A stretch of 64,000 bases of DNA from Flexistipes sinusarabici DSM 4947 (GTDB lineage Bacteria; Chrysiogenota; Deferribacteres; Deferribacterales; Flexistipitaceae): contig NC_015672.1 of NCBI RefSeq assembly GCF_000218625.1, positions 2,269,451 to 2,333,450 on the forward strand. The letters run 5' to 3'. Of this stretch, positions 1 through 64,000 are shown one piece after another. Position 1 is the stretch's first letter. Each line of letters starts with the position of its first letter. Both the position numbers and the translations under genes were made by a program. A model generated the notes under the pieces. It was not told the DNA's origin and did not search any database. It was given only the letters and a program-made list of their open reading frames with translations.

Positions 1-321
1 CATGCTTTCTGTTTTTGAAAAATACCTACTGATGCTGGAACTATCCGGGATATCTTCAATACCGCTGATATAGCTTAAAACCTTATCAAAAGAAAGTTTG
101 TCGATATCACTGAAACTCCTGCCACCGCATATCATCGATAGAATAACAGGAATTATTTTAGAAGATGGCGGTTTGCCTCTGTTAGAGCCTGGATGATCAA
201 GTTCTTTATCAAGGAAATCTCGGATGCCCATCTTATCTAACAGTGGGATTAACAAAGATATTCCACCAAATGGGGTAATTTTATCATTGCTTCTTTCTAA
301 TTTGTAGTTTAGTTTGCTCAT
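1..321 (-). CDS. IS1380-family transposase, N-terminal part
   Basis: This is the first 107 codons of the same DDE transposase seen complete at 11710-13029 and 17466-18785. It starts at an ATG with AGGTGACTTACA just upstream. Only the N-terminal region, including the ITPFGGISLL motif typical of IS1380-type proteins, lies in the window. The catalytic part is outside, so activity of this copy cannot be judged. Confidence 0.9.
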   Translation of the reverse strand, partial: MSKLNYKLERSNDKITPFGGISLLIPLLDKMGIRDFLDKELDHPGSNRGKPPSSKIIPVILSMICGGRSFSDIDKLSFDKVLSYISGIEDIPDSSSISRYFSKTESM

Positions 322-416
322 TGTAAGTCACCTTTTTGGTTGTGGTTTTTGTTTTCTTAAAACCTTAATCTACAACATCTTAAAGGTGGCTTGCAACTCC
401 TAATGCAATCTTAAAG
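1..416 (-). mobile_element. IS1380-type insertion sequence, copy A (partial, cut by window edge)
   Basis: These 416 bases look identical, at a constant offset of 18464, to the end of the complete copy at 17262-18880. The outer end reads TGCAATCTTAAAG, matching the terminal inverted repeat of the other two copies. The element runs off the left window edge, so its other end and its left flank cannot be seen. The flank just outside the end is TGAAA. Confidence 0.92.
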
Positions 417-557
417 TGAAACGGGGAGATAGTGAAGTAGTGAGATGGAGAAATGGCACTGACACAGAATTTTTTACGAGGTCAACTTCAGATCTCTCAA
501 CCTTTGCCTCTGCCTTTACCTTAATCCTATCACCCATAACCCATAATCCATCACGAA
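417..557. repeat. Degenerate heptamer repeat array between IS copy A and the permease gene
   Basis: The spacer reads as imperfect 7-base units. Near the IS they are GATAGTGAAGTAGTGAGAT-like, and towards the gene ATCACCC, ATAACCC, ATAATCC, ATCACGA, ATCACTC, ATCACGC. The unit drifts gradually in sequence while keeping the 7-base spacing. The array continues into the last codons of the permease gene. Similar arrays occur near 30480, 34890, 46880, 55435 and 63490. Confidence 0.6.
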
Positions 558-1616
558 TCACTCATCACGCCTTACGGCATCTCCCGGTGAGTAGAAATAA
601 TTCATAAAAACGACCTTGATAAATGCAGCAACCGGCAGCGAAATAATCATCCCTGCAATCCCCAGCAGATAACCGCCCAATATGAGAGAAAAAATCACCG
701 CTGTGGGGTGGAGTCCCAATGAACCGCCCACGAGCTTGGGTGTAATAAAGTTACTTTCCAGAAACTGCACTATCGTAAAACCAATAACCACATACAGAGG
801 ATGCCACAGATCAAAATACTGGAAATAAGCTGCAATAAGCGAGGTAACAAAACCTATAATAAAACCCAGATAAGGAACAATACTCAAAATACCGGAAATC
901 ACCCCTATACCGACAGCCCCCTTAATGCCTGAAATCAGCAGTGCTGTAGTATAAAGAACTGCCAGAATAAGACTTACCGCCAGCTGCCCCCTGAAATATC
1001 TGCTCAAAATAGAATTAAATTCTTTTGCATGGGGTTTAATATCAAAAGAAAACTTCTGCTCGGCCAAATCCAGTCCTTTTGCCATAAGTCTGTCAAAATC
1101 GCGTAAAAAGTAAAATATCAAAATCGGCACAAGAGAATAGGAAACAATCTGCCCTACAAAACCGAAAACTGATGAATATACCGATGCAAACGTTTGAAAA
1201 AACATCGAGGAAATTTTACCGGCTTTACCCTTTAAAAAATTAACCACTTCCTGATAGGTTAGTTCCAGTCCGTCAGAATGTGTATATTTCTGTATCAGCT
1301 CCACAAGCTGACCGAAATAGTGAGGCAGTTTATCAATGAGAAAAGCAATCTCCCTGTATATCACAGGCAATAAAAATATTAAAAGCACGGATATAATACC
1401 GCCAACAAGCAGGAAGATCAGCAAAATTGCAAAACTTCTGCCTATCCGGTACTGCTCCATTTTGTCAACAAGGGGATCAAGCAGATAAGCAATAAAAAAA
1501 GATATGGCAAAAGGCGCCAATATCCCCTGAATTTTAAAAATCAGAAATATAAGAAGAAGCGAACCGAGAATGATAAGGACATTTTTCAGATCGAGCTGTA
1601 TATTAACGAGCTTCAT
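558..1616 (-). CDS. AI-2E family (PerM-type) membrane transporter
   Basis: This 352-residue protein is mostly hydrophobic, with about seven or eight predicted membrane segments and an N-terminal hairpin of two helices. The central soluble loop and the C-terminal run of glycine-rich helices are typical of the AI-2 exporter/PerM family (COG0628). Members export diverse small molecules or act as Na+/H+ antiporters, so the substrate is unknown. It starts 3 bp after the transaldolase gene and is probably last in the rpmH-yidC operon. The last eight residues (GDAVRRDE) and the stop are encoded by the heptamer repeat that follows, which suggests that the repeat replaced the original 3' end. Confidence 0.85.
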   Translation of the reverse strand: MKLVNIQLDLKNVLIILGSLLLIFLIFKIQGILAPFAISFFIAYLLDPLVDKMEQYRIGRSFAILLIFLLVGGIISVLLIFLLPVIYREIAFLIDKLPHYFGQLVELIQKYTHSDGLELTYQEVVNFLKGKAGKISSMFFQTFASVYSSVFGFVGQIVSYSLVPILIFYFLRDFDRLMAKGLDLAEQKFSFDIKPHAKEFNSILSRYFRGQLAVSLILAVLYTTALLISGIKGAVGIGVISGILSIVPYLGFIIGFVTSLIAAYFQYFDLWHPLYVVIGFTIVQFLESNFITPKLVGGSLGLHPTAVIFSLILGGYLLGIAGMIISLPVAAFIKVVFMNYFYSPGDAVRRDE

Positions 1617-1619
1617 TAT

Positions 1620-2264
1620 TTATTTCTTGGTACTTTCCCAATCGGCCATAAATTTTTCAATACCTATATCTGTAAGAGGGTGCTTAACAAGTTGCTTCAT
1701 CACCTTATGAGGAATGGTCGCAATATCAATTCCGAGTGAAACGGCTCTCTCAACATGGAACGTATTCCTGATACTGGCAGCAATCACTTCCGTTTCAAAG
1801 CCATACTCACATATCAGATCCATACATTTAGCAGCAATTTCCATTCCGTCATGGCCTATATCATCCAGTCTTCCAACAAAAGGACTTATATACCTTGCCC
1901 CTGCTTTGCAGGCCAGCAGTGCCTGATTGGGAGAAAAAATAAGGGTCATGTTTACCGGAATCCCTTTTTCCTTAAGACTTTTCGTAGCTTTCAACCCTTC
2001 TTCAGTGCAAGGAATTTTCACAACAATATCTTTATCTATCTTTGAAAGGTCTATCCCTTCCTGAACCATTTCTTCAGTCTCTGTGCTCAAAACCTCAGCA
2101 CTTATGGGCCCCTTAACAATTTCACATATCTCTTTAATTCTATCAATAAAATCCACACCTTCCTTTGCAATTAGGGAAGGATTAGTGGTAACTCCGTCAA
2201 CTAGTCCCAATTCCGCCATTTCTTTAATCTGTTCCAGGTTAGCGGTATCTAAAAATATCTTCAT
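1620..2264 (-). CDS. tal: Transaldolase, small TalC/MipB type
   Basis: This 214-residue cytosolic enzyme belongs to the short transaldolase/fructose-6-phosphate aldolase family. The N-terminal [15 protein letters not shown] and the TTNPSL motif (residues 26-31) are diagnostic. The Schiff-base lysine is K83 in VVKIPCT. The family moves a dihydroxyacetone unit between sugar phosphates in the non-oxidative pentose phosphate pathway. The start overlaps the YHS gene stop by 4 bp, so the genes are translationally coupled. Aldolase rather than transaldolase activity cannot be excluded by sequence alone. Confidence 0.93.
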
Positions 2265-2524
2265 TTCTTACCTCCGTTTTTCATTTGCTCGATAAAGGAA
2301 TCCCTGCATCCCTGGGAGCAAAAATAGTAAACCCTGTCATAATATTTTACCTTAAAAGGTGTGTCCATTTCCACAAAAGTATTACAAACCGGATCTTTAA
2401 CCAGCTCAACAGGGGAATCGTCTTCTTCTTTTTTGCTGCGGCCGAACAGTTTTTCCTTGTTTTTTCTGAAAAATGAAAAACCGAAATAAGCAGCCGCGCC
2501 TAAGATTATCAGCTTAAACAGCAT
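2261..2524 (-). CDS. Membrane-anchored YHS-domain protein
   Basis: This 87-residue protein has one N-terminal hydrophobic helix (residues 2-19), a charged linker, and a short YHS/TRASH-like domain with C47 (DPVCNTF), C69 and C73 (FCSQGC). Such domains bind metal ions, usually copper, or act as small metal-sensing modules. No partner ATPase or oxidase is adjacent. It sits between jag and tal, overlapping both slightly, so it is co-expressed with the membrane insertion genes. The role is not known. Confidence 0.75.
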
Positions 2525-3170
2525 TATTTTTTCTTTTTCTCCTCGGTTTATCAGGCACTATAAATATCGTCTTGATATTACCGCTTCCGTAGCTTTCCGT
2601 TCTGACACCCTTGGTTTCCTTAAGTGCAAGATGTATCTCTTTTCTGATTATTGTCACCAATGAGGCCATTTTTTCCGTTTTACCGGTTTTTTTGACACGC
2701 TCTGCCAAATTTAAGGCTTTTTCTTTCAAATGCTTAACAACTCTGCTCCTGTAATTTTCCACATCGACAATAACCTGCAAATCGCTGTCTTCCTCAATAC
2801 CAAGCATTTTGTCCAACAGGTACTGCAACGCATTCAAAGTCTGAGCCATTTTACCTATAATCAGATTGGAATCTTCGGAAAAAATGTTAAGAATATATTC
2901 AGAGTGGTTATCTATTACCTCTATTCGGTAATCATCAAAGCCGCTCTTTTCAAGGATTTCAGAAAGAATGAGTTTAGCCTGTCTTTTGTAGTATTCCTTG
3001 TCATTAAAATATATTTTCACATGGTAATTCTTTTTCCCGAACCCCAAAAATCCTTTGTTGCCTTCTTCCAAAACATCATATTCAATATATTTTTTAGGAA
3101 CGTCATGTTCCATTATAAATTTATTTATTGCATCCTCAACTGAGGGAGCTTCTATCTCATAATACTTCAT
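2514..3170 (-). CDS. jag: Jag/KhpB RNA-binding protein (SpoIIIJ-associated)
   Basis: The protein has an N-terminal Jag domain (MKYYEIEAPSVEDAI), a central KH domain around residues 75-150 and a C-terminal R3H domain. Jag/KhpB binds RNA and is almost always encoded next to yidC. I chose the ATG at 3170, preceded by GAGGTGATT, over an in-frame ATG at 3191 inside the yidC stop region. The predicted length is 218 residues. It overlaps the YHS gene by 11 bp at its 3' end. Confidence 0.9.
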   Translation of the reverse strand: MKYYEIEAPSVEDAINKFIMEHDVPKKYIEYDVLEEGNKGFLGFGKKNYHVKIYFNDKEYYKRQAKLILSEILEKSGFDDYRIEVIDNHSEYILNIFSEDSNLIIGKMAQTLNALQYLLDKMLGIEEDSDLQVIVDVENYRSRVVKHLKEKALNLAERVKKTGKTEKMASLVTIIRKEIHLALKETKGVRTESYGSGNIKTIFIVPDKPRRKRKNNAV

Positions 3171-3180
3171 AATCACCTCG

Positions 3181-4731
3181 TCATTTAGCACTAACTTTTC
3201 TGTTAATAAAATACTGCTGAATTATAGTAAGCACATTATTGGTCAACCAGTAAATAACAAGTCCCGCCGGAAAGTTAAGGAATATAAATGTAAATACAAG
3301 TGGCAGGAACATAAAAATCTTCTGCTGCTTCGGATCGCCGCCTGTAGGAGTCATTTTTTGCTGCAGGAACATCGAAAGCCCCATCAAAATGGGTGTAATA
3401 AAATAAGGGTCTTTCTGCGAAAGGTCTGTAAGCCAGAAAATAAATGGCGAGCCTTTCAATTCAATAGATACAAGAAGAGTTCTGTAAAGGGCGATAAAAA
3501 TGGGTATCTGTATAACCATCGGCAGACAGCCGCCCATGGGATTGGCACCATGTTTCTTATAAAGATCCATCATGGCCGCATTCATTTTCTGAGGCTCACC
3601 TTTAAACTTCTCCCTGATCTTGGTCATTTCAGGCTGGAGAACCTGCATCTTCTTCATTGATGTCATACTTTTCTGGGTCAAGGGGTAAGTCAGAATCTTA
3701 ATTACGAAGGTAAGCATAATAATTGCAAGACCGTAATTTCCCATAAAACCATATGTAAAATTCAAAATTTTCAGCATCGGTACAGAAAGAAAAGAGAAAA
3801 TTCCGAATTGTATACTCTCTTCAAGCTCAAATTTATTGGAACTTAGCAAATCATATTCTTTGGGGCCGACAAAAACAGGGAACGTAGTAACACTCTTATC
3901 CAGAGGATTTACAATCACTTCCTTCGATCCTTTGACGACTGCCTTAGAGTCCCCTTTGGATTCGATTGCAGCTTTTGTGAGACCGCCGTTCATGGCGGAA
4001 AAAAGAAAATATTTCGAAGTGTAACCAAGCCATGAAGGGTTATCCACATTTATCGGTTCTTCAACATCCTCAGGATCTTCTTTTGTAACCTGTTTTCCGT
4101 TAAAAATAAGAGGGCCGCTAAACATATATTTGGAATCTTCAAAACCCTTGCCGAGACCGGGCCCGATAACTACACCCAGTGATGTCTGAATCGTCTGATC
4201 GCTGATATTGGAAATGGTAACCTTCAAATCAAAGAAATAGCTGTCTTTTTTTATAATGTAGGTTTTATTGATTACGATATCTTTGGTTTCACCAACAAAC
4301 TGCACTTCATATCTGTTGTTAAATTCTTTTAAAGTATGCTTATAGCCGGAGACAGATGCGCTTAGTACATTCAAATAATCCCCGTTTTCTGATTTAAAAA
4401 TTAAATCGGGAAACTCTTTGTCTTTATACTGAAGAATTGTTGCAGTATAAATATTGCCTGTGTCCGAATTGAAAGTAATTTTAAGATTGTTTGTCTTAAC
4501 ATTGAATGTTTTTACCTGAGTCTTCTCTTCTTCTTTTGTACTGTCCAGCTTCTTAACATCAATGCTTTCAGATGTCTGCTCAGCAGGCTCTTTTTGGGCT
4601 GATTCACTGCCGGTGGTTTCAGTTTGCGTCTGGTTATCCGTCTGTATAACGGGAGTCGGTGCGTAAAAATACTGAAATATCAGCAGTACCAGAATACTGA
4701 GACCGATTGCTAATACTGTTCTTTTATCCAT
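3181..4731 (-). CDS. yidC: Membrane protein insertase YidC
   Basis: This is a 516-residue Gram-negative-type YidC. It has an N-terminal membrane helix (MDKRTVLAIGLSILVLLIF), a Ser/Glu/Thr-rich linker, a large periplasmic beta domain (about residues 75-310) and the conserved C-terminal core of five helices, including NPMGGCLPM and a final LTNNVLTIIQQYF. It inserts inner-membrane proteins alone or with Sec. It lies in the classic rpmH-rnpA-yidD-yidC-jag order. The large periplasmic domain indicates a diderm cell. Confidence 0.97.
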   Translation of the reverse strand: MDKRTVLAIGLSILVLLIFQYFYAPTPVIQTDNQTQTETTGSESAQKEPAEQTSESIDVKKLDSTKEEEKTQVKTFNVKTNNLKITFNSDTGNIYTATILQYKDKEFPDLIFKSENGDYLNVLSASVSGYKHTLKEFNNRYEVQFVGETKDIVINKTYIIKKDSYFFDLKVTISNISDQTIQTSLGVVIGPGLGKGFEDSKYMFSGPLIFNGKQVTKEDPEDVEEPINVDNPSWLGYTSKYFLFSAMNGGLTKAAIESKGDSKAVVKGSKEVIVNPLDKSVTTFPVFVGPKEYDLLSSNKFELEESIQFGIFSFLSVPMLKILNFTYGFMGNYGLAIIMLTFVIKILTYPLTQKSMTSMKKMQVLQPEMTKIREKFKGEPQKMNAAMMDLYKKHGANPMGGCLPMVIQIPIFIALYRTLLVSIELKGSPFIFWLTDLSQKDPYFITPILMGLSMFLQQKMTPTGGDPKQQKIFMFLPLVFTFIFLNFPAGLVIYWLTNNVLTIIQQYFINRKVSAK

Positions 4732-4753
4732 AAAACTCCTTCCTCCAGGTTAA

Positions 4754-4993
4754 TCATTTAACAGGATCAAATCCGCCTTTGCTGTATGGGTGGCACCTCA
4801 GGATTCTCCACAAGGATAAGATCACGCCTTTAAATATGCCCTTTTTAACAATTGCTTCTTTAGCATAAGCCGAGCAGGTGGGGTAAAATCTGCAATTCCT
4901 TCCTAAAAAAGGGGATAATAATTTTTGATATAACGATATTGATTTAAGCAAAAACTTTTTTACAGACGTTATGAAAATCTTTTTCAAGCTCAT
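4754..4993 (-). CDS. yidD: Membrane protein insertion efficiency factor YidD
   Basis: This 79-residue protein carries the family signature RNCRFYPTCSAYAKEAI and a following RCHPYSKGGFDPV. YidD is a small amphipathic protein at the inner membrane that aids YidC-dependent insertion. Its start overlaps the end of rnpA by 50 bp in another frame, a common arrangement in this cluster. It is slightly longer at the N-terminus than the minimal family domain. Confidence 0.95.
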   Translation of the reverse strand: MSLKKIFITSVKKFLLKSISLYQKLLSPFLGRNCRFYPTCSAYAKEAIVKKGIFKGVILSLWRILRCHPYSKGGFDPVK

Positions 4994-5282
4994 TATAATT
5001 CACCCTTACTGCTCCGGCCAAAGCAACTACTACAACGTTAGTATCTTCAGGTAATACAGATTTGTTTGTGCGATAAATCTCCCTTAAACGGCGCTTAATT
5101 TTGTTTCGAACTACGGCTTTTTTACTCACTTTTTTGCTGACAACTACACCGAATTTCCTTGTATCGCCGGAAACAGAAAACATTAACAAGTATTTCCCTT
5201 TGTATTTGGTTCCATTCTGAAAAACAAATTTAAAATCCGAAGCTTTCAGCAGCCTCTCATTTTTGGGTAATCGCTCATCCAT
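4944..5282 (-). CDS. rnpA: Ribonuclease P protein component
   Basis: This 112-residue basic protein has the RNase P protein signature RNKIKRRLREIYR (around residues 59-71). With the RNA subunit, which is not in this window, it removes 5' leaders from pre-tRNAs. The start lies 3 bp after the rpmH stop, and the end overlaps yidD. Confidence 0.95.
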   Translation of the reverse strand: MDERLPKNERLLKASDFKFVFQNGTKYKGKYLLMFSVSGDTRKFGVVVSKKVSKKAVVRNKIKRRLREIYRTNKSVLPEDTNVVVVALAGAVRVNYNELEKDFHNVCKKVFA

Positions 5283-5285
5283 TCA

Positions 5286-5429
5286 TCAAATTGCCAGACG
5301 TTTGCGCCCCTTTGCCCTTCTTCTGCTCAATACCTGCTTGCCGCCGCGGGTTTTCATACGGGCACGAAAGCCCTGTTTACGCTTCTTCTTGATATTCGTC
5401 GGTTTTTTCATTGTACGAATCTGAGACAT
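5286..5429 (-). CDS. rpmH: 50S ribosomal protein L34
   Basis: This 47-residue ORF encodes [18 protein letters not shown] followed by [16 protein letters not shown] and a basic C-terminus, the L34 pattern. I chose the ATG at 5429 because GGAGGAATAG precedes it and the IRT residues align with the KRT start of other L34 proteins. An internal ATG at 5411 is less likely. It is the first gene of the minus-strand operon and sits directly under a consensus promoter. Confidence 0.94.
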
Positions 5430-5463
5430 CTATTCCTCCACTTCTCAATTTTTAAAGAGTGCG

Positions 5464-5492
5464 ATTATAGCCACGCCCTTCTTGTTTGTCAA
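5464..5492 (-). promoter_or_regulatory. Consensus sigma-70 promoter for rpmH-rnpA-yidD-yidC-jag
   Basis: On the minus strand, TTGACA (5487-5492) and TATAAT (5464-5469) are separated by exactly 17 bases. Both hexamers match the consensus perfectly. The -10 box lies 34 bp upstream of the rpmH start codon. Confidence 0.88.
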
Positions 5493-5618
5493 CATAATGA
5501 GGATAAATTTAACACAATTTTTATAAGCTTTTCAATCAAAAAGAAATATTGTTAAATAACATCCGGTTAATCGGCAAAAAAGCGGAAAGAATCTGCGCCC
5601 GTTTTTTGCTGTTAATAG

Positions 5619-5647
5619 TTGACATCCTGAGCAAAAATCTGTATACA
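5619..5647 (+). promoter_or_regulatory. Promoter of tRNA-Leu(CAA)
   Basis: TTGACA (5619-5624) and TATACA (5642-5647) are separated by 17 bases. The -10 box lies 19 bp before the first tRNA base. Confidence 0.8.
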
Positions 5648-5666
5648 CTCGGTTACTATCTGCTAT

Positions 5667-5750
5667 GCCGGAGTGGTGGAATTGGTAGACGCGCCGGACT
5701 CAAAATCCGGTGGGGTCAAACCCGTGCGAGTTCGATTCTCGCCTCCGGCA
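5667..5750 (+). tRNA. tRNA-Leu (anticodon CAA)
   Basis: The acceptor arms GCCGGAG and CTCCGGC pair fully. The anticodon loop CTCAAAA gives CAA, the D loop has GGTAGAC, a long variable arm is present as in class II tRNAs, and the T arm reads GTTCGATTC. CCA is not encoded. A leucine tRNA 3' end is a common integration site, and the next genes are accessory. Confidence 0.96.
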
Positions 5751-6216
5751 CTCTTTCTTACCAATAATTTACAAAATCCCTTGCTCTTTTTAATAAAACT
5801 CAAAAATCTTTCTGGATACATTTTTTGGATACATTTGAAAACGAAGATAATAACTCCTGTATTTCTAATCATACAATGACCTCAAATTGGCTTAAAATAA
5901 AGAATACAGCCAAACAGGCCTATATCGATTTGGAGAAATAATATGATTCACTTTTAAAAATGTAAGCTTTACAGAAAGAACATTGCGCTATTTAAATAGC
6001 TAAAATTTGAGATGCCAAATAGCAGAAAAACAAATAATGTATTTTTTGTACACAGCTTTGCCATATTCTTAAATTTTAAAGATACAAAATCACAGAAAGT
6101 GATGAACATTATTAGAAACAAGCTTGACGGATAATACATTAAATGTAAAAATATGTTATGAAAAAGCCTAAAGACTGCATTCTCAGAACTTTAAAAAACT
6201 GCATATTATCTTAGAA
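5751..6216. other. AT-rich spacer between tRNA-Leu and the methyltransferase cassette
   Basis: No convincing gene is present. A tandem TGGATACATTT repeat occurs near 5812-5838. An open stretch ends at 5940 (reading ...WLKIKNTAKQAYIDLEK), too short to identify. It could be debris of an integrated element, but I found no integrase motif and no second copy of the tRNA 3' end. Confidence 0.4.
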
Positions 6217-7251
6217 ATGCAAAATTATGACGAAATTATAAAAAAAGAACTATATAATACAAAATATGGTAGATTATTTGTTGGTGACTCTGTTGAGTTG
6301 TCAAAGTCATATCTGTGCAGATACTATAAGAATAAATTCAATTTGATAATCACTTCACCTCCATTTCCACTAAACAACAAAAAGCGTTACGGAAATCTTC
6401 AGGGGAATGAATACTACGAATGGTTCATTAAATTAGCTCCAATATTCTCAAGCCTACTAACTGATGACGGCTCTCTTGTTATAGAGATTGGAAATGCATG
6501 GGAACAAGGTCGTCCAGTGCAATCATTGTTACACTTAGAATGTCTGTTAGGATTAGTTAAAAATCAGCATGCCGATTTACGTTTGATTCAGGAATTTGTT
6601 TGTTATAATCCATCACGCCTTCCTTCACCAGCCCAATGGGTAACAATCAATCGAATTAGGACTGTTGATAGTTATACACACGTTTGGTGGATTGCAAAAA
6701 GTGATTTTCCCAAGGCTGATAACACAAAAGTACTACGTCCTTATTCAAAAAAAATGCTACGTTTAATTGATAAAAAAAAGTTTAATGCCGGCAAACGACC
6801 TTCTGAACACAAAATTAGTCAAAAAGCTTTTGCAAAAAATAATGGAGGCAGTATTGCTCACAACCTTTTTGAATTAGAAACACTTGATCCATCTCGTGAG
6901 GTTCGCTTGCCTCATAACGTTTTAAGTTTTTCCAATTCTATATCAAATGACTACTATCTGAAAAGATGCAGAAGTGATAATATATCTCCACATCCAGCAC
7001 GCATGCATAGTGGACTTGTAAATTTTTTCATAGAATTTCTTACCAGAGAAAATGATCTTGTTCTCGATCCTTTTGCTGGTAGCAATACAACAGGCTATTG
7101 TGCAGAAAAGCTTAAAAGAAAATGGATATCCATTGAAGCTGATAGTGGATATGCTCATAACTCAATCATTCGTTTTGAAGAACCGAGTTTCGATTCAAAA
7201 TTAAAAGTTAGTACTCATTTAGGAGGTGATAGTGTTAGAAAACAAACTTAA
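6217..7251 (+). CDS. DNA methyltransferase, N4-cytosine type (beta class)
   Basis: This 344-residue protein has the catalytic motif SPPF at residues 47-50 (context LIITSPPF) and the SAM-binding motif DPFAGS at 284-289 near the C-terminus. That order defines the beta class. The Ser-Pro-Pro-aromatic form points to N4-cytosine methylation, whereas adenine enzymes normally have DPPY. An HPARM element precedes the SAM motif, as in related enzymes. No nuclease domain is fused. The stop lies 20 bp inside the next gene, so it is co-transcribed with the HerA and NurA genes. Its likely role is to mark host DNA. The ribosome site is weak, so the start is somewhat uncertain. Confidence 0.9.
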   Translation: MQNYDEIIKKELYNTKYGRLFVGDSVELSKSYLCRYYKNKFNLIITSPPFPLNNKKRYGNLQGNEYYEWFIKLAPIFSSLLTDDGSLVIEIGNAWEQGRPVQSLLHLECLLGLVKNQHADLRLIQEFVCYNPSRLPSPAQWVTINRIRTVDSYTHVWWIAKSDFPKADNTKVLRPYSKKMLRLIDKKKFNAGKRPSEHKISQKAFAKNNGGSIAHNLFELETLDPSREVRLPHNVLSFSNSISNDYYLKRCRSDNISPHPARMHSGLVNFFIEFLTRENDLVLDPFAGSNTTGYCAEKLKRKWISIEADSGYAHNSIIRFEEPSFDSKLKVSTHLGGDSVRKQT

Positions 7252-9283
7252 AGAAATTTTAAACGTAGATATTTTTAAAGAAGGTCGTAAAAACGAGCTT
7301 TTTGTTGGCCGACCATTTTATCTTGACTATGAAAGCGCACAAATACTTGTTTCAGATGCTTGGAAGCATAGAGTAAATGGAATTCCCCAAGGCGCGTTTC
7401 TTTTAGCATTTTATGACGGAGAAGATGGTGTAGAAGAAGCAGTCTTGCTTAGGGCACTAACACCGTCAAAGTTGCCTACAGATATGGATGTTGTTAGCTC
7501 CATGATCGAGTATTACAAAGAAGGGGCAGATATTAGTGGTCGCGCAGGGAGTAATAATAAGAGTAGATTAGATGACTTTACTAGGTATGAGTTTAGCTTT
7601 TCTGGCCTACAGTGTAGAGTTATTGGGTCGTTTTATAAGCTTAAAACAAATATTGTTCAGGATGGAGAAGAAATTGAAAATGAAACTCTTGAGTTTGGCG
7701 CAGATTTAGAGAATTTCTATTCTGCAAATAACTATAGTGTATATAAAGCAACCGGGCAAGTTTTGCGAAAAATAGTGAATCAACGCGATGGAAGTGTGAT
7801 GGCAGGCAATGAAAATGAATTTAAAATTGGTTCTGTTCGATATAGTTCTAGCCGACGTTTTCAGTCAATTTCAGAAGATGTGGAAGTGTACATAAGTCCT
7901 CAAGACTTCATTGGTAAACGAACTGCAGCTTTTGGTATGACACGAACTGGAAAGTCAAATACTATTAAAAAACTTATTGAAGCTACAGCTGAAATCTCAA
8001 ATAAAGCCACAGTAAAAAATCTTCCTGACATTCCAGAAGGTGTAAATCCTTTTAATAAAGAAGGAGCACCAATATACCCCATTGGTCAAATAATTTTTGA
8101 TATTAATGGGGAGTATGCCAACCCAAATTTGCAAGATGAAGGAACCGCTATATATGAACTATATAAAGACAAAGTATTTCGTTATAGTGTACTCGAAAAA
8201 CCAGGATTTAGAGTAATGAAGGTAAATTTTTATAAAGAAATTGAAAACGGCTTCGACCTTATTAGAGGATACTTAGAAAATAAGAATATTACTGGCGATT
8301 ATGTTAACAATTTTTCAGCAGTTGATTTGTCAATGCCCGAAGACTATTCAACAGATTTTTCATCTAAAAACCGAGTTGACAGAATAAGAGCAGCTTATCT
8401 TTGTTGCCTCTACAAAGCAGGCTTTAAAGAACCATCTGATTTTAAAGTCAAGTTTAAAGGAAATAAAGAAATTGATAAAGAAATAGGAAAAAATGGAATT
8501 GATCCAAGTAAATCTGTAACCCTTAAGGAAGCATGCCTTTGGTTCGAATGGGTATGGAAAAACTATGAAGAAGATTTTTTTAAAAATTATGAGAAAAATA
8601 AAGGTCATGAATGGGCGGATGACGACTTGAAAGCACTTCTTGTTTTTTTAACTGGATACAAGAAACCAAGCGAAAAAAATTCTGTAAGTGGTTACAAAAA
8701 AATTAGAGCAAAAGAGCTACATGACCTTCATACGAATATAGCTAAAGACTCTTTCGATGTTGAAATACCCAAGTTACTTAGAGCCGGGAACATTGTAATT
8801 GTAGATTTATCCCAAGGTTCTCCAACTGTACAATCCATTTTTTCTGAAAGAATATGCAGATCTATATTTACTGACTCAATGGGAAAATTTGTAGACAATA
8901 AACCGAATAACTTTATACAGTTTTATTTTGAAGAAGCTCATAACCTTTTTCCTAAAAAAGAAGATAAAGACCTTAGCCATATATATAACCGTTTAGCCAA
9001 AGAAGGAGCAAAACTTCATCTTGGTTTAATATATGCTACACAAGAAGTTAGTTCAATAAGTTCTAATATTCTCAAAAACACCCAGAACTGGTTTATTGCT
9101 CACTTGAATAATGAAGATGAACTAAAAGAGCTTAAAAAATATTACGATTTCTCTGATTTTATTGCCTCACTCATAAAGTTTAGTTCAGGCAATGACAAAG
9201 GGTTTGTCCGCATGAAAACTTACACAAATCCTTTTGTTGTTCCCGTTCAAGTAGACAGATTCTTGGCTAATAAGGAGCACTAA
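7232..9283 (+). CDS. herA: HerA-like hexameric DNA-translocating ATPase
   Basis: This roughly 683-residue protein belongs to the FtsK-HerA ATPases. The N-terminal 200 residues resemble the HAS-barrel region. Walker A is GMTRTGKS at about 235-242, and Walker B is FYFEEAHN at about 563-570, followed by a sensor-like IYATQE. An insert of about 250 residues lies between the Walker motifs. I chose GTG at 7232 because AGGAGG (7221-7226) is 5 bases upstream; an in-frame GTG at 7226 overlaps that site. HerA partners work as ring motors that feed DNA to the NurA nuclease. The tight spacing with the methyltransferase and NurA genes suggests one defence or DNA-processing machine. Confidence 0.92.
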   Translation: MLENKLKEILNVDIFKEGRKNELFVGRPFYLDYESAQILVSDAWKHRVNGIPQGAFLLAFYDGEDGVEEAVLLRALTPSKLPTDMDVVSSMIEYYKEGADISGRAGSNNKSRLDDFTRYEFSFSGLQCRVIGSFYKLKTNIVQDGEEIENETLEFGADLENFYSANNYSVYKATGQVLRKIVNQRDGSVMAGNENEFKIGSVRYSSSRRFQSISEDVEVYISPQDFIGKRTAAFGMTRTGKSNTIKKLIEATAEISNKATVKNLPDIPEGVNPFNKEGAPIYPIGQIIFDINGEYANPNLQDEGTAIYELYKDKVFRYSVLEKPGFRVMKVNFYKEIENGFDLIRGYLENKNITGDYVNNFSAVDLSMPEDYSTDFSSKNRVDRIRAAYLCCLYKAGFKEPSDFKVKFKGNKEIDKEIGKNGIDPSKSVTLKEACLWFEWVWKNYEEDFFKNYEKNKGHEWADDDLKALLVFLTGYKKPSEKNSVSGYKKIRAKELHDLHTNIAKDSFDVEIPKLLRAGNIVIVDLSQGSPTVQSIFSERICRSIFTDSMGKFVDNKPNNFIQFYFEEAHNLFPKKEDKDLSHIYNRLAKEGAKLHLGLIYATQEVSSISSNILKNTQNWFIAHLNNEDELKELKKYYDFSDFIASLIKFSSGNDKGFVRMKTYTNPFVVPVQVDRFLANKEH

Positions 9284-9287
9284 GAAT

Positions 9288-10646
9288 ATGGGTAGCACAA
9301 GCAGAAAACACAAGCCTAATGAATGGGCTGCAAAAATTAACCATACTCATATTATCAACGATTCTTTCATTAAAAATTTCATAAACAACTGCTCTCTTCC
9401 AATGAGTTCTTTTGATATCGATAAGAATGATACAGACTGCTTAAAAACATTAAACGCTAATATTCACAATCCAATAAAATATATTCTCGCTGTTGATGGA
9501 GGTTATACAACTGTAGAAGTAAAAAAGAATTTTCCAAGCGCTCAATTTGCATTCTTCCAATTTGGTGCAGTTCTATTTAATATCGAAGACCTAGATGCAT
9601 TATCAAAAAAGCCATTCATTTTCCCAGAGGATATGCAAAAACTACACAACCTTGAACGCTTTAAGCTTGCAATCCCAATTAAAAATATTGTTGTAAAAAA
9701 TGAATCATCTCTGAAGGACTCAATTCGCAAATCAGTTTATGACTTTTTTATGAAAGAACGCGATCAAACAAGTTTAATGGAGACTTTAAAGTGGTTTATT
9801 TTTGAAGAGTATTCCGATACACCAATTGATAGCTACTCATTAGCAAGTAACCCAAACTTAAATGTTGGTACAGGTGAATTTATATTAAAGCGAAATTCTA
9901 TAAACTCAGATTATACTTTTAATTCGCCTTCTGGGATAGTTTATTTAACTGATGTCTTTCGTCTTCATGAGGTCATAGATGAGGAGCACGGGGCTATTGG
10001 TATTTTAGGATACCTTACTAGACTTATAGAACAGCTTATTTTAGTTCATTTTATGAGAATAATTTTTAAGTGCCAAAAGCAGTGGTTAAAAGAATTCCTA
10101 TTCATAGCTGATGGCCCATTAAGCTTTTCAGGGCAAACAGCCAATATGCATAAACCCATGCGAAATCTGTGTAATTATTTTTTGCAATCAGAAAATCTTT
10201 TTTTGGTAGGTTTGGAAAAGAGTGGGCCTTTTGTTGAACATGCAAGAGAAATCGCGGATCCACCAAGTGGTAAGCCGGTTTTGGATAGAGGAAAATATAT
10301 TCTTCCAAGTAACAAGTATATTTATAAGTACATAATTCCAGGTGATTTCTCAACCATGCACTATGGCAAAACCTCATATTATAGTGGGAAAGTTATTTTT
10401 CACTCTTACGATGGTCAAATTTTAGTTTTAACAGTTCCGGTACCAGATAAAAATGCAATTATAAATCCAAAGAAGAAAGACTTTGCTAACCTTGATATTA
10501 TTCTTTTAAATATACAAAAGCTTAAATGTGATATGTATGATGATACAGTAGTGCCCGTTGCTTTGGCAAATAAACTTGTGTCACTAGCTAATCATCCAAG
10601 TAAAGTTCTATTGGAAAAATTTGCTACATCAACATATAACAAATAA
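9288..10646 (+). CDS. nurA: NurA-domain nuclease
   Basis: This 452-residue protein shows two NurA hallmarks: an N-terminal LAVDGGYTT with D70, and a distal FIADGPLSFSG with D275, both expected metal ligands of the RNase H-like nuclease core. A C-terminal segment with MHYGKTSYYSG and a conserved-looking histidine follows. NurA dimers dock on HerA rings and degrade DNA ends in archaea and some bacteria. The gene begins 4 bp after herA, with AAGGAG in the herA end. At 452 residues it is longer than typical archaeal NurA (roughly 300-400), with extra sequence between the two motifs. Family assignment is by motif only. Confidence 0.8.
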   Translation: MGSTSRKHKPNEWAAKINHTHIINDSFIKNFINNCSLPMSSFDIDKNDTDCLKTLNANIHNPIKYILAVDGGYTTVEVKKNFPSAQFAFFQFGAVLFNIEDLDALSKKPFIFPEDMQKLHNLERFKLAIPIKNIVVKNESSLKDSIRKSVYDFFMKERDQTSLMETLKWFIFEEYSDTPIDSYSLASNPNLNVGTGEFILKRNSINSDYTFNSPSGIVYLTDVFRLHEVIDEEHGAIGILGYLTRLIEQLILVHFMRIIFKCQKQWLKEFLFIADGPLSFSGQTANMHKPMRNLCNYFLQSENLFLVGLEKSGPFVEHAREIADPPSGKPVLDRGKYILPSNKYIYKYIIPGDFSTMHYGKTSYYSGKVIFHSYDGQILVLTVPVPDKNAIINPKKKDFANLDIILLNIQKLKCDMYDDTVVPVALANKLVSLANHPSKVLLEKFATSTYNK

Positions 10647-10797
10647 TAAGTTTTTCTGGTGTTTAAGGCGGACAAATTTATTACTCCAATCATTATAGTT
10701 TATTCTAATTTTATAAATAGGAGAAAATTAGTGACCTTAATAAAGAAGGAGGCCAATAAAAGAAATATTGAATTTCTATTTCATTTTACACAACTAA

Positions 10798-11282
10798 CGT
10801 AAACTTCCCCTTTAAGTGGACAGTTTTTAGTTAGAGAATTCTGTTTTTTCCATCATATACTCAGCTGGTGTTAAATCGTCAAGAGAATCATGCGGTCGCT
10901 TCTCGTTATAATCTATCATCCACCAGTAAGTCATTTCTCTTACTTCCTCTATACTGTTAAACAAATACAAATCTAATAACTCCGAACGATAAGTCCTGTT
11001 AAATCTTTCTATGTATGCATTTTGATTGGGCTTGCCTGGCTGAATATACTGTATTTTTATCCCTCTGGATTCAGCCCAGGATACAAGCTCATTACCTATA
11101 AACTCAGGGCCATTATCTACTCTGAAAACTTCTGGTAAACCCCGCTCAAGTGACAAAATTTCAAAAACTCTGACTAACCTCTTGCTGCTCAATGAAGTAT
11201 CTATTTCTATATGCAAGGCTTCTCTGTTAAAATCATCTATTACATTAAAAGTCCTGTACCTTTTACCACAGTATAGCGAATC
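10798..11282 (-). mobile_element. IS3-type element fragment (3' half)
   Basis: The fragment runs from a likely terminal repeat near 10798 (TAAACTTCCCCTTTAAGTGG) to an abrupt junction with the IS5-type end at 11282/11283. Only the 3' half of the transposase gene survives. The missing 5' half is not found on the far side of the IS5-type element, so a deletion or rearrangement followed the insertion. Confidence 0.75.
10827..11282 (-). pseudogene. IS3-family transposase (OrfB), 5'-truncated
   Basis: The reading frame is open from the junction at 11282 (DSLYCGKRYRTFNVIDDFN) through to the stop at 10827. It contains the second Asp (FRVDNGPEFIG) and the Glu (NAYIERFNRTYR) of the DDE integrase core and ends with the RPHDSLDDLTPAEYM motif typical of IS3 transposases. 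The first catalytic Asp and the whole N-terminus are gone, so it cannot be active. An internal ATG at 11216 gives a shorter ORF that should not be taken as a gene. Confidence 0.88.
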
Positions 11283-11456
11283 GAGACTTTTGAATCATCC
11301 TAATATTTTTAAATTTCATTAATTTTGCAGCTAAATTTGTTAACTACCACTTTTTTAAACAACATTATCAGCAAAAACAAAGGCATTTGTTTGTTTAAAT
11401 TGCCTCAAATTGTCCAAAATAGGTAATTTTGGACACACCTGTATGGTTAAATCTTG

Positions 11457-11614
11457 TCAAATCATTCTTAAAGCACCCTTTCTCAGATTATATGCCATAC
11501 AATGTATAGACAATTCCAGCCTAACTTTATCAATACCTATAAACCGGCTACGAGTATAACCAAAATGAAGCTTAATCAATCCAATTGCCTGCTCAACGAC
11601 ATAACGAACCTTGC
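11457..11614 (-). pseudogene. IS5-family transposase, C-terminal piece
   Basis: The translation VRYVVEQAIGLIKLHFGY continues to a stop at 11457 and matches the C-terminal end of IS5-type transposases, including the catalytic Glu in VEQ. It joins in frame to the piece ending at 13239 once the IS1380 insertion and one CTTGC duplication are removed. Confidence 0.88.
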
Positions 11615-13233
11615 CTTTAAGATTGCATTAGGAGTTGCAAGCCACCTTTAAGATGTTGTAGATTAAGGTTTTAAGAAAACAAAAACCACAACCAAAAAGG
11701 TGACTTACAATGAGCAAACTAAACTACAAATTAGAAAGAAGCAATGATAAAATTACCCCATTTGGTGGAATATCTTTGTTAATCCCACTGTTAGATAAGA
11801 TGGGCATCCGAGATTTCCTTGATAAAGAACTTGATCATCCAGGCTCTAACAGAGGCAAACCGCCATCTTCTAAAATAATTCCTGTTATTCTATCGATGAT
11901 ATGCGGTGGCAGGAGTTTCAGTGATATCGACAAACTTTCTTTTGATAAGGTTTTAAGCTATATCAGCGGTATTGAAGATATCCCGGATAGTTCCAGCATC
12001 AGTAGGTATTTTTCAAAAACAGAAAGCATGTTGGATGAAGTAGCAGTTAATAAAACAATCAGCAAACTGGGCAGTCTCAACTATAAAATAGTGAAAGATG
12101 CTTTAAAAAGAGAAAATTTATTTTCAGTTACTCTGGATCAGGACGCCACTTATGCAAAGGTGTATAAAAGGGATGCCAAGTATTGTTATAAGAAATTTAA
12201 AGCATACAGTTCTATGACGTGTTTTATAGGAGAGAGCGGTTATTGTATAGACGAGGAATTTCGGGAAGGCAATGTAAGTGCCCAGGTTGGCATACTTGAA
12301 CAGCTTCAGAGAGTCCATAAATATCTTGAATCTTGTGGTATAGAAGTATCCAATGTTCGTAATGATTCTGCCGGTTACCAATCTAAAGTATTGAATTACT
12401 GTTTTGATAACGATTTAACGTTTTTTATAGGAGGTGACCTTGATAGTTCAGTTCGTAAAGGAATAAATCATATACCATCTGATTCATGGAAAAGATATAG
12501 AAATAGGTATGGAGATGAAAGCGATAATGAGGAAATAGCAGAGTTTATTCACTGTATGGAAAACACTAAGGAGAGTTTCCGTATAATAGTTGTTCGTAAG
12601 AAAATTGAGTCAGACAACCCCACAGTTCCGGAGCTTCTTGGTGATAAATATGAATATCGTGTTATTGCAACTAATTCAAAACTGGATGCAGAAAAGGTGG
12701 TACATTTTTATAATTTGCGCGGTGTTTGTGAATACAATATAAAAGAAGCAAAGTATGGTTTTAATTTAAAAAGCTTTCCTTCGGGTAATCTTGCGGGTAA
12801 CGGCTTATGGTTTAAGACAGGAATACTGGCATATAATCTGATTATGTACCTCAAACGAATCATAATGGGAGGTGTCTATAAAAATAAAGAGATGGGTAGT
12901 ATACGTTATCAGGTCATATCTATAGCGGGGAAACTTGTGTCCCACGGCGGTAATAAACTGAAGTTGTGCTGCAGTGTGGATATGTTCAAAAAAATGGAAC
13001 AGTGGAGGACAGAATGTTTAACGTTGTGACCTTTTTTCTTTACTTATGTTAACTTTGTGGACAATTCAGGCAATAGGCAGTATTGCTGTGTCTAAAAACG
13101 GTGTAAATGGAGAAAATTTATGCTTTAGTAAAGTATGAATGAAGTAATATTTGGAAAATCTTTTCTTGTATTTTAAAAACAACAGGAAAAATATCAAAAT
13201 CGGAGTTTGTTATTTTCTAATGCAAAATTAAAG
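11615..13233 (+). mobile_element. IS1380-type insertion sequence, copy B (complete)
   Basis: The element is 1619 bp. The left end is CTTTAAGATTGCATTAG; the right end, read inward, is CTTTAATTTTGCATTAG. A 5-bp direct repeat, CTTGC, flanks it at 11610-11614 and 13234-13238, a clean target duplication. It sits inside the IS5-type transposase gene and splits it. It has the same length as copy C and opposite orientation. Confidence 0.95.
11710..13029 (+). CDS. IS1380-family transposase
   Basis: This 439-residue DDE transposase has the first Asp in VTLDQDAT, the second in VRNDSAGYQ and the Glu in EYNIKEAKYGF, all typical of the IS1380 family. The N-terminal ITPFGGISLL also fits. It starts at ATG with AGGTGACTTACA upstream. 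The predicted protein is identical to that of copy C and, where visible, copy A. The frame is intact, so it may be active. Confidence 0.93.
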   Translation: MSKLNYKLERSNDKITPFGGISLLIPLLDKMGIRDFLDKELDHPGSNRGKPPSSKIIPVILSMICGGRSFSDIDKLSFDKVLSYISGIEDIPDSSSISRYFSKTESMLDEVAVNKTISKLGSLNYKIVKDALKRENLFSVTLDQDATYAKVYKRDAKYCYKKFKAYSSMTCFIGESGYCIDEEFREGNVSAQVGILEQLQRVHKYLESCGIEVSNVRNDSAGYQSKVLNYCFDNDLTFFIGGDLDSSVRKGINHIPSDSWKRYRNRYGDESDNEEIAEFIHCMENTKESFRIIVVRKKIESDNPTVPELLGDKYEYRVIATNSKLDAEKVVHFYNLRGVCEYNIKEAKYGFNLKSFPSGNLAGNGLWFKTGILAYNLIMYLKRIIMGGVYKNKEMGSIRYQVISIAGKLVSHGGNKLKLCCSVDMFKKMEQWRTECLTL

Positions 13234-14130
13234 CTTGCTTACTGCCTTGTTATGAAATTTCTGAAATCCTGTAAGTGGCTTATTCCGCGCTGCCTTATAC
13301 ATTATCATATCTGCATAGGTTCCTGATATGTCTTTGCGGTTAGATTCACTGCTGTAGCCTTTATCTGCATATATTGCCGTTCCCTTAGGCAAATTAAGCT
13401 TTTGTAATAAAGGTGCCAAATTCCGCACCTCACTCTCTCTGGCACTCTTTACCATTTCTCCCAATATATAACCGTCCGAATTTACACAGAAAAATTGTTT
13501 GTAGCCATAATACGCTCTATTACCCTTCTTTAACCAACTCGCATCAGTGTCCTTCGAATAACTTATGTTGCTTTCATTATTCCCTCCGGAACCACCACAG
13601 GAACTATCATTGTCATCATCTCCTTCATGCCGATCTTCTGCAATATCATTTACTACTTTACGGGGACGGCACGAGGACTCTACCAATGTCGCATCTATTA
13701 TCGCTTCCTTCCTGCTTTTCACTATTAAATTTAATTCCGATAACTGCCTGTTTATCTCTGAAAATAACTCGTCAAATATCTCCAATTCAAGTAATCTGCT
13801 CCGAAACCTGCTGATGGTACTGTGATCCGGAACTTCTCCGGATACACTTACTCCTACAAATCTTATTACTGACAACCGATCCTTTAAGGCAAATTCAGCC
13901 TGAGGGTCACTCAGCTTTTCCCACGACTGTACTAAAAGTATTTTAAACAAAAGTAACGGGGAATAAGCTCTGCTGCCAGATGTGTTCTTAGTCCATCTGT
14001 ATTTCTTATCAAGGATTGATTTTACTTTCTTCCAGTCTATAAGTGAATTTATCTTATCAAGATAAGTCGAATCATTAGCTTTAAAGTCTAACATTGAATC
14101 TAATACTGTGGGTTCTATGTACTTTTCCAT
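13234..14130 (-). pseudogene. IS5-family transposase, N-terminal piece
   Basis: The piece begins at ATG 14130 (MEKYIEPTVLDSMLDF) with AAAAGGAGTTGTT just upstream; a longer frame upstream is not needed. It carries the first two catalytic Asp residues (AIIDATLVES and IYADKGYSS) and the HSTISRFRSRL motif. It is cut at 13239 by IS1380 copy B, and the C-terminal 50 residues lie at 11457-11614. A low-complexity DDDNDSS/GGSGGN stretch lies mid-protein. Confidence 0.9.
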
Positions 14131-14261
14131 AACAACTCCTTTTGTCTTTAATAAATAATACATATTATCACATAATATCATAATAGTAAAGATAAAATAT
14201 ATTAACTTCAAATGTTTTCATTTTTTCTTGTGCAAAGGTTTCAAATATACCTTTTTCAGGG

Positions 14262-15230
14262 TTAACTATAGTATTCTGCCGGCACCAATGGTAAATCCGA
14301 CCTTATTCTTTCTAAGATATATTCAGCAGCAAACTCGCCGGATTCCATTGCTTTGCCTATCCCTTCACCGGTAAAAGGATAGGTTGTACCGATTGTTTCA
14401 CCTATACATATATATCTGCTACTTTTATTATTTAATAAATGTCCTGTTTTTAACCCGCATCTTAAAACCGCACCTTTAAGTTTTGTTTCGCCTGTTTTAG
14501 CCGCAACAATCTTTCCGGCCTCAGTGAATCCTTTCAAAAACTCATCATGAACCTTTTTGAGGTTGTTTACGCCTTTTTTGCCGTAAAAAGCGCAGCAGCC
14601 GGTATTATACAAACCGCTGCCCAATGGAAAAATCCAGGCATATCCGGTAATAATGGAGCGCTCGTATGATACAAACATCTTATCTGTTATATAATCAGAC
14701 TGGATATATTTCCTTACACCGACAGCTTCCGGTTTGCAGTTTATTTTATCCGAAACGCTTGGCTTTAACAGATTAATGTCCGTACCGGTGGCAATGATAC
14801 CGAAATTTGAAGTAAATGACTCTCCTTCAGCAGAATGACATACAAAACAATCATTCCCCTCTTCAACTCTGCTAATCTTTTTGGGTAAAAACTTTACACC
14901 TTTTCCCGTTGCATGTCTTAAAAGAATATTATCAAAAATTTCTCTTTTTATGGTGAAATACTCGCCGGGAATAACGACTTTTGTGCCGAATGAGCTGTAA
15001 AAAAAGGTTTCATCTATATAATTGGCGTTCTTTTCGACCTCATCATACACTCCACACCTTTTTAAACATTTTATGGAATCACTAAGCAGACCGTCACCAC
15101 ACACTTTTTCTCGGGGGAAATCTTTTTTATCAAAAATCAATACACTTAGCCCGGCTTCAGACAATTTACAGGCCGAAATACTCCCGGCCGGACCGGCACC
15201 TATTATAATAACATCCCATCTTTTGTTCAT
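14262..15230 (-). CDS. FAD-dependent oxidoreductase of the geranylgeranyl reductase family, probably 3'-truncated
   Basis: This 322-residue protein has the dinucleotide-binding motif VIIIGAGPAGSISA at residues 7-20, the PREKVCGDG motif around 40-48 and a second FAD motif, ICIGETIGTTYPFTGEG, near 280. These are typical of geranylgeranyl/digeranylglycerophospholipid reductase-like flavoproteins. Related proteins usually extend about 40-80 residues further. The stop lies only 20 bp from the IS5-type end, so the native C-terminus was probably lost. The FAD core remains, so residual function is possible. Confidence 0.8.
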   Translation of the reverse strand: MNKRWDVIIIGAGPAGSISACKLSEAGLSVLIFDKKDFPREKVCGDGLLSDSIKCLKRCGVYDEVEKNANYIDETFFYSSFGTKVVIPGEYFTIKREIFDNILLRHATGKGVKFLPKKISRVEEGNDCFVCHSAEGESFTSNFGIIATGTDINLLKPSVSDKINCKPEAVGVRKYIQSDYITDKMFVSYERSIITGYAWIFPLGSGLYNTGCCAFYGKKGVNNLKKVHDEFLKGFTEAGKIVAAKTGETKLKGAVLRCGLKTGHLLNNKSSRYICIGETIGTTYPFTGEGIGKAMESGEFAAEYILERIRSDLPLVPAEYYS

Positions 15231-15342
15231 ACAAAATCCTGGTATTTCTTTTTAAAATACTCACCACTGCCACAGTGCTAAAATAACGGAAAAATACGTT
15301 TGCCTTGCCAAATATACAATTATTATTTTATTTTATACAACT

Positions 15343-16503
15343 ATGATAAGAATAATCAACTTAATCCTTGCAGTGACATTTATTTTCATTCAGATGATTT
15401 CCATTAATACCTTTTTGTATGCTGAGAACACACCTAAAAATATAATCCTTATGATCGGAGACGGAATGGGAAGCTCTCACATTAAAGCTGCCAAGCTCGC
15501 AAAAAGCGGCAAAGACGGAAAGCTATTTATGCAGAAGCTGGAAGTGCAAGGCTATATCAGAACACTTTCTGCGAATGGAGAAATCACTGATTCTGCAGCT
15601 GCAGCTACAGCTATGGCAACTGGCACAAAAACAAATAACGAAATTATAGGAAAAGATCACGATTACAATAATTTAAAGAATATATTCGAATACGCCGAGA
15701 AATACGGTAAATCAACGGGCATTGTGACCACTGTTCAGCTGACTCATGCCACTCCTGCGGCATTCGCAACCCATGTACGAAACAGATATAAGATGGAAGA
15801 AATAGCTGTGCAGATTATAAATAAAAATATTGAAGTGCTTTTTGGAGGCGGAGAAAATTATTTTTTACCTGAAAATCAAAATGGTTGTTTTGCCGGTGAA
15901 TGAAAACGGGATGACAGCATGAATTTGATAAGCAAAGCAGTTAAGAACGGCTACATTTATGTTTGCACTAAGCAGGAACTTAAAAATCTTGATACCGGTA
16001 TCACAAATCGCGTATTAGGCTTGTTCGGTGCGGAAGAGATAAAAAGACCAATTAAACCAAATTTGGCATTGTTAACAAAGAAAGCTGTTGAAATACTTTC
16101 AGACGACCCGGATGGTTTTTTCTTAATGGTGGAAGCCGGACAGATTGATTGGGCAAGCCACGAAAATAATGCAGCTAATATGCTGAACAGTATGCTGCTA
16201 TTCGATAAGGCTGTTAAAACAGCTTATCAGTTATCTCAGACATCAGAAACTCTTCTCATTGTAACATCGGATCATCAAACGGGAAAATTTAAAATCACTC
16301 CGGATAGGCAATCTCTTTTCGCAGACGGACCATTTTATATGCCTGACGGCACGAAATTTTTTATTCAGTGGAATAGCAACGAACATACTGCTGATAAAGT
16401 AAAAATATTTGCTTCCGGCGTTAATGCTGAAATGTTCAATGGAACACACGAAAACACTTTTATTTTTGATGTAATGTACCGCTCATTAAAAATGAAAAAT
16501 TAG
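15343..16503 (+). pseudogene. phoA: Alkaline phosphatase (PhoA-type) with in-frame TGA
   Basis: The frame encodes a signal peptide (to about residue 27), IILMIGDGMGSSH (metal site) and ITDSAAAATAMATGT, the catalytic serine region. It then meets TGA at 15901-15903 after NGCFAGE. The same frame continues as KRDDSMNLISKAV to a stop at 16503, with MVEAGQIDWASHENN and VTSDHQTG, the distal metal-binding motifs. Both halves are needed for activity. A single base change from CGA, GGA or AGA would create this TGA. Selenocysteine or readthrough is possible but I see no supporting stem-loop. A possible restart at ATG 15919 would lack the catalytic serine. Confidence 0.8.
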
Positions 16504-16536
16504 CTTAACATTTTGATAATGGGATTTTATAGACTT

Positions 16537-16665
16537 TAGACTTTTGAATAATGTGTTTTTATAAATTTTACCACCCCTTAATCCCCTCTTAACTCTTTGA
16601 TAGAAGGGGTGATAAAGCTTATCCCCTAAATTAGGGGAGGGTGGGTGGTGTACCTATTCAAAGCT
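16537..16665. repeat. 129-bp MITE-like repeat, copy 1
   Basis: It begins TAGACTTTTGAATAA and ends CTATTCAAAGCT, giving imperfect inverted ends around TTTGAATA/TATTCAAA. Inside are the CCACCCCTTAATCCCCTC arm, its partner GGGGAGGGTGGGTGG, and the palindrome CCCCTAAATTAGGGG. Copy 2 at 63250-63378 has the same length and order. No coding capacity is seen. Confidence 0.75.
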
Positions 16666-16726
16666 CTTGACCTGTGAGTTCATCTTCACCTACGAAGTAC
16701 AATTTTATCACAGGTGGGAAAACGCA

Positions 16727-16755
16727 TAGCACCAGCCTACAAGCCTGGTAAATAT
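16727..16755. repeat. TAGCACCAG...CTGGTAAATAT hairpin repeat
   Basis: TAGCACCAG and CTGGTAAATAT flank a short variable loop. The same unit, with different stem interiors, occurs at 33574, 55527 and 55583. Confidence 0.6.
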
Positions 16756-16802
16756 GGGGAACACATTCAAATTAAATTGTTGATATTAAAGGAGAAAAAG
16801 AG

Positions 16803-16875
16803 AGCGGGTGACGGGACTCGAACCCGCGACCTCAACCTTGGCAAGGTCACGCTCTACCAGCTGAGCTACACCCGC
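16803..16875 (-). tRNA. tRNA-Gly (anticodon GCC)
   Basis: The acceptor GCGGGTG pairs with CACCCGC. The anticodon stem-loop TGACC TTGCCAA GGTTG gives GCC, and the T arm is GCGGGTTCGAGTCCCGT. CCA is not encoded. It is last in a four-tRNA minus-strand cluster. Confidence 0.96.
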
Positions 16876-16916
16876 GGTATATGTAAAATACCAAGGCAAT
16901 GATAACCACCCAAAAG

Positions 16917-16997
16917 TGCGAGTGGAGGGACTCGAACCCCCACGCCGAAGGCACTAGATCCTAAGTCTAGCGCGTCTACCAGTTCCGCCACACTCGC
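16917..16997 (-). tRNA. tRNA-Leu (anticodon TAG)
   Basis: The acceptor GCGAGTG pairs with CACTCGC. The anticodon loop CTTAGGA gives TAG, and a long variable arm, TGCCTTCGGCG, marks a class II tRNA. Confidence 0.96.
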
Positions 16998-17012
16998 TGA
17001 AATCAGGGAAAG

Positions 17013-17087
17013 GGTGAGTGACGGGATTTGAACCCGCGACCACTGGAGCCACAATCCAGTGCTCTACCGAGCTGAGCTACACCCACC
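17013..17087 (-). tRNA. tRNA-His (anticodon GTG)
   Basis: The anticodon stem-loop CTGGA TTGTGGC TCCAG gives GTG. The acceptor includes the extra 5' G (position -1) opposite a C discriminator, a histidine tRNA identity element; one G-T wobble occurs in the stem. Confidence 0.96.
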
Positions 17088-17093
17088 ATAACA

Positions 17094-17167
<74 letters not shown>

Positions 17168-17207
17168 AAGTATACACCCGTTTAAAGCCGGGCGTACGAG
17201 ACTGATA

Positions 17208-17236
17208 TCATTAGCAAATAGTATATAAATTGTCAA
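17208..17236 (-). promoter_or_regulatory. Promoter of the Arg-His-Leu-Gly tRNA cluster
   Basis: On the minus strand, TTGACA (17231-17236) and TAATGA (17208-17213) are 17 bases apart, about 40 bp before tRNA-Arg. The IS1380 copy C end lies only 26 bp upstream, so the promoter core was left intact. Confidence 0.82.
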
Positions 17237-17261
17237 CAATTTTTGCAATAAGACAACATCA

Positions 17262-18880
17262 CTTTAATTTTGCATTAGAAAATAACAAACTCCGATTTTG
17301 ATATTTTTCCTGTTGTTTTTAAAATACAAGAAAAGATTTTCCAAATATTACTTCATTCATACTTTACTAAAGCATAAATTTTCTCCATTTACACCGTTTT
17401 TAGACACAGCAATACTGCCTATTGCCTGAATTGTCCACAAAGTTAACATAAGTAAAGAAAAAAGGTCACAACGTTAAACATTCTGTCCTCCACTGTTCCA
17501 TTTTTTTGAACATATCCACACTGCAGCACAACTTCAGTTTATTACCGCCGTGGGACACAAGTTTCCCCGCTATAGATATGACCTGATAACGTATACTACC
17601 CATCTCTTTATTTTTATAGACACCTCCCATTATGATTCGTTTGAGGTACATAATCAGATTATATGCCAGTATTCCTGTCTTAAACCATAAGCCGTTACCC
17701 GCAAGATTACCCGAAGGAAAGCTTTTTAAATTAAAACCATACTTTGCTTCTTTTATATTGTATTCACAAACACCGCGCAAATTATAAAAATGTACCACCT
17801 TTTCTGCATCCAGTTTTGAATTAGTTGCAATAACACGATATTCATATTTATCACCAAGAAGCTCCGGAACTGTGGGGTTGTCTGACTCAATTTTCTTACG
17901 AACAACTATTATACGGAAACTCTCCTTAGTGTTTTCCATACAGTGAATAAACTCTGCTATTTCCTCATTATCGCTTTCATCTCCATACCTATTTCTATAT
18001 CTTTTCCATGAATCAGATGGTATATGATTTATTCCTTTACGAACTGAACTATCAAGGTCACCTCCTATAAAAAACGTTAAATCGTTATCAAAACAGTAAT
18101 TCAATACTTTAGATTGGTAACCGGCAGAATCATTACGAACATTGGATACTTCTATACCACAAGATTCAAGATATTTATGGACTCTCTGAAGCTGTTCAAG
18201 TATGCCAACCTGGGCACTTACATTGCCTTCCCGAAATTCCTCGTCTATACAATAACCGCTCTCTCCTATAAAACACGTCATAGAACTGTATGCTTTAAAT
18301 TTCTTATAACAATACTTGGCATCCCTTTTATACACCTTTGCATAAGTGGCGTCCTGATCCAGAGTAACTGAAAATAAATTTTCTCTTTTTAAAGCATCTT
18401 TCACTATTTTATAGTTGAGACTGCCCAGTTTGCTGATTGTTTTATTAACTGCTACTTCATCCAACATGCTTTCTGTTTTTGAAAAATACCTACTGATGCT
18501 GGAACTATCCGGGATATCTTCAATACCGCTGATATAGCTTAAAACCTTATCAAAAGAAAGTTTGTCGATATCACTGAAACTCCTGCCACCGCATATCATC
18601 GATAGAATAACAGGAATTATTTTAGAAGATGGCGGTTTGCCTCTGTTAGAGCCTGGATGATCAAGTTCTTTATCAAGGAAATCTCGGATGCCCATCTTAT
18701 CTAACAGTGGGATTAACAAAGATATTCCACCAAATGGGGTAATTTTATCATTGCTTCTTTCTAATTTGTAGTTTAGTTTGCTCATTGTAAGTCACCTTTT
18801 TGGTTGTGGTTTTTGTTTTCTTAAAACCTTAATCTACAACATCTTAAAGGTGGCTTGCAACTCCTAATGCAATCTTAAAG
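17262..18880 (-). mobile_element. IS1380-type insertion sequence, copy C (complete)
   Basis: The element is 1619 bp with the same ends as copy B. The 5-bp flanks are CATCA (17257-17261) and TATTT (18881-18885), which do not match. Loss of the target duplication suggests that this copy took part in recombination with another copy or in an adjacent deletion. It runs in the same direction as copy A. Confidence 0.95.
17466..18785 (-). CDS. IS1380-family transposase
   Basis: This 439-residue protein is identical to the transposase of copy B, with all three DDE regions intact (LDQDAT, RNDSAGYQ, NIKEAKYGF). The absence of any difference implies very recent spread or gene conversion. Confidence 0.93.
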   Translation of the reverse strand: MSKLNYKLERSNDKITPFGGISLLIPLLDKMGIRDFLDKELDHPGSNRGKPPSSKIIPVILSMICGGRSFSDIDKLSFDKVLSYISGIEDIPDSSSISRYFSKTESMLDEVAVNKTISKLGSLNYKIVKDALKRENLFSVTLDQDATYAKVYKRDAKYCYKKFKAYSSMTCFIGESGYCIDEEFREGNVSAQVGILEQLQRVHKYLESCGIEVSNVRNDSAGYQSKVLNYCFDNDLTFFIGGDLDSSVRKGINHIPSDSWKRYRNRYGDESDNEEIAEFIHCMENTKESFRIIVVRKKIESDNPTVPELLGDKYEYRVIATNSKLDAEKVVHFYNLRGVCEYNIKEAKYGFNLKSFPSGNLAGNGLWFKTGILAYNLIMYLKRIIMGGVYKNKEMGSIRYQVISIAGKLVSHGGNKLKLCCSVDMFKKMEQWRTECLTL

Positions 18881-18904
18881 TATTTTCTTGATAAAGGAGC
18901 CAAA

Positions 18905-19489
18905 ATGTCCGACAGAATAGCGGCAAAAGAAAGAAAGACTGCTGAAACAAACATTTATATTAAACTGAACCTGGACGGAAACGGCAGTTCTGAGATCAAC
19001 ACCGGATCAGGCTTTTTTGACCACATGCTTGAGCTTTTTGCAAAGCACAGCGGCTTTGATTTGAAAGTGGCTGCAGAGGGAGATATACATGTTGATTTGC
19101 ATCATCTGGTGGAAGATGCAGGTATTGTCATGGGTAGCACATTGAAAGAGGCTTTGGGTGAGAAAAAGGGAATCGAGAGGTATGGTTTTTTTATGTTGCC
19201 TATGGATGAAACACTTGTGGAGACAGCTATTGATTTGGGAGGAAGAAGCTTTCTGAATTTTGATGTTCAATTTAGCCAGGATGAGGTTGGAGGCTTTGAT
19301 ACAGAGCTCATTGAAGAATTTTTAAGGGCATTTGCTTCAAACGGCCTGTTTAATCTCCATGTAATTTTAAGATACGGTTCAAATACACACCATATTGCTG
19401 AGGCGGTTTTTAAATCCCTTGCAAGGTCTTTACGAACAGCAGTGCGTCAAAGCGGAGGCGGTATTCCGTCAACAAAAGGAGTTGTCTGA
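18905..19489 (+). CDS. hisB: Imidazoleglycerol-phosphate dehydratase
   Basis: This 194-residue monofunctional HisB has both manganese-binding signatures: HHLVEDAG at residues 66-73 and HHIAEAVFK near the C-terminus, plus GFFDHML early on. It catalyses the sixth step of histidine synthesis. AAGGAG precedes the ATG. The IS1380 end lies 24 bp upstream, so any native promoter or upstream his gene has been separated. Expression must come from the IS or the narrow junction. Confidence 0.97.
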   Translation: MSDRIAAKERKTAETNIYIKLNLDGNGSSEINTGSGFFDHMLELFAKHSGFDLKVAAEGDIHVDLHHLVEDAGIVMGSTLKEALGEKKGIERYGFFMLPMDETLVETAIDLGGRSFLNFDVQFSQDEVGGFDTELIEEFLRAFASNGLFNLHVILRYGSNTHHIAEAVFKSLARSLRTAVRQSGGGIPSTKGVV

Positions 19490-19493
19490 TAAA

Positions 19494-20108
19494 ATGATTG
19501 GTATTGTCGACTACGGAATGGGAAACTTAAGAAGTGTTGCCAATGCTTTCCTGAAAATGGATATAAAAGCTGAAATTACAGATAAGCCCGGAGATATCGA
19601 TTCTTATGATCGTCTTGTTCTGCCGGGGGTGGGGGCTTTCGGAAAATGTCTGGAAAATCTTAAGGATAACGGTCTTTATGAGGTAACTGTAGATTTTATA
19701 AAAAGTGGCAAACCTTTTTTGGGGATATGCGTGGGAATGCAGCTGCTTTTTGAAAAAAGCTATGAGTACGGCGAATATAACGGGATGGGTATATTCCCCG
19801 GAGCTGTCAAAAAATTTGAAATAAAGAAAGAAGGTGAATATAAAATACCTCATATGGGATGGAACAGTCTGGTTCTGAAAAAACGGCATCCGCTGATTGA
19901 AGATATCAGAGACGGAGAGTATATGTATTTTGTGCATTCTTATTATGCGCCCGTTTGTGATTTTTCTGTGGCTACTGCTGAATATGCAGGAGTGGAGTTT
20001 AGTGCCCTTGTTGTCCGCGAAAATGTGGCGGCCACACAGTTTCATCCGGAAAAAAGCCAGCAGGCAGGATTAAAAATACTGAAAAATTTCGGGGAGTGGA
20101 AATGTTGA
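19494..20108 (+). CDS. hisH: Imidazole glycerol phosphate synthase, glutaminase subunit
   Basis: This 204-residue class I glutamine amidotransferase has the nucleophile C79 in LGICVGMQ and the FHPEKS His/Glu pair near the C-terminus. It supplies ammonia to HisF, which is not in this window. I use the ATG at 19494 (MIGIVDYGMGNLRS), 4 bp after hisB; a longer upstream frame overlaps hisB and does not fit the family. Confidence 0.96.
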   Translation: MIGIVDYGMGNLRSVANAFLKMDIKAEITDKPGDIDSYDRLVLPGVGAFGKCLENLKDNGLYEVTVDFIKSGKPFLGICVGMQLLFEKSYEYGEYNGMGIFPGAVKKFEIKKEGEYKIPHMGWNSLVLKKRHPLIEDIRDGEYMYFVHSYYAPVCDFSVATAEYAGVEFSALVVRENVAATQFHPEKSQQAGLKILKNFGEWKC

Positions 20109-20827
20109 TAATTCCGGCAATTGATCTGCTTGATGCTAAAGTTGTAAGGCTGAAGAAAGGCGATATGAAAGATTATAAGATATACTCCGATGATCCTGTG
20201 TCTGCAGCTGCCGAATTCCAGAAAATGGGTGTGAAAAGACTTCATATCGTTGATCTGGACGGTGCAAAAAAAGGGGAAAGCGTCAACTTTGATGTGATAG
20301 AGCGGATCGTACGTCATACTGATATGGAAGTAGAGGTGGGCGGCGGTATCCGGACATTTGAAAGAGTGGAAGCTTATTTTGCCCTGGGAGTTAAATATGT
20401 TATACTTGGAACTACAGCTGTCAAAGATATTCCGTTGACCAAAAAAATTGCTTCCGCATATCCGGGCAGAGTAATACTTGGTATGGATGCAAGAAACGGT
20501 ATCCTTTCTGCTGAAGGCTGGTATGAAGACAGCAGTCTGACAGTTGAGGATTTTATATCAGAGTATAAGAACACCCCTTTTGAAAGTGTTATATACACAG
20601 ATATTCTAAGGGACGGTATGCTCCAGGGTATTAATATAGAAAAAACGGGGGAGCTGGCTGCCAAAATTCCTTTCGGGGTTATTGCCTCGGGAGGTTTGAA
20701 AAGCAAAGATGATGTTTATGCGCTTCAGAAAATAGAGAATATAAAAGGATGCATTGTGGGTAAAGCATTTTATGAAGGGCTGATCGATATTAAGGAGCTG
20801 CTGGAGGAGGAGATATTTAATGCATAG
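20102..20827 (+). CDS. hisA: Phosphoribosylformimino-5-aminoimidazole carboxamide ribotide isomerase
   Basis: This TIM-barrel enzyme of about 241 residues begins MLIIPAIDLLDAKVVRL, with GGGIRTFE and a second phosphate-binding IASGGLKS. It isomerises ProFAR in histidine synthesis. The ATG at 20102 overlaps the hisH stop; a GTG two codons earlier is less likely. Downstream is pgpA rather than hisF, so the histidine genes are split across the genome. Confidence 0.95.
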   Translation: MLIIPAIDLLDAKVVRLKKGDMKDYKIYSDDPVSAAAEFQKMGVKRLHIVDLDGAKKGESVNFDVIERIVRHTDMEVEVGGGIRTFERVEAYFALGVKYVILGTTAVKDIPLTKKIASAYPGRVILGMDARNGILSAEGWYEDSSLTVEDFISEYKNTPFESVIYTDILRDGMLQGINIEKTGELAAKIPFGVIASGGLKSKDDVYALQKIENIKGCIVGKAFYEGLIDIKELLEEEIFNA

Positions 20828-21263
20828 ATTCTGCCACCTTCTTGCCACCGGTTTTTATGTGGGACATCTGAGACCCCCGGGAACCCTGGGCTCACTTTTG
20901 GCTATTGTTTTGATTGCACTGACTTTTTACGTAAGTATCTTAGGCAAATTTTTTGTTTTTGTTGCTCTGTTTATTATTGGAATAATTGTTTCCGAATATT
21001 ATGAAAAATATCACAATGAGAGAGATGCTTCACAGATTGTCATTGATGAAATTGTCGGTTATTATTTTGTACTCATGTTTGTTTCTTTTAATATGATAAA
21101 TTTGTTGATAACATTTTTTCTTTTCAGAATTTTCGATATTTCCAAACCTTACCCTATAAAACAGCTGGAGTCGATAGAAGGGGGCACCGGGGTGATGCTT
21201 GATGACCTTATTGCCGGTATCTACTCTCTCGGTATTTTCCATATAATCAAGGTGTTTATATGA
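20820..21263 (+). CDS. pgpA: Phosphatidylglycerophosphatase A
   Basis: This 147-residue inner-membrane protein has the PgpA pattern: ATGFYVGHLRPPGTLGSL near the N-terminus, then hydrophobic helices and a VIDEIVGYYF motif with conserved acidic residues. It removes the phosphate from phosphatidylglycerol phosphate. It overlaps hisA by 8 bp and cinA by 4 bp. Confidence 0.93.
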   Translation: MHRFCHLLATGFYVGHLRPPGTLGSLLAIVLIALTFYVSILGKFFVFVALFIIGIIVSEYYEKYHNERDASQIVIDEIVGYYFVLMFVSFNMINLLITFFLFRIFDISKPYPIKQLESIEGGTGVMLDDLIAGIYSLGIFHIIKVFI

Positions 21264-22486
21264 AAGTTAAGGCTGCCATTCTTGCAATAGGTAATGAAAT
21301 ATTAGAGGGCAGTATCGTTGACTCCAATTCATCTTTTCTTGCATCGAATATTTCCAGACTCGGAGTTACTGTCACATCAGTTCAGGCGGTTCCTGATGAT
21401 TTTAATGAAATCGTAAAGGCTTTTGACTATTATATGGAAACTTCGGATTTCGTACTTACAACAGGCGGTTTGGGGCCAACTTTTGATGACTTGACTGCTG
21501 AAGCAGCTGCACAGGTAACAGGGGTAAAGACCGTTTTTAATGAAGAGGTATTTGCCCATATAAGAAAAAAACTTACCTCAAGAAATGTTGCCATAAAAGA
21601 ATCTCACAAGCGGCAGGCGATGCTGCCGGAAGGGTGTGAAATTTACAACAACCCTGTGGGCACCGCCTACGGTTTTTCAATTAAAAAGCACGGAGCTTAT
21701 CTTTTTGCCATGCCGGGAATCCCTTATGAGATGGAAGCTATTTTCAGGATGCATATTTTTCCTTTTCTCAAGGAAATGTTCAAGCTGAACGAGTACTTTT
21801 CCAGTGAAATGGTTTTTAGCGGCATACCGGAATCTGATGTAGATGACGCTATGAATGAAATAGGTATCCCTTCTGATGTTAAATGCATTATTAACGTTTC
21901 TAAAGGTGATATAATCGTTCGTCTCAGAAGCTGGAAAAACGATTCATTGCAGCAATTCTCAAATTTGCTGAGGAAAAAGCTTGATAGAAATTTTGTAGGC
22001 TACGGCAGGAGCGGCGTGGAAACAAGGCTGTTCAGCGCTCTCAAAGAAAGGGGGTTGACTTTGGCTACAGCGGAAAGCTGCACAGGTGGGCTTATTGCAA
22101 AAAAAATGACGGATATTTCCGGAAGCTCTGATGTGTTTTTGGGTTCAATTGTTTCTTACAGCAATAATATTAAGGAAAAGCTCCTTGGCATTAAAAAATC
22201 TGTTTTGGAAAACCATGGAGCTGTCAGCAGTGAAACCGCTGAAGCTATGGCTGAAAATATAAGAAATATATCCGGTGCAGATGTTGGAATAGGGGTAACT
22301 GGTATTGCCGGGCCGTCCGGAGGAAGTCCGGAAAAACCTGTTGGAACTGTATATATAGCAGTCACTATTAAAGATAAGGTAAAAGTAGAGCATTTTGTTT
22401 TTACCGGTGACAGGGAAACAGTAAGAGAAAGAAGTGCCAAGCGGGCGATAATAATTGCTGAGCGGGAGGTGCTGGCAATTCGATGA
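21260..22486 (+). CDS. cinA: CinA-like protein (nicotinamide-nucleotide amidohydrolase)
   Basis: This is a full two-domain CinA of 408 residues. The N-terminal molybdopterin-binding-like domain (AILAIGNEILEGSIVDSNS, TTGGLGPTFDD) usually has ADP-ribose pyrophosphatase activity. The C-terminal amidohydrolase domain (TLATAESCTGGLIAK, GIAGPSGGSPEKPVGTV) deamidates NMN in NAD recycling. It is often found next to recA, as here with one gene between. Confidence 0.95.
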   Translation: MKVKAAILAIGNEILEGSIVDSNSSFLASNISRLGVTVTSVQAVPDDFNEIVKAFDYYMETSDFVLTTGGLGPTFDDLTAEAAAQVTGVKTVFNEEVFAHIRKKLTSRNVAIKESHKRQAMLPEGCEIYNNPVGTAYGFSIKKHGAYLFAMPGIPYEMEAIFRMHIFPFLKEMFKLNEYFSSEMVFSGIPESDVDDAMNEIGIPSDVKCIINVSKGDIIVRLRSWKNDSLQQFSNLLRKKLDRNFVGYGRSGVETRLFSALKERGLTLATAESCTGGLIAKKMTDISGSSDVFLGSIVSYSNNIKEKLLGIKKSVLENHGAVSSETAEAMAENIRNISGADVGIGVTGIAGPSGGSPEKPVGTVYIAVTIKDKVKVEHFVFTGDRETVRERSAKRAIIIAEREVLAIR

Positions 22487-23025
22487 GATGTTTTGTTGCA
22501 GTGAAGATACCAACGGCATTAGCCCGCAGAGTCAGTGGACTCAGTGATGAATTTGAAGAAATCATGCATTTCAGGCTGGTGAAAGCGGAAAATATGCATA
22601 TTACGCTGTTTTTTTTCGGAGAGCAGAGAGAAACGGTTGTTGAAGATATAAAAAAGGTGATGGATAATGTGACACTTTCACCTTTTGAGATACTTTTTGA
22701 CGGAGTAGGTTTCTTCGGAAGCCGTAATTCACCTAAAGTGGTCTTTTTAAAGGGGCATTCGGATTATTTACGTCAAGTTCACCGGCATATGAAAAATGAA
22801 TTTGATAAGTTAGGAATTAGTTTTGACGAAAAACCATTTAGGATTCATCTTACTCTGTTAAGGGTGAAAAAGTTATATGATAAAGATGCATTTCTTGATA
22901 AAATAAATAAAGTTAATAAATTTTTTCAAAAGGAGCGAGTGGAGTTTGATGCCATTCATTTGATTAAAAGCAGTTTAACTTCGAAAGGCCCGGTATATGA
23001 AACTTTATATAATAAAAAAGCATAG
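22483..23025 (+). CDS. thpR: RNA 2',3'-cyclic phosphodiesterase ThpR
   Basis: This 180-residue protein of the 2H phosphoesterase (LigT) family has both HxT motifs: MHITLFFFGE and FRIHLTLLRV. It opens 2',3'-cyclic phosphates on RNA ends. It overlaps cinA by 4 bp, in the common cinA-thpR-recA order. Confidence 0.94.
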   Translation: MRCFVAVKIPTALARRVSGLSDEFEEIMHFRLVKAENMHITLFFFGEQRETVVEDIKKVMDNVTLSPFEILFDGVGFFGSRNSPKVVFLKGHSDYLRQVHRHMKNEFDKLGISFDEKPFRIHLTLLRVKKLYDKDAFLDKINKVNKFFQKERVEFDAIHLIKSSLTSKGPVYETLYNKKA

Positions 23026-23041
23026 TTTTAGGAGGTAGTTA

Positions 23042-24088
23042 ATGGATAAGGACAAGCAAAAGGCAATCGATTTGGCTTTAGGTAAAATAGAGAGGGATTT
23101 TGGCAAAGGGGCTGTTATGCGGCTTGGGGATAAAGCTGCTGAAAAGCTCCCCGTTATTCCCACAGGCTCCCTTTCATTGGATATAGCACTGGGTGTGGGT
23201 GGTGTTCCCCGGGGCAGGATTGTGGAAATATACGGTGCAGAGTCCAGCGGTAAAACTACTGTTGCTCTGCATGTAATTGCAGAAGCGCAGAAAAAAGGCG
23301 GTGTGGCGGCTTTTGTAGATGCGGAACATGCCATGGACCCGGTTTATGCTGACGCTATAGGTGTGGACACGGATAATCTGCTTGTCAGCCAGCCAGACAG
23401 CGGCGAGGCGGCTTTGGAAATTGCTGAAACACTTGTAAGAAGCGGAGCTGTTGATGTCGTTGTGATTGATTCGGTGGCGGCGTTGACTCCACGTGCGGAG
23501 ATTGAAGGGGAAATGGGCGATGCGCACATGGGCCTTCAGGCAAGGCTGATGAGCCAGGCTTTGAGGAAATTAACGAGTATTGTCAACAAGTCCCGAACAA
23601 CTTTGATTTTTATTAACCAGACAAGACAAAAAATTGGGGTTATGTTCGGTAACCCTGAAACCACAACAGGCGGAAATGCTTTGAAGTTTTATTCAACGGT
23701 TCGTGTTGAGGTGAAAAGGACGGCCTCTCTTAAAGAAAAGGATGAAACAGTAGGCAACCATGTACTGGCTAAGGTTGTGAAAAATAAAGTCGCTCCTCCT
23801 TTCAGACAGGCGGAGTTTGACATTATGTTCGGTAAAGGGATTTCAAGAGAAGGCATTTTGATTGATATGGGAGTAAAAGAAAATATTATTTCTAAAGCCG
23901 GTGCCTGGTTCAGTTACGGCAATACCAGACTTGGACAGGGCAAGGAAAATACCAGAGCCTATTTAATGGAAAACAGTGAGATAGCAGATGAAATAGAGAA
24001 TCAGATTAAAAAGAATCACAATATTCCTGTAACGGAAAACCCGTCCGAAAAAGCCGGACGAAAACAGGAGGAACAGCCCGATGATTGA
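23042..24088 (+). CDS. recA: Recombinase RecA
   Basis: This 348-residue RecA has Walker [10 protein letters not shown] at 65-73, the MAW-region GNPETTTGG loop, and an acidic C-terminal tail. AGGAGGTAGTTA precedes the ATG. It forms filaments on single-stranded DNA for recombination and the SOS response. I see no clear LexA box in the 16 bp upstream, because the gene is embedded in an operon. Confidence 0.98.
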
Positions 24089-25202
24089 TATTGCCAGTAT
24101 TTTGACAACTGCAGTAAAAAAAAGGGCTTCGGATATTCACCTTAAAGCCGGCAGACATCCTATTTTTAGGATAGACGGCAAGCTTATTCAATCCCCCGAT
24201 TTCCCCAAAATTACAGCTGAAGAGCTTTTAAAAACAGCTACTTCAATGATGAGTAATAATATAAGAGCAAAGTTTAAAGAACGACTTGAAGCTGATTTTT
24301 CGTATAGTGTGAAAGATTTGGGCCGTTTCAGGGTTAATGCCTATCTTCAGAGGGGGAGCGTTGTTTTGGTAATGAGGTCGATCCCCAGAAACATCCCCTC
24401 TATTGAAGATCTCAATCTGCCTGAAGTTCTCAAGAACGTGGCAATGCAGCAAAGGGGACTGGTTCTTGTTACAGGAACGACCGGTACAGGTAAATCAACA
24501 ACTTTGGCTTCCATGATAAAATACATTAACACGGAAAGAGAAGTTAATGTGATAACTATTGAAGACCCAATAGAATTCCTGCACAGAGACAATAAGTCGA
24601 TAATATCCCAACGGGAAATAGGTACAGATACTTTGAATTTTCCTGATGCCTTGAAATATTCCCTCAGGCAGGATCCGGACGTGATACTGGTTGGTGAGAT
24701 GAGGGATGTGGAAACTATCGAAACTGCACTTCTTGCTGCTGAAACGGGACATCTTGTAATGTCCACCCTGCATACACTGGATGCTCCTGAGACAATCAAC
24801 AGGATTATTACCGTATTTCCTCCCTATCATCAGAGACAGGTTAGGATGCAGCTGGCCTCTATTCTTAAGGCGGTTATTTCCATGCGCTTGGTTCCAAAGG
24901 CCGATGGAAAAGGGAGAGTTCCGGCGGTGGAAGTGATGGTAAACACACCGACGATTAAAGACTGTATAATCGATAAAGAAAAAATGAGTCAGATCGGTGA
25001 TTTTATGGAATCAGGCAAAAGTATGTACGGTTCTCAAAGTTTTGATCAGTCTCTGTACTCACTTTACCAAAAAGGGTTGGTTACTTATGATGAGGCTGTT
25101 AAATGGGCCACCCGCCCCGATGACTTTACTCTCAGAGTTAAAGGGATAACAACAACATCCGATGCAAAATGGCAGGATAATAATGGGGAGCAGACAGAAT
25201 AA
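24081..25202 (+). CDS. pilT: Type IV pilus retraction ATPase, PilT/PilU family
   Basis: This 373-residue hexameric ATPase has Walker [12 protein letters not shown] around 131-141, an acidic Asp box ([11 protein letters not shown]), Walker [10 protein letters not shown] and the His box [11 protein letters not shown]. The AIRNLIRE motif of classic PilT is not evident. The C-terminal [16 protein letters not shown] resembles PilU-like members. It overlaps recA by 8 bp. Other pilus genes are not in the window. Confidence 0.92.
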
Positions 25203-25695
25203 AACTCCCGAAAGTTATGTTTACGGTATATTGGCGAAGAAAGATTTTACCGAGGGAGAGATAGCATACAGACTCAAACGCAGATTCGACTTGTCCGAGA
25301 GTGAAGTGAGTGCAATTCTGGATAAGCTGAAACGGTTCAATTTTATTAATGATGAACGGTTTGTGAAACTTTTTACCCTGACAAAGCTGAGACAGGGGTA
25401 CGGCCCCTATTACATTTGCAGAAAGCTTTCGGAAAAAATGGTTGATATCTCCGTGGAAGATGTGGAAGAAATTGCTTTTAAAGAAAATTTGGAAATTGAG
25501 CAGATAGCTGTTGACGTTTGCAGAAATAAAGTTAGAAATATTACGAACAAAAGCGGGAAAATATCAGAAAATACCCCTTCTGCTATCAGTGTTTATAAAA
25601 AATGCTTTGACTTTTTGGTCAGAAGAGGTTTTGATATTGAACTTTCAAGAAGAATAGCAAAGGAGGAGTCAAAATATGAAGGTGATTTTTCTTAA
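25183..25695 (+). CDS. recX: Regulatory protein RecX
   Basis: This roughly 170-residue protein has the RecX three-helix repeats ([45 protein letters not shown]). RecX limits RecA filament activity. I chose the ATG at 25183, which overlaps the pilT end by 20 bp; an earlier frame start at 25162 is inside pilT. It lies two genes downstream of recA, as expected. Confidence 0.88.
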
Positions 25696-26122
25696 AGATG
25701 TTAAAGGAACAGCTCATGAAGGTGATGTTAAAGAGGTTAAAGACGGTTATGCCCGTAATTACCTTATGCCTAAAGGTCTTGTTGCACCGGCCACAGAAGC
25801 CAATTTGAAAAAACTTGAGAGCAGGAAAGATAAAATTAAAGCAAAGGAAGAAACAAAACTTTCTGCGGCAAAAGAAAAAGCCGAAAAGCTAAGCAGTCTG
25901 GAGATAAACCTGACAATGAAGGCAGGGGAAAAAGGAAGACTTTTCGGTGCCGTCACTTCACAGGATATAGCTGATGCTATCAGTGAGCAAGGCATAGATG
26001 TGGATAAAAAGGATATAGAACTTAAAAATCCTATAAAGGAAACCGGAGAACATACTGTTACAATAGGCCTTTATAAGGAAGCCAAGGCTGATGTAAAAGT
26101 TAATATCAAAGCTGAAGAATAG
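25676..26122 (+). CDS. rplI: 50S ribosomal protein L9
   Basis: This 148-residue L9 begins [20 protein letters not shown], with [13 protein letters not shown]. It has a long charged helix and a C-terminal RNA-binding domain ([16 protein letters not shown]). AAGGAGGAG precedes the ATG inside the recX end. Upstream rpsF and rpsR are not adjacent. Confidence 0.97.
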
Positions 26123-26135
26123 ACAGGCTGGTGTA

Positions 26136-27509
26136 ATGGCTAACGGTTATACTAAGAATTACAGAAACAATGCGAGTTATTCTGACAATAACAGTCCGGC
26201 TATAAAGAAGCCTCCTTACAGTATGGAGGCCGAACAGGCTGTACTTGCTTCTATACTTATTGACGATAAGGCGCTTGATAAAATTGTGCATCTTCTGGGG
26301 GTCAGTGATTTTTATTACCCCCCTCATAAAATAATATTTAAAGAACTTATGGAGCTTGCCCATAACAATAAGCCGTTGGATATTGTAACCCTTGTTAGTT
26401 CCCTCAATGACAAAGAGCTCACAGAAAAAGCAGGCGGGGTGGATTATATTTCTGAGCTGGTGAATATTATACCCAATTCGGCCAATATTGTTCATTACGC
26501 CAATATGGTAAAAGACAAAGCGCTGTTGCGGGCATTAATCGAGTTTAGCTCAGATATTGCCGAAAAGTCCTATTCATATACCGGTGAAATCAGCAGTCTG
26601 GTTGACGAAGCTGAGAAGCATATTTTCAGTCTGGCTGAATTCAAACTTAAGAATGAAGTTCAGCCGATAGGTGTGGTAATAAAGGATACTTTTGAAATTT
26701 TGGAAAGTCTTTACGGCAGGAACGAACAGATTACCGGAATACCAACCGGATTTATGGATCTGGACAGGCTAACAAACGGTCTTCAGAAGTCTGATCTTAT
26801 TATTGTAGCCGGCAGACCCGGTATGGGCAAGACTGCTTTTGCAATGAATCTCGCCCTGAACACCTGCAGCAAGTATGACAGGTCGGCAGCTGTTTTTTCT
26901 TTGGAGATGTCTTCCGGACAGCTTGTGCAAAGGCTTTTGTCTTCCGAAGCGAAAATAGAGTCTACAAAGCTGCGTAACGGAAGGCTAAACAATGATGAAT
27001 GGCAGAGACTTGCCAGTGTTGGTTCGGAGCTGAATGATTTGAATCTGTTTCTTGATGACACACCTGCTATTTCATCTATGGAGCTTAGAGCGAAATGCAG
27101 AAGGCTTAAAAGGGAATATGATCTGGATGTGGTTATAGTTGATTATCTTCAGCTTATGTCAGGCAGCAGAGCTGAAAGCAGGGAACAGCAAATCTCTGAA
27201 ATTTCGAGGGCGCTGAAAGCCCTTGCAAAAGAGTTGAATATTCCGGTAATAGCACTTTCCCAGCTTAACAGGGGTGTTGAAAACAGAACGGATAAGAGAC
27301 CTGTCCCCTCTGATTTGAGAGAGTCCGGGGCTATTGAACAGGATGCAGATCTTATTATGTTTTTATATCGTGACGAGGTGTATCATCAGGATACAAAGCT
27401 TCCCGGAGTTGCCGAACTTATTGTGGCCAAGCATAGAAACGGTCCTACTGATACTATAAAGCTTGCTTTTCTTGAAGAGTACACCCGCTTCGAAAATGCT
27501 GAGATATAA
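26136..27509 (+). CDS. dnaB: Replicative DNA helicase DnaB
   Basis: This 457-residue DnaB has an N-terminal helical domain (PPYSMEAEQAVLASILID) and a RecA-like C-terminal domain with Walker A AGRPGMGKTAF and Walker B VVIVDYLQLM, plus SDLRESGAIEQDADLIMF. It unwinds DNA at the replication fork. It follows rplI by 13 bp, a widespread pairing. No intein is present. Confidence 0.98.
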   Translation: MANGYTKNYRNNASYSDNNSPAIKKPPYSMEAEQAVLASILIDDKALDKIVHLLGVSDFYYPPHKIIFKELMELAHNNKPLDIVTLVSSLNDKELTEKAGGVDYISELVNIIPNSANIVHYANMVKDKALLRALIEFSSDIAEKSYSYTGEISSLVDEAEKHIFSLAEFKLKNEVQPIGVVIKDTFEILESLYGRNEQITGIPTGFMDLDRLTNGLQKSDLIIVAGRPGMGKTAFAMNLALNTCSKYDRSAAVFSLEMSSGQLVQRLLSSEAKIESTKLRNGRLNNDEWQRLASVGSELNDLNLFLDDTPAISSMELRAKCRRLKREYDLDVVIVDYLQLMSGSRAESREQQISEISRALKALAKELNIPVIALSQLNRGVENRTDKRPVPSDLRESGAIEQDADLIMFLYRDEVYHQDTKLPGVAELIVAKHRNGPTDTIKLAFLEEYTRFENAEI

Positions 27510-27809
27510 ACGGCTTAGACCGGGCCATTAGGAGCGGTAGGGTGTATGTTTTTTTTTACACCATGTTGTTTATGTATTACATAAATGTATAATGTTTTTG
27601 TTTTTTTATAAATCATAAGATGATATTTGCAAAAAGACAGTCTTTGAAAAGCTTTATGAAATTTCTTGTAATTGCTGTATTTAAAGCTTTTGAAAGTTTG
27701 GATTTGTAATAAGTGTTTGCAAAATACTTTATAATCGGATAATATGATAAATATATGTTTTTTGGAATGTTTTTTGCTATAATGTTTTGAAGACACAATT
27801 GGAGTAAGT
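27510..27809. other. Spacer between dnaB and lpxC
   Basis: These 300 AT-rich bases contain no gene. A short stem, GGTGT/ACACC, with a T-rich loop at 27541-27563 may end dnaB transcription, and the lpxC promoter lies near its right end. Confidence 0.5.
27717..27745 (+). promoter_or_regulatory. Promoter of lpxC
   Basis: TTGCAA (27717-27722) and TAATAT (27740-27745) are separated by 17 bases, giving a predicted leader of about 58 bases before the lpxC ATG. Confidence 0.7.
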
Positions 27810-28721
27810 ATGTATCAAACAACTTTAAATAAAGAGATTTCATTCTCCGGGACGGGATTGCACAGCGGCAGTTATATAGATGTGAATATTAAACCCGCCT
27901 ACCCGGATACAGGGATACAGTTTATAAGGACTGATGTTGACAATAGTCAATTAACGAAGGTTTCACCTTTTGATGTTTATTCCACACAACTGGCCACTTC
28001 TATTAAATGCGGCGGAGCTTCAATCAGTACTATAGAACATCTTATGGCGGCTTTATACGGATTGGGTATAGACAATGCGGTTGTGGAAGTAAATGCAGGG
28101 GAAATTCCCATTCTTGACGGCAGTGCAGCACCTTTTGTCGATATTCTTTCCCAGGCAGGGGTTAAGGTGTTGGGCAAAAAGCGAAAGTACCTTAAATTCA
28201 AAAAGCGTATAAGAGTTGAATGGGGAGACAAGTGGGTTGAGCTTATTCCTTCCAGATTTCTAAAATTTACATGCCATATAGATTTTGATAACAAACACGT
28301 AAGAGAGCAAAAGGCTTTCTTTAATGTTAGCCCGCAAGTTTTCAAGAATGAAATAGCCAAAGCAAGGACATTTGGTTTTAAAGAAGAGGTGGAAAGCCTC
28401 TGGCAGATGGGGCTGGCACGCGGCGGTTCTCTGGATAATGCAGTTGTAGTGGGTGATGAGGGGGTAATCAACAGCGAGGGGCTGAGATTCGAGGATGAAT
28501 TTGTCAGGCACAAGACTTTGGATCTTATTGGAGATATATCGCTGCTTGGATACAGGTTTTACGGGCATGTGCGTGCATATAAATCCGGGCATCAGCTGAA
28601 CAACCTTCTGGCAAGAACACTTTTGGAATCAACTGCCTACTACACAGTAACTGAAATAGAAGAAGATTATAAGCAAGCTGGTTATGAAAGTATAGTTCTG
28701 GAACCTCAGGGAGCTGTTTAA
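27810..28721 (+). CDS. lpxC: UDP-3-O-acyl-N-acetylglucosamine deacetylase
   Basis: This 303-residue enzyme catalyses the committed step of lipid A synthesis. Zinc ligands are visible in TIEHLMAALYG (H77) and in HKTLDLIGD, and the catalytic histidine region is KSGHQLNN. GGAG precedes the ATG. It shows that the cell makes lipopolysaccharide. It is followed by a strong hairpin that includes the stop codon. Confidence 0.97.
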   Translation: MYQTTLNKEISFSGTGLHSGSYIDVNIKPAYPDTGIQFIRTDVDNSQLTKVSPFDVYSTQLATSIKCGGASISTIEHLMAALYGLGIDNAVVEVNAGEIPILDGSAAPFVDILSQAGVKVLGKKRKYLKFKKRIRVEWGDKWVELIPSRFLKFTCHIDFDNKHVREQKAFFNVSPQVFKNEIAKARTFGFKEEVESLWQMGLARGGSLDNAVVVGDEGVINSEGLRFEDEFVRHKTLDLIGDISLLGYRFYGHVRAYKSGHQLNNLLARTLLESTAYYTVTEIEEDYKQAGYESIVLEPQGAV

Positions 28722-28745
28722 AGGGATAATATCCCTTTAAACAGC
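28713..28745 (+). terminator. Hairpin terminator after lpxC
   Basis: A perfect 15-bp stem, GCTGTTTAAAGGGAT / ATCCCTTTAAACAGC, has a 3-base loop. No T-run follows, so it may act as an RNA-stabilising hairpin or a weak terminator. The lpxC TAA is inside the stem. Confidence 0.65.
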
Positions 28746-29237
28746 ATGTTTCACCAACTTCTTTTTACAAATTATTATTTCTAATCATATCACCGTTTTT
28801 TTGCTGTTTTTCACTTCCTCAACACTTTTCATAATTTAGGAAAAACAGCTCTTGTTGGCAGCCTCCCATTTTTTAGAGCTAAGACAATTCGCAGATATTG
28901 TTAGTGCATAGATGAGATCACTGGGCTTCGCTCGCCCTGTTAAATATCAGCTTCGCTGATTGCCTACGGCATTTAACGGGGCGATCTATGACATAAATTG
29001 TTGTCATGTCAAACAAAGTGATTAATCTTTACCATATGAGACGACATAACAAATAAATATACAACTGTGCTTAATATTGAGGAATGAAAGTCCCGATATT
29101 AAGGTAAGGTATTGTCAAATTGAAAAGTACAAAAATTTTGGGCGACGCTAATGCTCTTGTTGTTGACTTGGTATGGAGGATATTTTATTCTGCTTCTTCA
29201 TTTATACAAAAATGACTTTTAATTTAAGGAGAATATA
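28746..29237. other. Non-coding spacer with a nested-hairpin element
   Basis: About 490 bases have no credible gene. The stretch 28898-28991 has nested inverted repeats: outer CATAGAT/ATCTATG, middle TTAAAT/ATTTAA, and inner hairpins GGGC-TTCGCTC-GCCC and CAGC-TTC-GCTG. This predicts a cruciform or a structured RNA. The remaining sequence is AT-rich and featureless to me. Confidence 0.5.
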
Positions 29238-30479
29238 TTGCCAATAATCGGATATTTTATTATTTTAATTCTCATTGCAGCAGAAATTTACGAATTTATT
29301 GTGGATAAAATCAATGACAGATATATTGAAAAAGTTGCCGATAATCCTCCTGCAAGAGCTTTAAGGGTATATTCATCTGAAGAATTGAAAAAAAGTGGTG
29401 AATATCATAAAGACAAAAGCCGGATTGGTCATTACGAAAGTTTGATTCACGGTATTATTTTTTTCGCTCTATTGTTATTTGGGGTTTTTCAATGGTTTTC
29501 AGCAGAGATTTTTTATACTTATAACAGTGAATATTTGAGGGCATTAATTTTTTTTACTTTTTATCAGCTGCTTTTTGCTCTCATAGGCCTGCCTTTTGAT
29601 ATTTATGAAACATTTGTTATAGAGAAGAAATATGAATTTAATAAGACGACCCCTGCTCTGTTTGTAAAGGATATGATTTTGGGCGGCACAATATCCTATA
29701 TTATTTTTGTTATCATTCTTTTTGTTGTTATTAAACTTATTCAATCGGCAGGTACATACTGGTATTTATACGCAGCATGTGCTGTTTTTCTTTTCTCTCT
29801 TTTTATGATGTACTTATATCCAGTGGTAATTGCTCCATTGTTTAACAAATTTCAGCCTCTGGAAAATAAAGAGCTGGAGTCGGAGATTTTCAAGCTTGCA
29901 GATAAAGCTGATTTCCCTGTTAAAAATATTCTGCAGATGGATGCCTCAAAACGCTCTACGCATTCAAATGCGTATTTTACAGGTTTTGGAAAAAATAAAC
30001 GGATTGTACTTTTTGATACACTTTTAAATAATCATACACAGAAGGAAATCATAAATATTCTGGCGCATGAAATCGGGCATTATAAACTCGGACATTTGAA
30101 AAAGATGCTTTTCTTCATGTTTATCTCTGTATTTGTTTCCTTTTTCCTTGTGGGTATATTGATAAACAATGAGTTTATCTACCACGCCCTCGGTTTTGAA
30201 AAGTCAATATTTACAGGTTTATTTATAATCTCTGTTATTCTCAGTCCCATTGGAAAAGTTTTTGAGCCGGTTTCATCATTTTTTTCACGTAAACATGAAT
30301 ATGAAGCTGACAATTTTGCCGTCAAACTTACAGGTGAGCGGGATACAATGGCTGACACGCTTGTTCATTTGCACAAAGACAATTTATCCTTTCCTTTGCC
30401 GCACCCTCTTTACGTAAAAATTCATTATTCCCATCCTCCCCTTTTAAAAAGGATAGAACATTTATCAACGGGAGCTTGA
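29238..30479 (+). CDS. M48 family zinc metalloprotease (Ste24/CAAX protease-like)
   Basis: This 413-residue membrane protease has an N-terminal M48_N-type region with several helices and the zinc motif HEIGH in ILAHEIGHYKLGH, with a downstream Glu in HEYEADNFAV. The start is TTG, with AAGGAG six bases upstream. Bacterial relatives of Ste24 take part in membrane protein quality control, but the substrate here is unknown. A heptamer repeat begins right at the stop codon. Confidence 0.92.
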   Translation: MPIIGYFIILILIAAEIYEFIVDKINDRYIEKVADNPPARALRVYSSEELKKSGEYHKDKSRIGHYESLIHGIIFFALLLFGVFQWFSAEIFYTYNSEYLRALIFFTFYQLLFALIGLPFDIYETFVIEKKYEFNKTTPALFVKDMILGGTISYIIFVIILFVVIKLIQSAGTYWYLYAACAVFLFSLFMMYLYPVVIAPLFNKFQPLENKELESEIFKLADKADFPVKNILQMDASKRSTHSNAYFTGFGKNKRIVLFDTLLNNHTQKEIINILAHEIGHYKLGHLKKMLFFMFISVFVSFFLVGILINNEFIYHALGFEKSIFTGLFIISVILSPIGKVFEPVSSFFSRKHEYEADNFAVKLTGERDTMADTLVHLHKDNLSFPLPHPLYVKIHYSHPPLLKRIEHLSTGA

Positions 30480-30520
30480 GATACCGTAATGCGTTAAGCG
30501 TGATGGGTGAATGGTTATAC
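30477..30520. repeat. Heptamer-type repeat at the end of the M48 gene
   Basis: Immediately from the TGA the sequence reads GATACCGTAATGCGTTAAGCG then TGATGGGTGAATGG, matching in the sense direction the repeat at the end of the permease gene (GATGCCGTAAGGCGTGATGAG). Confidence 0.55.
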
Positions 30521-30639
30521 GTTTTGGTTTATAGTAGAAGTCCGGAGAAACAGTTGAATTTTTATTTTAAAGCGGGCAGTAAATAAATTAAATGCCCGCC
30601 CAAGATGTATATTTTAAAACTTGCAAATAAATATGAGCA

Positions 30640-32361
30640 TTATTTGCCGGAGCTTTTTAAACTTTCAAGAAGCTCAAGTGTTTTGTTAACGGAATCTTCC
30701 CTTTTAACAGAAATAAGCTCTTTGTCTTTTCGGATAAATATTTCTATATTTCCCTCTTTGAGAGTCTTTTTGCCGACATTTATTCTCAAAGGGTATCCGA
30801 TTAGATCGGCATCGTTGAATTTAACTCCCGCACGCTCGTCCCTGTCGTCAATGACAACATCCACACCTTTTTTCAGAAGCTTCAGGTAAATTGTTTCTGC
30901 CACATTGACTACATTTTCATCGTTTGTATTAACAGGCACAACAACAACCTCAAACGGTGCAAGCTGGGGAGGCCAAATGATACCCGCATCGTCGTGGTTC
31001 TGCTCAATAGCCGCGGCTGCTGTTCTGCCTATCCCAATCCCGTAGCAGCCCATAATCATATGTTTCTGCTTTCCATCTTTATCAAGATATGTGGCGTTCA
31101 TACTTTCTGAGTACTTTGTCCCCAACTTGAAAATATGTCCAACTTCTATCCCTTTTGTTATTACATAAGTACCTTTACCGCATTTAGGGCATTCATCTCC
31201 GGGTTCGGCTGTACGGAAATCTCCGAATTGTTTTACTGTGAAATCCTCACCAATATTTACATTTTTCAGATGAACATCTTTTGCATTGCCGCCCACTACA
31301 AAGTTTTTTATATATTTTACGGCATTATCGGCATAAATGGGCAAAGGAAGGTTTACAGGGCCTGAAAATCCCATGGCACCGCCTGTGATTTCCTCTATTT
31401 CTTTTTCGCTTGCAAAATCCACATTAACAACATCCAGATAGTTTTTTAATTTTACCAGGTTGGCTTCGTGATCACCTCTTACCATAAGAGCGACGAAATC
31501 ATCATCAGTCTTCAGTATAAGAGTCTTTACAATTTTGTTAATATTTACATCAAGAAAATTTGCTACATCCTCTACCGTCTTTTGCCCGGGGGTTTTCACC
31601 TGTTGGGAGGGCAATATTTTTTCATTATCTTTAGCGTAGTTGTCTGCAGTGACGGCTTTCTCCATATTTGCAGAATAATCACAACTATTGCAGCTTATCA
31701 CAAAGTCTTCACCGGTATCGGCAAGCACCATAAATTCATGAGAAAATGATCCTCCTATCGCTCCGGAGTCAGCTTCGACGACTTTGTATTTAAGGTTACA
31801 GGACTCAAAAATTTTACAATATGCAGCGTGCATCTGCTTATAACTTTTTTCGGCAGCCTTATCGTTTATGTCAAAAGAATATGCATCCTTCATTATAAAC
31901 TCTCTGCCCCTCATAAGGCCGAAACGGGGGCGTACCTCGTCTCTGAATTTTGTTTGTATTTGGTAGAGGTTTAGAGGCAGCTGTTTGTAGCTTTTGACAC
32001 TGTTTCTTACAATATCAGTAATAACTTCCTCATGAGTGGGACCGATGCAGAAGTCCCTGCCATGCCGGTCCTTTATGCGTAAAAGCTCCTTACCGTAATC
32101 TGCCCATCTGCCGCTCTCTCTCCAGAGATCTGCAGAACATACAGCAGGCATCAGCAATTCAACAGCTCCATATTCGTTCATGTATTTTCTCACAATCTGT
32201 TCCACTTTTTGAATAACTTTCAACCCTAACGGAAGGTATGAGTATATTCCCGCTGCTGATTTTCTTATCATGCCGGCTCTGAGCATAAGTTTGTGACTTA
32301 CCACTTCGGCTTCAGCAGGTGTTTCTCTCAGTGTAGGTGTAAAATAGTTTGATAGTCTCAT
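30640..32361 (-). CDS. proS: Prolyl-tRNA synthetase
   Basis: This 573-residue bacterial-type (ProS-type 1) class II synthetase has motif 2-like FRDEVRPRFGLMRGREFIMKD and motif 3 GIGIGRTAAAAIEQN. An editing (INS/YbaK-like) domain of about 180 residues lies between the motifs, so mischarged Ala-tRNA can be cleared. A C-terminal anticodon-binding domain (VVVVPVNTND...) completes it. It is monocistronic and divergent from the radical SAM gene. Confidence 0.97.
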   Translation of the reverse strand: MRLSNYFTPTLRETPAEAEVVSHKLMLRAGMIRKSAAGIYSYLPLGLKVIQKVEQIVRKYMNEYGAVELLMPAVCSADLWRESGRWADYGKELLRIKDRHGRDFCIGPTHEEVITDIVRNSVKSYKQLPLNLYQIQTKFRDEVRPRFGLMRGREFIMKDAYSFDINDKAAEKSYKQMHAAYCKIFESCNLKYKVVEADSGAIGGSFSHEFMVLADTGEDFVISCNSCDYSANMEKAVTADNYAKDNEKILPSQQVKTPGQKTVEDVANFLDVNINKIVKTLILKTDDDFVALMVRGDHEANLVKLKNYLDVVNVDFASEKEIEEITGGAMGFSGPVNLPLPIYADNAVKYIKNFVVGGNAKDVHLKNVNIGEDFTVKQFGDFRTAEPGDECPKCGKGTYVITKGIEVGHIFKLGTKYSESMNATYLDKDGKQKHMIMGCYGIGIGRTAAAAIEQNHDDAGIIWPPQLAPFEVVVVPVNTNDENVVNVAETIYLKLLKKGVDVVIDDRDERAGVKFNDADLIGYPLRINVGKKTLKEGNIEIFIRKDKELISVKREDSVNKTLELLESLKSSGK

Positions 32362-32491
32362 CAGTGTGACTCCGCTTTTTGGCAGATAATAACAGTGCTA
32401 TGTGATTGATGCAAGAAATTTTAGCCGGTGTTGTTATTTTAGCAATTATGGACTATCTTTTTTTGAAAATACATTATGTGAGAGGAGTAAG

Positions 32492-33376
32492 ATGCATATC
32501 CCCGAATATTCTTATCCGCTGTACAGACCACCCAGCGAGGCTAAATCTTTAATATTTCAAATTACAGAAGGGTGCTCGTACAATAAGTGCACCTTTTGCG
32601 GAATGTATGTGGATAAAAAATTTCGCATAAAGCCTTTTGAGGAATTTAAATATGAAGTTGACGGAATTCCTGAGTATACAAAAAAGCATATAAAACGCAT
32701 TTTTCTGGCTGACGGAGATGCTGTTATATACCCGTCCGAAGGTTTGCTAAAAATTCTGGATTATTTGCAGGAAAAATTTCCAAACCTGGAAAGTATCCGC
32801 TCGTATGCAGGTCCGCAGGCTCTTCTGGAAAAAAGTTTTTATGACTGGCGTGCAATTTTCAGCAGAAAGTTGGATATGTTGTATTTCGGGCTTGAGAGCG
32901 GAAATAATGAAGTTCTCAAAATTATGAACAAAGGTATGGATGCGGATGAAGTAAAAGAAAAAATAAGAGGTCTGCAGAAGATCGGCTTCGATTTTTCTGT
33001 AATGGTTATTTTGGGTGCAGGAGGTGTCAAATACACCAGCAATCATGCAGTGGACTCCGCACGCTGGATCAGTGAAGTAAATCCTAAATACTTAAGTCTG
33101 CTCACACTGTTTCTGCGCAGGGGCAAAAACTATTTTCAATATATTGACACCCCCCGATTCCGGCATTTGATTGATGAGGCAGCTGAATTTATAGAAAATA
33201 TCAGAGGAGAGGGAATAATTTTCAGATCGAATCATGTATCAAACCTGTTTTCACTGAAAGGTACTTTGGATAGGGATAAAGACAGATTACTGGAATACCT
33301 TAGCAACGTGAGGAGCCATTGTGCCGGGAAGGGGATTTTGGAAAGTTACCCGGATTTTTACCAGGAGAATATATAA
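32492..33376 (+). CDS. Radical SAM protein of unknown function
   Basis: This roughly 294-residue protein has the iron-sulfur motif CxxxCxxC in EGCSYNKCTFCGMY and a barrel-like core (FLADGDAVIYP, YFGLESGNNEVLKIMNKG). The ATG at 32492 is preceded by AGAGGAG; an upstream in-frame ATG at 32402 has no good site. Proteins of this group are often annotated as Elp3/coproporphyrinogen oxidase-like, but no substrate can be inferred. It is a single gene transcribed away from proS. Confidence 0.88.
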   Translation: MHIPEYSYPLYRPPSEAKSLIFQITEGCSYNKCTFCGMYVDKKFRIKPFEEFKYEVDGIPEYTKKHIKRIFLADGDAVIYPSEGLLKILDYLQEKFPNLESIRSYAGPQALLEKSFYDWRAIFSRKLDMLYFGLESGNNEVLKIMNKGMDADEVKEKIRGLQKIGFDFSVMVILGAGGVKYTSNHAVDSARWISEVNPKYLSLLTLFLRRGKNYFQYIDTPRFRHLIDEAAEFIENIRGEGIIFRSNHVSNLFSLKGTLDRDKDRLLEYLSNVRSHCAGKGILESYPDFYQENI

Positions 33377-33885
33377 AAAATTAAGCTGAGAGGCTTTTGA
33401 AGTATTCAGTCAGCGCGGAATGAAATGCCGGAATGCTTAAGGAAAGGTATTAGAGGTACTTAATGTGTTTTAGGTAGTTGGAGGTTTAAACTCCACTATA
33501 TGCAGTTTTTACCTATGTGAATATCTGACGTCACCCCATTTTTTATTGTGTACACAAATTGATTGACTTCGTCTAGCACCAGGCTTTTAGACTGGTATAT
33601 ATGATGTGTTCCACTAGCATCGGTCAATGACCGATAAATTTGTGTCTACAATATATTTACCAGCCTTATAGGCTTGTGTTAGTTGTTAAACATTCAATTT
33701 CGCTATTTACATAGCTGCCAATCGGTTTTCGACCGATGCTAGCAGTGCAAATTACATTGAAATCAGTGTCATGTTAGCTAAGTATATGTAAAACAATACT
33801 TTTATATAATTTTTAGGGTGATGCCAGTGTGAATATAATTTGATTTATAATCTAAACGATGATAAGGAGCAGTTTCTTATAATTT
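33377..33885. other. Repeat-rich spacer after the radical SAM gene
   Basis: Around 508 bases have no gene. Apart from the palindromic block at 33540-33745, the left part reads GTATTAGAGGTACTTAATG-like and shares CAGTTTTTAC-TATGT-AATAT with the spacer at 34987. Confidence 0.5.
33540..33745. repeat. Palindromic repeat block, copy 1
   Basis: Several hairpins occur in a row: TCTAGCACCAG/CTGGTA (33573-33597), a perfect ATCGGTC-AAT-GACCGAT (33619-33635), AGCCT-TAT-AGGCT (33662-33674) and ATCGGT-TTTCG-ACCGAT (33721-33737). The order TTGATTGACTT, hairpin, CATTCAATT, CTATTTACATAGCTGC, hairpin is shared with 55550-55675. Confidence 0.75.
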
Positions 33886-34803
33886 TCAGACGAGTACGGC
33901 GAGCCAGAAAATGTAAGTAAACAGAGAGAAAACAGTTGATAAAATTATTCCTCCACTTGCAACATCGGGGTCACCGTCCATTGAAGAGGCCAGTACATAG
34001 TTCACAGTGGCTGCAGGAGATGAGAGCATAATAATCAGAACCTGCCCTGTCAGGGAAATTGTCTCTGAAAAAGTGCTGATTATAAGAAAAGCTGTAAACG
34101 GCATTACAAGCAGTTTTATAAGAAGGGTATTAGCAATTAAAAGTTTATTTCCCCTTATCATTTCACGTTTCATAGTAGCTCCGATACACAGCAGAGCCAA
34201 GGGAAGCGTAACTCCGGTTAAAAGACTGAGAGTTTTATCTATAAAGTAATAAAACTCTATTTTTGCCAGAGAGAAAATTATCCCCAAAATACAGCCGATT
34301 GCCAGGGGGTTTAAAAGTGTATTTTTAATAAAAGTCCACATGCGTACTTTTTTGGAAGAATTCAGTGACAGGGAAATTATGGAAAGAAGATTTACCAAAG
34401 GTACGATGAATGCCATGAGAAGGCTCGCAATCATCAATCCTTCATCGCCGAAAGCGTAATAACTTACGGGTAGTCCCATATATGCATAATTTGCCCGGAA
34501 ATTGTTCATGGCAAACGTCCCCAGCTGCTTTTTGCCGACATGAAAAATTCTGCCCACTATAAAACTCAGCAGAAAAATACTGAAAACCGTTACACACATT
34601 ACCAGAAAAATAGTTAAATTGAACGAAGTGTATATCTCGGCCTGGGCAATTTTGTAAAAAAGAAGCGCAGGAAGTAAAACAAAAAAAATCAGCCGGTTTG
34701 AGGCATTGATGAAATCGGTTTTAATAAGATTGAAGAAGGATAGAATTTTTCCCAGTGCCAAAACAATAAATATCGGTGAAACAATAGAAAGTAAATGCAG
34801 CAT
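33886..34803 (-). CDS. AEC (auxin efflux carrier) family permease
   Basis: This 305-residue protein has ten hydrophobic segments in two halves, with a central charged loop after about residue 150 (LNSSKKVRMW). The AMNNFRANYAYMGLP and SSPAATVNYVLAS motifs are typical of the AEC family. Bacterial members carry organic anions such as malate, but the substrate is unknown here. It is a single gene with a repeat-bearing upstream region. Confidence 0.9.
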   Translation of the reverse strand: MLHLLSIVSPIFIVLALGKILSFFNLIKTDFINASNRLIFFVLLPALLFYKIAQAEIYTSFNLTIFLVMCVTVFSIFLLSFIVGRIFHVGKKQLGTFAMNNFRANYAYMGLPVSYYAFGDEGLMIASLLMAFIVPLVNLLSIISLSLNSSKKVRMWTFIKNTLLNPLAIGCILGIIFSLAKIEFYYFIDKTLSLLTGVTLPLALLCIGATMKREMIRGNKLLIANTLLIKLLVMPFTAFLIISTFSETISLTGQVLIIMLSSPAATVNYVLASSMDGDPDVASGGIILSTVFSLFTYIFWLAVLV

Positions 34804-35152
34804 AACATTGTGCCCTTTATAAATAGTTAATATACAGAAGATATCTTACTACTCTGTAAAATAAAAGCAAAAATTTTCATAACATTAAAAGAGTGAGATA
34901 GAAGGATGGAGAAGTAGTAATTTGTTGAATGGCAGGAGGCTTACTTAGCGCTTAACACTTAGTACTTAGTACTTCTCATCCTCCAACACAGTTTTTACAT
35001 ATGTAAATATTTGGAGGGCGTCAAAAACATAGGACGTTGCAATTTATATTATTTGTTGGTATTTTATGTTACATATATTTATCAGTCTAAAAACTGGTGC
35101 AAAATGATCAGTGAAAAGTTGTATCAGAGCATAAACTTAGTAAGGAGTTTTG
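34804..35152. repeat. Spacer with degenerate heptamer array between AEC permease and ruvB
   Basis: From about 34890 the sequence runs GTGAGATAGAAGGATGGAG, and from 34940 CTTACTT, AGCGCTT, AACACTT, AGTACTT, AGTACTT, CTCATCC in 7-base steps. The rest is AT-rich. No gene is seen. Both strand polarities of the repeat occur here. Confidence 0.6.
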
Positions 35153-36280
35153 ATGAGTTCCGGTGATCCGCAATTTCCTTTAGGGCCTGACGAAGATAAA
35201 ACAGGCAGGAATGAAATATTCTCCAAAGAGAGGCTTGAAGAAGATTTGAATATAACCCGCCCGGCGCCGGACGGACAGACGATCAGGCCGAAGATTCTGG
35301 ATGAATATGTGGGACAGACTAAAATCAAGGAAAATCTCAGGGTTTTTCTGGAGGCCACAAAAAACAGAAATGAAAGCCTGGATCATTGTCTTTTTTACGG
35401 TCCGCCCGGTCTTGGTAAAACCACTCTGGCTTCAATAATAGCCAACGAGCTGGGAGTAAATATTAAGGCCACAAGTGGACCTGTTATAGAAAAGCCCGGA
35501 GATTTAGCCGCTGTTCTGACAAATTTGTCAGAAGGTGATGTGCTCTTCATCGATGAAATTCACAGGCTCCATTCCAGTGTAGAGGAAATTCTTTATCCCG
35601 CAATGGAAGATTTCCAGCTTGATATAATTATCGGTCAGGGGCCTGCTGCCAGAACTATCAAGATAGATCTTGAAAATTTTACACTTATCGGAGCTACTAC
35701 CCGTATGGGGCTTCTCACTTCTCCACTTAGAGACAGGTTTGGTATGATTTTCAGACTGGAATTTTATCAGGATGATGAGTTGAGGGAAATAATTAAGCGG
35801 GCATCGAAAATTATGGAGATAGAGGTAGAAGAAGATGCGGCAGCTGAAATAGCCAGAAGGTGCCGGGGGACTCCGAGGGTGGCCCACCGTCTTTTAAGAA
35901 GAATAAGGGACTTTGCCGATGTTTATAATAACGGGATTGTTGAAAAAGGAATAGCAAAGCATGGTCTTGACAGATTGGAGATAGATGCAATGGGGCTGGA
36001 TACATCCGACAGAAGGTACCTTAAGTCAATAATTGAGAAGTACGAAGGCGGACCGGTGGGTGTTGATACAATTGCTGCCACATTGTCGGAAGAGAAGGAT
36101 ACCATAGAAGATGTTATCGAGCCTTTTCTTATTTACTGCGGCTTTATTAAAAAGACTCCCAGAGGCAGAGTTGCTGCCATCAAAGCCTATGAGCATCTTA
36201 ATATTAAGAGACGGGAAACACAGGTTACAGTTGACGATCTGATAAATGATACGGAATATAATAACGGAGAACAGGAATAA
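35153..36280 (+). CDS. ruvB: Holliday junction branch migration ATPase RuvB
   Basis: This 375-residue AAA+ motor has Walker [11 protein letters not shown] around 82-91, Walker B LFIDEIHR and sensor GATTRMGLL, then a C-terminal winged helix. It moves Holliday junctions with RuvA, which is not in this window. I chose the ATG at 35153, with AAGGAG upstream, over a TTG one codon earlier. The N-terminus is about 30 residues longer than usual. Confidence 0.97.
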
Positions 36281-36286
36281 CAGCTG

Positions 36287-37645
36287 ATGGCAAAAGTAAA
36301 AACTAATTATGTTTGTAATCAATGCGGATATATTACTCCGAAATGGTCTGGCAGGTGCCCCGAATGCGGCAGCTGGGGCAGTTTTGAAGAAAAATTTCCT
36401 GAAAAATCTTCTGAGTCAACAAGGAGTAAAAAAAAGCCGGATATAAAAAAACTGAAGGATGTTGGCGGTATTGAGGTCAGCAGGTTTAAAACCGGTCTTG
36501 TGGAGCTTGATCAGGTGCTTGGAGGAGGGTGTGTAAAAGGGTCTGTAGTGCTGGTGGGAGGTGAACCCGGAGTTGGTAAATCAACGATTATGCTTCAGGT
36601 AACATCGGTCTTTTCGTCAGAAAATATGGATGTACTATATGTTTCCTCGGAAGAGTCACGCTCCCAGATAAAATTAAGGGCGGACAGGCTGCATTTAAAA
36701 GATTTAGAGTTTGATATAATAAGCACCAATGATTTTGATGAAGTAGAAGCAGCTATCAGCAGCCATGATTATAATTTCCTTGTGCTGGACTCTGTACAGA
36801 CTATTGCATCGGATGACTTAAAATCGCCTGCCGGTACAGTGAGTCAGGTGAAATACATTACTTATAATCTTGTAGAATTTGCAAAATCTACCGGTTTGAC
36901 AGTTTTTATTGTTGGGCAGGTGACCAAAGAAGGTTCTATTGCAGGTCCGAAGATTCTTGAGCATCTGGTTGATACTGTCCTTTATTTCGAAGGTGATTAT
37001 TCCAAAGGTGTGCGCATATTAAGAGCTGTGAAAAACCGGTTCGGTTCCACAAATGAGGTGGGGCTTTTTGAAATGCGCAATGAAGGGCTGGTTGAAATCA
37101 GCGGGTTTGACTTTTTAGAAAATACCGACAACAGTGCCGGTAAAATAATGACATGTGTAATGGAGGGAACCAGAGCGTTTCTCATAGAAATTCAGGCTTT
37201 GGTCAGCAGCACATACTTTAACTTTCCCAAAAGAAATGCCAACGGTTTTGATTTAAACAGACTCCAGATGCTTCTTGCAATTGTGGAAAAAAGATGCGGA
37301 ATCAATTTGTCGGGTGCAGATGTTTTTCTTAACGTTGCCGGAGGTCTGAAGGTAAACGAAACCTCCGCCGATCTGGCAATCTGTGCTTGTCTTATATCAT
37401 CTTTTAAAGATACTCTTCCGCCCGAGAGTTCACTTTTTATAGGAGAGGTAGGACTGACAGGGGAAGTCAGGCTTCCGGGAAATATTGACAGCCGGTTAAA
37501 AGAAGCTGCAAAATTCGGCATCAAGACGGTTTTTATGCCCTCAGGTGATACCAAAAAGCAGGATATCAGCAAAAACGACAAAATAACCGGTGGTTTGGAA
37601 ATAATAAATATTAATTATGTGAATGAAATTATAGAATATATATAG
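36287..37645 (+). CDS. radA: DNA repair protein RadA (Sms)
   Basis: This 452-residue protein has an N-terminal zinc finger (C10, C13, C24, C27), a RecA-like domain with Walker A GGEPGVGKST, the RadA-specific KNRFG motif in VKNRFGSTNEVG, and a C-terminal Lon-protease-like domain. It helps to branch-migrate and resolve recombination intermediates. It is 6 bp after ruvB, a sensible recombination operon. Confidence 0.97.
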   Translation: MAKVKTNYVCNQCGYITPKWSGRCPECGSWGSFEEKFPEKSSESTRSKKKPDIKKLKDVGGIEVSRFKTGLVELDQVLGGGCVKGSVVLVGGEPGVGKSTIMLQVTSVFSSENMDVLYVSSEESRSQIKLRADRLHLKDLEFDIISTNDFDEVEAAISSHDYNFLVLDSVQTIASDDLKSPAGTVSQVKYITYNLVEFAKSTGLTVFIVGQVTKEGSIAGPKILEHLVDTVLYFEGDYSKGVRILRAVKNRFGSTNEVGLFEMRNEGLVEISGFDFLENTDNSAGKIMTCVMEGTRAFLIEIQALVSSTYFNFPKRNANGFDLNRLQMLLAIVEKRCGINLSGADVFLNVAGGLKVNETSADLAICACLISSFKDTLPPESSLFIGEVGLTGEVRLPGNIDSRLKEAAKFGIKTVFMPSGDTKKQDISKNDKITGGLEIININYVNEIIEYI

Positions 37646-37664
37646 TGCTAAAACGGAGGTAATT

Positions 37665-38429
37665 ATGGACTTAAAAGGTAAAAAGGCATTGATTTTCGGC
37701 GTTGCGAATCAAAAATCGATTGCTTACTCGATAGCAAAAAAGCTTAAAGAACATGGAGTTGAGCTGGGATTTACCTATGCCGGCGAACAGCTGCAGAGAA
37801 GGGTTGAACCGCTTTCTGAAGAGTTAGGAGGAGCATTTTGCGTAAAATGTGATGTTACTGATGATGCAGATATAGAAAAGACTTTCAAAACAGTCTCTGA
37901 GAAATTCGGACATATCGATATACTTGTTCATGCTGTGGCTTATGCTCCGGCCGATGATCTGAAGGGAAGATTTGTGGATACAAGCAGAGAAGGATTTAAA
38001 ACTGCCATGGAAATAAGCGTCTTTTCTTTGGTTAATTTGGCAAAGCATGCTGAGCCTTTTATGAGTGAAGGCTCCACTATTATTACGATGACCTACTACG
38101 GCTCAGAGAAAGTTGTGAAAAATTACAATGTAATGGGAGTTGCAAAAGCTGCTCTGGAATCATCTGTAAGATATCTGGCAAATGAGCTTGGAGAAAAAGG
38201 CATAAGGGTAAATGCTATTTCAGCCGGTCCGATAAAAACACTTGCTGCAAGTGGTATTTCCGGCTTTAAAACAATTCTTGCCTGTATTGAGGAAAAATCG
38301 CCATTAAGAAGAAATATAACCGGGGATGATGTGGCTAATACTTCCCTTTATTTGTGCAGTGAATTGTCCAGCGGAGTTACAGGTGAGGTAATATATGTTG
38401 ACAGTGGGTATAATATACTGGGGATATAA
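37665..38429 (+). CDS. fabI: Enoyl-[acyl-carrier-protein] reductase (FabI type)
   Basis: This 254-residue short-chain dehydrogenase has the FabI signature: KKALIFGVANQKSIAYSIA at the N-terminus, MTYYGSEKVVKNYNVMG with the catalytic Tyr, and Lys in VAKAALE (Tyr-x6-Lys). It performs the last reduction in fatty acid elongation with NADH. GGAGG precedes the ATG. A terminator follows. Confidence 0.96.
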   Translation: MDLKGKKALIFGVANQKSIAYSIAKKLKEHGVELGFTYAGEQLQRRVEPLSEELGGAFCVKCDVTDDADIEKTFKTVSEKFGHIDILVHAVAYAPADDLKGRFVDTSREGFKTAMEISVFSLVNLAKHAEPFMSEGSTIITMTYYGSEKVVKNYNVMGVAKAALESSVRYLANELGEKGIRVNAISAGPIKTLAASGISGFKTILACIEEKSPLRRNITGDDVANTSLYLCSELSSGVTGEVIYVDSGYNILGI

Positions 38430-38466
38430 ACTTAAAAGATTATTAAGCTTTTAGTTCGTATGTAAA

Positions 38467-38494
38467 AAAACTCCGCCAGGATGGGCGGAGTTTT
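38467..38494. terminator. Bidirectional terminator between fabI and the LysM gene
   Basis: AAAACTCCGCC and GGCGGAGTTTT form an 11-bp stem with a 6-base loop, with A-rich and T-rich sides, so it can end transcription from both converging genes. Confidence 0.9.
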
Positions 38495-38527
38495 AAAGTT
38501 TGTCTGAAAAAGGTACTTTTTTAAAAT

Positions 38528-39508
38528 TTATCTTATTGCCACTTTGTGCAGAATTACTTTGTTTCCTTGTGATATTTCTTTTCTGCTGTCGATTATTTGA
38601 GCAGTTGAAGTATTTTTGCCGGAATGAATAATCTGTATCGTTGCAATTTTCACGTTCCTGACGTACCCATCTTCTTCAATCTTTTGAACCACGTTCAGAA
38701 CATCGCCCTCTTTTACATTGTCTTCATAGCCAAGGTTAATGATACATCTGTACCCCTCTCCGGATATACGCATATTATTGGTCATAAAAAGTATAGAGCC
38801 AGTTATGTCTGAGTTTACAACTTTGTAGCCGGATGGTTCCGGAAATGAAAAATCCCTGTACCTGTCTGCCAGAAATGTTTTTTCTATCGGCTCAAAAGCA
38901 TCCGTTATCTTCACAACGGAAGTTTTGTCCTCTACTTTGGTAACTGTGCCTACTCCGGCGGTTTTGTATATTGTGCCGTAAGGTGTTTCCTGCTGAACGC
39001 CGTATATAGTAAGTTTATCTCCGGTGTTGATATCCCCCCGCCCGGCATTGATACGTACAATGTTGTTAGTTGCCACAAATGTTCTTTCCAGTTCGTTTGC
39101 AAGAAGTTCAAAAGACGGTCTTTCCGCCATTATAAGCTCAAGATTATCTAAATTTTGAAAGTCAACGCTGTAGTAAGAGAGCGTGGACTCATAGGCTTTA
39201 CTCTTTTTGGAAACATTGTCTAAACCGTAGCTGTCCGAAGTAAGTTTTATTAATGAAGTATTATCGGCCAGAAGATAGCTTTTTCCGCCGAAGAGGATGG
39301 GGATTACAAGTTTGTCTTCCGGGAAGATAAGGTCGGGATCATTTATATAGGTATTATATTTCCAGATAATTGGCCACTGGAAATTATTGTCGTAATACTC
39401 CCCAGCAATATCCCACAAAGTATCGCCCTTTTCGATAATATACTTTTGCTGAGCAGAGGCTGCATTAAAGGTGAAAAATATGCATATCAATAAAATTATT
39501 CTAAACAT
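38528..39508 (-). CDS. Secreted LysM-domain protein
   Basis: This 326-residue protein has a signal peptide (MFRIILLICIFFTFNAASAQ) and one LysM domain (YIIEKGDTLWDIAGEYY, about residues 23-70). The remaining 250 residues are beta-rich with no known catalytic motif. It probably binds peptidoglycan in the periplasm. It starts 4 bp after the TPR lipoprotein gene, so the two form an envelope operon. Confidence 0.88.
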   Translation of the reverse strand: MFRIILLICIFFTFNAASAQQKYIIEKGDTLWDIAGEYYDNNFQWPIIWKYNTYINDPDLIFPEDKLVIPILFGGKSYLLADNTSLIKLTSDSYGLDNVSKKSKAYESTLSYYSVDFQNLDNLELIMAERPSFELLANELERTFVATNNIVRINAGRGDINTGDKLTIYGVQQETPYGTIYKTAGVGTVTKVEDKTSVVKITDAFEPIEKTFLADRYRDFSFPEPSGYKVVNSDITGSILFMTNNMRISGEGYRCIINLGYEDNVKEGDVLNVVQKIEEDGYVRNVKIATIQIIHSGKNTSTAQIIDSRKEISQGNKVILHKVAIR

Positions 39509-39511
39509 ACT

Positions 39512-40288
39512 TTACTCCCACTTTGCCAAAAATTCCTTTGCTCTTGCAGCTGCGCCGGAAGCCGGGAATTTTTGAATAAGTTCTTTAAGTATTTTGACAG
39601 CTTCATTCCTGTTGCCAAGTTCATTATAAGCAAGCCCCATTTTAAGATAGCCGGCAGGAACTTTGTTGCCGTCAGGGTAATCCCTGATCATTTGTATTAT
39701 ATTCTCGATAGCCTTGTTGTAATTGTTTTGAGAGTAGTAAGTTTCAGCTACCCAGTATTTTGCGTTATCCGAAAGACTGTCTTTGGGGTATAATGAAAGA
39801 AATTCGTTAAATTTCTGTCTGCTTTCGTAATATTTACCTGATTTGAAAAGTTCATAGGCATAGCTGTACAAACTGCCTTTATCTGAAAATTTGTCTTCAA
39901 TAATAACTATCTGATTATCATTTTGTTCAGCGGTTTCGGTTTTCGCATTCCGTGTTTGATTATCTTTAGACATACTTTTATTATCTCCGGACTGCACAGC
40001 AGGTTTCGATGTTTCCAAACGCTCTTTTATCATCGAAATTTCATTAGTCAGATAGGTAACATCATTATTAATATCTGAGATTGCCTGGGAATTTGTGTTT
40101 ATTTTTGTTTTATTTACAGTGATTTTTCTGTCAAGCTCATCATTTTCCATTTTAAGGTTAGCTATTGATTTTTGCAGATCCACTATTTCCTGATTCATAG
40201 CACTGATACTCTTATTAAGAGCCTGGTTTTTAGGCGCACATGAAACAAAAACAATTAAAATTGGCAGAACTATCAAGATACGTTTCAT
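39512..40288 (-). CDS. TPR lipoprotein, CpoB/YbgF-like
   Basis: This 258-residue protein has a lipoprotein signal with lipobox VSCAPK (Cys at about 17). A coiled coil follows (about residues 25-95, heptads of IANLKMENDELD type), then C-terminal TPR repeats (YAYELFKSGKYYESRQKF; YPDGNKVPAGYLKMGLAY). This layout matches CpoB/YbgF-like partners of the Tol-Pal system, but tol genes are not adjacent, so the role is inferred. Confidence 0.82.
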   Translation of the reverse strand: MKRILIVLPILIVFVSCAPKNQALNKSISAMNQEIVDLQKSIANLKMENDELDRKITVNKTKINTNSQAISDINNDVTYLTNEISMIKERLETSKPAVQSGDNKSMSKDNQTRNAKTETAEQNDNQIVIIEDKFSDKGSLYSYAYELFKSGKYYESRQKFNEFLSLYPKDSLSDNAKYWVAETYYSQNNYNKAIENIIQMIRDYPDGNKVPAGYLKMGLAYNELGNRNEAVKILKELIQKFPASGAAARAKEFLAKWE

Positions 40289-40572
40289 AAATTTATCCCT
40301 CCAACATTTTTTTACATTTTAAACGGATATTCAGAATAGTTTGTAAACAGATAAATCCTGACTGAAGAAGATTTTTTTCCGTTATCATTATAAATCCTTA
40401 AATAAATTTTTACCACACAATTATAGCAAATTCAATCCTGTGAAAAAGTTCCATAATATATTATATCGATTATGGTAAAAATTTACAATAAATTATGAAA
40501 ATTTCTATAAATAAGGGTTAAATTATGTTATAAATTAATACCGCTAAACAGTAAAGGTAAAGGAGGATTTTT

Positions 40573-41085
40573 ATGATAAGCAAAAAAATGGAGCAGGCGC
40601 TTAATAAACAGTTGAATAATGAGTTTTTCTCGGCATATCTGTATCTGGCTATGTCAGCCTGGAGCGAAAACCAAGGACTTAAGGGCTTTGCCAACTGGTT
40701 TTATGTGCAGTACCAGGAGGAAAATTTCCACGCAATGAAATTCTATACTTACCTTCTTGACCAGGGTGCTGAAGTTGATCTGTTGAAGATTGATAAGCCG
40801 GAAACCAAATTTTCTTCACCTCTTGAAGCTTTCGAGAAAACACTTGAACACGAGCAGTTTATTACAAAAAGTATTTACGAGCTTGTGGATTTGGCACTCA
40901 GTGAGAAAGATCATGCTACAAACACGTTTTTACAGTGGTTCATCACTGAGCAGGTGGAAGAGGAAGCATCTGTCAATGAGATAATCGACAAGTTAAAACT
41001 TGTTGACGGTCAGGGTAACGGTATTTTTATGATAGACAAAGAGCTTGGTACCAGGACATTTGCTCAGGCTGATGCCGGACAGTAA
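40573..41085 (+). CDS. ftnA: Ferritin (non-haem, FtnA-like)
   Basis: This 170-residue four-helix ferritin has ferroxidase residues E17, E50 and H53, matching E. coli FtnA numbering, and further acidic residues in TLEHEQFITK and TEQVEEEASV. It oxidises and stores iron in the cytosol. AGGAGG precedes the ATG. The upstream 280 bases are AT-rich with no confident Fur site. A terminator follows. Confidence 0.96.
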   Translation: MISKKMEQALNKQLNNEFFSAYLYLAMSAWSENQGLKGFANWFYVQYQEENFHAMKFYTYLLDQGAEVDLLKIDKPETKFSSPLEAFEKTLEHEQFITKSIYELVDLALSEKDHATNTFLQWFITEQVEEEASVNEIIDKLKLVDGQGNGIFMIDKELGTRTFAQADAGQ

Positions 41086-41109
41086 AAACTGAATTTTATT
41101 TTAATATTT

Positions 41110-41136
41110 GGGGCACAGGCTTCTTGTGCCCCCTTT
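41110..41136 (+). terminator. Terminator after ferritin gene
   Basis: GGGGCACA / TGTGCCCC form an 8-bp stem with a 7-base loop, followed by CTTT. It probably also serves the converging ccm operon. Confidence 0.85.
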
Positions 41137-41161
41137 GTTATATGTTTGAATGAATAATTCT

Positions 41162-41302
41162 TTACGGTTCTTTCGTTTCAGATTCGAGCTTGTCCAGCTT
41201 TAACTTTAATTCTTTCATTTTGCCGTTCAGCTTAAGAATATATCCGAAGATGGCAACCCAAATTACCATGTATGCACTAAACAAAAACCAAAAGTTCTTC
41301 AT
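41162..41302 (-). CDS. ccmD: Small haem exporter subunit CcmD-like protein
   Basis: This 46-residue ORF starts MKNFWFLFSAYMVIWVAIF, giving one membrane helix. A charged helix follows (LNGKMKELKLKLDKLESE), exactly the CcmD layout. The start overlaps the ccmC stop by 4 bp. CcmD holds the haem chaperone CcmE near CcmC. It is small and easily missed, and its position right after ccmC supports the call. Confidence 0.85.
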   Translation of the reverse strand: MKNFWFLFSAYMVIWVAIFGYILKLNGKMKELKLKLDKLESETKEP

Positions 41303-41970
41303 ATTTCCCCCTTATTTGAAACGATTTTTTCATATCTGCGAAACATATGTTTTATTGCCACAGTCTTGACCACCAGCATTATGTACAGCAGTGTAAAAGC
41401 AAAAATGGATACAAAAAGAGCTGTCAGCATTTCAGGGGCAAGGCCACCTCCGCCTTTCTGGAGTACATTCGGATGAATTGTTCTCCACCATCTTATTGAA
41501 AAGAATACTATGGGAACATCGATAAATCCGATAATGCCAAGAGCAGCTGAAAACTTGGCCCTTTTGTCTTCTTCATCCAAAAATTTCCGGAGCATCAAAT
41601 AGCCAACATAGATAAACCACAGAATCAATGTGGTGGTTAACCTGGGATCCCATGTCCACCAGGTCCCCCATATAGGTTTCGCCCATATAGGACCGGTAAT
41701 CAAAACTATGGTACAGAAGATAATTCCAATTTCAGCAGAACCGGAGGCAATGTCATCAAATATGTATCTGTTTGTAAAAAGAACAAAAAAACTGCAGATA
41801 AAGGTTACAAAGAAGGCAAAAAAGCTTATCCAGGCAGATGCCACGTGAAAGTAGAAAATCTTCTGAATCGGGCCCATGACATTCTCAACCGGCGCGTAGA
41901 TAAAGGCAAAATACAGCCCCAGAGCAACGGCCAGAAAAGCCAGAGCATCAATTAGAGCGCTTAATTTCAT
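41299..41970 (-). CDS. ccmC: Haem transporter/lyase subunit CcmC
   Basis: This 223-residue protein with six membrane helices has the tryptophan-rich motif WGTWWTWDPRLT in a periplasmic loop and flanking histidines (FHVASAW; TIHPNV). CcmC loads haem onto CcmE for cytochrome c maturation. It begins 3 bp after ccmB. Confidence 0.94.
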   Translation of the reverse strand: MKLSALIDALAFLAVALGLYFAFIYAPVENVMGPIQKIFYFHVASAWISFFAFFVTFICSFFVLFTNRYIFDDIASGSAEIGIIFCTIVLITGPIWAKPIWGTWWTWDPRLTTTLILWFIYVGYLMLRKFLDEEDKRAKFSAALGIIGFIDVPIVFFSIRWWRTIHPNVLQKGGGGLAPEMLTALFVSIFAFTLLYIMLVVKTVAIKHMFRRYEKIVSNKGEI

Positions 41971-41973
41971 ACA

Positions 41974-42654
41974 CTACTCCTCTACTATGTAGTCGAAAAT
42001 TGCATAAATAACAGCAGTAAAAATTACATCAAATGCTCCGATAAGTTTTAGCCATTTATAGGATTCGGTCACATCTTCTCCCAATATATATATATTCATA
42101 CATTGGATTCCGGCAAGTATGATTGGAATCATAAGGGGCAAAAGCAACAAAGGGAGCATTATTTCACGGGTTTTTGTTTTTACCGAGATCAGTGAAAAAA
42201 GTGTCCCCAAAACCGCGAAACCGTATGTACCAAGTGCAAGTACTACAATACTCATCAGTGAATTTGCAAAGATATTAATATTATAAAAGACCATAAAAAT
42301 GGGTACAGTTATTATCTCCATAATTATGAGAAAGAAAAAATTTGAAAAAACTTTGCCGAAAAAAACAGCACTTCTGTCAACCGGTGCTAAAAGGAGGGCA
42401 TTGAGATTGCCTCCGGTAATTTCATTCAGCATTGATTTGTTGAGCCCAAGTACGCCGGAAAATATGATTGCCATCCATAGAATGCCGCCGACAAGGTTGT
42501 CTTTATATGCTGCCCCCGGCTCAAATATAAAGCTGAAAACGATAACCACCAGAAGTGAGAACAGGAGCATGGAGACCACCACTTCCTTAGATTTCAATTC
42601 CAGAAGGACGTCTTTTTCAACAATATTAAAAACAGTTGAGAGATAATTTTTCAT
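41974..42654 (-). CDS. ccmB: Haem exporter permease CcmB
   Basis: This 226-residue protein has six hydrophobic helices and the CcmB pattern (EKDVLLELKSKEVV at the N-terminus; FSGVLGLNKSMLNE). It is the membrane half of the CcmAB ABC transporter that releases haem-loaded CcmE. It follows ccmA by 8 bp. Confidence 0.93.
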   Translation of the reverse strand: MKNYLSTVFNIVEKDVLLELKSKEVVVSMLLFSLLVVIVFSFIFEPGAAYKDNLVGGILWMAIIFSGVLGLNKSMLNEITGGNLNALLLAPVDRSAVFFGKVFSNFFFLIIMEIITVPIFMVFYNINIFANSLMSIVVLALGTYGFAVLGTLFSLISVKTKTREIMLPLLLLPLMIPIILAGIQCMNIYILGEDVTESYKWLKLIGAFDVIFTAVIYAIFDYIVEE

Positions 42655-42662
42655 AAGTAAAC

Positions 42663-43370
42663 CTACGACACCTTGGCCAAATATATGTCTTCAAACTCGT
42701 ACTTGGGAATGTTCACCTTATCATCAAAAAATACTATTTTTCCTCTTTTCATGATTGCAATTTTGGAAGCTAAGTCGTAGCCTCGGTTGAGATTATGGGT
42801 TACCATAATGATTGTCTTGCTGTGGTTAAACTGTTCTTTGAGTATATTTGAAAGTATATAGGATGCATGCTGGTCAAGGCCGGTATACGGCTCATCCAGC
42901 AGAATTATTTCAGGATCATGCAGGAGACTTCTCGCTATAGAGAGCCTTTGGAGCATTCCTCTTGAAAAATTTCTTACATAGTCGTCTTTTCTGTCTGACA
43001 GCTCCACTTTCTTTAAAATATCATCAATTCTCCTGCCAACGTCCGTCAGCCCGTATATTTTACCGTAAAATTTCAGGTTAGCCTCGGCAGACAGGTTTTC
43101 ATACAGAAAAGGCTGATGTGAAATAACCCCGAAATTCCTTCTGAAGTCGTTGGGCAGATCACCAAGCTTTATTCCGTCAAAAAAAATCTGACCTGAACTC
43201 GGTCTTGTCTGCGATGACAGAACCTTAAGGAGTGTGGATTTTCCTGCCCCATTGGGACCGAATATAGAGAGAAATTCACCTCTTTCTAAATAAAAGGAGA
43301 CCTTTTTTAAGGCCTCCAGATATCCGTATCTTTTAGTAATCTCATCAAGCTTAATTAGTTTTGATGTCAC
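42663..43370 (-). CDS. ccmA: ABC transporter ATP-binding protein CcmA
   Basis: This 235-residue ATPase has Walker A GPNGAGKSTLL, signature NFSRGMLQRLSIARSL, Walker B IILLDEPYTGLD and a switch His in VTHNLNRG. I chose the GTG at 43370, preceded by AAGGAAAG, rather than an ATG at 43412 that lies further inside ccmF. It powers the CcmABCD complex. Confidence 0.92.
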   Translation of the reverse strand: MTSKLIKLDEITKRYGYLEALKKVSFYLERGEFLSIFGPNGAGKSTLLKVLSSQTRPSSGQIFFDGIKLGDLPNDFRRNFGVISHQPFLYENLSAEANLKFYGKIYGLTDVGRRIDDILKKVELSDRKDDYVRNFSRGMLQRLSIARSLLHDPEIILLDEPYTGLDQHASYILSNILKEQFNHSKTIIMVTHNLNRGYDLASKIAIMKRGKIVFFDDKVNIPKYEFEDIYLAKVS

Positions 43371-45330
43371 TATCTTTCCTTCTGTAGCTGATTGTGTACA
43401 ATCCGCCTGCAACCATCAGGGCGCACCCTACCCAAATCCATACTATAAACGGTTCATAGATTGCCTGTATGCCGATTACATTATCAGGTTTTGAGTACGA
43501 AGCAAGTATCAAATATAAATCGCCTCCTGCTTTGGTGTAAATAGCAACCTCTGCAAAGGGCTGTTCGTTGTTTTTATAAAAACGTCTTTCAGGTGTCATG
43601 GTAACTTGATAACGCCCGTCCTTCTTTACGTCCACGGGTGCATAAACGGAGACATAATTTTTTCTCTCCTGCACTTTAAGATTTCCCACAAGGAGTTCAA
43701 AATCAGGTGTGATCCCTGTTAAAATTTCTGCTTCTCCGGCAGGCAGCGAATTTTTAAGTGATTGGTGCATATCAATTGTACTTCCCGGAGAAACCACCTT
43801 ATCTATTTTGACGTTATAAAATGAAGAAGCTATAACCCCGTAAGCCATAATCATAACGCCAAGATGAATTATTAATCCTCCGTAAAATCTTCTGTTTCTG
43901 AAAATTATTCCGGCACCCTTTTTTCTCATGCCGTTAAAGAACTGCAGAAGGATGGTAAACAGTGAGAAGGAAGTAAAAGCGAATAGTACAAGGGGGATAA
44001 TTTTTGTATATCCGTAGGCGTAAATTCCTGCGGTGGCCAGTACCATGAAAATAAGTGACGGCCAAAGTGCCTTTATGCTGGATTTGAGTCCGTTACGGCC
44101 GTATGGAACCAACGGGCAAATGCCGCTGAGTACGAGAATAGCCATAAAAAAAGGAATTGATACCTTGTTGTAATACGGTATGCCTACGCTGAGTTTTGAA
44201 CCGGCCAGTTGAGAGAAAATCGGCAGGGTTGTACCGAAAAACACTACTGCCATAAGACCTACAAAAAGCCAGTTTGTGACAAAGAAAAGCCCCTCTTTGG
44301 AGGAGATGGTAAACTCCCCTTCGTCCCTGATTTCATCTTTGCTTTTGAAAAGAAAATAGAGAAAAGCTCCGGTTGTTATAACGATAAAACATAGAAAAAA
44401 GATTCCCAAAGAAGATTTGCCGAAACTGTGAACGGAATCGATGACACCGCTTCTTGTAAGAAAAGTACCGAAAATGCACAGCTCGAATGTCACCAGAATC
44501 AAAGCATATGTCCAGATTTTTAACTTATGTTTTCTTTCCAACATCACAGCGGAATGCAGAAACGCTGTTGCAGTAAACCAGGGAAGCAAAGACGCGTTTT
44601 CCACAGGGTCCCATGCCCAGTATCCGCCCCAGCCGAGCTCCACATAAGCCCACTGACCGCCAAGAACAATACCGATTGTCAGAAAAATCCAGGTTATAAG
44701 CGACCATTTCCTTGTATCTTTTACCCAAAAACCTGTCCTGTCAGCTGTTAAAAAAGAAGCTACAGCATGGCCCAACGGTATCGTGAATCCTACGAAACCA
44801 AGATAAAGGGTGGGAGGATGGTACAGCATCCCGGGGTTCTGCAACAATGGATTCATGCCCATTCCGTCATTGGGGAAGAAATTGAGTTCTTTAAACGGAT
44901 TGACCACAAAAGTGGTTAAAAAATAGAAAAAGGTTGAAGTTATTATCATGGTAAGCAGTACAGAGCTTTTGTACTTCAGAGAATAGTTTCTTATGCGGTA
45001 AAGCTCTATGACTGCGAATACGCTGACAAGCCATCCCCAGAAAAAAAGTGATCCGGCCTGACCTGCCCACCATCCACTTATTTTGTAAATCATGGGCAAT
45101 GCCCTGTCAGTATATTGGGCCACATATTCCATTTTGAAATAGCCGGTGGCGAGGGCATATATAAGGACAAGGGTGGCAGCTGAAATCAGCCCGGCCTGAA
45201 CAAGTAGAAGGCTGTTTGCCGTTTTTCCGTATGATTCGGAATTTTTGTTAATACTTATTATGTAACAGATTATGCCTCCAATGCCGGCAAATAATCCTGC
45301 CAATTGCAATAAAAAACCAATACTACCCAC
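43351..45330 (-). CDS. ccmF: Cytochrome c haem lyase CcmF
   Basis: This 659-residue polytopic protein has the WWD motif WGGYWAWDPVENASLLPW and the following TFLTRSGVIDSVHSF, plus a C-terminal periplasmic region. CcmF attaches haem to apocytochrome c. It is first in ccmFABCD. The ccmE and ccmH/G genes are not in the window, so the pathway must be completed elsewhere. Confidence 0.96.
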   Translation of the reverse strand: MGSIGFLLQLAGLFAGIGGIICYIISINKNSESYGKTANSLLLVQAGLISAATLVLIYALATGYFKMEYVAQYTDRALPMIYKISGWWAGQAGSLFFWGWLVSVFAVIELYRIRNYSLKYKSSVLLTMIITSTFFYFLTTFVVNPFKELNFFPNDGMGMNPLLQNPGMLYHPPTLYLGFVGFTIPLGHAVASFLTADRTGFWVKDTRKWSLITWIFLTIGIVLGGQWAYVELGWGGYWAWDPVENASLLPWFTATAFLHSAVMLERKHKLKIWTYALILVTFELCIFGTFLTRSGVIDSVHSFGKSSLGIFFLCFIVITTGAFLYFLFKSKDEIRDEGEFTISSKEGLFFVTNWLFVGLMAVVFFGTTLPIFSQLAGSKLSVGIPYYNKVSIPFFMAILVLSGICPLVPYGRNGLKSSIKALWPSLIFMVLATAGIYAYGYTKIIPLVLFAFTSFSLFTILLQFFNGMRKKGAGIIFRNRRFYGGLIIHLGVMIMAYGVIASSFYNVKIDKVVSPGSTIDMHQSLKNSLPAGEAEILTGITPDFELLVGNLKVQERKNYVSVYAPVDVKKDGRYQVTMTPERRFYKNNEQPFAEVAIYTKAGGDLYLILASYSKPDNVIGIQAIYEPFIVWIWVGCALMVAGGLYTISYRRKDSDIKTN

Positions 45331-45577
45331 GTTTCACCTCTCTATTGTTTTCATAGTAGATAGCAGAATTATTTTAAAGTTCAAGGAATTTAAAATGTGT
45401 ATAAATATCCGTATATATTGATAACATTTTAAGATGTCCGCTGAGCAGAAAAAGTTCTTCTGAACTAAACAAATCCTTGTTTATCTTTTATCCCAGAAAC
45501 TTTTGAAATAAGAAGCACGTTGACTGCAGGGTGTTTTTGATGATAGATTTGTACACAGTTGTAATAAGGATAATTTT

Positions 45578-46843
45578 ATGAAAAAAATCTCAATAATCCT
45601 ATTTATCGTGGTAATGACTACGGTCACAACTTTTGCAGGTGAGAAAAATATGCTTAAAAATAACGGAATGTTTATAACAAATAAACTTGAGCAGAGTGAT
45701 ATTATTTCTCTGAATGTTTTTATTAAAGGCGGCCTGTTTGCAGAAAGTGAAGCCGATAACGGTATAGGAACTCTCTTTTCAGACGTATGGCTGAAAAGCG
45801 GAGATCTTATGAGTAAAGTGGAGTTTTACGGCGGCAATATAGATGCCGGTGTAGCCAGCGACTACTTTGAGTTTCAGATATCCATGCTTAAGGATGATTT
45901 TATTAAGATTTTGCCGTGCCTGAAAAAACTTTTTAATGATCCGGATTTCAGCAACGAAATTTTCGAAAGGGAAAAGGGATTGTTAATAAAAGAGATAAAA
46001 AGTATGAAAGACAGTCCAAGTAAAGTTGCTATGGAGAAATTAGGCGAACTGACCTATGGTGATTTTCCCTATGAACTTTCCACTATCGGGCAGGTGGATT
46101 CTGTAAAAAACTTAAGTTTTAAAGATATTAGAAAGTATTATGAAAAAACTTTTAAGGGCAGTAATTTTATAATTTCCCTGGCAGGAGATTTTTCAGATTT
46201 GATCCGATCAAAAACGCAAAATGTGTTTGAAGACTTACCGGAAGGAAAGCCTGTAAATATAAATTGCAAAGGTTCCGGTATCAGCCGTTCAGTTTATGAA
46301 GAAGAAGCTTATCCCCGAATAAGGCAGGCAAAGCTGTACGTGGCTTACGATGCTCCGTCTGCGGCCGATAAAGGATATTTATCGACAAAAGTCCTGACTG
46401 AGATAATGGGCGGCGGGATGAGTTCCTATTACTTTAATATTTTAAGGCAGCAGAAAGGCTATGCTTATGCTGTCGGTGCTTTTTATCCTTCCCGGCTGTG
46501 TTCTTCCCGCTATATTACTTTTATCGGTCTGGAGTATGACAATGTTATGAAGGCTGTGGAAGATATAAGAGAGATTAACGCACAATCTGTGGATATGATT
46601 ACAGATGAAGATGTTCAGAAAGCAAAAAATTATATTTTAGGCAGAATCCTTTCAGAATCCCAATCCACCCAGAAAACCAGCTGGTATGCTGCATTTTTCG
46701 CGAATCTTGGCCTGGGACATAACTACTTTGAGCAGTACATTGAGAATCTTAGAAATGTTAGTCTTAAAGATGTTCAGAATGCTGCTGAGGGACTTTTTAA
46801 CAGAAAAAATACAACGTTTGTTTTAAAGCCTGAAAATAACTGA
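45578..46843 (+). CDS. M16 (insulinase-like) family protein lacking the zinc motif
   Basis: This 421-residue secreted protein has a signal peptide (to about residue 20) and the two-lobed M16 fold signature, including a C-terminal YVAYDAPSAADKGYLSTKVLTE region. The HxxEH zinc site should fall at residues 65-69, but the sequence there is TLFSD, so His and Glu are absent. It is probably a non-catalytic M16 protein that pairs with an active subunit coded elsewhere. No partner is adjacent; the gene is divergent from ccmF. Confidence 0.85.
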   Translation: MKKISIILFIVVMTTVTTFAGEKNMLKNNGMFITNKLEQSDIISLNVFIKGGLFAESEADNGIGTLFSDVWLKSGDLMSKVEFYGGNIDAGVASDYFEFQISMLKDDFIKILPCLKKLFNDPDFSNEIFEREKGLLIKEIKSMKDSPSKVAMEKLGELTYGDFPYELSTIGQVDSVKNLSFKDIRKYYEKTFKGSNFIISLAGDFSDLIRSKTQNVFEDLPEGKPVNINCKGSGISRSVYEEEAYPRIRQAKLYVAYDAPSAADKGYLSTKVLTEIMGGGMSSYYFNILRQQKGYAYAVGAFYPSRLCSSRYITFIGLEYDNVMKAVEDIREINAQSVDMITDEDVQKAKNYILGRILSESQSTQKTSWYAAFFANLGLGHNYFEQYIENLRNVSLKDVQNAAEGLFNRKNTTFVLKPENN

Positions 46844-46874
46844 ATATTTGCAATTAAGCATACACGTATATAGG

Positions 46875-46963
46875 TATTAAGGGTATTAAGGGTAGTAGAG
46901 GTTCAAGGCTCAACGTTGAACTCCCCCTGTCACACGCGTTACGCGTTACCCATCACGGCATCA
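46875..46963. repeat. Repeat array after rqcP
   Basis: On the plus strand, GGTATTAAGGGTATTAAGGG is followed by ACGCGTT, ACGCGTT, ACCCATC, ACGGCAT in 7-base steps, ending at the rqcP stop codon. In the gene direction it starts TGATGCCGTGATGGG, like the repeat after the permease gene. Confidence 0.6.
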
Positions 46964-47239
46964 GACGAGGTCTTCAGGCTCTTTAGGGATATATTTTTCC
47001 ATGAGGATATATTTATCTCTCTCTTTCTTAGGAACACTGTTTTTTGCCGGCACGTCGAGAATACGTATCTTTTTATAATAATTCCACATGTCAATTTCCA
47101 GGATATCCCCACTCTTAACACTATAAGAAGGTTTAATTTTTTTGCCGTTAATCAGAATAAACCCCTCCTCGGCAGCTTCATTGGCTACAGTACGCCTCTT
47201 AATAATTGCCATTATCTTTAAAAACTTATCAATGCGCAT
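46961..47239 (-). CDS. rqcP: S4-domain RNA-binding protein RqcP (YabO-like)
   Basis: This 92-residue protein has the start MRIDKFLKIMAIIKRRTVA and LINGKKIKPSYSVKSGD, the S4 domain of the RqcP/YabO/Hsp15 group. These proteins act on stalled 50S-peptidyl-tRNA complexes. I use the ATG at 47239, 11 bp inside thiD; an upstream frame start at 47305 adds residues that do not fit the family. Confidence 0.85.
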   Translation of the reverse strand: MRIDKFLKIMAIIKRRTVANEAAEEGFILINGKKIKPSYSVKSGDILEIDMWNYYKKIRILDVPAKNSVPKKERDKYILMEKYIPKEPEDLV

Positions 47240-48038
47240 TATCAAAACTCTGTGTGTAGCAGAAATGATTAAGCGGGCCGTGTCCGCTGCCAATTCCGAG
47301 GTCACGGGAGCTGTTTATAGTTTCATAAATATAATTTTTTGCCGTCTGGACGGCTTTTTTAATATCAAATCCTTTAGCAAGATAAGCTGCAATACTTGAG
47401 GCGTATGTACAGCCTGTCCCGTGGGTGTTCTTTGAGTTTATTTTTTTTGAGGTAAAAGTTAACTCCACATCTGTCCCCACAAGAACATCCTTTGCATATT
47501 TGCTCCTTAAGTGGCCACCTTTTAATAGAACGAATTTGCTGCCCATTTTCATCAGGTCTTTGGCAGCTTTGCTCATCTCCGCTTCATTATTTATTGTACA
47601 ATTCAGGAGAAACTCTGCCTCTTCTATATTAGGGGTTATTATGTAAGACTGCGGTATCAGAGAATCTATCAATGTGTTTACAGCACTTTCCTCCAGCAGC
47701 CGGCTTCCCCCTTTGGCCACCATTACAGGATCAACAACAAGCTTTTTAACTTTAAAATGTTGAAGTTTATCGGAAACAGTCCGGATAATTTCTGCAGTTG
47801 AAAGCATTCCTGTTTTCACACATGAAATGTCAAAATCATCAAATATTGCATCAAGTTGTGACTCTATTGAGCTGAGGGGCAGGTTGAAAATATCAGTAAC
47901 TCCCTGTGTATTCTGAGAAGTTACAGACGTTATAACGGATGTTCCATATACTCCCGCAGCTGCGAACGATTTTAAATCCGCCTGAATTCCGGCTCCCCCG
48001 CCACTGTCAGAGCCGGCTATGGTCAGTGCCTGCCGCAT
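47229..48038 (-). CDS. thiD: Hydroxymethylpyrimidine/phosphomethylpyrimidine kinase
   Basis: This 269-residue kinase of the ribokinase fold has GSDSGGGAGIQADLKSF at the N-terminus and NTHGTGCTYASSIAAYLA, the anion hole with the catalytic Asp replaced by Cys, as usual for ThiD. It makes HMP-PP for thiamine. It follows dnaE by 11 bp. No TPP riboswitch is visible upstream of it. Confidence 0.95.
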   Translation of the reverse strand: MRQALTIAGSDSGGGAGIQADLKSFAAAGVYGTSVITSVTSQNTQGVTDIFNLPLSSIESQLDAIFDDFDISCVKTGMLSTAEIIRTVSDKLQHFKVKKLVVDPVMVAKGGSRLLEESAVNTLIDSLIPQSYIITPNIEEAEFLLNCTINNEAEMSKAAKDLMKMGSKFVLLKGGHLRSKYAKDVLVGTDVELTFTSKKINSKNTHGTGCTYASSIAAYLAKGFDIKKAVQTAKNYIYETINSSRDLGIGSGHGPLNHFCYTQSFDNAH

Positions 48039-48049
48039 TGATACCTCCT

Positions 48050-51000
48050 TTAGGATGCTTTTAGCATAATTTCATATGTATTGCTGCCCAGTAAATCTTC
48101 AATCTGTTTAAATAGTGAAAGTGAGGGTTTTACTGCAAAATTTTCTCCGGCTTCTATACTTAATTTGTATTTTGTTGGGTTATCAATTTCAAGCTTTACA
48201 GGCAGGGTTCCCTGATAACGGGTAATGATATTTTTTAGCTTGTTCAGCCTTTCCTCTGTGAAGCCTATCATGTTAAGTTTTATAAGCAACGAATCTGCAA
48301 GTGTTTCAATAGCCTCGTTGATTTCATAAATTTCTTCCACCAAAACAGATTCCTTATCCTCATCACTGTTATATTTCCCTTTTACAATAAGAATTCTGTC
48401 TTCTTCGATATTTCTTACATGCTCCCTGAATACAGAAGGGAATACCACCAGGTCAATAGTTCCCTCAATATCTTCCAGTGTTACGAAAGCCATCCTTTCG
48501 CCTTTTTTGGTGATATGGGTTTTTATTGCTTTAACAATACCGCCCAATGTCACCTGCGTATCGTCAGAATATCCGGAGAGTTCTGTAGTTTTCATGGAGA
48601 ATAAGTCCAGCACAGCTGAATAGGTTGAAAGTGGGTGATTTGTTATGTAAAACCCAAGTATCTCTTTCTCAAACTTCAGCAGCTCGTTTTCCGGCATTTC
48701 CTCCACATCCGGGTAAAATTCGTCTTCATCGTCATCATCACCGTTTGCGTCTTTCAGCAAATCATCAATTGTAACCACACCTTCCTTTTTATATTTTTGT
48801 TTTTTTTGCCCCAGATCAATAGCGGTTTCCAGCACCTGGAGTAGCTGCCTTCTGTTTTTCCCGAAATCATCCAGTGCCCCTGCCTTTATCAATGCTTCAA
48901 AGACTTTTTTGTTTGCCAGTCTTAAATCAACCCGTTTGCAGACATCATAAATACTTTTAAATGGGCCGTTGTTTTCCCTTTCTTCTACGATACAGTCTAT
49001 GGCTCCGTAACCCACATTTTTCAAAGCACCCAGGCCGAATCTTATAGAACCGTCGTCAATGGTGAAATTTTTGCAGCTTTTATTGATATCCGGAGGCAAT
49101 ACCTCTATCCCCATTCTCTTGCATTCTTCAATAAAAGATACCACTTTTTCGCCTTTATCTAGTTCACAAGTCATAAGTGCCGCCATATACTCAATCGGAT
49201 GGTGTGTTTTCAAATACGCCGTCTGATAGGCAACCATTGCATAAGCAGCTGAGTGACTTTTGTTGAAACCGTATTCGGCAAATTTCTCCATCAATGAAAA
49301 AATATTTTCAGCAATCTCCAGATCATAACCCCGTCCTTTGGCACCCTCTATTCCGAGGTTTTTATCACCGTAAAGAAATATTTGTTTATGCTTTTTCATT
49401 TCCTCGGGCTTCTTTTTCCCCATTGCCCTTCTCAACAGATCAGCATTGCCAAGGGAATATCCGCCTATTTCCTGGGCAATCTGCATAACCTGCTCCTGAT
49501 ATACGATGATTCCGTACGTTTCTTTCAGGATGGGTTCCAGTTCGGGCAGTATGTATGATATTTCCTGGGTTCCGTGTTTTCTTTTTACAAAATCATCGAG
49601 CATTCCACTTCCGATCGGTCCGGGTCTGTATAGAGCTACAAGAGCGATAATATCTTCAAAAGTAGTCGGCTTTATTTTTTTCAGCAGATTTCTCATGCCG
49701 GTACTTTCCAGCTGAAAAACACCTGTAGTATTTCCGCTGGAAAGCATTTCATATGTTTTTTTATCATCCAGCGGTATTTTATTGATATCAAGTTTTGTAC
49801 TGTTATTCGTGTTAACCCGTTGGACTGCTTCATCAATTACCGTCAGGTTTTTCAACCCGAGGAAATCAAATTTAACCAATCCCACCTTTTCAAGTGTATT
49901 TTTCTCGAATTGTGTTACGACTTCATTGTTCTGCCCCTTACAGAGCGGCACATATTCCACCAGAGGCTTATCTGAGATAACTATTCCCGCCGCATGCATA
50001 CCGGCATTTCTCAGAAGACCCTCAAGTTTCAGAGCATGCTCCAGAAGTTCCCTGCCGTTTTCAACGCTTTCTATGTTATTCTTCAGATCCGGATCTTCCT
50101 TTAAAGCTTTCTTTAACGTCATATTAGGTTTCTCAGGAATAAGTTTGGCGATTTTGTCGACGGTTTTCAGAGGTATCTCAAGTACTCTTCCCACATCTCT
50201 GATAACACCACGGGCCAAAAGCTTACCAAAGGTAACAATCTGGGCAACACGGTCATCACCGTATTTGTTTACCACATACTTTATAACCTGCTCCCTTTTG
50301 TTCATACAAAAGTCTATATCAAAGTCGGGCATACTTTCCCTTTCGGGATTGAGAAAACGCTCAAAAAGAAGATTGAACCTTATGGGGTCTATATCGGTAA
50401 TCCCCATTGCATAAGCCGCCAGAGATCCTGCACCTGATCCTCTGCCGGGGCCTACCGGAATGTTGTTTTCCCTGGCATAGTTGATAAAATCCCACACAAT
50501 CAGATAGTATCCGGCATAACCTCTCATCTTGATAATTTCCAGCTCTCTGTTCAGACGCTCATAATATGCTTTATGCTTATCTGCAGGGATATCTGCAAGT
50601 TTTTTATGGAGGCCTTGTTTTGCAATATGTTCAAAATAACTGTTTGCAGAGTAACCTTCAGGAATATCAAATTCCGGCAGATGCAGATCGTCAAAATTAA
50701 GGGAAACGTTGCAGCGTTCTGCTATGTTAAGGGTGTTTTCACAAGCTTCGGGTACTTCTGCAAAAGCTTCCCACATCTCTTCCGGTGATTTTACATATAA
50801 TTGATCGGAGTGAATTTCCAGCTTGTTTGTACTGCTTATCGTCTCCTGCATTTGGATACACATAAGGATTTGGTGAGCCTTGTCGTCCCCTTTGTTCAGA
50901 TAATGGCAGTCATTAGATGCCACAAGGGGGATATCTGTTTCCCGTGATATATTTATAAGACCTTTGTTGACAATTTTCTGTTCGGCCATTCCGTTTTCCT

Positions 51001-51535
51001 GGAGTTCAAGATAATAGTCATCTTTTCCAAGAATATCTCTGTATTCCAGGGCGGCTTCTTTGGCTTTTTTAAAGTCATTGTTCAGTATGTGTTTCTGTGG
51101 TTCGCCTGCAAGGCAGGCTGATAAGCCGATCAGCCCTTCGGAATGATTTTGAAGCACTTCCTTATCTATTCTCGGTTTGTAATAAAACCCTTCCAGCTGA
51201 GCTATAGATACAAGCTTTTGGAGGTTTTTCAGGCCCTTATTATTTTTGGCAAGAAGAATAAGATGGTAATTTTTGTCCTCTTGTTTCGAGTAGTTTCTGT
51301 TTTTTCTGTCATCCGGAGCTACGTATACTTCACATCCTATTATAGGCTTAATATTGTTTTTCAGCGCTTGGGTATAAAAATCGACTATTCCGTGCATTGT
51401 CCCGTGGTCGGTTATCGCAGCCGCTTTTACCCCCTGGCTTTTTAGCTTTTCCATCAGATCAGAGACCAATATGGCTCCGTCAAGGAGAGAATATTGGGAG
51501 TGCAGATGAAGATGTACAAATTGCTTTTGCTTCAT
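48050..51535 (-). CDS. dnaE: DNA polymerase III alpha subunit
   Basis: This 1161-residue replicative polymerase has an N-terminal PHP domain (HLHLHSQYSLLDG, AITDHGTMHG) and polymerase core motifs GPGRGSGAGSLAAYA and MPDFDIDFC, with the third Asp around VKFDFLGLK. A C-terminal OB-fold (VTLGGIVKAIKTHITKKG) completes it. I chose the ATG at 51535, with AGGTGA upstream; a GTG three codons earlier abuts the mobB stop. No proofreading nuclease is fused. Confidence 0.97.
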   Translation of the reverse strand: MKQKQFVHLHLHSQYSLLDGAILVSDLMEKLKSQGVKAAAITDHGTMHGIVDFYTQALKNNIKPIIGCEVYVAPDDRKNRNYSKQEDKNYHLILLAKNNKGLKNLQKLVSIAQLEGFYYKPRIDKEVLQNHSEGLIGLSACLAGEPQKHILNNDFKKAKEAALEYRDILGKDDYYLELQENGMAEQKIVNKGLINISRETDIPLVASNDCHYLNKGDDKAHQILMCIQMQETISSTNKLEIHSDQLYVKSPEEMWEAFAEVPEACENTLNIAERCNVSLNFDDLHLPEFDIPEGYSANSYFEHIAKQGLHKKLADIPADKHKAYYERLNRELEIIKMRGYAGYYLIVWDFINYARENNIPVGPGRGSGAGSLAAYAMGITDIDPIRFNLLFERFLNPERESMPDFDIDFCMNKREQVIKYVVNKYGDDRVAQIVTFGKLLARGVIRDVGRVLEIPLKTVDKIAKLIPEKPNMTLKKALKEDPDLKNNIESVENGRELLEHALKLEGLLRNAGMHAAGIVISDKPLVEYVPLCKGQNNEVVTQFEKNTLEKVGLVKFDFLGLKNLTVIDEAVQRVNTNNSTKLDINKIPLDDKKTYEMLSSGNTTGVFQLESTGMRNLLKKIKPTTFEDIIALVALYRPGPIGSGMLDDFVKRKHGTQEISYILPELEPILKETYGIIVYQEQVMQIAQEIGGYSLGNADLLRRAMGKKKPEEMKKHKQIFLYGDKNLGIEGAKGRGYDLEIAENIFSLMEKFAEYGFNKSHSAAYAMVAYQTAYLKTHHPIEYMAALMTCELDKGEKVVSFIEECKRMGIEVLPPDINKSCKNFTIDDGSIRFGLGALKNVGYGAIDCIVEERENNGPFKSIYDVCKRVDLRLANKKVFEALIKAGALDDFGKNRRQLLQVLETAIDLGQKKQKYKKEGVVTIDDLLKDANGDDDDEDEFYPDVEEMPENELLKFEKEILGFYITNHPLSTYSAVLDLFSMKTTELSGYSDDTQVTLGGIVKAIKTHITKKGERMAFVTLEDIEGTIDLVVFPSVFREHVRNIEEDRILIVKGKYNSDEDKESVLVEEIYEINEAIETLADSLLIKLNMIGFTEERLNKLKNIITRYQGTLPVKLEIDNPTKYKLSIEAGENFAVKPSLSLFKQIEDLLGSNTYEIMLKAS

Positions 51536-51544
51536 ATAATTCAC

Positions 51545-52168
51545 CTATTCCATATCTATTTTTACTTTTATTTTATTAACGTTAGTAAGAGTTGCCAAAG
51601 CTGTCAAATACTCCTTTAGCGGTCTTTGATATTTTTCCTCAACCCCTGTGATGACAACTTCAGGGCTGGTTTCAGCTGCGAAATCCAGAATATGGCTAAC
51701 CACTTCATTTTTTTCTGCAAAGCTAAACACCCGGACATCTACATCCGGTTTATCATCGGACACTACTCCGATGAGTTCTTTGTTTGTAAAATTCAACGGC
51801 GGTTTGTTATTTGCACTCCGATAAATTTCAAATTTGGGCAGATCACTTTTTTTGTAGCCTTCTGTAAGAACCAGGTCAACATTGCCGAAAAATTTAAGAA
51901 TAAGCTCTTCAACACTGTACTCATTATCGCAAGACTGTATCAGGGCAAGTTTTTCAGCAGAAGAAATGCAGACAATCTCTGCTCCCGCCTGCTTTAGTCT
52001 GTAGGAATCTTTTCCCGGTTTGTCTATTTCAAACTTATGAGCGTCATGCTTAATTGCGCCGATTTTATATCCTTTGTCAATAAAAACAGGAATAATCTGC
52101 TCCAGGAATGTGGTTTTTCCGCTTCCGGATGAACCGACGAAGGAGATAACGGGTATATGTTTTTCCAT
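51545..52168 (-). CDS. mobB: Molybdopterin-guanine dinucleotide biosynthesis adaptor MobB
   Basis: This 207-residue GTP-binding protein has a P-loop in FVGSSGSGKTTFLEQ, then IGAIKHDAHKFEID and LVLTEGYKKSDLPKFEI, the typical MobB arrangement. It assists formation of the guanine dinucleotide molybdenum cofactor. It is slightly longer than short MobB proteins. It is directly upstream of dnaE. Confidence 0.92.
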   Translation of the reverse strand: MEKHIPVISFVGSSGSGKTTFLEQIIPVFIDKGYKIGAIKHDAHKFEIDKPGKDSYRLKQAGAEIVCISSAEKLALIQSCDNEYSVEELILKFFGNVDLVLTEGYKKSDLPKFEIYRSANNKPPLNFTNKELIGVVSDDKPDVDVRVFSFAEKNEVVSHILDFAAETSPEVVITGVEEKYQRPLKEYLTALATLTNVNKIKVKIDME

Positions 52169-52252
52169 TATTCAGGCTCCTTGATTAATATCGGGATAAA
52201 TTAAATTTACATTTTAATATCTATTATATAAAATTAATATGTGTATGCTGCA

Positions 52253-53953
52253 ATGATTAAAAATAAAAAAGTGGAATTGTTTTTTGTTTCCGCACTTTTA
52301 TTGAATTTGCTTCCCCTCTCAGCAACTGCCCATCTGCTTACATCCTTTATGCTGGCGTTATTATTTTTTAAGGGAAGAGTACGGGTTGTTGTACTTATAT
52401 TTATAATATTTTTTGGTTTAGCAGAAAAGTACAGTTTCATAGTTGTAGAGCACATGTTTGACACAAAGGCAAGCTATGTCTATGAAACAACTGCCGGCAC
52501 ATATTTCAGTGATGTGAAATTGGAGGCAGGTGACGTTATTGCAGGGAAATTTGTCCGAAAGATGACGAAATACGGAATTAATATTTACAGCAGCGGAAAT
52601 AAATACAGGTTCAGGCTGCCGCTTGTTTCAGACCTGCTGTATTCGAGGAAAAATTTATCCGAAAAACTTTATTATTCATCTGGTCTTAAGGCAGGACTGA
52701 CGAATGCCCTTGTAATGGGGGATAAAAATTTTCTACCGGATACTTTGGTGGATAAGTTTACTGTTACCGGTCTAAACCACCTGCTTGCAATATCAGGGCT
52801 TCATGTTGGAATAATTCTCGGTGGAATCTTATGGCTGTTATCCTTTCTACATATAAAACTTCGCTTTTTGATATCGCTGCCTTTTTTGATATTACTTGTG
52901 CCGTTTACAGGCTTTAAAATTACCGTAATCAGAGCAGTACTTTTTGCGCTCATTGTGATGACAGCTTATTTTTTTGATGTTAAAACGGATTTGAAAAAAA
53001 TGATACTGTTTGCTGCCGGTATTTTTATGCTTATCAATCCTGAGATAACAAATGATATCTCTTTCCTTCTTTCCTTTTCTGCCGTTTTCGGTATTGTTTA
53101 TTTTCTCCGCAATAGAAAAGAGAATGCAGACCGGGGCAGATTCTCCTGGTTCACAGAGCCGGCGAAAGCGGGGGTAGCGGCCACTGTGTTTACTTCACCT
53201 TTTATTCTTTACTATTTTGGCAATTTTAATTATATGAGCGTATTAAATACGGTAGTAATGCTCCCCTTTATTTCAGTGTTGATTATATTGGGACTTGGTT
53301 GTCTTGTAAACCCGGCAATTCTGATTAATCCGTTAGTTGTTTTTGAGAATCTCACTAAGGATGTTTTAAATTTACTGTACGAATGGACATATTCTTTCTT
53401 TGTTTTAAACAAAATCGACTATAATATCTTTGTAACGGTTATTATACTGATGCTTTTAATTGTACTTTTAAAGCGTAGAATTTTACTTTTGTTTGTTCTG
53501 CTGATTCCGGTGATTCCCCAAAAAAATCCCGATGGTATCTATATTCCTAAGATGATCAGGTCGAAAGGATTTATCCATATTGACGGCAATAAAAAAGAAA
53601 TTTTTTACAAAGGGTGGTATTCTGATTTCAAATATAGCTTTCTACCTTTGGCGGCTGAACTTTCTGTAGAAAACTTTGAGTCCGGAGATATAAATATCTA
53701 TGACGGAAAAAACATGTATATAAAAATTCAAAACAAGACGAAAAAATTTTCAAATATATGCGTAAACAAAGTATCTCCGGAGTGCAGATATATTTTTAAA
53801 ACAAGATCAAATACAGTGAATAAAAAAGATTATTCAAAAAAACATACTTATCTGATATATAAAAATCATCTGGAAAAAGGCAATATAATACAACTCAGCA
53901 GGTACAAAGATACAATAAAAGTTTTTAAAGGAGGCGTAGTTCTAATTGATTAA
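52253..53953 (+). CDS. comEC: ComEC/Rec2 family DNA uptake channel protein
   Basis: This roughly 566-residue membrane protein has an N-terminal OB-like region, then the ComEC competence domain with NHLLAISGLHVGIILGG and about ten helices. The C-terminal metallo-beta-lactamase domain found in many ComEC proteins is absent; a basic tail follows instead. It would pass single-stranded DNA across the inner membrane. No ribosome site is clear, and the start (ATG 52253 or GTG 52241) is uncertain. Confidence 0.85.
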   Translation: MIKNKKVELFFVSALLLNLLPLSATAHLLTSFMLALLFFKGRVRVVVLIFIIFFGLAEKYSFIVVEHMFDTKASYVYETTAGTYFSDVKLEAGDVIAGKFVRKMTKYGINIYSSGNKYRFRLPLVSDLLYSRKNLSEKLYYSSGLKAGLTNALVMGDKNFLPDTLVDKFTVTGLNHLLAISGLHVGIILGGILWLLSFLHIKLRFLISLPFLILLVPFTGFKITVIRAVLFALIVMTAYFFDVKTDLKKMILFAAGIFMLINPEITNDISFLLSFSAVFGIVYFLRNRKENADRGRFSWFTEPAKAGVAATVFTSPFILYYFGNFNYMSVLNTVVMLPFISVLIILGLGCLVNPAILINPLVVFENLTKDVLNLLYEWTYSFFVLNKIDYNIFVTVIILMLLIVLLKRRILLLFVLLIPVIPQKNPDGIYIPKMIRSKGFIHIDGNKKEIFYKGWYSDFKYSFLPLAAELSVENFESGDINIYDGKNMYIKIQNKTKKFSNICVNKVSPECRYIFKTRSNTVNKKDYSKKHTYLIYKNHLEKGNIIQLSRYKDTIKVFKGGVVLID

Positions 53954-54749
53954 TATTACTGTGAATGAAAAAAACTTACAGTTTGAAGAAGGGAAAACGC
54001 TGCTTGATGTAAAAGAAGCAGTAAAGCCGGATGCAGATGTTATTATAATTAACGGTTTTCAAACGACCGAGAATACAGAGATAAATGAAGGAGACAGCAT
54101 CGCCCTAATAAAAAAAGGTGAAATCCCTTCCCGGGAGGAAATGGAATTTTTGATGGCAGCCAGACATACTCCGGGCATCCACTCTGTGCTGAAAAAATCT
54201 TCCGCCGCTGTAGCAGGCCTGGGAGGGCTGGGATCAAATATCGCCATTAACCTTGCCAGGATGGGAGTTGGAAAACTTAAAATAATCGACTTCGATGTGG
54301 TGGAACCATCAAACCTTAACAGACAGCAGTACTTTATACATCAGATTGGCAAAAATAAGGTCGACGCTCTCTTAGAAACACTCCAGCAGATCAATCCGCA
54401 TCTTGAATATGAGTGCGAGAATATCTATATTACCGAAGATAAGGTGGAAGAAATTTTTCTAGACTATCAGGTGGTTCTGGAGGCATTTGACAAAGCTGAA
54501 AATAAGGCAATGTTAATCGGTAAGTTTATGCGTGTTTTCCCTGAAAAATGTATAATAGGCGCTTCCGGGGTGGCCGGTATCTATGATACAAGAAGTATGG
54601 GGATAAGGCAGTTAGGGCAAAACGCATATATCGTGGGAGATCTGGAAAATGAAGCTAGACCGGGAAGAGGGCTGATGTCCACGAGAGTTGCAGTTGCGGC
54701 AGGGATTCAGTCCAATCTCGCAGTAAGATATTTAACGGGTGGTTTATGA
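53946..54749 (+). CDS. thiF: ThiF-family adenylyltransferase with N-terminal ThiS-like domain
   Basis: This 267-residue protein has a ubiquitin-like ThiS fold at residues 1-57 that lacks the terminal Gly-Gly. An E1-like domain follows, with AVAGLGGLGSNIAINLARMG and DFDVVEPSNLNRQQY. It should adenylate the C-terminus of ThiS for thiazole sulfur transfer. It overlaps comEC by 8 bp and thiS by 4 bp. The fused domain may be structural, as it cannot be thiocarboxylated. Confidence 0.85.
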   Translation: MINITVNEKNLQFEEGKTLLDVKEAVKPDADVIIINGFQTTENTEINEGDSIALIKKGEIPSREEMEFLMAARHTPGIHSVLKKSSAAVAGLGGLGSNIAINLARMGVGKLKIIDFDVVEPSNLNRQQYFIHQIGKNKVDALLETLQQINPHLEYECENIYITEDKVEEIFLDYQVVLEAFDKAENKAMLIGKFMRVFPEKCIIGASGVAGIYDTRSMGIRQLGQNAYIVGDLENEARPGRGLMSTRVAVAAGIQSNLAVRYLTGGL

Positions 54750-54946
54750 ATATTATTGTGAACGGCAAAAAAAGGGAGATAGCAGAATCTCTAACTGTGA
54801 AAGAATTGCTTAAACAATTCGATATAAAACCTGACAGCGTTGTTGTCGAACTTAACCGTGATATTATTGGGCAGGAACAGTTTGGGATAACGAAGGTAAA
54901 AGAAAACGACCAGTTGGAAATTGTCCATTTTGTTGGAGGCGGTTAG
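54746..54946 (+). CDS. thiS: Sulfur carrier protein ThiS
   Basis: This 66-residue beta-grasp protein ends in VGGG, giving the Gly-Gly tail required for thiocarboxylation. The N-terminus MNIIVNGKKREIAESLTV is typical. It is encoded right after its activating enzyme. Other thiazole genes (thiG, thiH) are not in the window. Confidence 0.93.
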   Translation: MNIIVNGKKREIAESLTVKELLKQFDIKPDSVVVELNRDIIGQEQFGITKVKENDQLEIVHFVGGG

Positions 54947-54951
54947 AATAT

Positions 54952-55395
54952 TCATCTAAGTCTAATCAGAAAATATCCGAAATCAAAGTAGTCAAACTCT
55001 CCGTCAAAGTCATCTGAATGCCCTCCACCGTCTCTCGGATCATACTCCCTGTAGTGTACAAGTGCACTTTGGGTACCGGCGGGGATCTTGAATTCCAAAG
55101 TTTCACTCTCCGAAGTTTCTAATGCAAAGGTTCTTTTGTTTATTCCTTTGATGAAATTTTTATTACGATAAAATCTGACATACAGTTCGGATTTTAAAAG
55201 AGGTTCAAATGATGTGTTTTTTATAATAATTTTTAAAGTACCCTCTTCTGAATGCCATGTGTATTTCATCCTAGCTGTTTTAAAGCTTTCCCCTTTCTGC
55301 AGTTTCGGCGATACATTATCCAGATTCACTGCACAACCAGTAAATATAAAAATTGAAATCACAAAAATAAGTAAAATTAAATATTTTTTATTCAT
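54952..55395 (-). CDS. Lipoprotein of unknown function
   Basis: This 147-residue protein has a lipoprotein signal (hydrophobic stretch then lipobox FTGCAV, Cys near 21). The middle resembles a beta-sandwich (TLKIIIKNTSFEPLLKSEL). The C-terminal part is rich in Asp, Gly and aromatic residues (HSDDFDGEFDYFDFGYF). I do not recognise a family. It converges on thiS with a 5-bp gap. Confidence 0.7.
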   Translation of the reverse strand: MNKKYLILLIFVISIFIFTGCAVNLDNVSPKLQKGESFKTARMKYTWHSEEGTLKIIIKNTSFEPLLKSELYVRFYRNKNFIKGINKRTFALETSESETLEFKIPAGTQSALVHYREYDPRDGGGHSDDFDGEFDYFDFGYFLIRLR

Positions 55396-56066
55396 TCAAT
55401 ATAATTTAATACTCTGAATCAATTTATCAATAGGATATGAGAAAGTAAAGTGGTGAGGTAGAGAATTGGGTGACAGTGAAATAGAGAGCTTTAAATAATG
55501 TCTTTTTCTCCGTTTCAGGAAGTGGGTAGCACCAGCCGGAGGCTGGTAAATATATTGTGTATCACAAATTGATTGACTTAGTCTAGCACCAGTCTTTTAG
55601 ACTGGTAAATATGTTGTCAAACATTCAATTTAGCTATTTACATAGCTGCAAATCGGTCTTCGACCGATGCTAGTAGGATACATTACTTTAGTCCCGCAAG
55701 CTTGATAATACTGGGTCTCGGAATAAACTTTGCACGGCTGAAGCCGTGCTTCCTGAATTATTCAAAGCTTTCAAATAGAGGAGTTGTGTATTGGTTTTGA
55801 GTTCTAAGTTTTAAGTACCCGGGACAAAGTAGAAAGCTTTGCGTCTTGGAAGTGTGATTTTAGTTCCGTCTGCTTGAGAATGCTGAATCTTGACAAAAAT
55901 GCTTGTTTGGTACTCCCGTAGTAGCAGAAGTTGAAGCCGCGCTTTTTGGCTTATTAAAGCATTTGAAGTGAAGCCTTAATGGAACGCTGATAAAAAATAA
56001 TCCCTTGCTTTTGAAGGGCTAAGTGTTTAGTATAAAAATTAGAATGATAATAAAACTGGTTGGTAC
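55396..56066. other. Repeat-rich non-coding region upstream of recJ
   Basis: These 671 bases have no gene. They hold a heptamer-like stretch (55435-55495, AGTAAAGTGGTGAGGTAGAG), the palindromic block at 55527-55675, a GCACGGCT-GA-AGCCGTGC hairpin (55732-55749) followed by TTATTCAAAGCTTTCA, which resembles the end of the 129-bp repeat, and unassigned AT-rich sequence. Confidence 0.6.
55527..55675. repeat. Palindromic repeat block, copy 2
   Basis: The block holds TAGCACCAGCC-GGA-GGCTGGTAAATAT, then TCTAGCACCAGTCT-TTT-AGACTGGTAAATAT and ATCGGTC-TTC-GACCGAT. Each stem is perfect. The order and spacers match 33540-33745, including ATTGATTGACTT, CATTCAATT and CTATTTACATAGCTGC. Confidence 0.78.
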
Positions 56067-57830
56067 ATGGAGAAAGCTTGTGAAGTAAGCTACGACAAAA
56101 GTCCAAAATACCGTTGGGTCTACAAAAAACCGGATGAAAGTTTGTTAAGAGAACTCAAATTCAGTTGTTCTGTAAGTAGACCGGTGGCTGAAATTTTGAT
56201 TCGTCGTGGCATATTTGATAAAAACAGTGTTAATTCTTTTTTCGACACACCCTTGAGGAATCTTTTAAATCCTTTTTTAATGAAAGGAATTCAGGAGGCT
56301 GTAGAGCGTATATCTGTAGCTTTAGACAAAAAAGAAAAGATTTGCATCTACGGTGATTACGATGTTGACGGTGTATCTTCAACAGCTTTGGTGTATCTTT
56401 TTTTTAATGATATCGGGATTAAATCGGAATATTATGTGCCGAACCGGCTCCATGAGGGGTACAGCCTCAATTATAAAGCAATTGACAGTATAAAGGAATC
56501 GGGATGTTCCCTGATCATTACAGTGGACTGCGGCATTACATCTGTTGATGAGATTGCATATGCTAAATCGAAAGGGATTGATGTTATAGTTACCGATCAT
56601 CATCAGCCGGCTGAAAAGCTTCCTGAAGATGCGTATGCTATTATCGACCCTTATCAGCCCGGCGATTCTTATCCTTTTAAAGATTTGGCCGGAGTAGGTG
56701 TTGCCTACAAGCTGATTATGGCTCTCAAGTTTTATCTTCAAAAGCACCGCCCTGAGAAAGTGCTGCCCAATTTGCGCGAATACCTTGATATTGTGGCGCT
56801 GGGAACAATTGCCGATGTAGTACCTTTGATCGGTGAAAATAGAATTTTTGTGAAGCACGGTTTGAAAATTTTGGCGCTTCCCGGATGCAGAGTAGGTCTC
56901 GAAGAGCTGAAAAAGGTTACAGGGCTTACAGGCTCAAAAATTAATGCTGTTCATGTGGGATATGTTCTTGCACCAAGGATCAATGCTGTCGGAAGGCTGG
57001 GAAGCTGCGACAGGGGTGTTAAGCTTTTCATAGAGACAAACAGAGACAATGCCAGGTGGCTTGCTGAAGAGCTTGAAATGGAAAATAAATACAGGCAGGG
57101 AATTGAGCGGAAAATTTTACGCCAATCCTATGAAAAAGTAGAACGTTTTGCCCTGCATAAAAAATACAAAGGTCTTGTTCTGTATTCAGAGGAGTGGCAT
57201 CCGGGAGTTATCAGTACAATAGCTTCAAGGGTTATGGAAAAGTATTTCCGGCCCACGATAATCGTAACAATTGAAAACGGTGTCGGCAAAGGCTCTGCAA
57301 GAAGTATCCCCGCATTCAATCTTTACGACGGTTTGAAGAGTATGTCCGATTTGCTGATGACCTTCGGAGGGCATAAATATGCAGCCGGAATCAAAGTGGA
57401 GTCTTTTAACATAAAAAAACTGCAAAAGGAATTTCACAAAATAATTATTTCTGAACTCGATGACAATGATTTTATACCTGAATTAAAAATAGATACTCAT
57501 GTGGATGCTGATGAAATTAACGTAAACCTGGTTAAAATGCTGCATAAAATGAGACCATTCGGCCCCGGAAACCCGGAGCCCGTTTTCTGTATGACTAAAG
57601 TAAAGAAGTACCAGCCTTTTACTTTTATAGGCAGGGAAAGGAAACACTTGAAAGGTTTTATAGAAAAAAACGGCAGGTTTTTTGAGATTATAGGTTATAA
57701 TTTTAGAGATTATCAGGAATATCTGAGTGACTGCGATACTTTTGACATTTTATTTGTTCCGGAATTTAATTTTTGGGCGGGTGAAAATAGTGTGCAGTTG
57801 AAAATTAAAGATATTAAGAGGAGTGAATGA
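56067..57830 (+). CDS. recJ: Single-stranded-DNA-specific exonuclease RecJ
   Basis: This 587-residue DHH-family nuclease has ICIYGDYDVDGVSSTA, VTDHHQP, ALGTIADVVPL and the C-terminal DHHA1 motif FGGHKYAAG, plus an OB-like C-terminus. It degrades single-stranded DNA 5' to 3' in repair. It overlaps relA by 4 bp. No ribosome site is strong at the ATG. Confidence 0.97.
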   Translation: MEKACEVSYDKSPKYRWVYKKPDESLLRELKFSCSVSRPVAEILIRRGIFDKNSVNSFFDTPLRNLLNPFLMKGIQEAVERISVALDKKEKICIYGDYDVDGVSSTALVYLFFNDIGIKSEYYVPNRLHEGYSLNYKAIDSIKESGCSLIITVDCGITSVDEIAYAKSKGIDVIVTDHHQPAEKLPEDAYAIIDPYQPGDSYPFKDLAGVGVAYKLIMALKFYLQKHRPEKVLPNLREYLDIVALGTIADVVPLIGENRIFVKHGLKILALPGCRVGLEELKKVTGLTGSKINAVHVGYVLAPRINAVGRLGSCDRGVKLFIETNRDNARWLAEELEMENKYRQGIERKILRQSYEKVERFALHKKYKGLVLYSEEWHPGVISTIASRVMEKYFRPTIIVTIENGVGKGSARSIPAFNLYDGLKSMSDLLMTFGGHKYAAGIKVESFNIKKLQKEFHKIIISELDDNDFIPELKIDTHVDADEINVNLVKMLHKMRPFGPGNPEPVFCMTKVKKYQPFTFIGRERKHLKGFIEKNGRFFEIIGYNFRDYQEYLSDCDTFDILFVPEFNFWAGENSVQLKIKDIKRSE

Positions 57831-59959
57831 GCAGCCAGAAGCTTGTCCGCCTGATGGATATTCAGGATATTTTAAAGAAAAACGGTATCAGCGATCTTGA
57901 AAAGCTGCATAAAGCTTATGTATATGCAGCACAGAAATACCGCGGACAGCAGCGCAAAAGCGGTGAACCTTATCTTTCCCACCCTCTTAATGTCGCTTAT
58001 ATTCTGGCAGAAATGAACATGGATTTGGATACAGTAATAGGCGGGATACTGCATGATACATTAGAAGATACCGATGCCACTTATGAAGAACTTGCTGAGA
58101 TGTTTGGCGAGGATATTGCTTTTATTGTGGATGGTGTCTCCAAAATAGGAAAGATTAAATTCAAATCCTCTGAAGAAAAGCAGGCTGAAAACTTTCGAAA
58201 AATGCTGATTTCCATGTCGAAAGATGTGAGGGTTATTGTTATTAAGCATGCTGACAGGCTGCATAATATGCGCACAATTGACCATCTGGACGAGGAAAAA
58301 CGCAAAAGGGTGGCAAAAGAAACGCTTGAAATTTATGCCCCTCTTGCTCACAGGCTGGGAATTGCCTGGATTAAATGGGAAATGGAAGATATGTGCTTCA
58401 GGGTTTTAAACCCTGAAATGTATTACGACATATACAACAAAGTAAAATTAAAAAGAAGCGAGCGGGAGAGCTATCTTAACGAAATAATATCAATTCTTAA
58501 ATCCCACATGAAAGAGGAAAAGATAGATGCTGAAATTTTCGGCAGGCCGAAACATTTTTACAGTATTTACAATAAGATGGTGAAAAAGAAATCGTCCTTT
58601 AATGAAATTTATGATCTTCTTGCATTGCGTATTCTGGTGAACTCTGTTCCGGAATGCTATGCTGTTCTCGGGCTGATACATTCACTTTGGAAGCCTATAC
58701 AGGGGAGGTTTAAGGACTATATAGCAATGCCAAAATCCAACATGTATCAGTCGCTTCATACTACGGTAATAGGGCCTAAAGGGATGACGGTTGAATTCCA
58801 GATACGTACCCACAGGATGAACAGGATTGCCGAAGAGGGTATTGCTGCCCACTGGAAGTACAAAGAAGGCAAACCTTTCGACCCCAAGGAAAACAAGTCT
58901 TTCGTTTGGCTGAGACAGCTGCTGGATCAAAAAGAGTTGAAAAGGCCTCAGGATCTTGTGGATGCATTGAAAGAGGATATCCTTCCTGCCCAGATATATC
59001 TGTTCACTCCGGCCGGGGACGTGGTTGAACTGCCCAGAGGCTCTACACCGATTGATTTTGCCTATAATATACATTCGGAAGTGGGCAATACGTGCGTTGG
59101 AGCCAAGGTGAACGGAAGAATGGTCCCCCTGCGCTATAAGCTTAGGAGCGGGGAGAAGGTTGAAGTCCTTACTTCATCCAATCAGGAGCCCCGGAGGGAC
59201 TGGCTTAATTTTGTGAAAACAAACAGAGCAAAGACCCGGATACGAAGTTTTCTGAGGAAAAAAGAACAGGATCGTGCAATACAGATCGGGCATGACCTTC
59301 TGGAGAAAGAGTTTAAAAATAATGATCTGAAGCTGAAAGATATTGTGTCAAACTCGAAGGATCTTGAAAAAATACTGAATAAATTTAATCTTTCAGATGA
59401 GGAAGATATTTATAAGAATATAGGGTTCGGACGTCTTTCAGCCAAACAGGTGCTTCATCTGTTTGTGGCGGCTGATGAAAAGGAAGAGGATGTTATCTCC
59501 AAGCCCTCGCCCAAAAAAGGTGAGCCTTTTAAAATAGAGGGTGTTGATAATGTGATGGTCAAAGTTGCAAAATGCTGCAACCCTTTGCCGGGAGATGATG
59601 TGAAAGGGTATGTGAGCCGTGGAAGAGGAGTCATTGTGCACAAAGCCGATTGTAAAAATCTCGAAAATATTGCTTTGGATGATGACAGGGTAATCGATGT
59701 TGTCTGGGACAGCTCCCAGAAATATAAGATGGTTGTCAGACTGTATACGGTTACTGAGGACAGGCCCGGTATGATTAATGAGCTTACTACCATCATGAAC
59801 AACCTAGGTGTGAACATCGTGGAGATGTCAGCAAAATCCAGCGGTGATACAAAAGCAAAACAGAGCTATCATATAGAGGTTTCAAGTAAAGATCAGCTGC
59901 AGAAAGTGAAGGATAAGATTAAATCCATTAAGGGTGTGTACAGCGTAGTAACAAGATAA
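57827..59959 (+). CDS. relA: Bifunctional (p)ppGpp synthetase/hydrolase RelA/SpoT
   Basis: This 710-residue protein has an intact HD hydrolase site (H52, then GILHDTLEDT with H76-D77) and a synthetase domain with GRFKDYIAMPKSN, the RxKD form seen in bifunctional enzymes, then TGS (YLFTPAGDVVELPRGSTP) and ACT domains. It both makes and breaks (p)ppGpp. AGGAG precedes the ATG. It is co-transcribed with recJ. Confidence 0.97.
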   Translation: MSSQKLVRLMDIQDILKKNGISDLEKLHKAYVYAAQKYRGQQRKSGEPYLSHPLNVAYILAEMNMDLDTVIGGILHDTLEDTDATYEELAEMFGEDIAFIVDGVSKIGKIKFKSSEEKQAENFRKMLISMSKDVRVIVIKHADRLHNMRTIDHLDEEKRKRVAKETLEIYAPLAHRLGIAWIKWEMEDMCFRVLNPEMYYDIYNKVKLKRSERESYLNEIISILKSHMKEEKIDAEIFGRPKHFYSIYNKMVKKKSSFNEIYDLLALRILVNSVPECYAVLGLIHSLWKPIQGRFKDYIAMPKSNMYQSLHTTVIGPKGMTVEFQIRTHRMNRIAEEGIAAHWKYKEGKPFDPKENKSFVWLRQLLDQKELKRPQDLVDALKEDILPAQIYLFTPAGDVVELPRGSTPIDFAYNIHSEVGNTCVGAKVNGRMVPLRYKLRSGEKVEVLTSSNQEPRRDWLNFVKTNRAKTRIRSFLRKKEQDRAIQIGHDLLEKEFKNNDLKLKDIVSNSKDLEKILNKFNLSDEEDIYKNIGFGRLSAKQVLHLFVAADEKEEDVISKPSPKKGEPFKIEGVDNVMVKVAKCCNPLPGDDVKGYVSRGRGVIVHKADCKNLENIALDDDRVIDVVWDSSQKYKMVVRLYTVTEDRPGMINELTTIMNNLGVNIVEMSAKSSGDTKAKQSYHIEVSSKDQLQKVKDKIKSIKGVYSVVTR

Positions 59960-59966
59960 CTGAGAA

Positions 59967-59999
59967 AAAGCTTAAACCCTTAAACAGGGCTTAAGCTTT
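59967..59999. terminator. Bidirectional terminator between relA and rpmB
   Basis: AAAGCTTAA-A-CCCT and AGGG-C-TTAAGCTTT form a 13-bp stem with one mismatch and a TAAAC loop. The rpmB stop codon lies in the right arm. Confidence 0.8.
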
Positions 60000-60182
60000 A
60001 CGAACTTTGCCGGATTTCAGACATTTTGTACAAACTTTTTTTCTGGTGATTTTGCCGTTCTCATCCAGAACTTTCATCTTATGTACATTAGGATAAAAAA
60101 CCCTTTTGCTTACATTGTGAGCGTGACTGATTGTACTGCCGAACATCGGGCCTTTCCCGCAGATATCGCATCTTTTTGCCAT
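59991..60182 (-). CDS. rpmB: 50S ribosomal protein L28
   Basis: This 63-residue protein has MAKRCDICGKGPMFGSTISHAH and a C-terminal CTKCLKSGKV, so it is the zinc-binding (two CxxC) form of L28. I use the ATG at 60182 (MAKRC), with CAGGAGGTACC upstream, rather than an earlier in-frame start at 60215. It is a single gene. Confidence 0.95.
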   Translation of the reverse strand: MAKRCDICGKGPMFGSTISHAHNVSKRVFYPNVHKMKVLDENGKITRKKVCTKCLKSGKVRKA

Positions 60183-60280
60183 TTTATGGTACCTCCTGAT
60201 CCTTATATATTGCATTTAAGAGCCTGAGATGCTAACATAAAAAATATAAATTAATCAAGTTTTTTTTAGCGGGGGCGTAT

Positions 60281-60478
60281 ATGAGCATTACAAAAGATCA
60301 GTTGATAGCGGATATTTTAAAGGAAAATCCGGGAAGTGTGGAGGTTTTCGAGAAATTTAACATGGGTTGCGTAAGCTGTCTTGGCGTTCAGAATGAAACC
60401 CTTGAAAAGGGGTGCACTATGCACGGCCTTGATGTGAATGAAGTGTTGAAAGAGTTGAAAAAAATAGAAAAAAAGTAA
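60281..60478 (+). CDS. DUF1858 domain protein
   Basis: This 65-residue protein matches the DUF1858 pattern: ITKDQLIADILKENPGSVEVFEKF, then a GCVSC motif and a final helix. It is a small soluble fold whose cysteine pair may bind metal or sulfur. The function is unknown. It is followed by trmB after 12 bp. Confidence 0.88.
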   Translation: MSITKDQLIADILKENPGSVEVFEKFNMGCVSCLGVQNETLEKGCTMHGLDVNEVLKELKKIEKK

Positions 60479-60490
60479 TATTATCACATT

Positions 60491-61159
60491 ATGCAATCTG
60501 AATTGAGCGAACGACAACTTCAAAAACTTGAACTGAATTTTGAAGAAAATTTGTATATTTATTCCGATAGCATCAAGGATCAGCTGCTCCCTTTTACCGA
60601 CTACGAGACGATTAATCTTAATGAGTTTCTTAAGGATAACAATAGCCTGAATGTTGAGATTGGTATTGGCAACGGTGAGTTCCTTGCACACTTGGCTGAA
60701 AATTATCCGGATGAGAATTTTTTAGGTTTTGAAGTAGTGAAGAGGGTTTTTAAAAAAGCAGTTTCACGTATTCAGAGAAAGCGTCTGGAAAATGTGAAGC
60801 TTGTTCATTATGACGGGAGTTTTTTTGTGAGCCTGCTGCCGGAGAAAAGTGTAAGCAACTTTTATGTAAATTTTCCTGACCCGTGGCCCAAAAAGAAACA
60901 TCATAAAAGAAGACTCCTGAAAACCCCTTTTTTAAAACTTTTAGCCAGGAAACTTAAAAATGACGGCACCCTGTATATGGTTACCGATCATGAAAATTAT
61001 GCAAAGGAAATTATGACAAACCTTATTCCTGTTGATGATTTAACTTCAGCATTCAAAAGTGTTTATGTTAATGAGCTGGTTGATTATTACCCAACGAAAT
61101 ATTACAGGAAGTTTGCGAATCCCGGCAGTGTATTCTTTTTCAAAATGAAGAAGTTATAA
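60491..61159 (+). CDS. trmB: tRNA (guanine-N7-)-methyltransferase
   Basis: This 222-residue SAM-dependent enzyme has NVEIGIGNGEFLAHLA (SAM site) and NFPDPWPKKKHHKRRL, the TrmB signature that contains the catalytic Asp. It methylates G46 of tRNAs. It overlaps no gene and leads into nfeD after 4 bp. Confidence 0.95.
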   Translation: MQSELSERQLQKLELNFEENLYIYSDSIKDQLLPFTDYETINLNEFLKDNNSLNVEIGIGNGEFLAHLAENYPDENFLGFEVVKRVFKKAVSRIQRKRLENVKLVHYDGSFFVSLLPEKSVSNFYVNFPDPWPKKKHHKRRLLKTPFLKLLARKLKNDGTLYMVTDHENYAKEIMTNLIPVDDLTSAFKSVYVNELVDYYPTKYYRKFANPGSVFFFKMKKL

Positions 61160-61163
61160 GTTT

Positions 61164-62438
61164 ATGAGAAAATTAATTTTACTTTTACTATCCCTTTTTG
61201 TTTTTTCCTCAACTATTTCTTATGCTGAAACCTTTAAGAAAGCTTTTACCATTAAAATAGACGGTGTCATTACAGGATATACGCACAAATATATTTCGTT
61301 GGCGCTTAATAAGGCTGAAAAGAATAAGGGGGTGCTTATTATTAAGCTGGACACTCCCGGCGGGCTTCTGGGAGCCACGAGGAATATAGTTCAAACAATT
61401 CTTGAATCCGAGACTCCCGTGATAACATATGTGTCTCCTCAGGGAGCAAGGGCAGGTTCTGCCGGCAGCTTTATAGTGCTGGCCTCACATTATGCGGCAA
61501 TGTCTGAAGGAAGCAATATAGGTGCGGCTCATCCGGTCAGCTTTACAGGTGAAGATATCAAAGGGGACATGGCTGAGAAAATTGTCAATGACACAGTGGC
61601 TTTTATTAAGTCCATTGCCGAAAAACGAAACCGTAATGCTGAAGTGGCTGCAAAAATGGTGACGGAATCACTGAGTCTCACAGCTTCTCAGGCTTTGGAA
61701 AAAAATATTGTTAACAGCGTTGTTAATTCCGAAGAATTGCTTTTAAAAAAAGCGGCAGATAAACTAAATATCTCCGAAAATGTAAATATTAAGCAGCTGA
61801 AACCAACCACTCTGCAGAAAACAGCTTTTTTTCTGAGTGATCCGAATGTGCTTGTTTTATTGTTAATGATAGGGGTTTTGGCCGTAATCTTAGAATTTAA
61901 GATGCCCGGGACATTAATTTTTGCAGGAGTCGGGGCAGTGGCGATAATATTGTTTCTCTTCGGTATCAATATTATACCGATAAATTTTTTGAGTTTACTA
62001 TTGGTAATTGCAGGTTTCGGACTTTTGGTAGCAGAAATGTTTATACCCAGTTTCGGGCTTTTAACATTGGCTTCCATTGTCAGCATGGTCTTTGGTTTGT
62101 ATTTAATGTTTGACAGGCAGGGAAATATGGGAATTCATGTTTCGGTGTGGTTGATTTTATCACTTGTAATTGGTGTGGTGGCGGTGGCGGCTGTTATCGG
62201 AAGACTGATTTTAAAGGATTTTAAAAGGAAACCAGCAGCCGGGATGGACAATCTAATAGGGATGAAAGGTCGTGTAATGGCCTTTGGAAACGGCAGTGGC
62301 AAAGTTTTCGTGAACGGTGAAATTTGGAATTTCTTATCCGATGAGGAGCTTGCAGAAAATGAGGAGGTGGTGATAACAGGCTACGATAATATGACACTTA
62401 CTGCCGGAAAAAAAGATAAAGGAGGAAGTGTTGGCTAA
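61164..62438 (+). CDS. nfeD: NfeD-type membrane serine protease
   Basis: This 424-residue protein has a signal peptide (to about residue 21), a ClpP-like protease domain with GGLLGATRNIVQ and ARAGSAGSFIVLAS (catalytic Ser), and a possible catalytic Lys after GDMAEK. Several C-terminal membrane helices and an OB-fold (LIGMKGRVMAFGNGSGKVFVNGE) follow. Long NfeD proteins cleave stomatin-like partners, but no stomatin gene is adjacent. Confidence 0.9.
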   Translation: MRKLILLLLSLFVFSSTISYAETFKKAFTIKIDGVITGYTHKYISLALNKAEKNKGVLIIKLDTPGGLLGATRNIVQTILESETPVITYVSPQGARAGSAGSFIVLASHYAAMSEGSNIGAAHPVSFTGEDIKGDMAEKIVNDTVAFIKSIAEKRNRNAEVAAKMVTESLSLTASQALEKNIVNSVVNSEELLLKKAADKLNISENVNIKQLKPTTLQKTAFFLSDPNVLVLLLMIGVLAVILEFKMPGTLIFAGVGAVAIILFLFGINIIPINFLSLLLVIAGFGLLVAEMFIPSFGLLTLASIVSMVFGLYLMFDRQGNMGIHVSVWLILSLVIGVVAVAAVIGRLILKDFKRKPAAGMDNLIGMKGRVMAFGNGSGKVFVNGEIWNFLSDEELAENEEVVITGYDNMTLTAGKKDKGGSVG

Positions 62439-62688
62439 CAGGTTTGACGAACTGATGGAGTTTCCATCCATTTACACCTTTAAAATTATCGGGAAAAATT
62501 CAGGAACATTTAAAAAAGATGTTCAGAATTTAAAGACTGAGGACAGGGAATGGGAGCAGACCGAAGCACTCAGTAAGGGTGATAACTATATCAGTTTCAG
62601 GCTTACTACGGTAATTGAGAATTCGGACGAGCTGGAATACTTTTACAGACATATAAGTAAAATAAGGGATTTGCATTTTTACGTTTAA
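62431..62688 (+). CDS. DUF493 family protein (YbeD-like)
   Basis: This 85-residue protein has the DUF493 pattern FPSIYTFKIIGKNSGTF and a ferredoxin-like fold with FRLTTVIENSDELEYFYRHI. I chose the TTG at 62431, five bases after GGAGG; the GTG at 62428 is too near that site. It overlaps nfeD by 8 bp. The role is unknown, though E. coli YbeD lies near lipoate genes. Confidence 0.82.
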   Translation: MANRFDELMEFPSIYTFKIIGKNSGTFKKDVQNLKTEDREWEQTEALSKGDNYISFRLTTVIENSDELEYFYRHISKIRDLHFYV

Positions 62689-62733
62689 ATATTTTATACC
62701 TATGTGCTATAATTAAAAAAACAGAGGTGTAAT

Positions 62734-63183
62734 ATGAGTATATACAAAAACATACTTGTGATGACTGATTTTTCGGTTGACTCAGACAATGCTGTAAAAA
62801 CTGCCGGGGTTATGGCAAAAAAACTCGGGGCAAAGCTTTTTATTTTGCATGTTATCCACGATGAGAGCAAGCTTAATACGTACATCTCAAGCCGGATATA
62901 CAACACAATTAAGGAAATGATTGATAAGGAAACCGCTGAGCTTTATGAGAAGATGGATGACAGAATCCCTGAGATTGCCGGCGTGGACTATAAAAAAATA
63001 TTACGGCGCGGTGTCCCGTCCGAAGAGTGTCTGCTTGAGATAGACAAGGGGGATTACGATCTTGTTGTTATAGGTTCCCACGGCAAAAGCGGGCTGAAAA
63101 AATTTGTTATGGGGAGTACCGCTGAGAAAGTACTTAAAAAATCCCCTATCAGCGTCCATGTTACAAAAAATCCTGCTCAGTAA
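62734..63183 (+). CDS. Universal stress protein (UspA family)
   Basis: This 149-residue protein has the Usp fold, starting YKNILVMTDFSVDSDNAVK. The nucleotide-binding motif GSHGKSGLKKFVMGSTAEKV fits the ATP-binding subclass (G-x2-G-x9-G-S/T). GAGGTGTAAT precedes the ATG. It follows the nfeD operon by 45 bp and may have its own promoter. Confidence 0.92.
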   Translation: MSIYKNILVMTDFSVDSDNAVKTAGVMAKKLGAKLFILHVIHDESKLNTYISSRIYNTIKEMIDKETAELYEKMDDRIPEIAGVDYKKILRRGVPSEECLLEIDKGDYDLVVIGSHGKSGLKKFVMGSTAEKVLKKSPISVHVTKNPAQ

Positions 63184-63249
63184 AGAGATAAGTACGTTAC
63201 TCTGCTAAGCACACTTATGTATTTGCTTATTATATCGATTTCATATTGT

Positions 63250-63378
63250 TAGACATTTGAATAATACATTCTTATAAATTTTAGCACCCCTTAACCCCCT
63301 CCTAACTCTTTGATAAGAGGGGAGATAAAGCTCCTCCCCTAAATTAGGGGAGGTTTGGTGGGGTACTTATTCAAAGCT
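63250..63378. repeat. 129-bp MITE-like repeat, copy 2
   Basis: It begins TAGACATTTGAATAA and ends TTATTCAAAGCT, with the same internal order as copy 1 (GCACCCCTTAACCCCCTC arm, CTAACTCTTTGATA centre, CCCCTAAATTAGGGG palindrome). Point differences show that the two copies have diverged moderately. Confidence 0.75.
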
Positions 63379-63484
63379 TTCATTGTAGAGAATTCTCACT
63401 TTAAAAGCTTTGTTTAAATTGCACATTTAGGTAATTGTCACCTTTGCCCTGCTATGATTTGCATCCTTTTGGTTTTTTACATTC

Positions 63485-63569
63485 GTAGGACTTATCACCT
63501 AACACATAACACTTAGCACTTAGCACTTAATACTAATACACCATCTCCCTCTCTCACTATTTCACTATC
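63485..63569. repeat. Heptamer array next to the TRAP permease stop
   Basis: Units are ATCACCT, AACACAT, AACACTT, AGCACTT, AGCACTT, AATACTA, ATACACC, ATCTCCC, TCTCTCA, CTATTTC, ACTATCT, ending at the stop codon at 63570. Confidence 0.65.
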
Positions 63570-64000
63570 TTAGGTCGGAGCGCCTAATCTGATTCTTATT
63601 TTCTGACTAACAATAACAATCAGCAGGATACCAAAAGCCAAACCGTAAAAGTAATATTTCCAGTCATCATTTAAATTGAAAATATCTGTGACAATGCCCG
63701 GTCTGTAAAACAGCAAACTGGATGCAAGAAGTATAGGCAGTTCAAAGAGTTTATTTTTTGTCAGAAACCAACCCTGTACTGCACTTGAGAAAATCAAAGA
63801 AGCCATTAACGTCATTGCAAAAATAAACAGACCGAATGGCCACGAATTTATTCCGTCCAGTATCAGGTCATGGTTAAAGATAAACATAAAAGGTATAATT
63901 GCTGTCCGTATGTCGTAGGCGAATCCCTGTACCCCTGTAGATATGGGGGGTGAATCTGCAATGGCAGAGGCAGCGTAAGCCGCCAGACCCACCGGAGGCG
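63570..64000 (-). CDS. TRAP transporter permease, C-terminal part (partial)
   Basis: The frame is open to the window edge. It contains PPVGLAAYAASAIADSPP and GFAYDIRTAIIPFMFIFNHDL, the end of the large TRAP permease domain in fused 4TM/12TM proteins, then four further hydrophobic helices. It would import an organic acid with a periplasmic binding protein. The start lies outside the window. Confidence 0.85.
   Translation of the reverse strand, partial: PPVGLAAYAASAIADSPPISTGVQGFAYDIRTAIIPFMFIFNHDLILDGINSWPFGLFIFAMTLMASLIFSSAVQGWFLTKNKLFELPILLASSLLFYRPGIVTDIFNLNDDWKYYFYGLAFGILLIVIVSQKIRIRLGAPT

Follow-up and report, generated by a model that had tools for sequence, protein, structure and literature searches.

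A methyltransferase-HerA-NurA cassette in Flexistipes sinusarabici as a probable methylation-gated, Tdp-like defence system

A compact cassette encoding a DNA methyltransferase (MTase), a HerA-family ATPase and a NurA-family nuclease was found in Flexistipes sinusarabici DSM 4947 (phylum Deferribacterota; same-order relatives include Deferribacter), within a 64,000-nucleotide stretch of the closed 2,526,590-bp genome (hereinafter referred to as the window). Our confidence that the three genes form a defence module is high. The cassette is probably a horizontally moving, methylation-gated restriction-modification (R-M)-like system in which HerA-NurA would degrade unmethylated DNA, resembling the phosphorothioate-based TdpABC defence of thermophiles (An et al. 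2025, Nat Chem Biol 21:1160; as cited in PMC13251355). An R-M system with a DNA pump-shredder was considered most likely because the trio travels together, its MTases are interchangeable and its site is a defence hotspot. The original prediction of a candidate defence system was thus strengthened by linkage across phyla, a non-core distribution (3/51 genomes) and the hotspot seen in congeners. The features of the locus are as follows.

5667..5751, + strand: tRNA-Leu (CAA), at which the accessory island is anchored (ARAGORN, Rfam)
5776..16542, no strand: accessory island; missing from two congeneric genomes or replaced there (blastn against G016 and G015)
6217..7251, + strand: PvuII-like DNA methyltransferase, putative modification subunit, 344 aa (Pfam PF01555, M.PvuII, PADLOC MTase_II)
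7221..7229, + strand: Shine-Dalgarno sequence AGGAGGTGA for HerA, within the 3' end of the MTase gene (sequence)
7232..9283, + strand: HerA-family, predicted hexameric DNA translocase, 683 aa from GTG (Pfam DUF87, PDB TdpA, homologue starts)
9288..10646, + strand: NurA-family nuclease, 452 aa, predicted restriction nuclease (Pfam NurA, TdpB fold match, invariant residues)
9840..9944, + strand: NurA region, about residues 185-219, site of a zinc-ribbon-like insert in relatives (alignment, motif scan)

The three + strand ORFs (6217-7251, 7226-9283 and 9288-10646) are tightly packed as an operon, and their catalytic motifs are intact. MTase and HerA overlap by 20 bp when HerA starts at 7232, and HerA and NurA are 4 bp apart, in agreement with the arrangement first described (overlapping or 4 bp apart). 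The HerA frame is open from 7226, but GTG 7232 is the more likely start because it is preceded by a strong Shine-Dalgarno sequence (AGGAGGTGA, 7221-7229) and yields the N-terminus MLENKLKEI, which agrees with those of homologues. Promoter and terminator scans gave results no better than shuffles, and a close DNA match was not found in E. coli.

The MTase matched Pfam N6_N4_Mtase (PF01555; E = 9.2e-28) and the PADLOC model MTase_II (2.1e-87), and contained the motifs TSPPF and DPFAGS. Its closest solved relative was M.PvuII (1boo; E = 5.1e-71, full-length match), an N4-cytosine methyltransferase. A product of m4C type is expected from the sequence, and both the PF01555 match and the end-to-end M.PvuII relative fit the m4C-type enzyme with SPPF originally proposed. 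HerA matched Pfam DUF87/HerA (9.3e-11), and its Walker A (GMTRTGKSN) and Walker B (FYFEEAHN) motifs were invariant or nearly so among 25 homologues, as anticipated for a HerA-like ATPase with intact Walker motifs. Its best PDB relative was TdpA (8.5e-20 with the single sequence and 2.3e-20 with a profile), a match at the level of homologue, not orthologue, and concentrated in the ATPase part; the HerA proteins of SIR2-HerA and DUF4297-HerA were less close in the PDB comparison. Segment 301-495 was the least conserved portion of HerA in most comparisons, and the AF2 model of the protein was poor (pLDDT 59.9).

NurA passed the curated cut-off of Pfam NurA marginally (7.3e-5). Sequence searches of the PDB with NurA (single sequence and profile) gave no real match, and the fold search alone succeeded: the best match of the AF2 model (pLDDT 78.7) was TdpB (8wfd_G; E = 2.7e-7, TM 0.45/0.54), followed by the NurA structures of Deinococcus, Thermococcus, Thermotoga and Sulfolobus. 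Five polar residues (D70, D222, E248, D275 and H318) were invariant among 26 homologues, consistent with a putative metal-dependent RNase H-like active site. The predicted NurA-like nuclease was therefore upheld by Pfam and fold, with five invariant polar residues in place of the two Asp sites initially noted; the HerA-NurA pair also stood, its closest known machine being TdpAB rather than the archaeal repair HerA-NurA. A four-Cys zinc-ribbon-like insert in NurA (about residues 185-219) was present in many relatives from distant lineages (L009, L010, L012, L015-L017, L020, L033-L036, L038 and L039), and in the clade of the window it was decayed, with the cysteines lost.

A genome scan of GTDB with NurA yielded nine relatives, in Gammaproteobacteria, Bacillota, Planctomycetota and Dojkabacteria. 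HerA lay directly 5' of NurA in all nine; a PvuII-type MTase was upstream on the same strand in seven, divergent in one and absent from one (L011), where a D12-class methyltransferase lies 65 bp downstream in convergent orientation. To avoid bias, sampled genomes were searched by the NurA profile only. Matches were found in 5/400 genomes of one Bacillota class, 4/369 of the class of Thiothrix, 1/392 of Planctomycetota and 4/287 of the phylum of the Dojkabacteria genome, each tally including its own seed genome. All nine new neighbourhoods examined had an adjacent HerA and a DNA methyltransferase in the cluster; a tenth, cut by a contig end, was left out.

When the ORFs of 25 distinct loci from Bacteria and a single archaeon were compared all-against-all, HerA and NurA were each present in 25/25, the PF01555 MTase group in 16 and the D12 group in 8. 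A DNA methyltransferase was adjacent in 23 loci, because L011 falls in both methyltransferase groups. Antisense shadow ORFs aside, no further gene was common to more than two of the 25 loci, and in most relatives the spacing of the cassette genes lay between -20 and +20 bp. The co-occurrence of the trio, proposed as a check in the original prediction, was thus found across phyla and also in the NurA-only searches. The two loci lacking an MTase were cyanobacterial plasmids, and a third, near-identical plasmid also lacked it. On these plasmids (L015-L017) neither a PF01555 nor a D12 methyltransferase was found, and HerA-NurA is preceded by a gene for an 82-aa XRE-type HTH protein; the host chromosome may supply the mark.

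Plasmid and phage searches with HerA and with NurA as query returned the identical five plasmids and two phages, and scans of IMG/VR viral contigs with NurA and HerA profiles did not find relatives. In the prophage-like Vibrio phage 10N.286.55.C4_PE001 (L020), HerA-NurA lies with a convergent D12 methyltransferase between integrase and regulatory region, a phage-borne form of the system. In the Deferribacter plasmid pDF308 (L018, 4126-7924), an IS200/IS605 element with TnpB splits the HerA gene of a related cassette, and this copy is therefore probably inactive.

The family is sparsely distributed in its own phylum. The family NurA profile matched 3/51 phylum genomes and neither of two congeners, and Pfam NurA matched 2/51. 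Together with MTase linkage in 23/25 loci, this differs from the ubiquitous core pair with an occasional MTase that had been named as the contrary outcome. Homology to the congeners ends 21-24 bp beyond the 3' end of tRNA-Leu (CAA), at 5772 for G016 and 5775 for G015, at a site adjoining rpmH/rnpA; it restarts at 16543 in G015 (blastn), the one congener by which the right edge of the island (16542) is set. At this site, G016 carries a type I R-M system (HsdRMS), SoFic and a Schlafen-type gene, and G015 carries an AbiE pair, with the terminal part of a type IIG gene beyond it. Three related genomes therefore hold three different defence systems at one site, and the tRNA-Leu (CAA) site is a defence hotspot of the genus. 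No stretch of 12 bp or more from the tRNA 3' end was found to recur downstream as a direct repeat, and a site-specific integrated element is therefore not claimed.

Elsewhere, cassette neighbours included a type III R-M system and a GmrSD/HEC-05 gene (L009), an AbiTii gene (L016) and an OLD/Gabija-like ATPase (L033), and the Vibrio prophage carrying a relative has Shedu and Gabija parts marked by its annotators. Proximity to defence genes, a further check suggested beforehand, was accordingly seen at the congener hotspot and in relatives beside type III R-M, GmrSD-like and AbiT genes.

Besides the three cassette genes, the island ORFs comprised transposases, an FAD enzyme and, at the right edge, an apparently broken alkaline phosphatase gene split over adjacent ORFs (15343-15903 and 15919-16503). 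The same DDE_Tnp_1_4 transposase ORF occurs twice in opposite orientation with an identical 439-aa translation (11710-13029, + strand; 17466-18785, - strand); the two copies bracket about 4.4 kb with a four-tRNA cluster and could, with the enclosed DNA, form a composite element. In Paenibacillus ottowii (L010), a gene next to the cassette (3005-6403) has a 1132-aa product with a match to Pfam RdRP (RNA-dependent RNA polymerase; 2.4e-17), which is unusual in a bacterium.

Methyltransferases of different families stood beside HerA-NurA. PvuII-like enzymes accompany the clade of the window, D12-class N6-adenine enzymes accompany two other lineages, and other PF01555 enzymes, with a motif order suggesting the permuted type, accompany further lineages. 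The position of the MTase also varied (first, last, divergent or convergent). In the HerA and NurA trees, whose deep branches are long and whose joins are unsure, the D12-linked loci fell in separate lineages, and the D12-linked L011 lay inside the PvuII-linked clade; the D12 neighbour of its HerA-NurA is the sole D12 gene of that genome. A DNA methyltransferase as the constant partner was thus retained from the original prediction, whereas a specifically m4C partner was not, the families being swapped. Within the PvuII-linked set, divergence was correlated between HerA and NurA (r = 0.91) and between HerA and MTase (r = 0.74; permutation p about 0.0001-0.0002), which shows co-inheritance, not contact. 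In the HerA tree the window grouped with Gammaproteobacteria and not with the second family member from its order; the cassette therefore moves between lineages.

In the mechanism favoured here, the MTase would mark host DNA at a specific sequence (m4C being expected for the window copy), HerA would act as a hexameric dsDNA pump that, like TdpAB, bears a dimer of the NurA nuclease, and this HerA6-NurA2 assembly would translocate along incoming DNA without the mark and degrade it. We infer the ring-plus-dimer assembly and its ATP-driven degradation from TdpAB and HerA-NurA, and methylation would protect host DNA, judging from the constant MTase linkage and the Tdp parallel. In Tdp, phosphorothioation reportedly blocks TdpAB. 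Restriction of unmethylated DNA by HerA-NurA is considered probable, to much the same degree as the complete scheme. The cyanobacterial plasmid loci with HerA-NurA but no MTase, and the DNA-donation role of the Thermus HerA-NurA-methylase operon (PMC5365140), speak against the scheme. The most speculative element is how the mark is read: we lean slightly towards sensing by HerA-NurA itself over recruitment by the MTase, because the methyltransferases are mutually unrelated. Contact with the target is perhaps made by the HerA insert (about 301-495) or by the zinc-ribbon insert of NurA.

In the main rival explanation, the MTase is the sensor, binding unmethylated target sites and recruiting or licensing HerA-NurA, like HsdM/HsdS or PglX in type I R-M and BREX. 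Co-inheritance of MTase and HerA in the PvuII-linked clade (r = 0.74), with genes that often overlap or abut, speaks for it, whereas one conserved docking surface is harder to imagine when similar HerA-NurA pairs are served by unrelated MTase families and the gene order varies, and a separate specificity subunit was not found across the 25 loci. We regard it as possible and the less likely version; it is still defence and a sub-variant of the favoured scheme, so that the likelihoods of the two overlap.

Far less probable is an abortive or NTP/NAD-depleting HerA complex of the SIR2-HerA/DUF4297-HerA type, outside R-M and merely silenced by the methyltransferase. Other HerA-effector pairs are indeed anti-phage complexes (PMC12948488); here, however, the MTase is a constant partner, while SIR2-HerA and DUF4297-HerA are described without one, and the HerA is nearer to TdpA than to theirs. 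Slightly less probable again is a DNA-transfer module like the ICETh1 operon of Thermus (type IIG enzyme, NurA, TdtA and methylase), with a motor exporting DNA to recipient cells. The same three protein classes, the tight operon and insertion at a tRNA gene are shared with it (PMC5365140; PMC7767461), but the island contains no integrase or transfer gene, none recurs among relatives, and the type IIG enzyme needed by the Thermus operon is absent from the island. Least probable is a HerA-NurA serving double-strand-break repair, whose methyltransferase neighbour would be an orphan regulator or a matter of chance: DNA end processing is the setting in which canonical HerA-NurA is studied (PMC12977600), yet the pair is missing from the congeners and most of the phylum, linkage to differing MTases in 23/25 loci is not chance, and the nearest solved relatives are TdpAB.

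More broadly, HerA-NurA might be a modification-agnostic restriction engine, independently paired with different self-marks (phosphorothioate, and N4-methylcytosine or N6-methyladenine made by unrelated MTases), and so a distinct class of translocating R-M without a sequence-specific endonuclease; this is put forward tentatively, as somewhat less than an even prospect. If the methylation-gated scheme is true, base methylation can gate a HerA-NurA pump-and-shredder, some 'orphan' PvuII-like and D12 methyltransferases would be accounted for, and MTase + DUF87 + NurA would serve as a compact annotation rule for a defence system. It would also raise the question of how one conserved motor-nuclease reads the marks of unrelated methyltransferases. 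PADLOC 2.0.0 appears not to name the system, because none of its models matches the window NurA. In the open literature searched, we came across neither a restriction system built of a methyltransferase, HerA and NurA nor any phage, restriction or methylation assay of the family; subscription papers, such as the FtsK-HerA survey of Iyer et al. (2004), which may mention such neighbourhoods, and the Tdp paper, lay outside this scope.

Among known systems, TdpABC likewise combines a HerA ring (TdpA), a NurA nuclease (TdpB) and a DNA-modifying partner, but the modifier in the cassette is a base methyltransferase instead of the phosphorothioation enzyme TdpC, and the cassette NurA is longer than TdpB. 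A TdpC gene is absent from the island and none recurs among relatives; the cassette cannot be named TdpABC because this defining enzyme is missing. The tdtA operon of Thermus thermophilus ICETh1, a HerA-NurA-methylase operon acting in DNA donation (PMC5365140), is similar by protein class, with co-transcribed NurA, HerA/FtsK-family ATPase and PF01555 methylase in a tRNA-inserted element; it differs in its demonstrated DNA donation and in its type IIG enzyme and integrase, both absent from the island described here. The general hallmark of R-M, a methyltransferase linked to a nuclease, was found in 23/25 loci. The cassette MTase is a full-length relative of that of the PvuII type II system, but R.PvuII and the controller gene are lacking, and HerA-NurA, the sole constant MTase partner, fills the restriction slot; the cassette is not a type II system because it has no gene for a site-specific restriction endonuclease. 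Hallmark genes of type I, BREX and DISARM systems (HsdR/HsdS, PglZ/BrxC, DrmABC) were not found in the island. A housekeeping HerA-NurA was rejected as an identity, broad conservation in the clade not being seen (3/51 by the family profile and 2/51 by Pfam NurA). SIR2-HerA and DUF4297-HerA also join a HerA hexamer to an effector enzyme in anti-phage defence, whereas the cassette effector is NurA, with an RNase H-like fold, and the operon includes a methyltransferase. The archaeal and Deinococcus HerA-NurA share the same two protein families and likely the same ring-plus-dimer architecture, but they are studied in end processing without a methyltransferase, whereas the cassette family is accessory and mobile.
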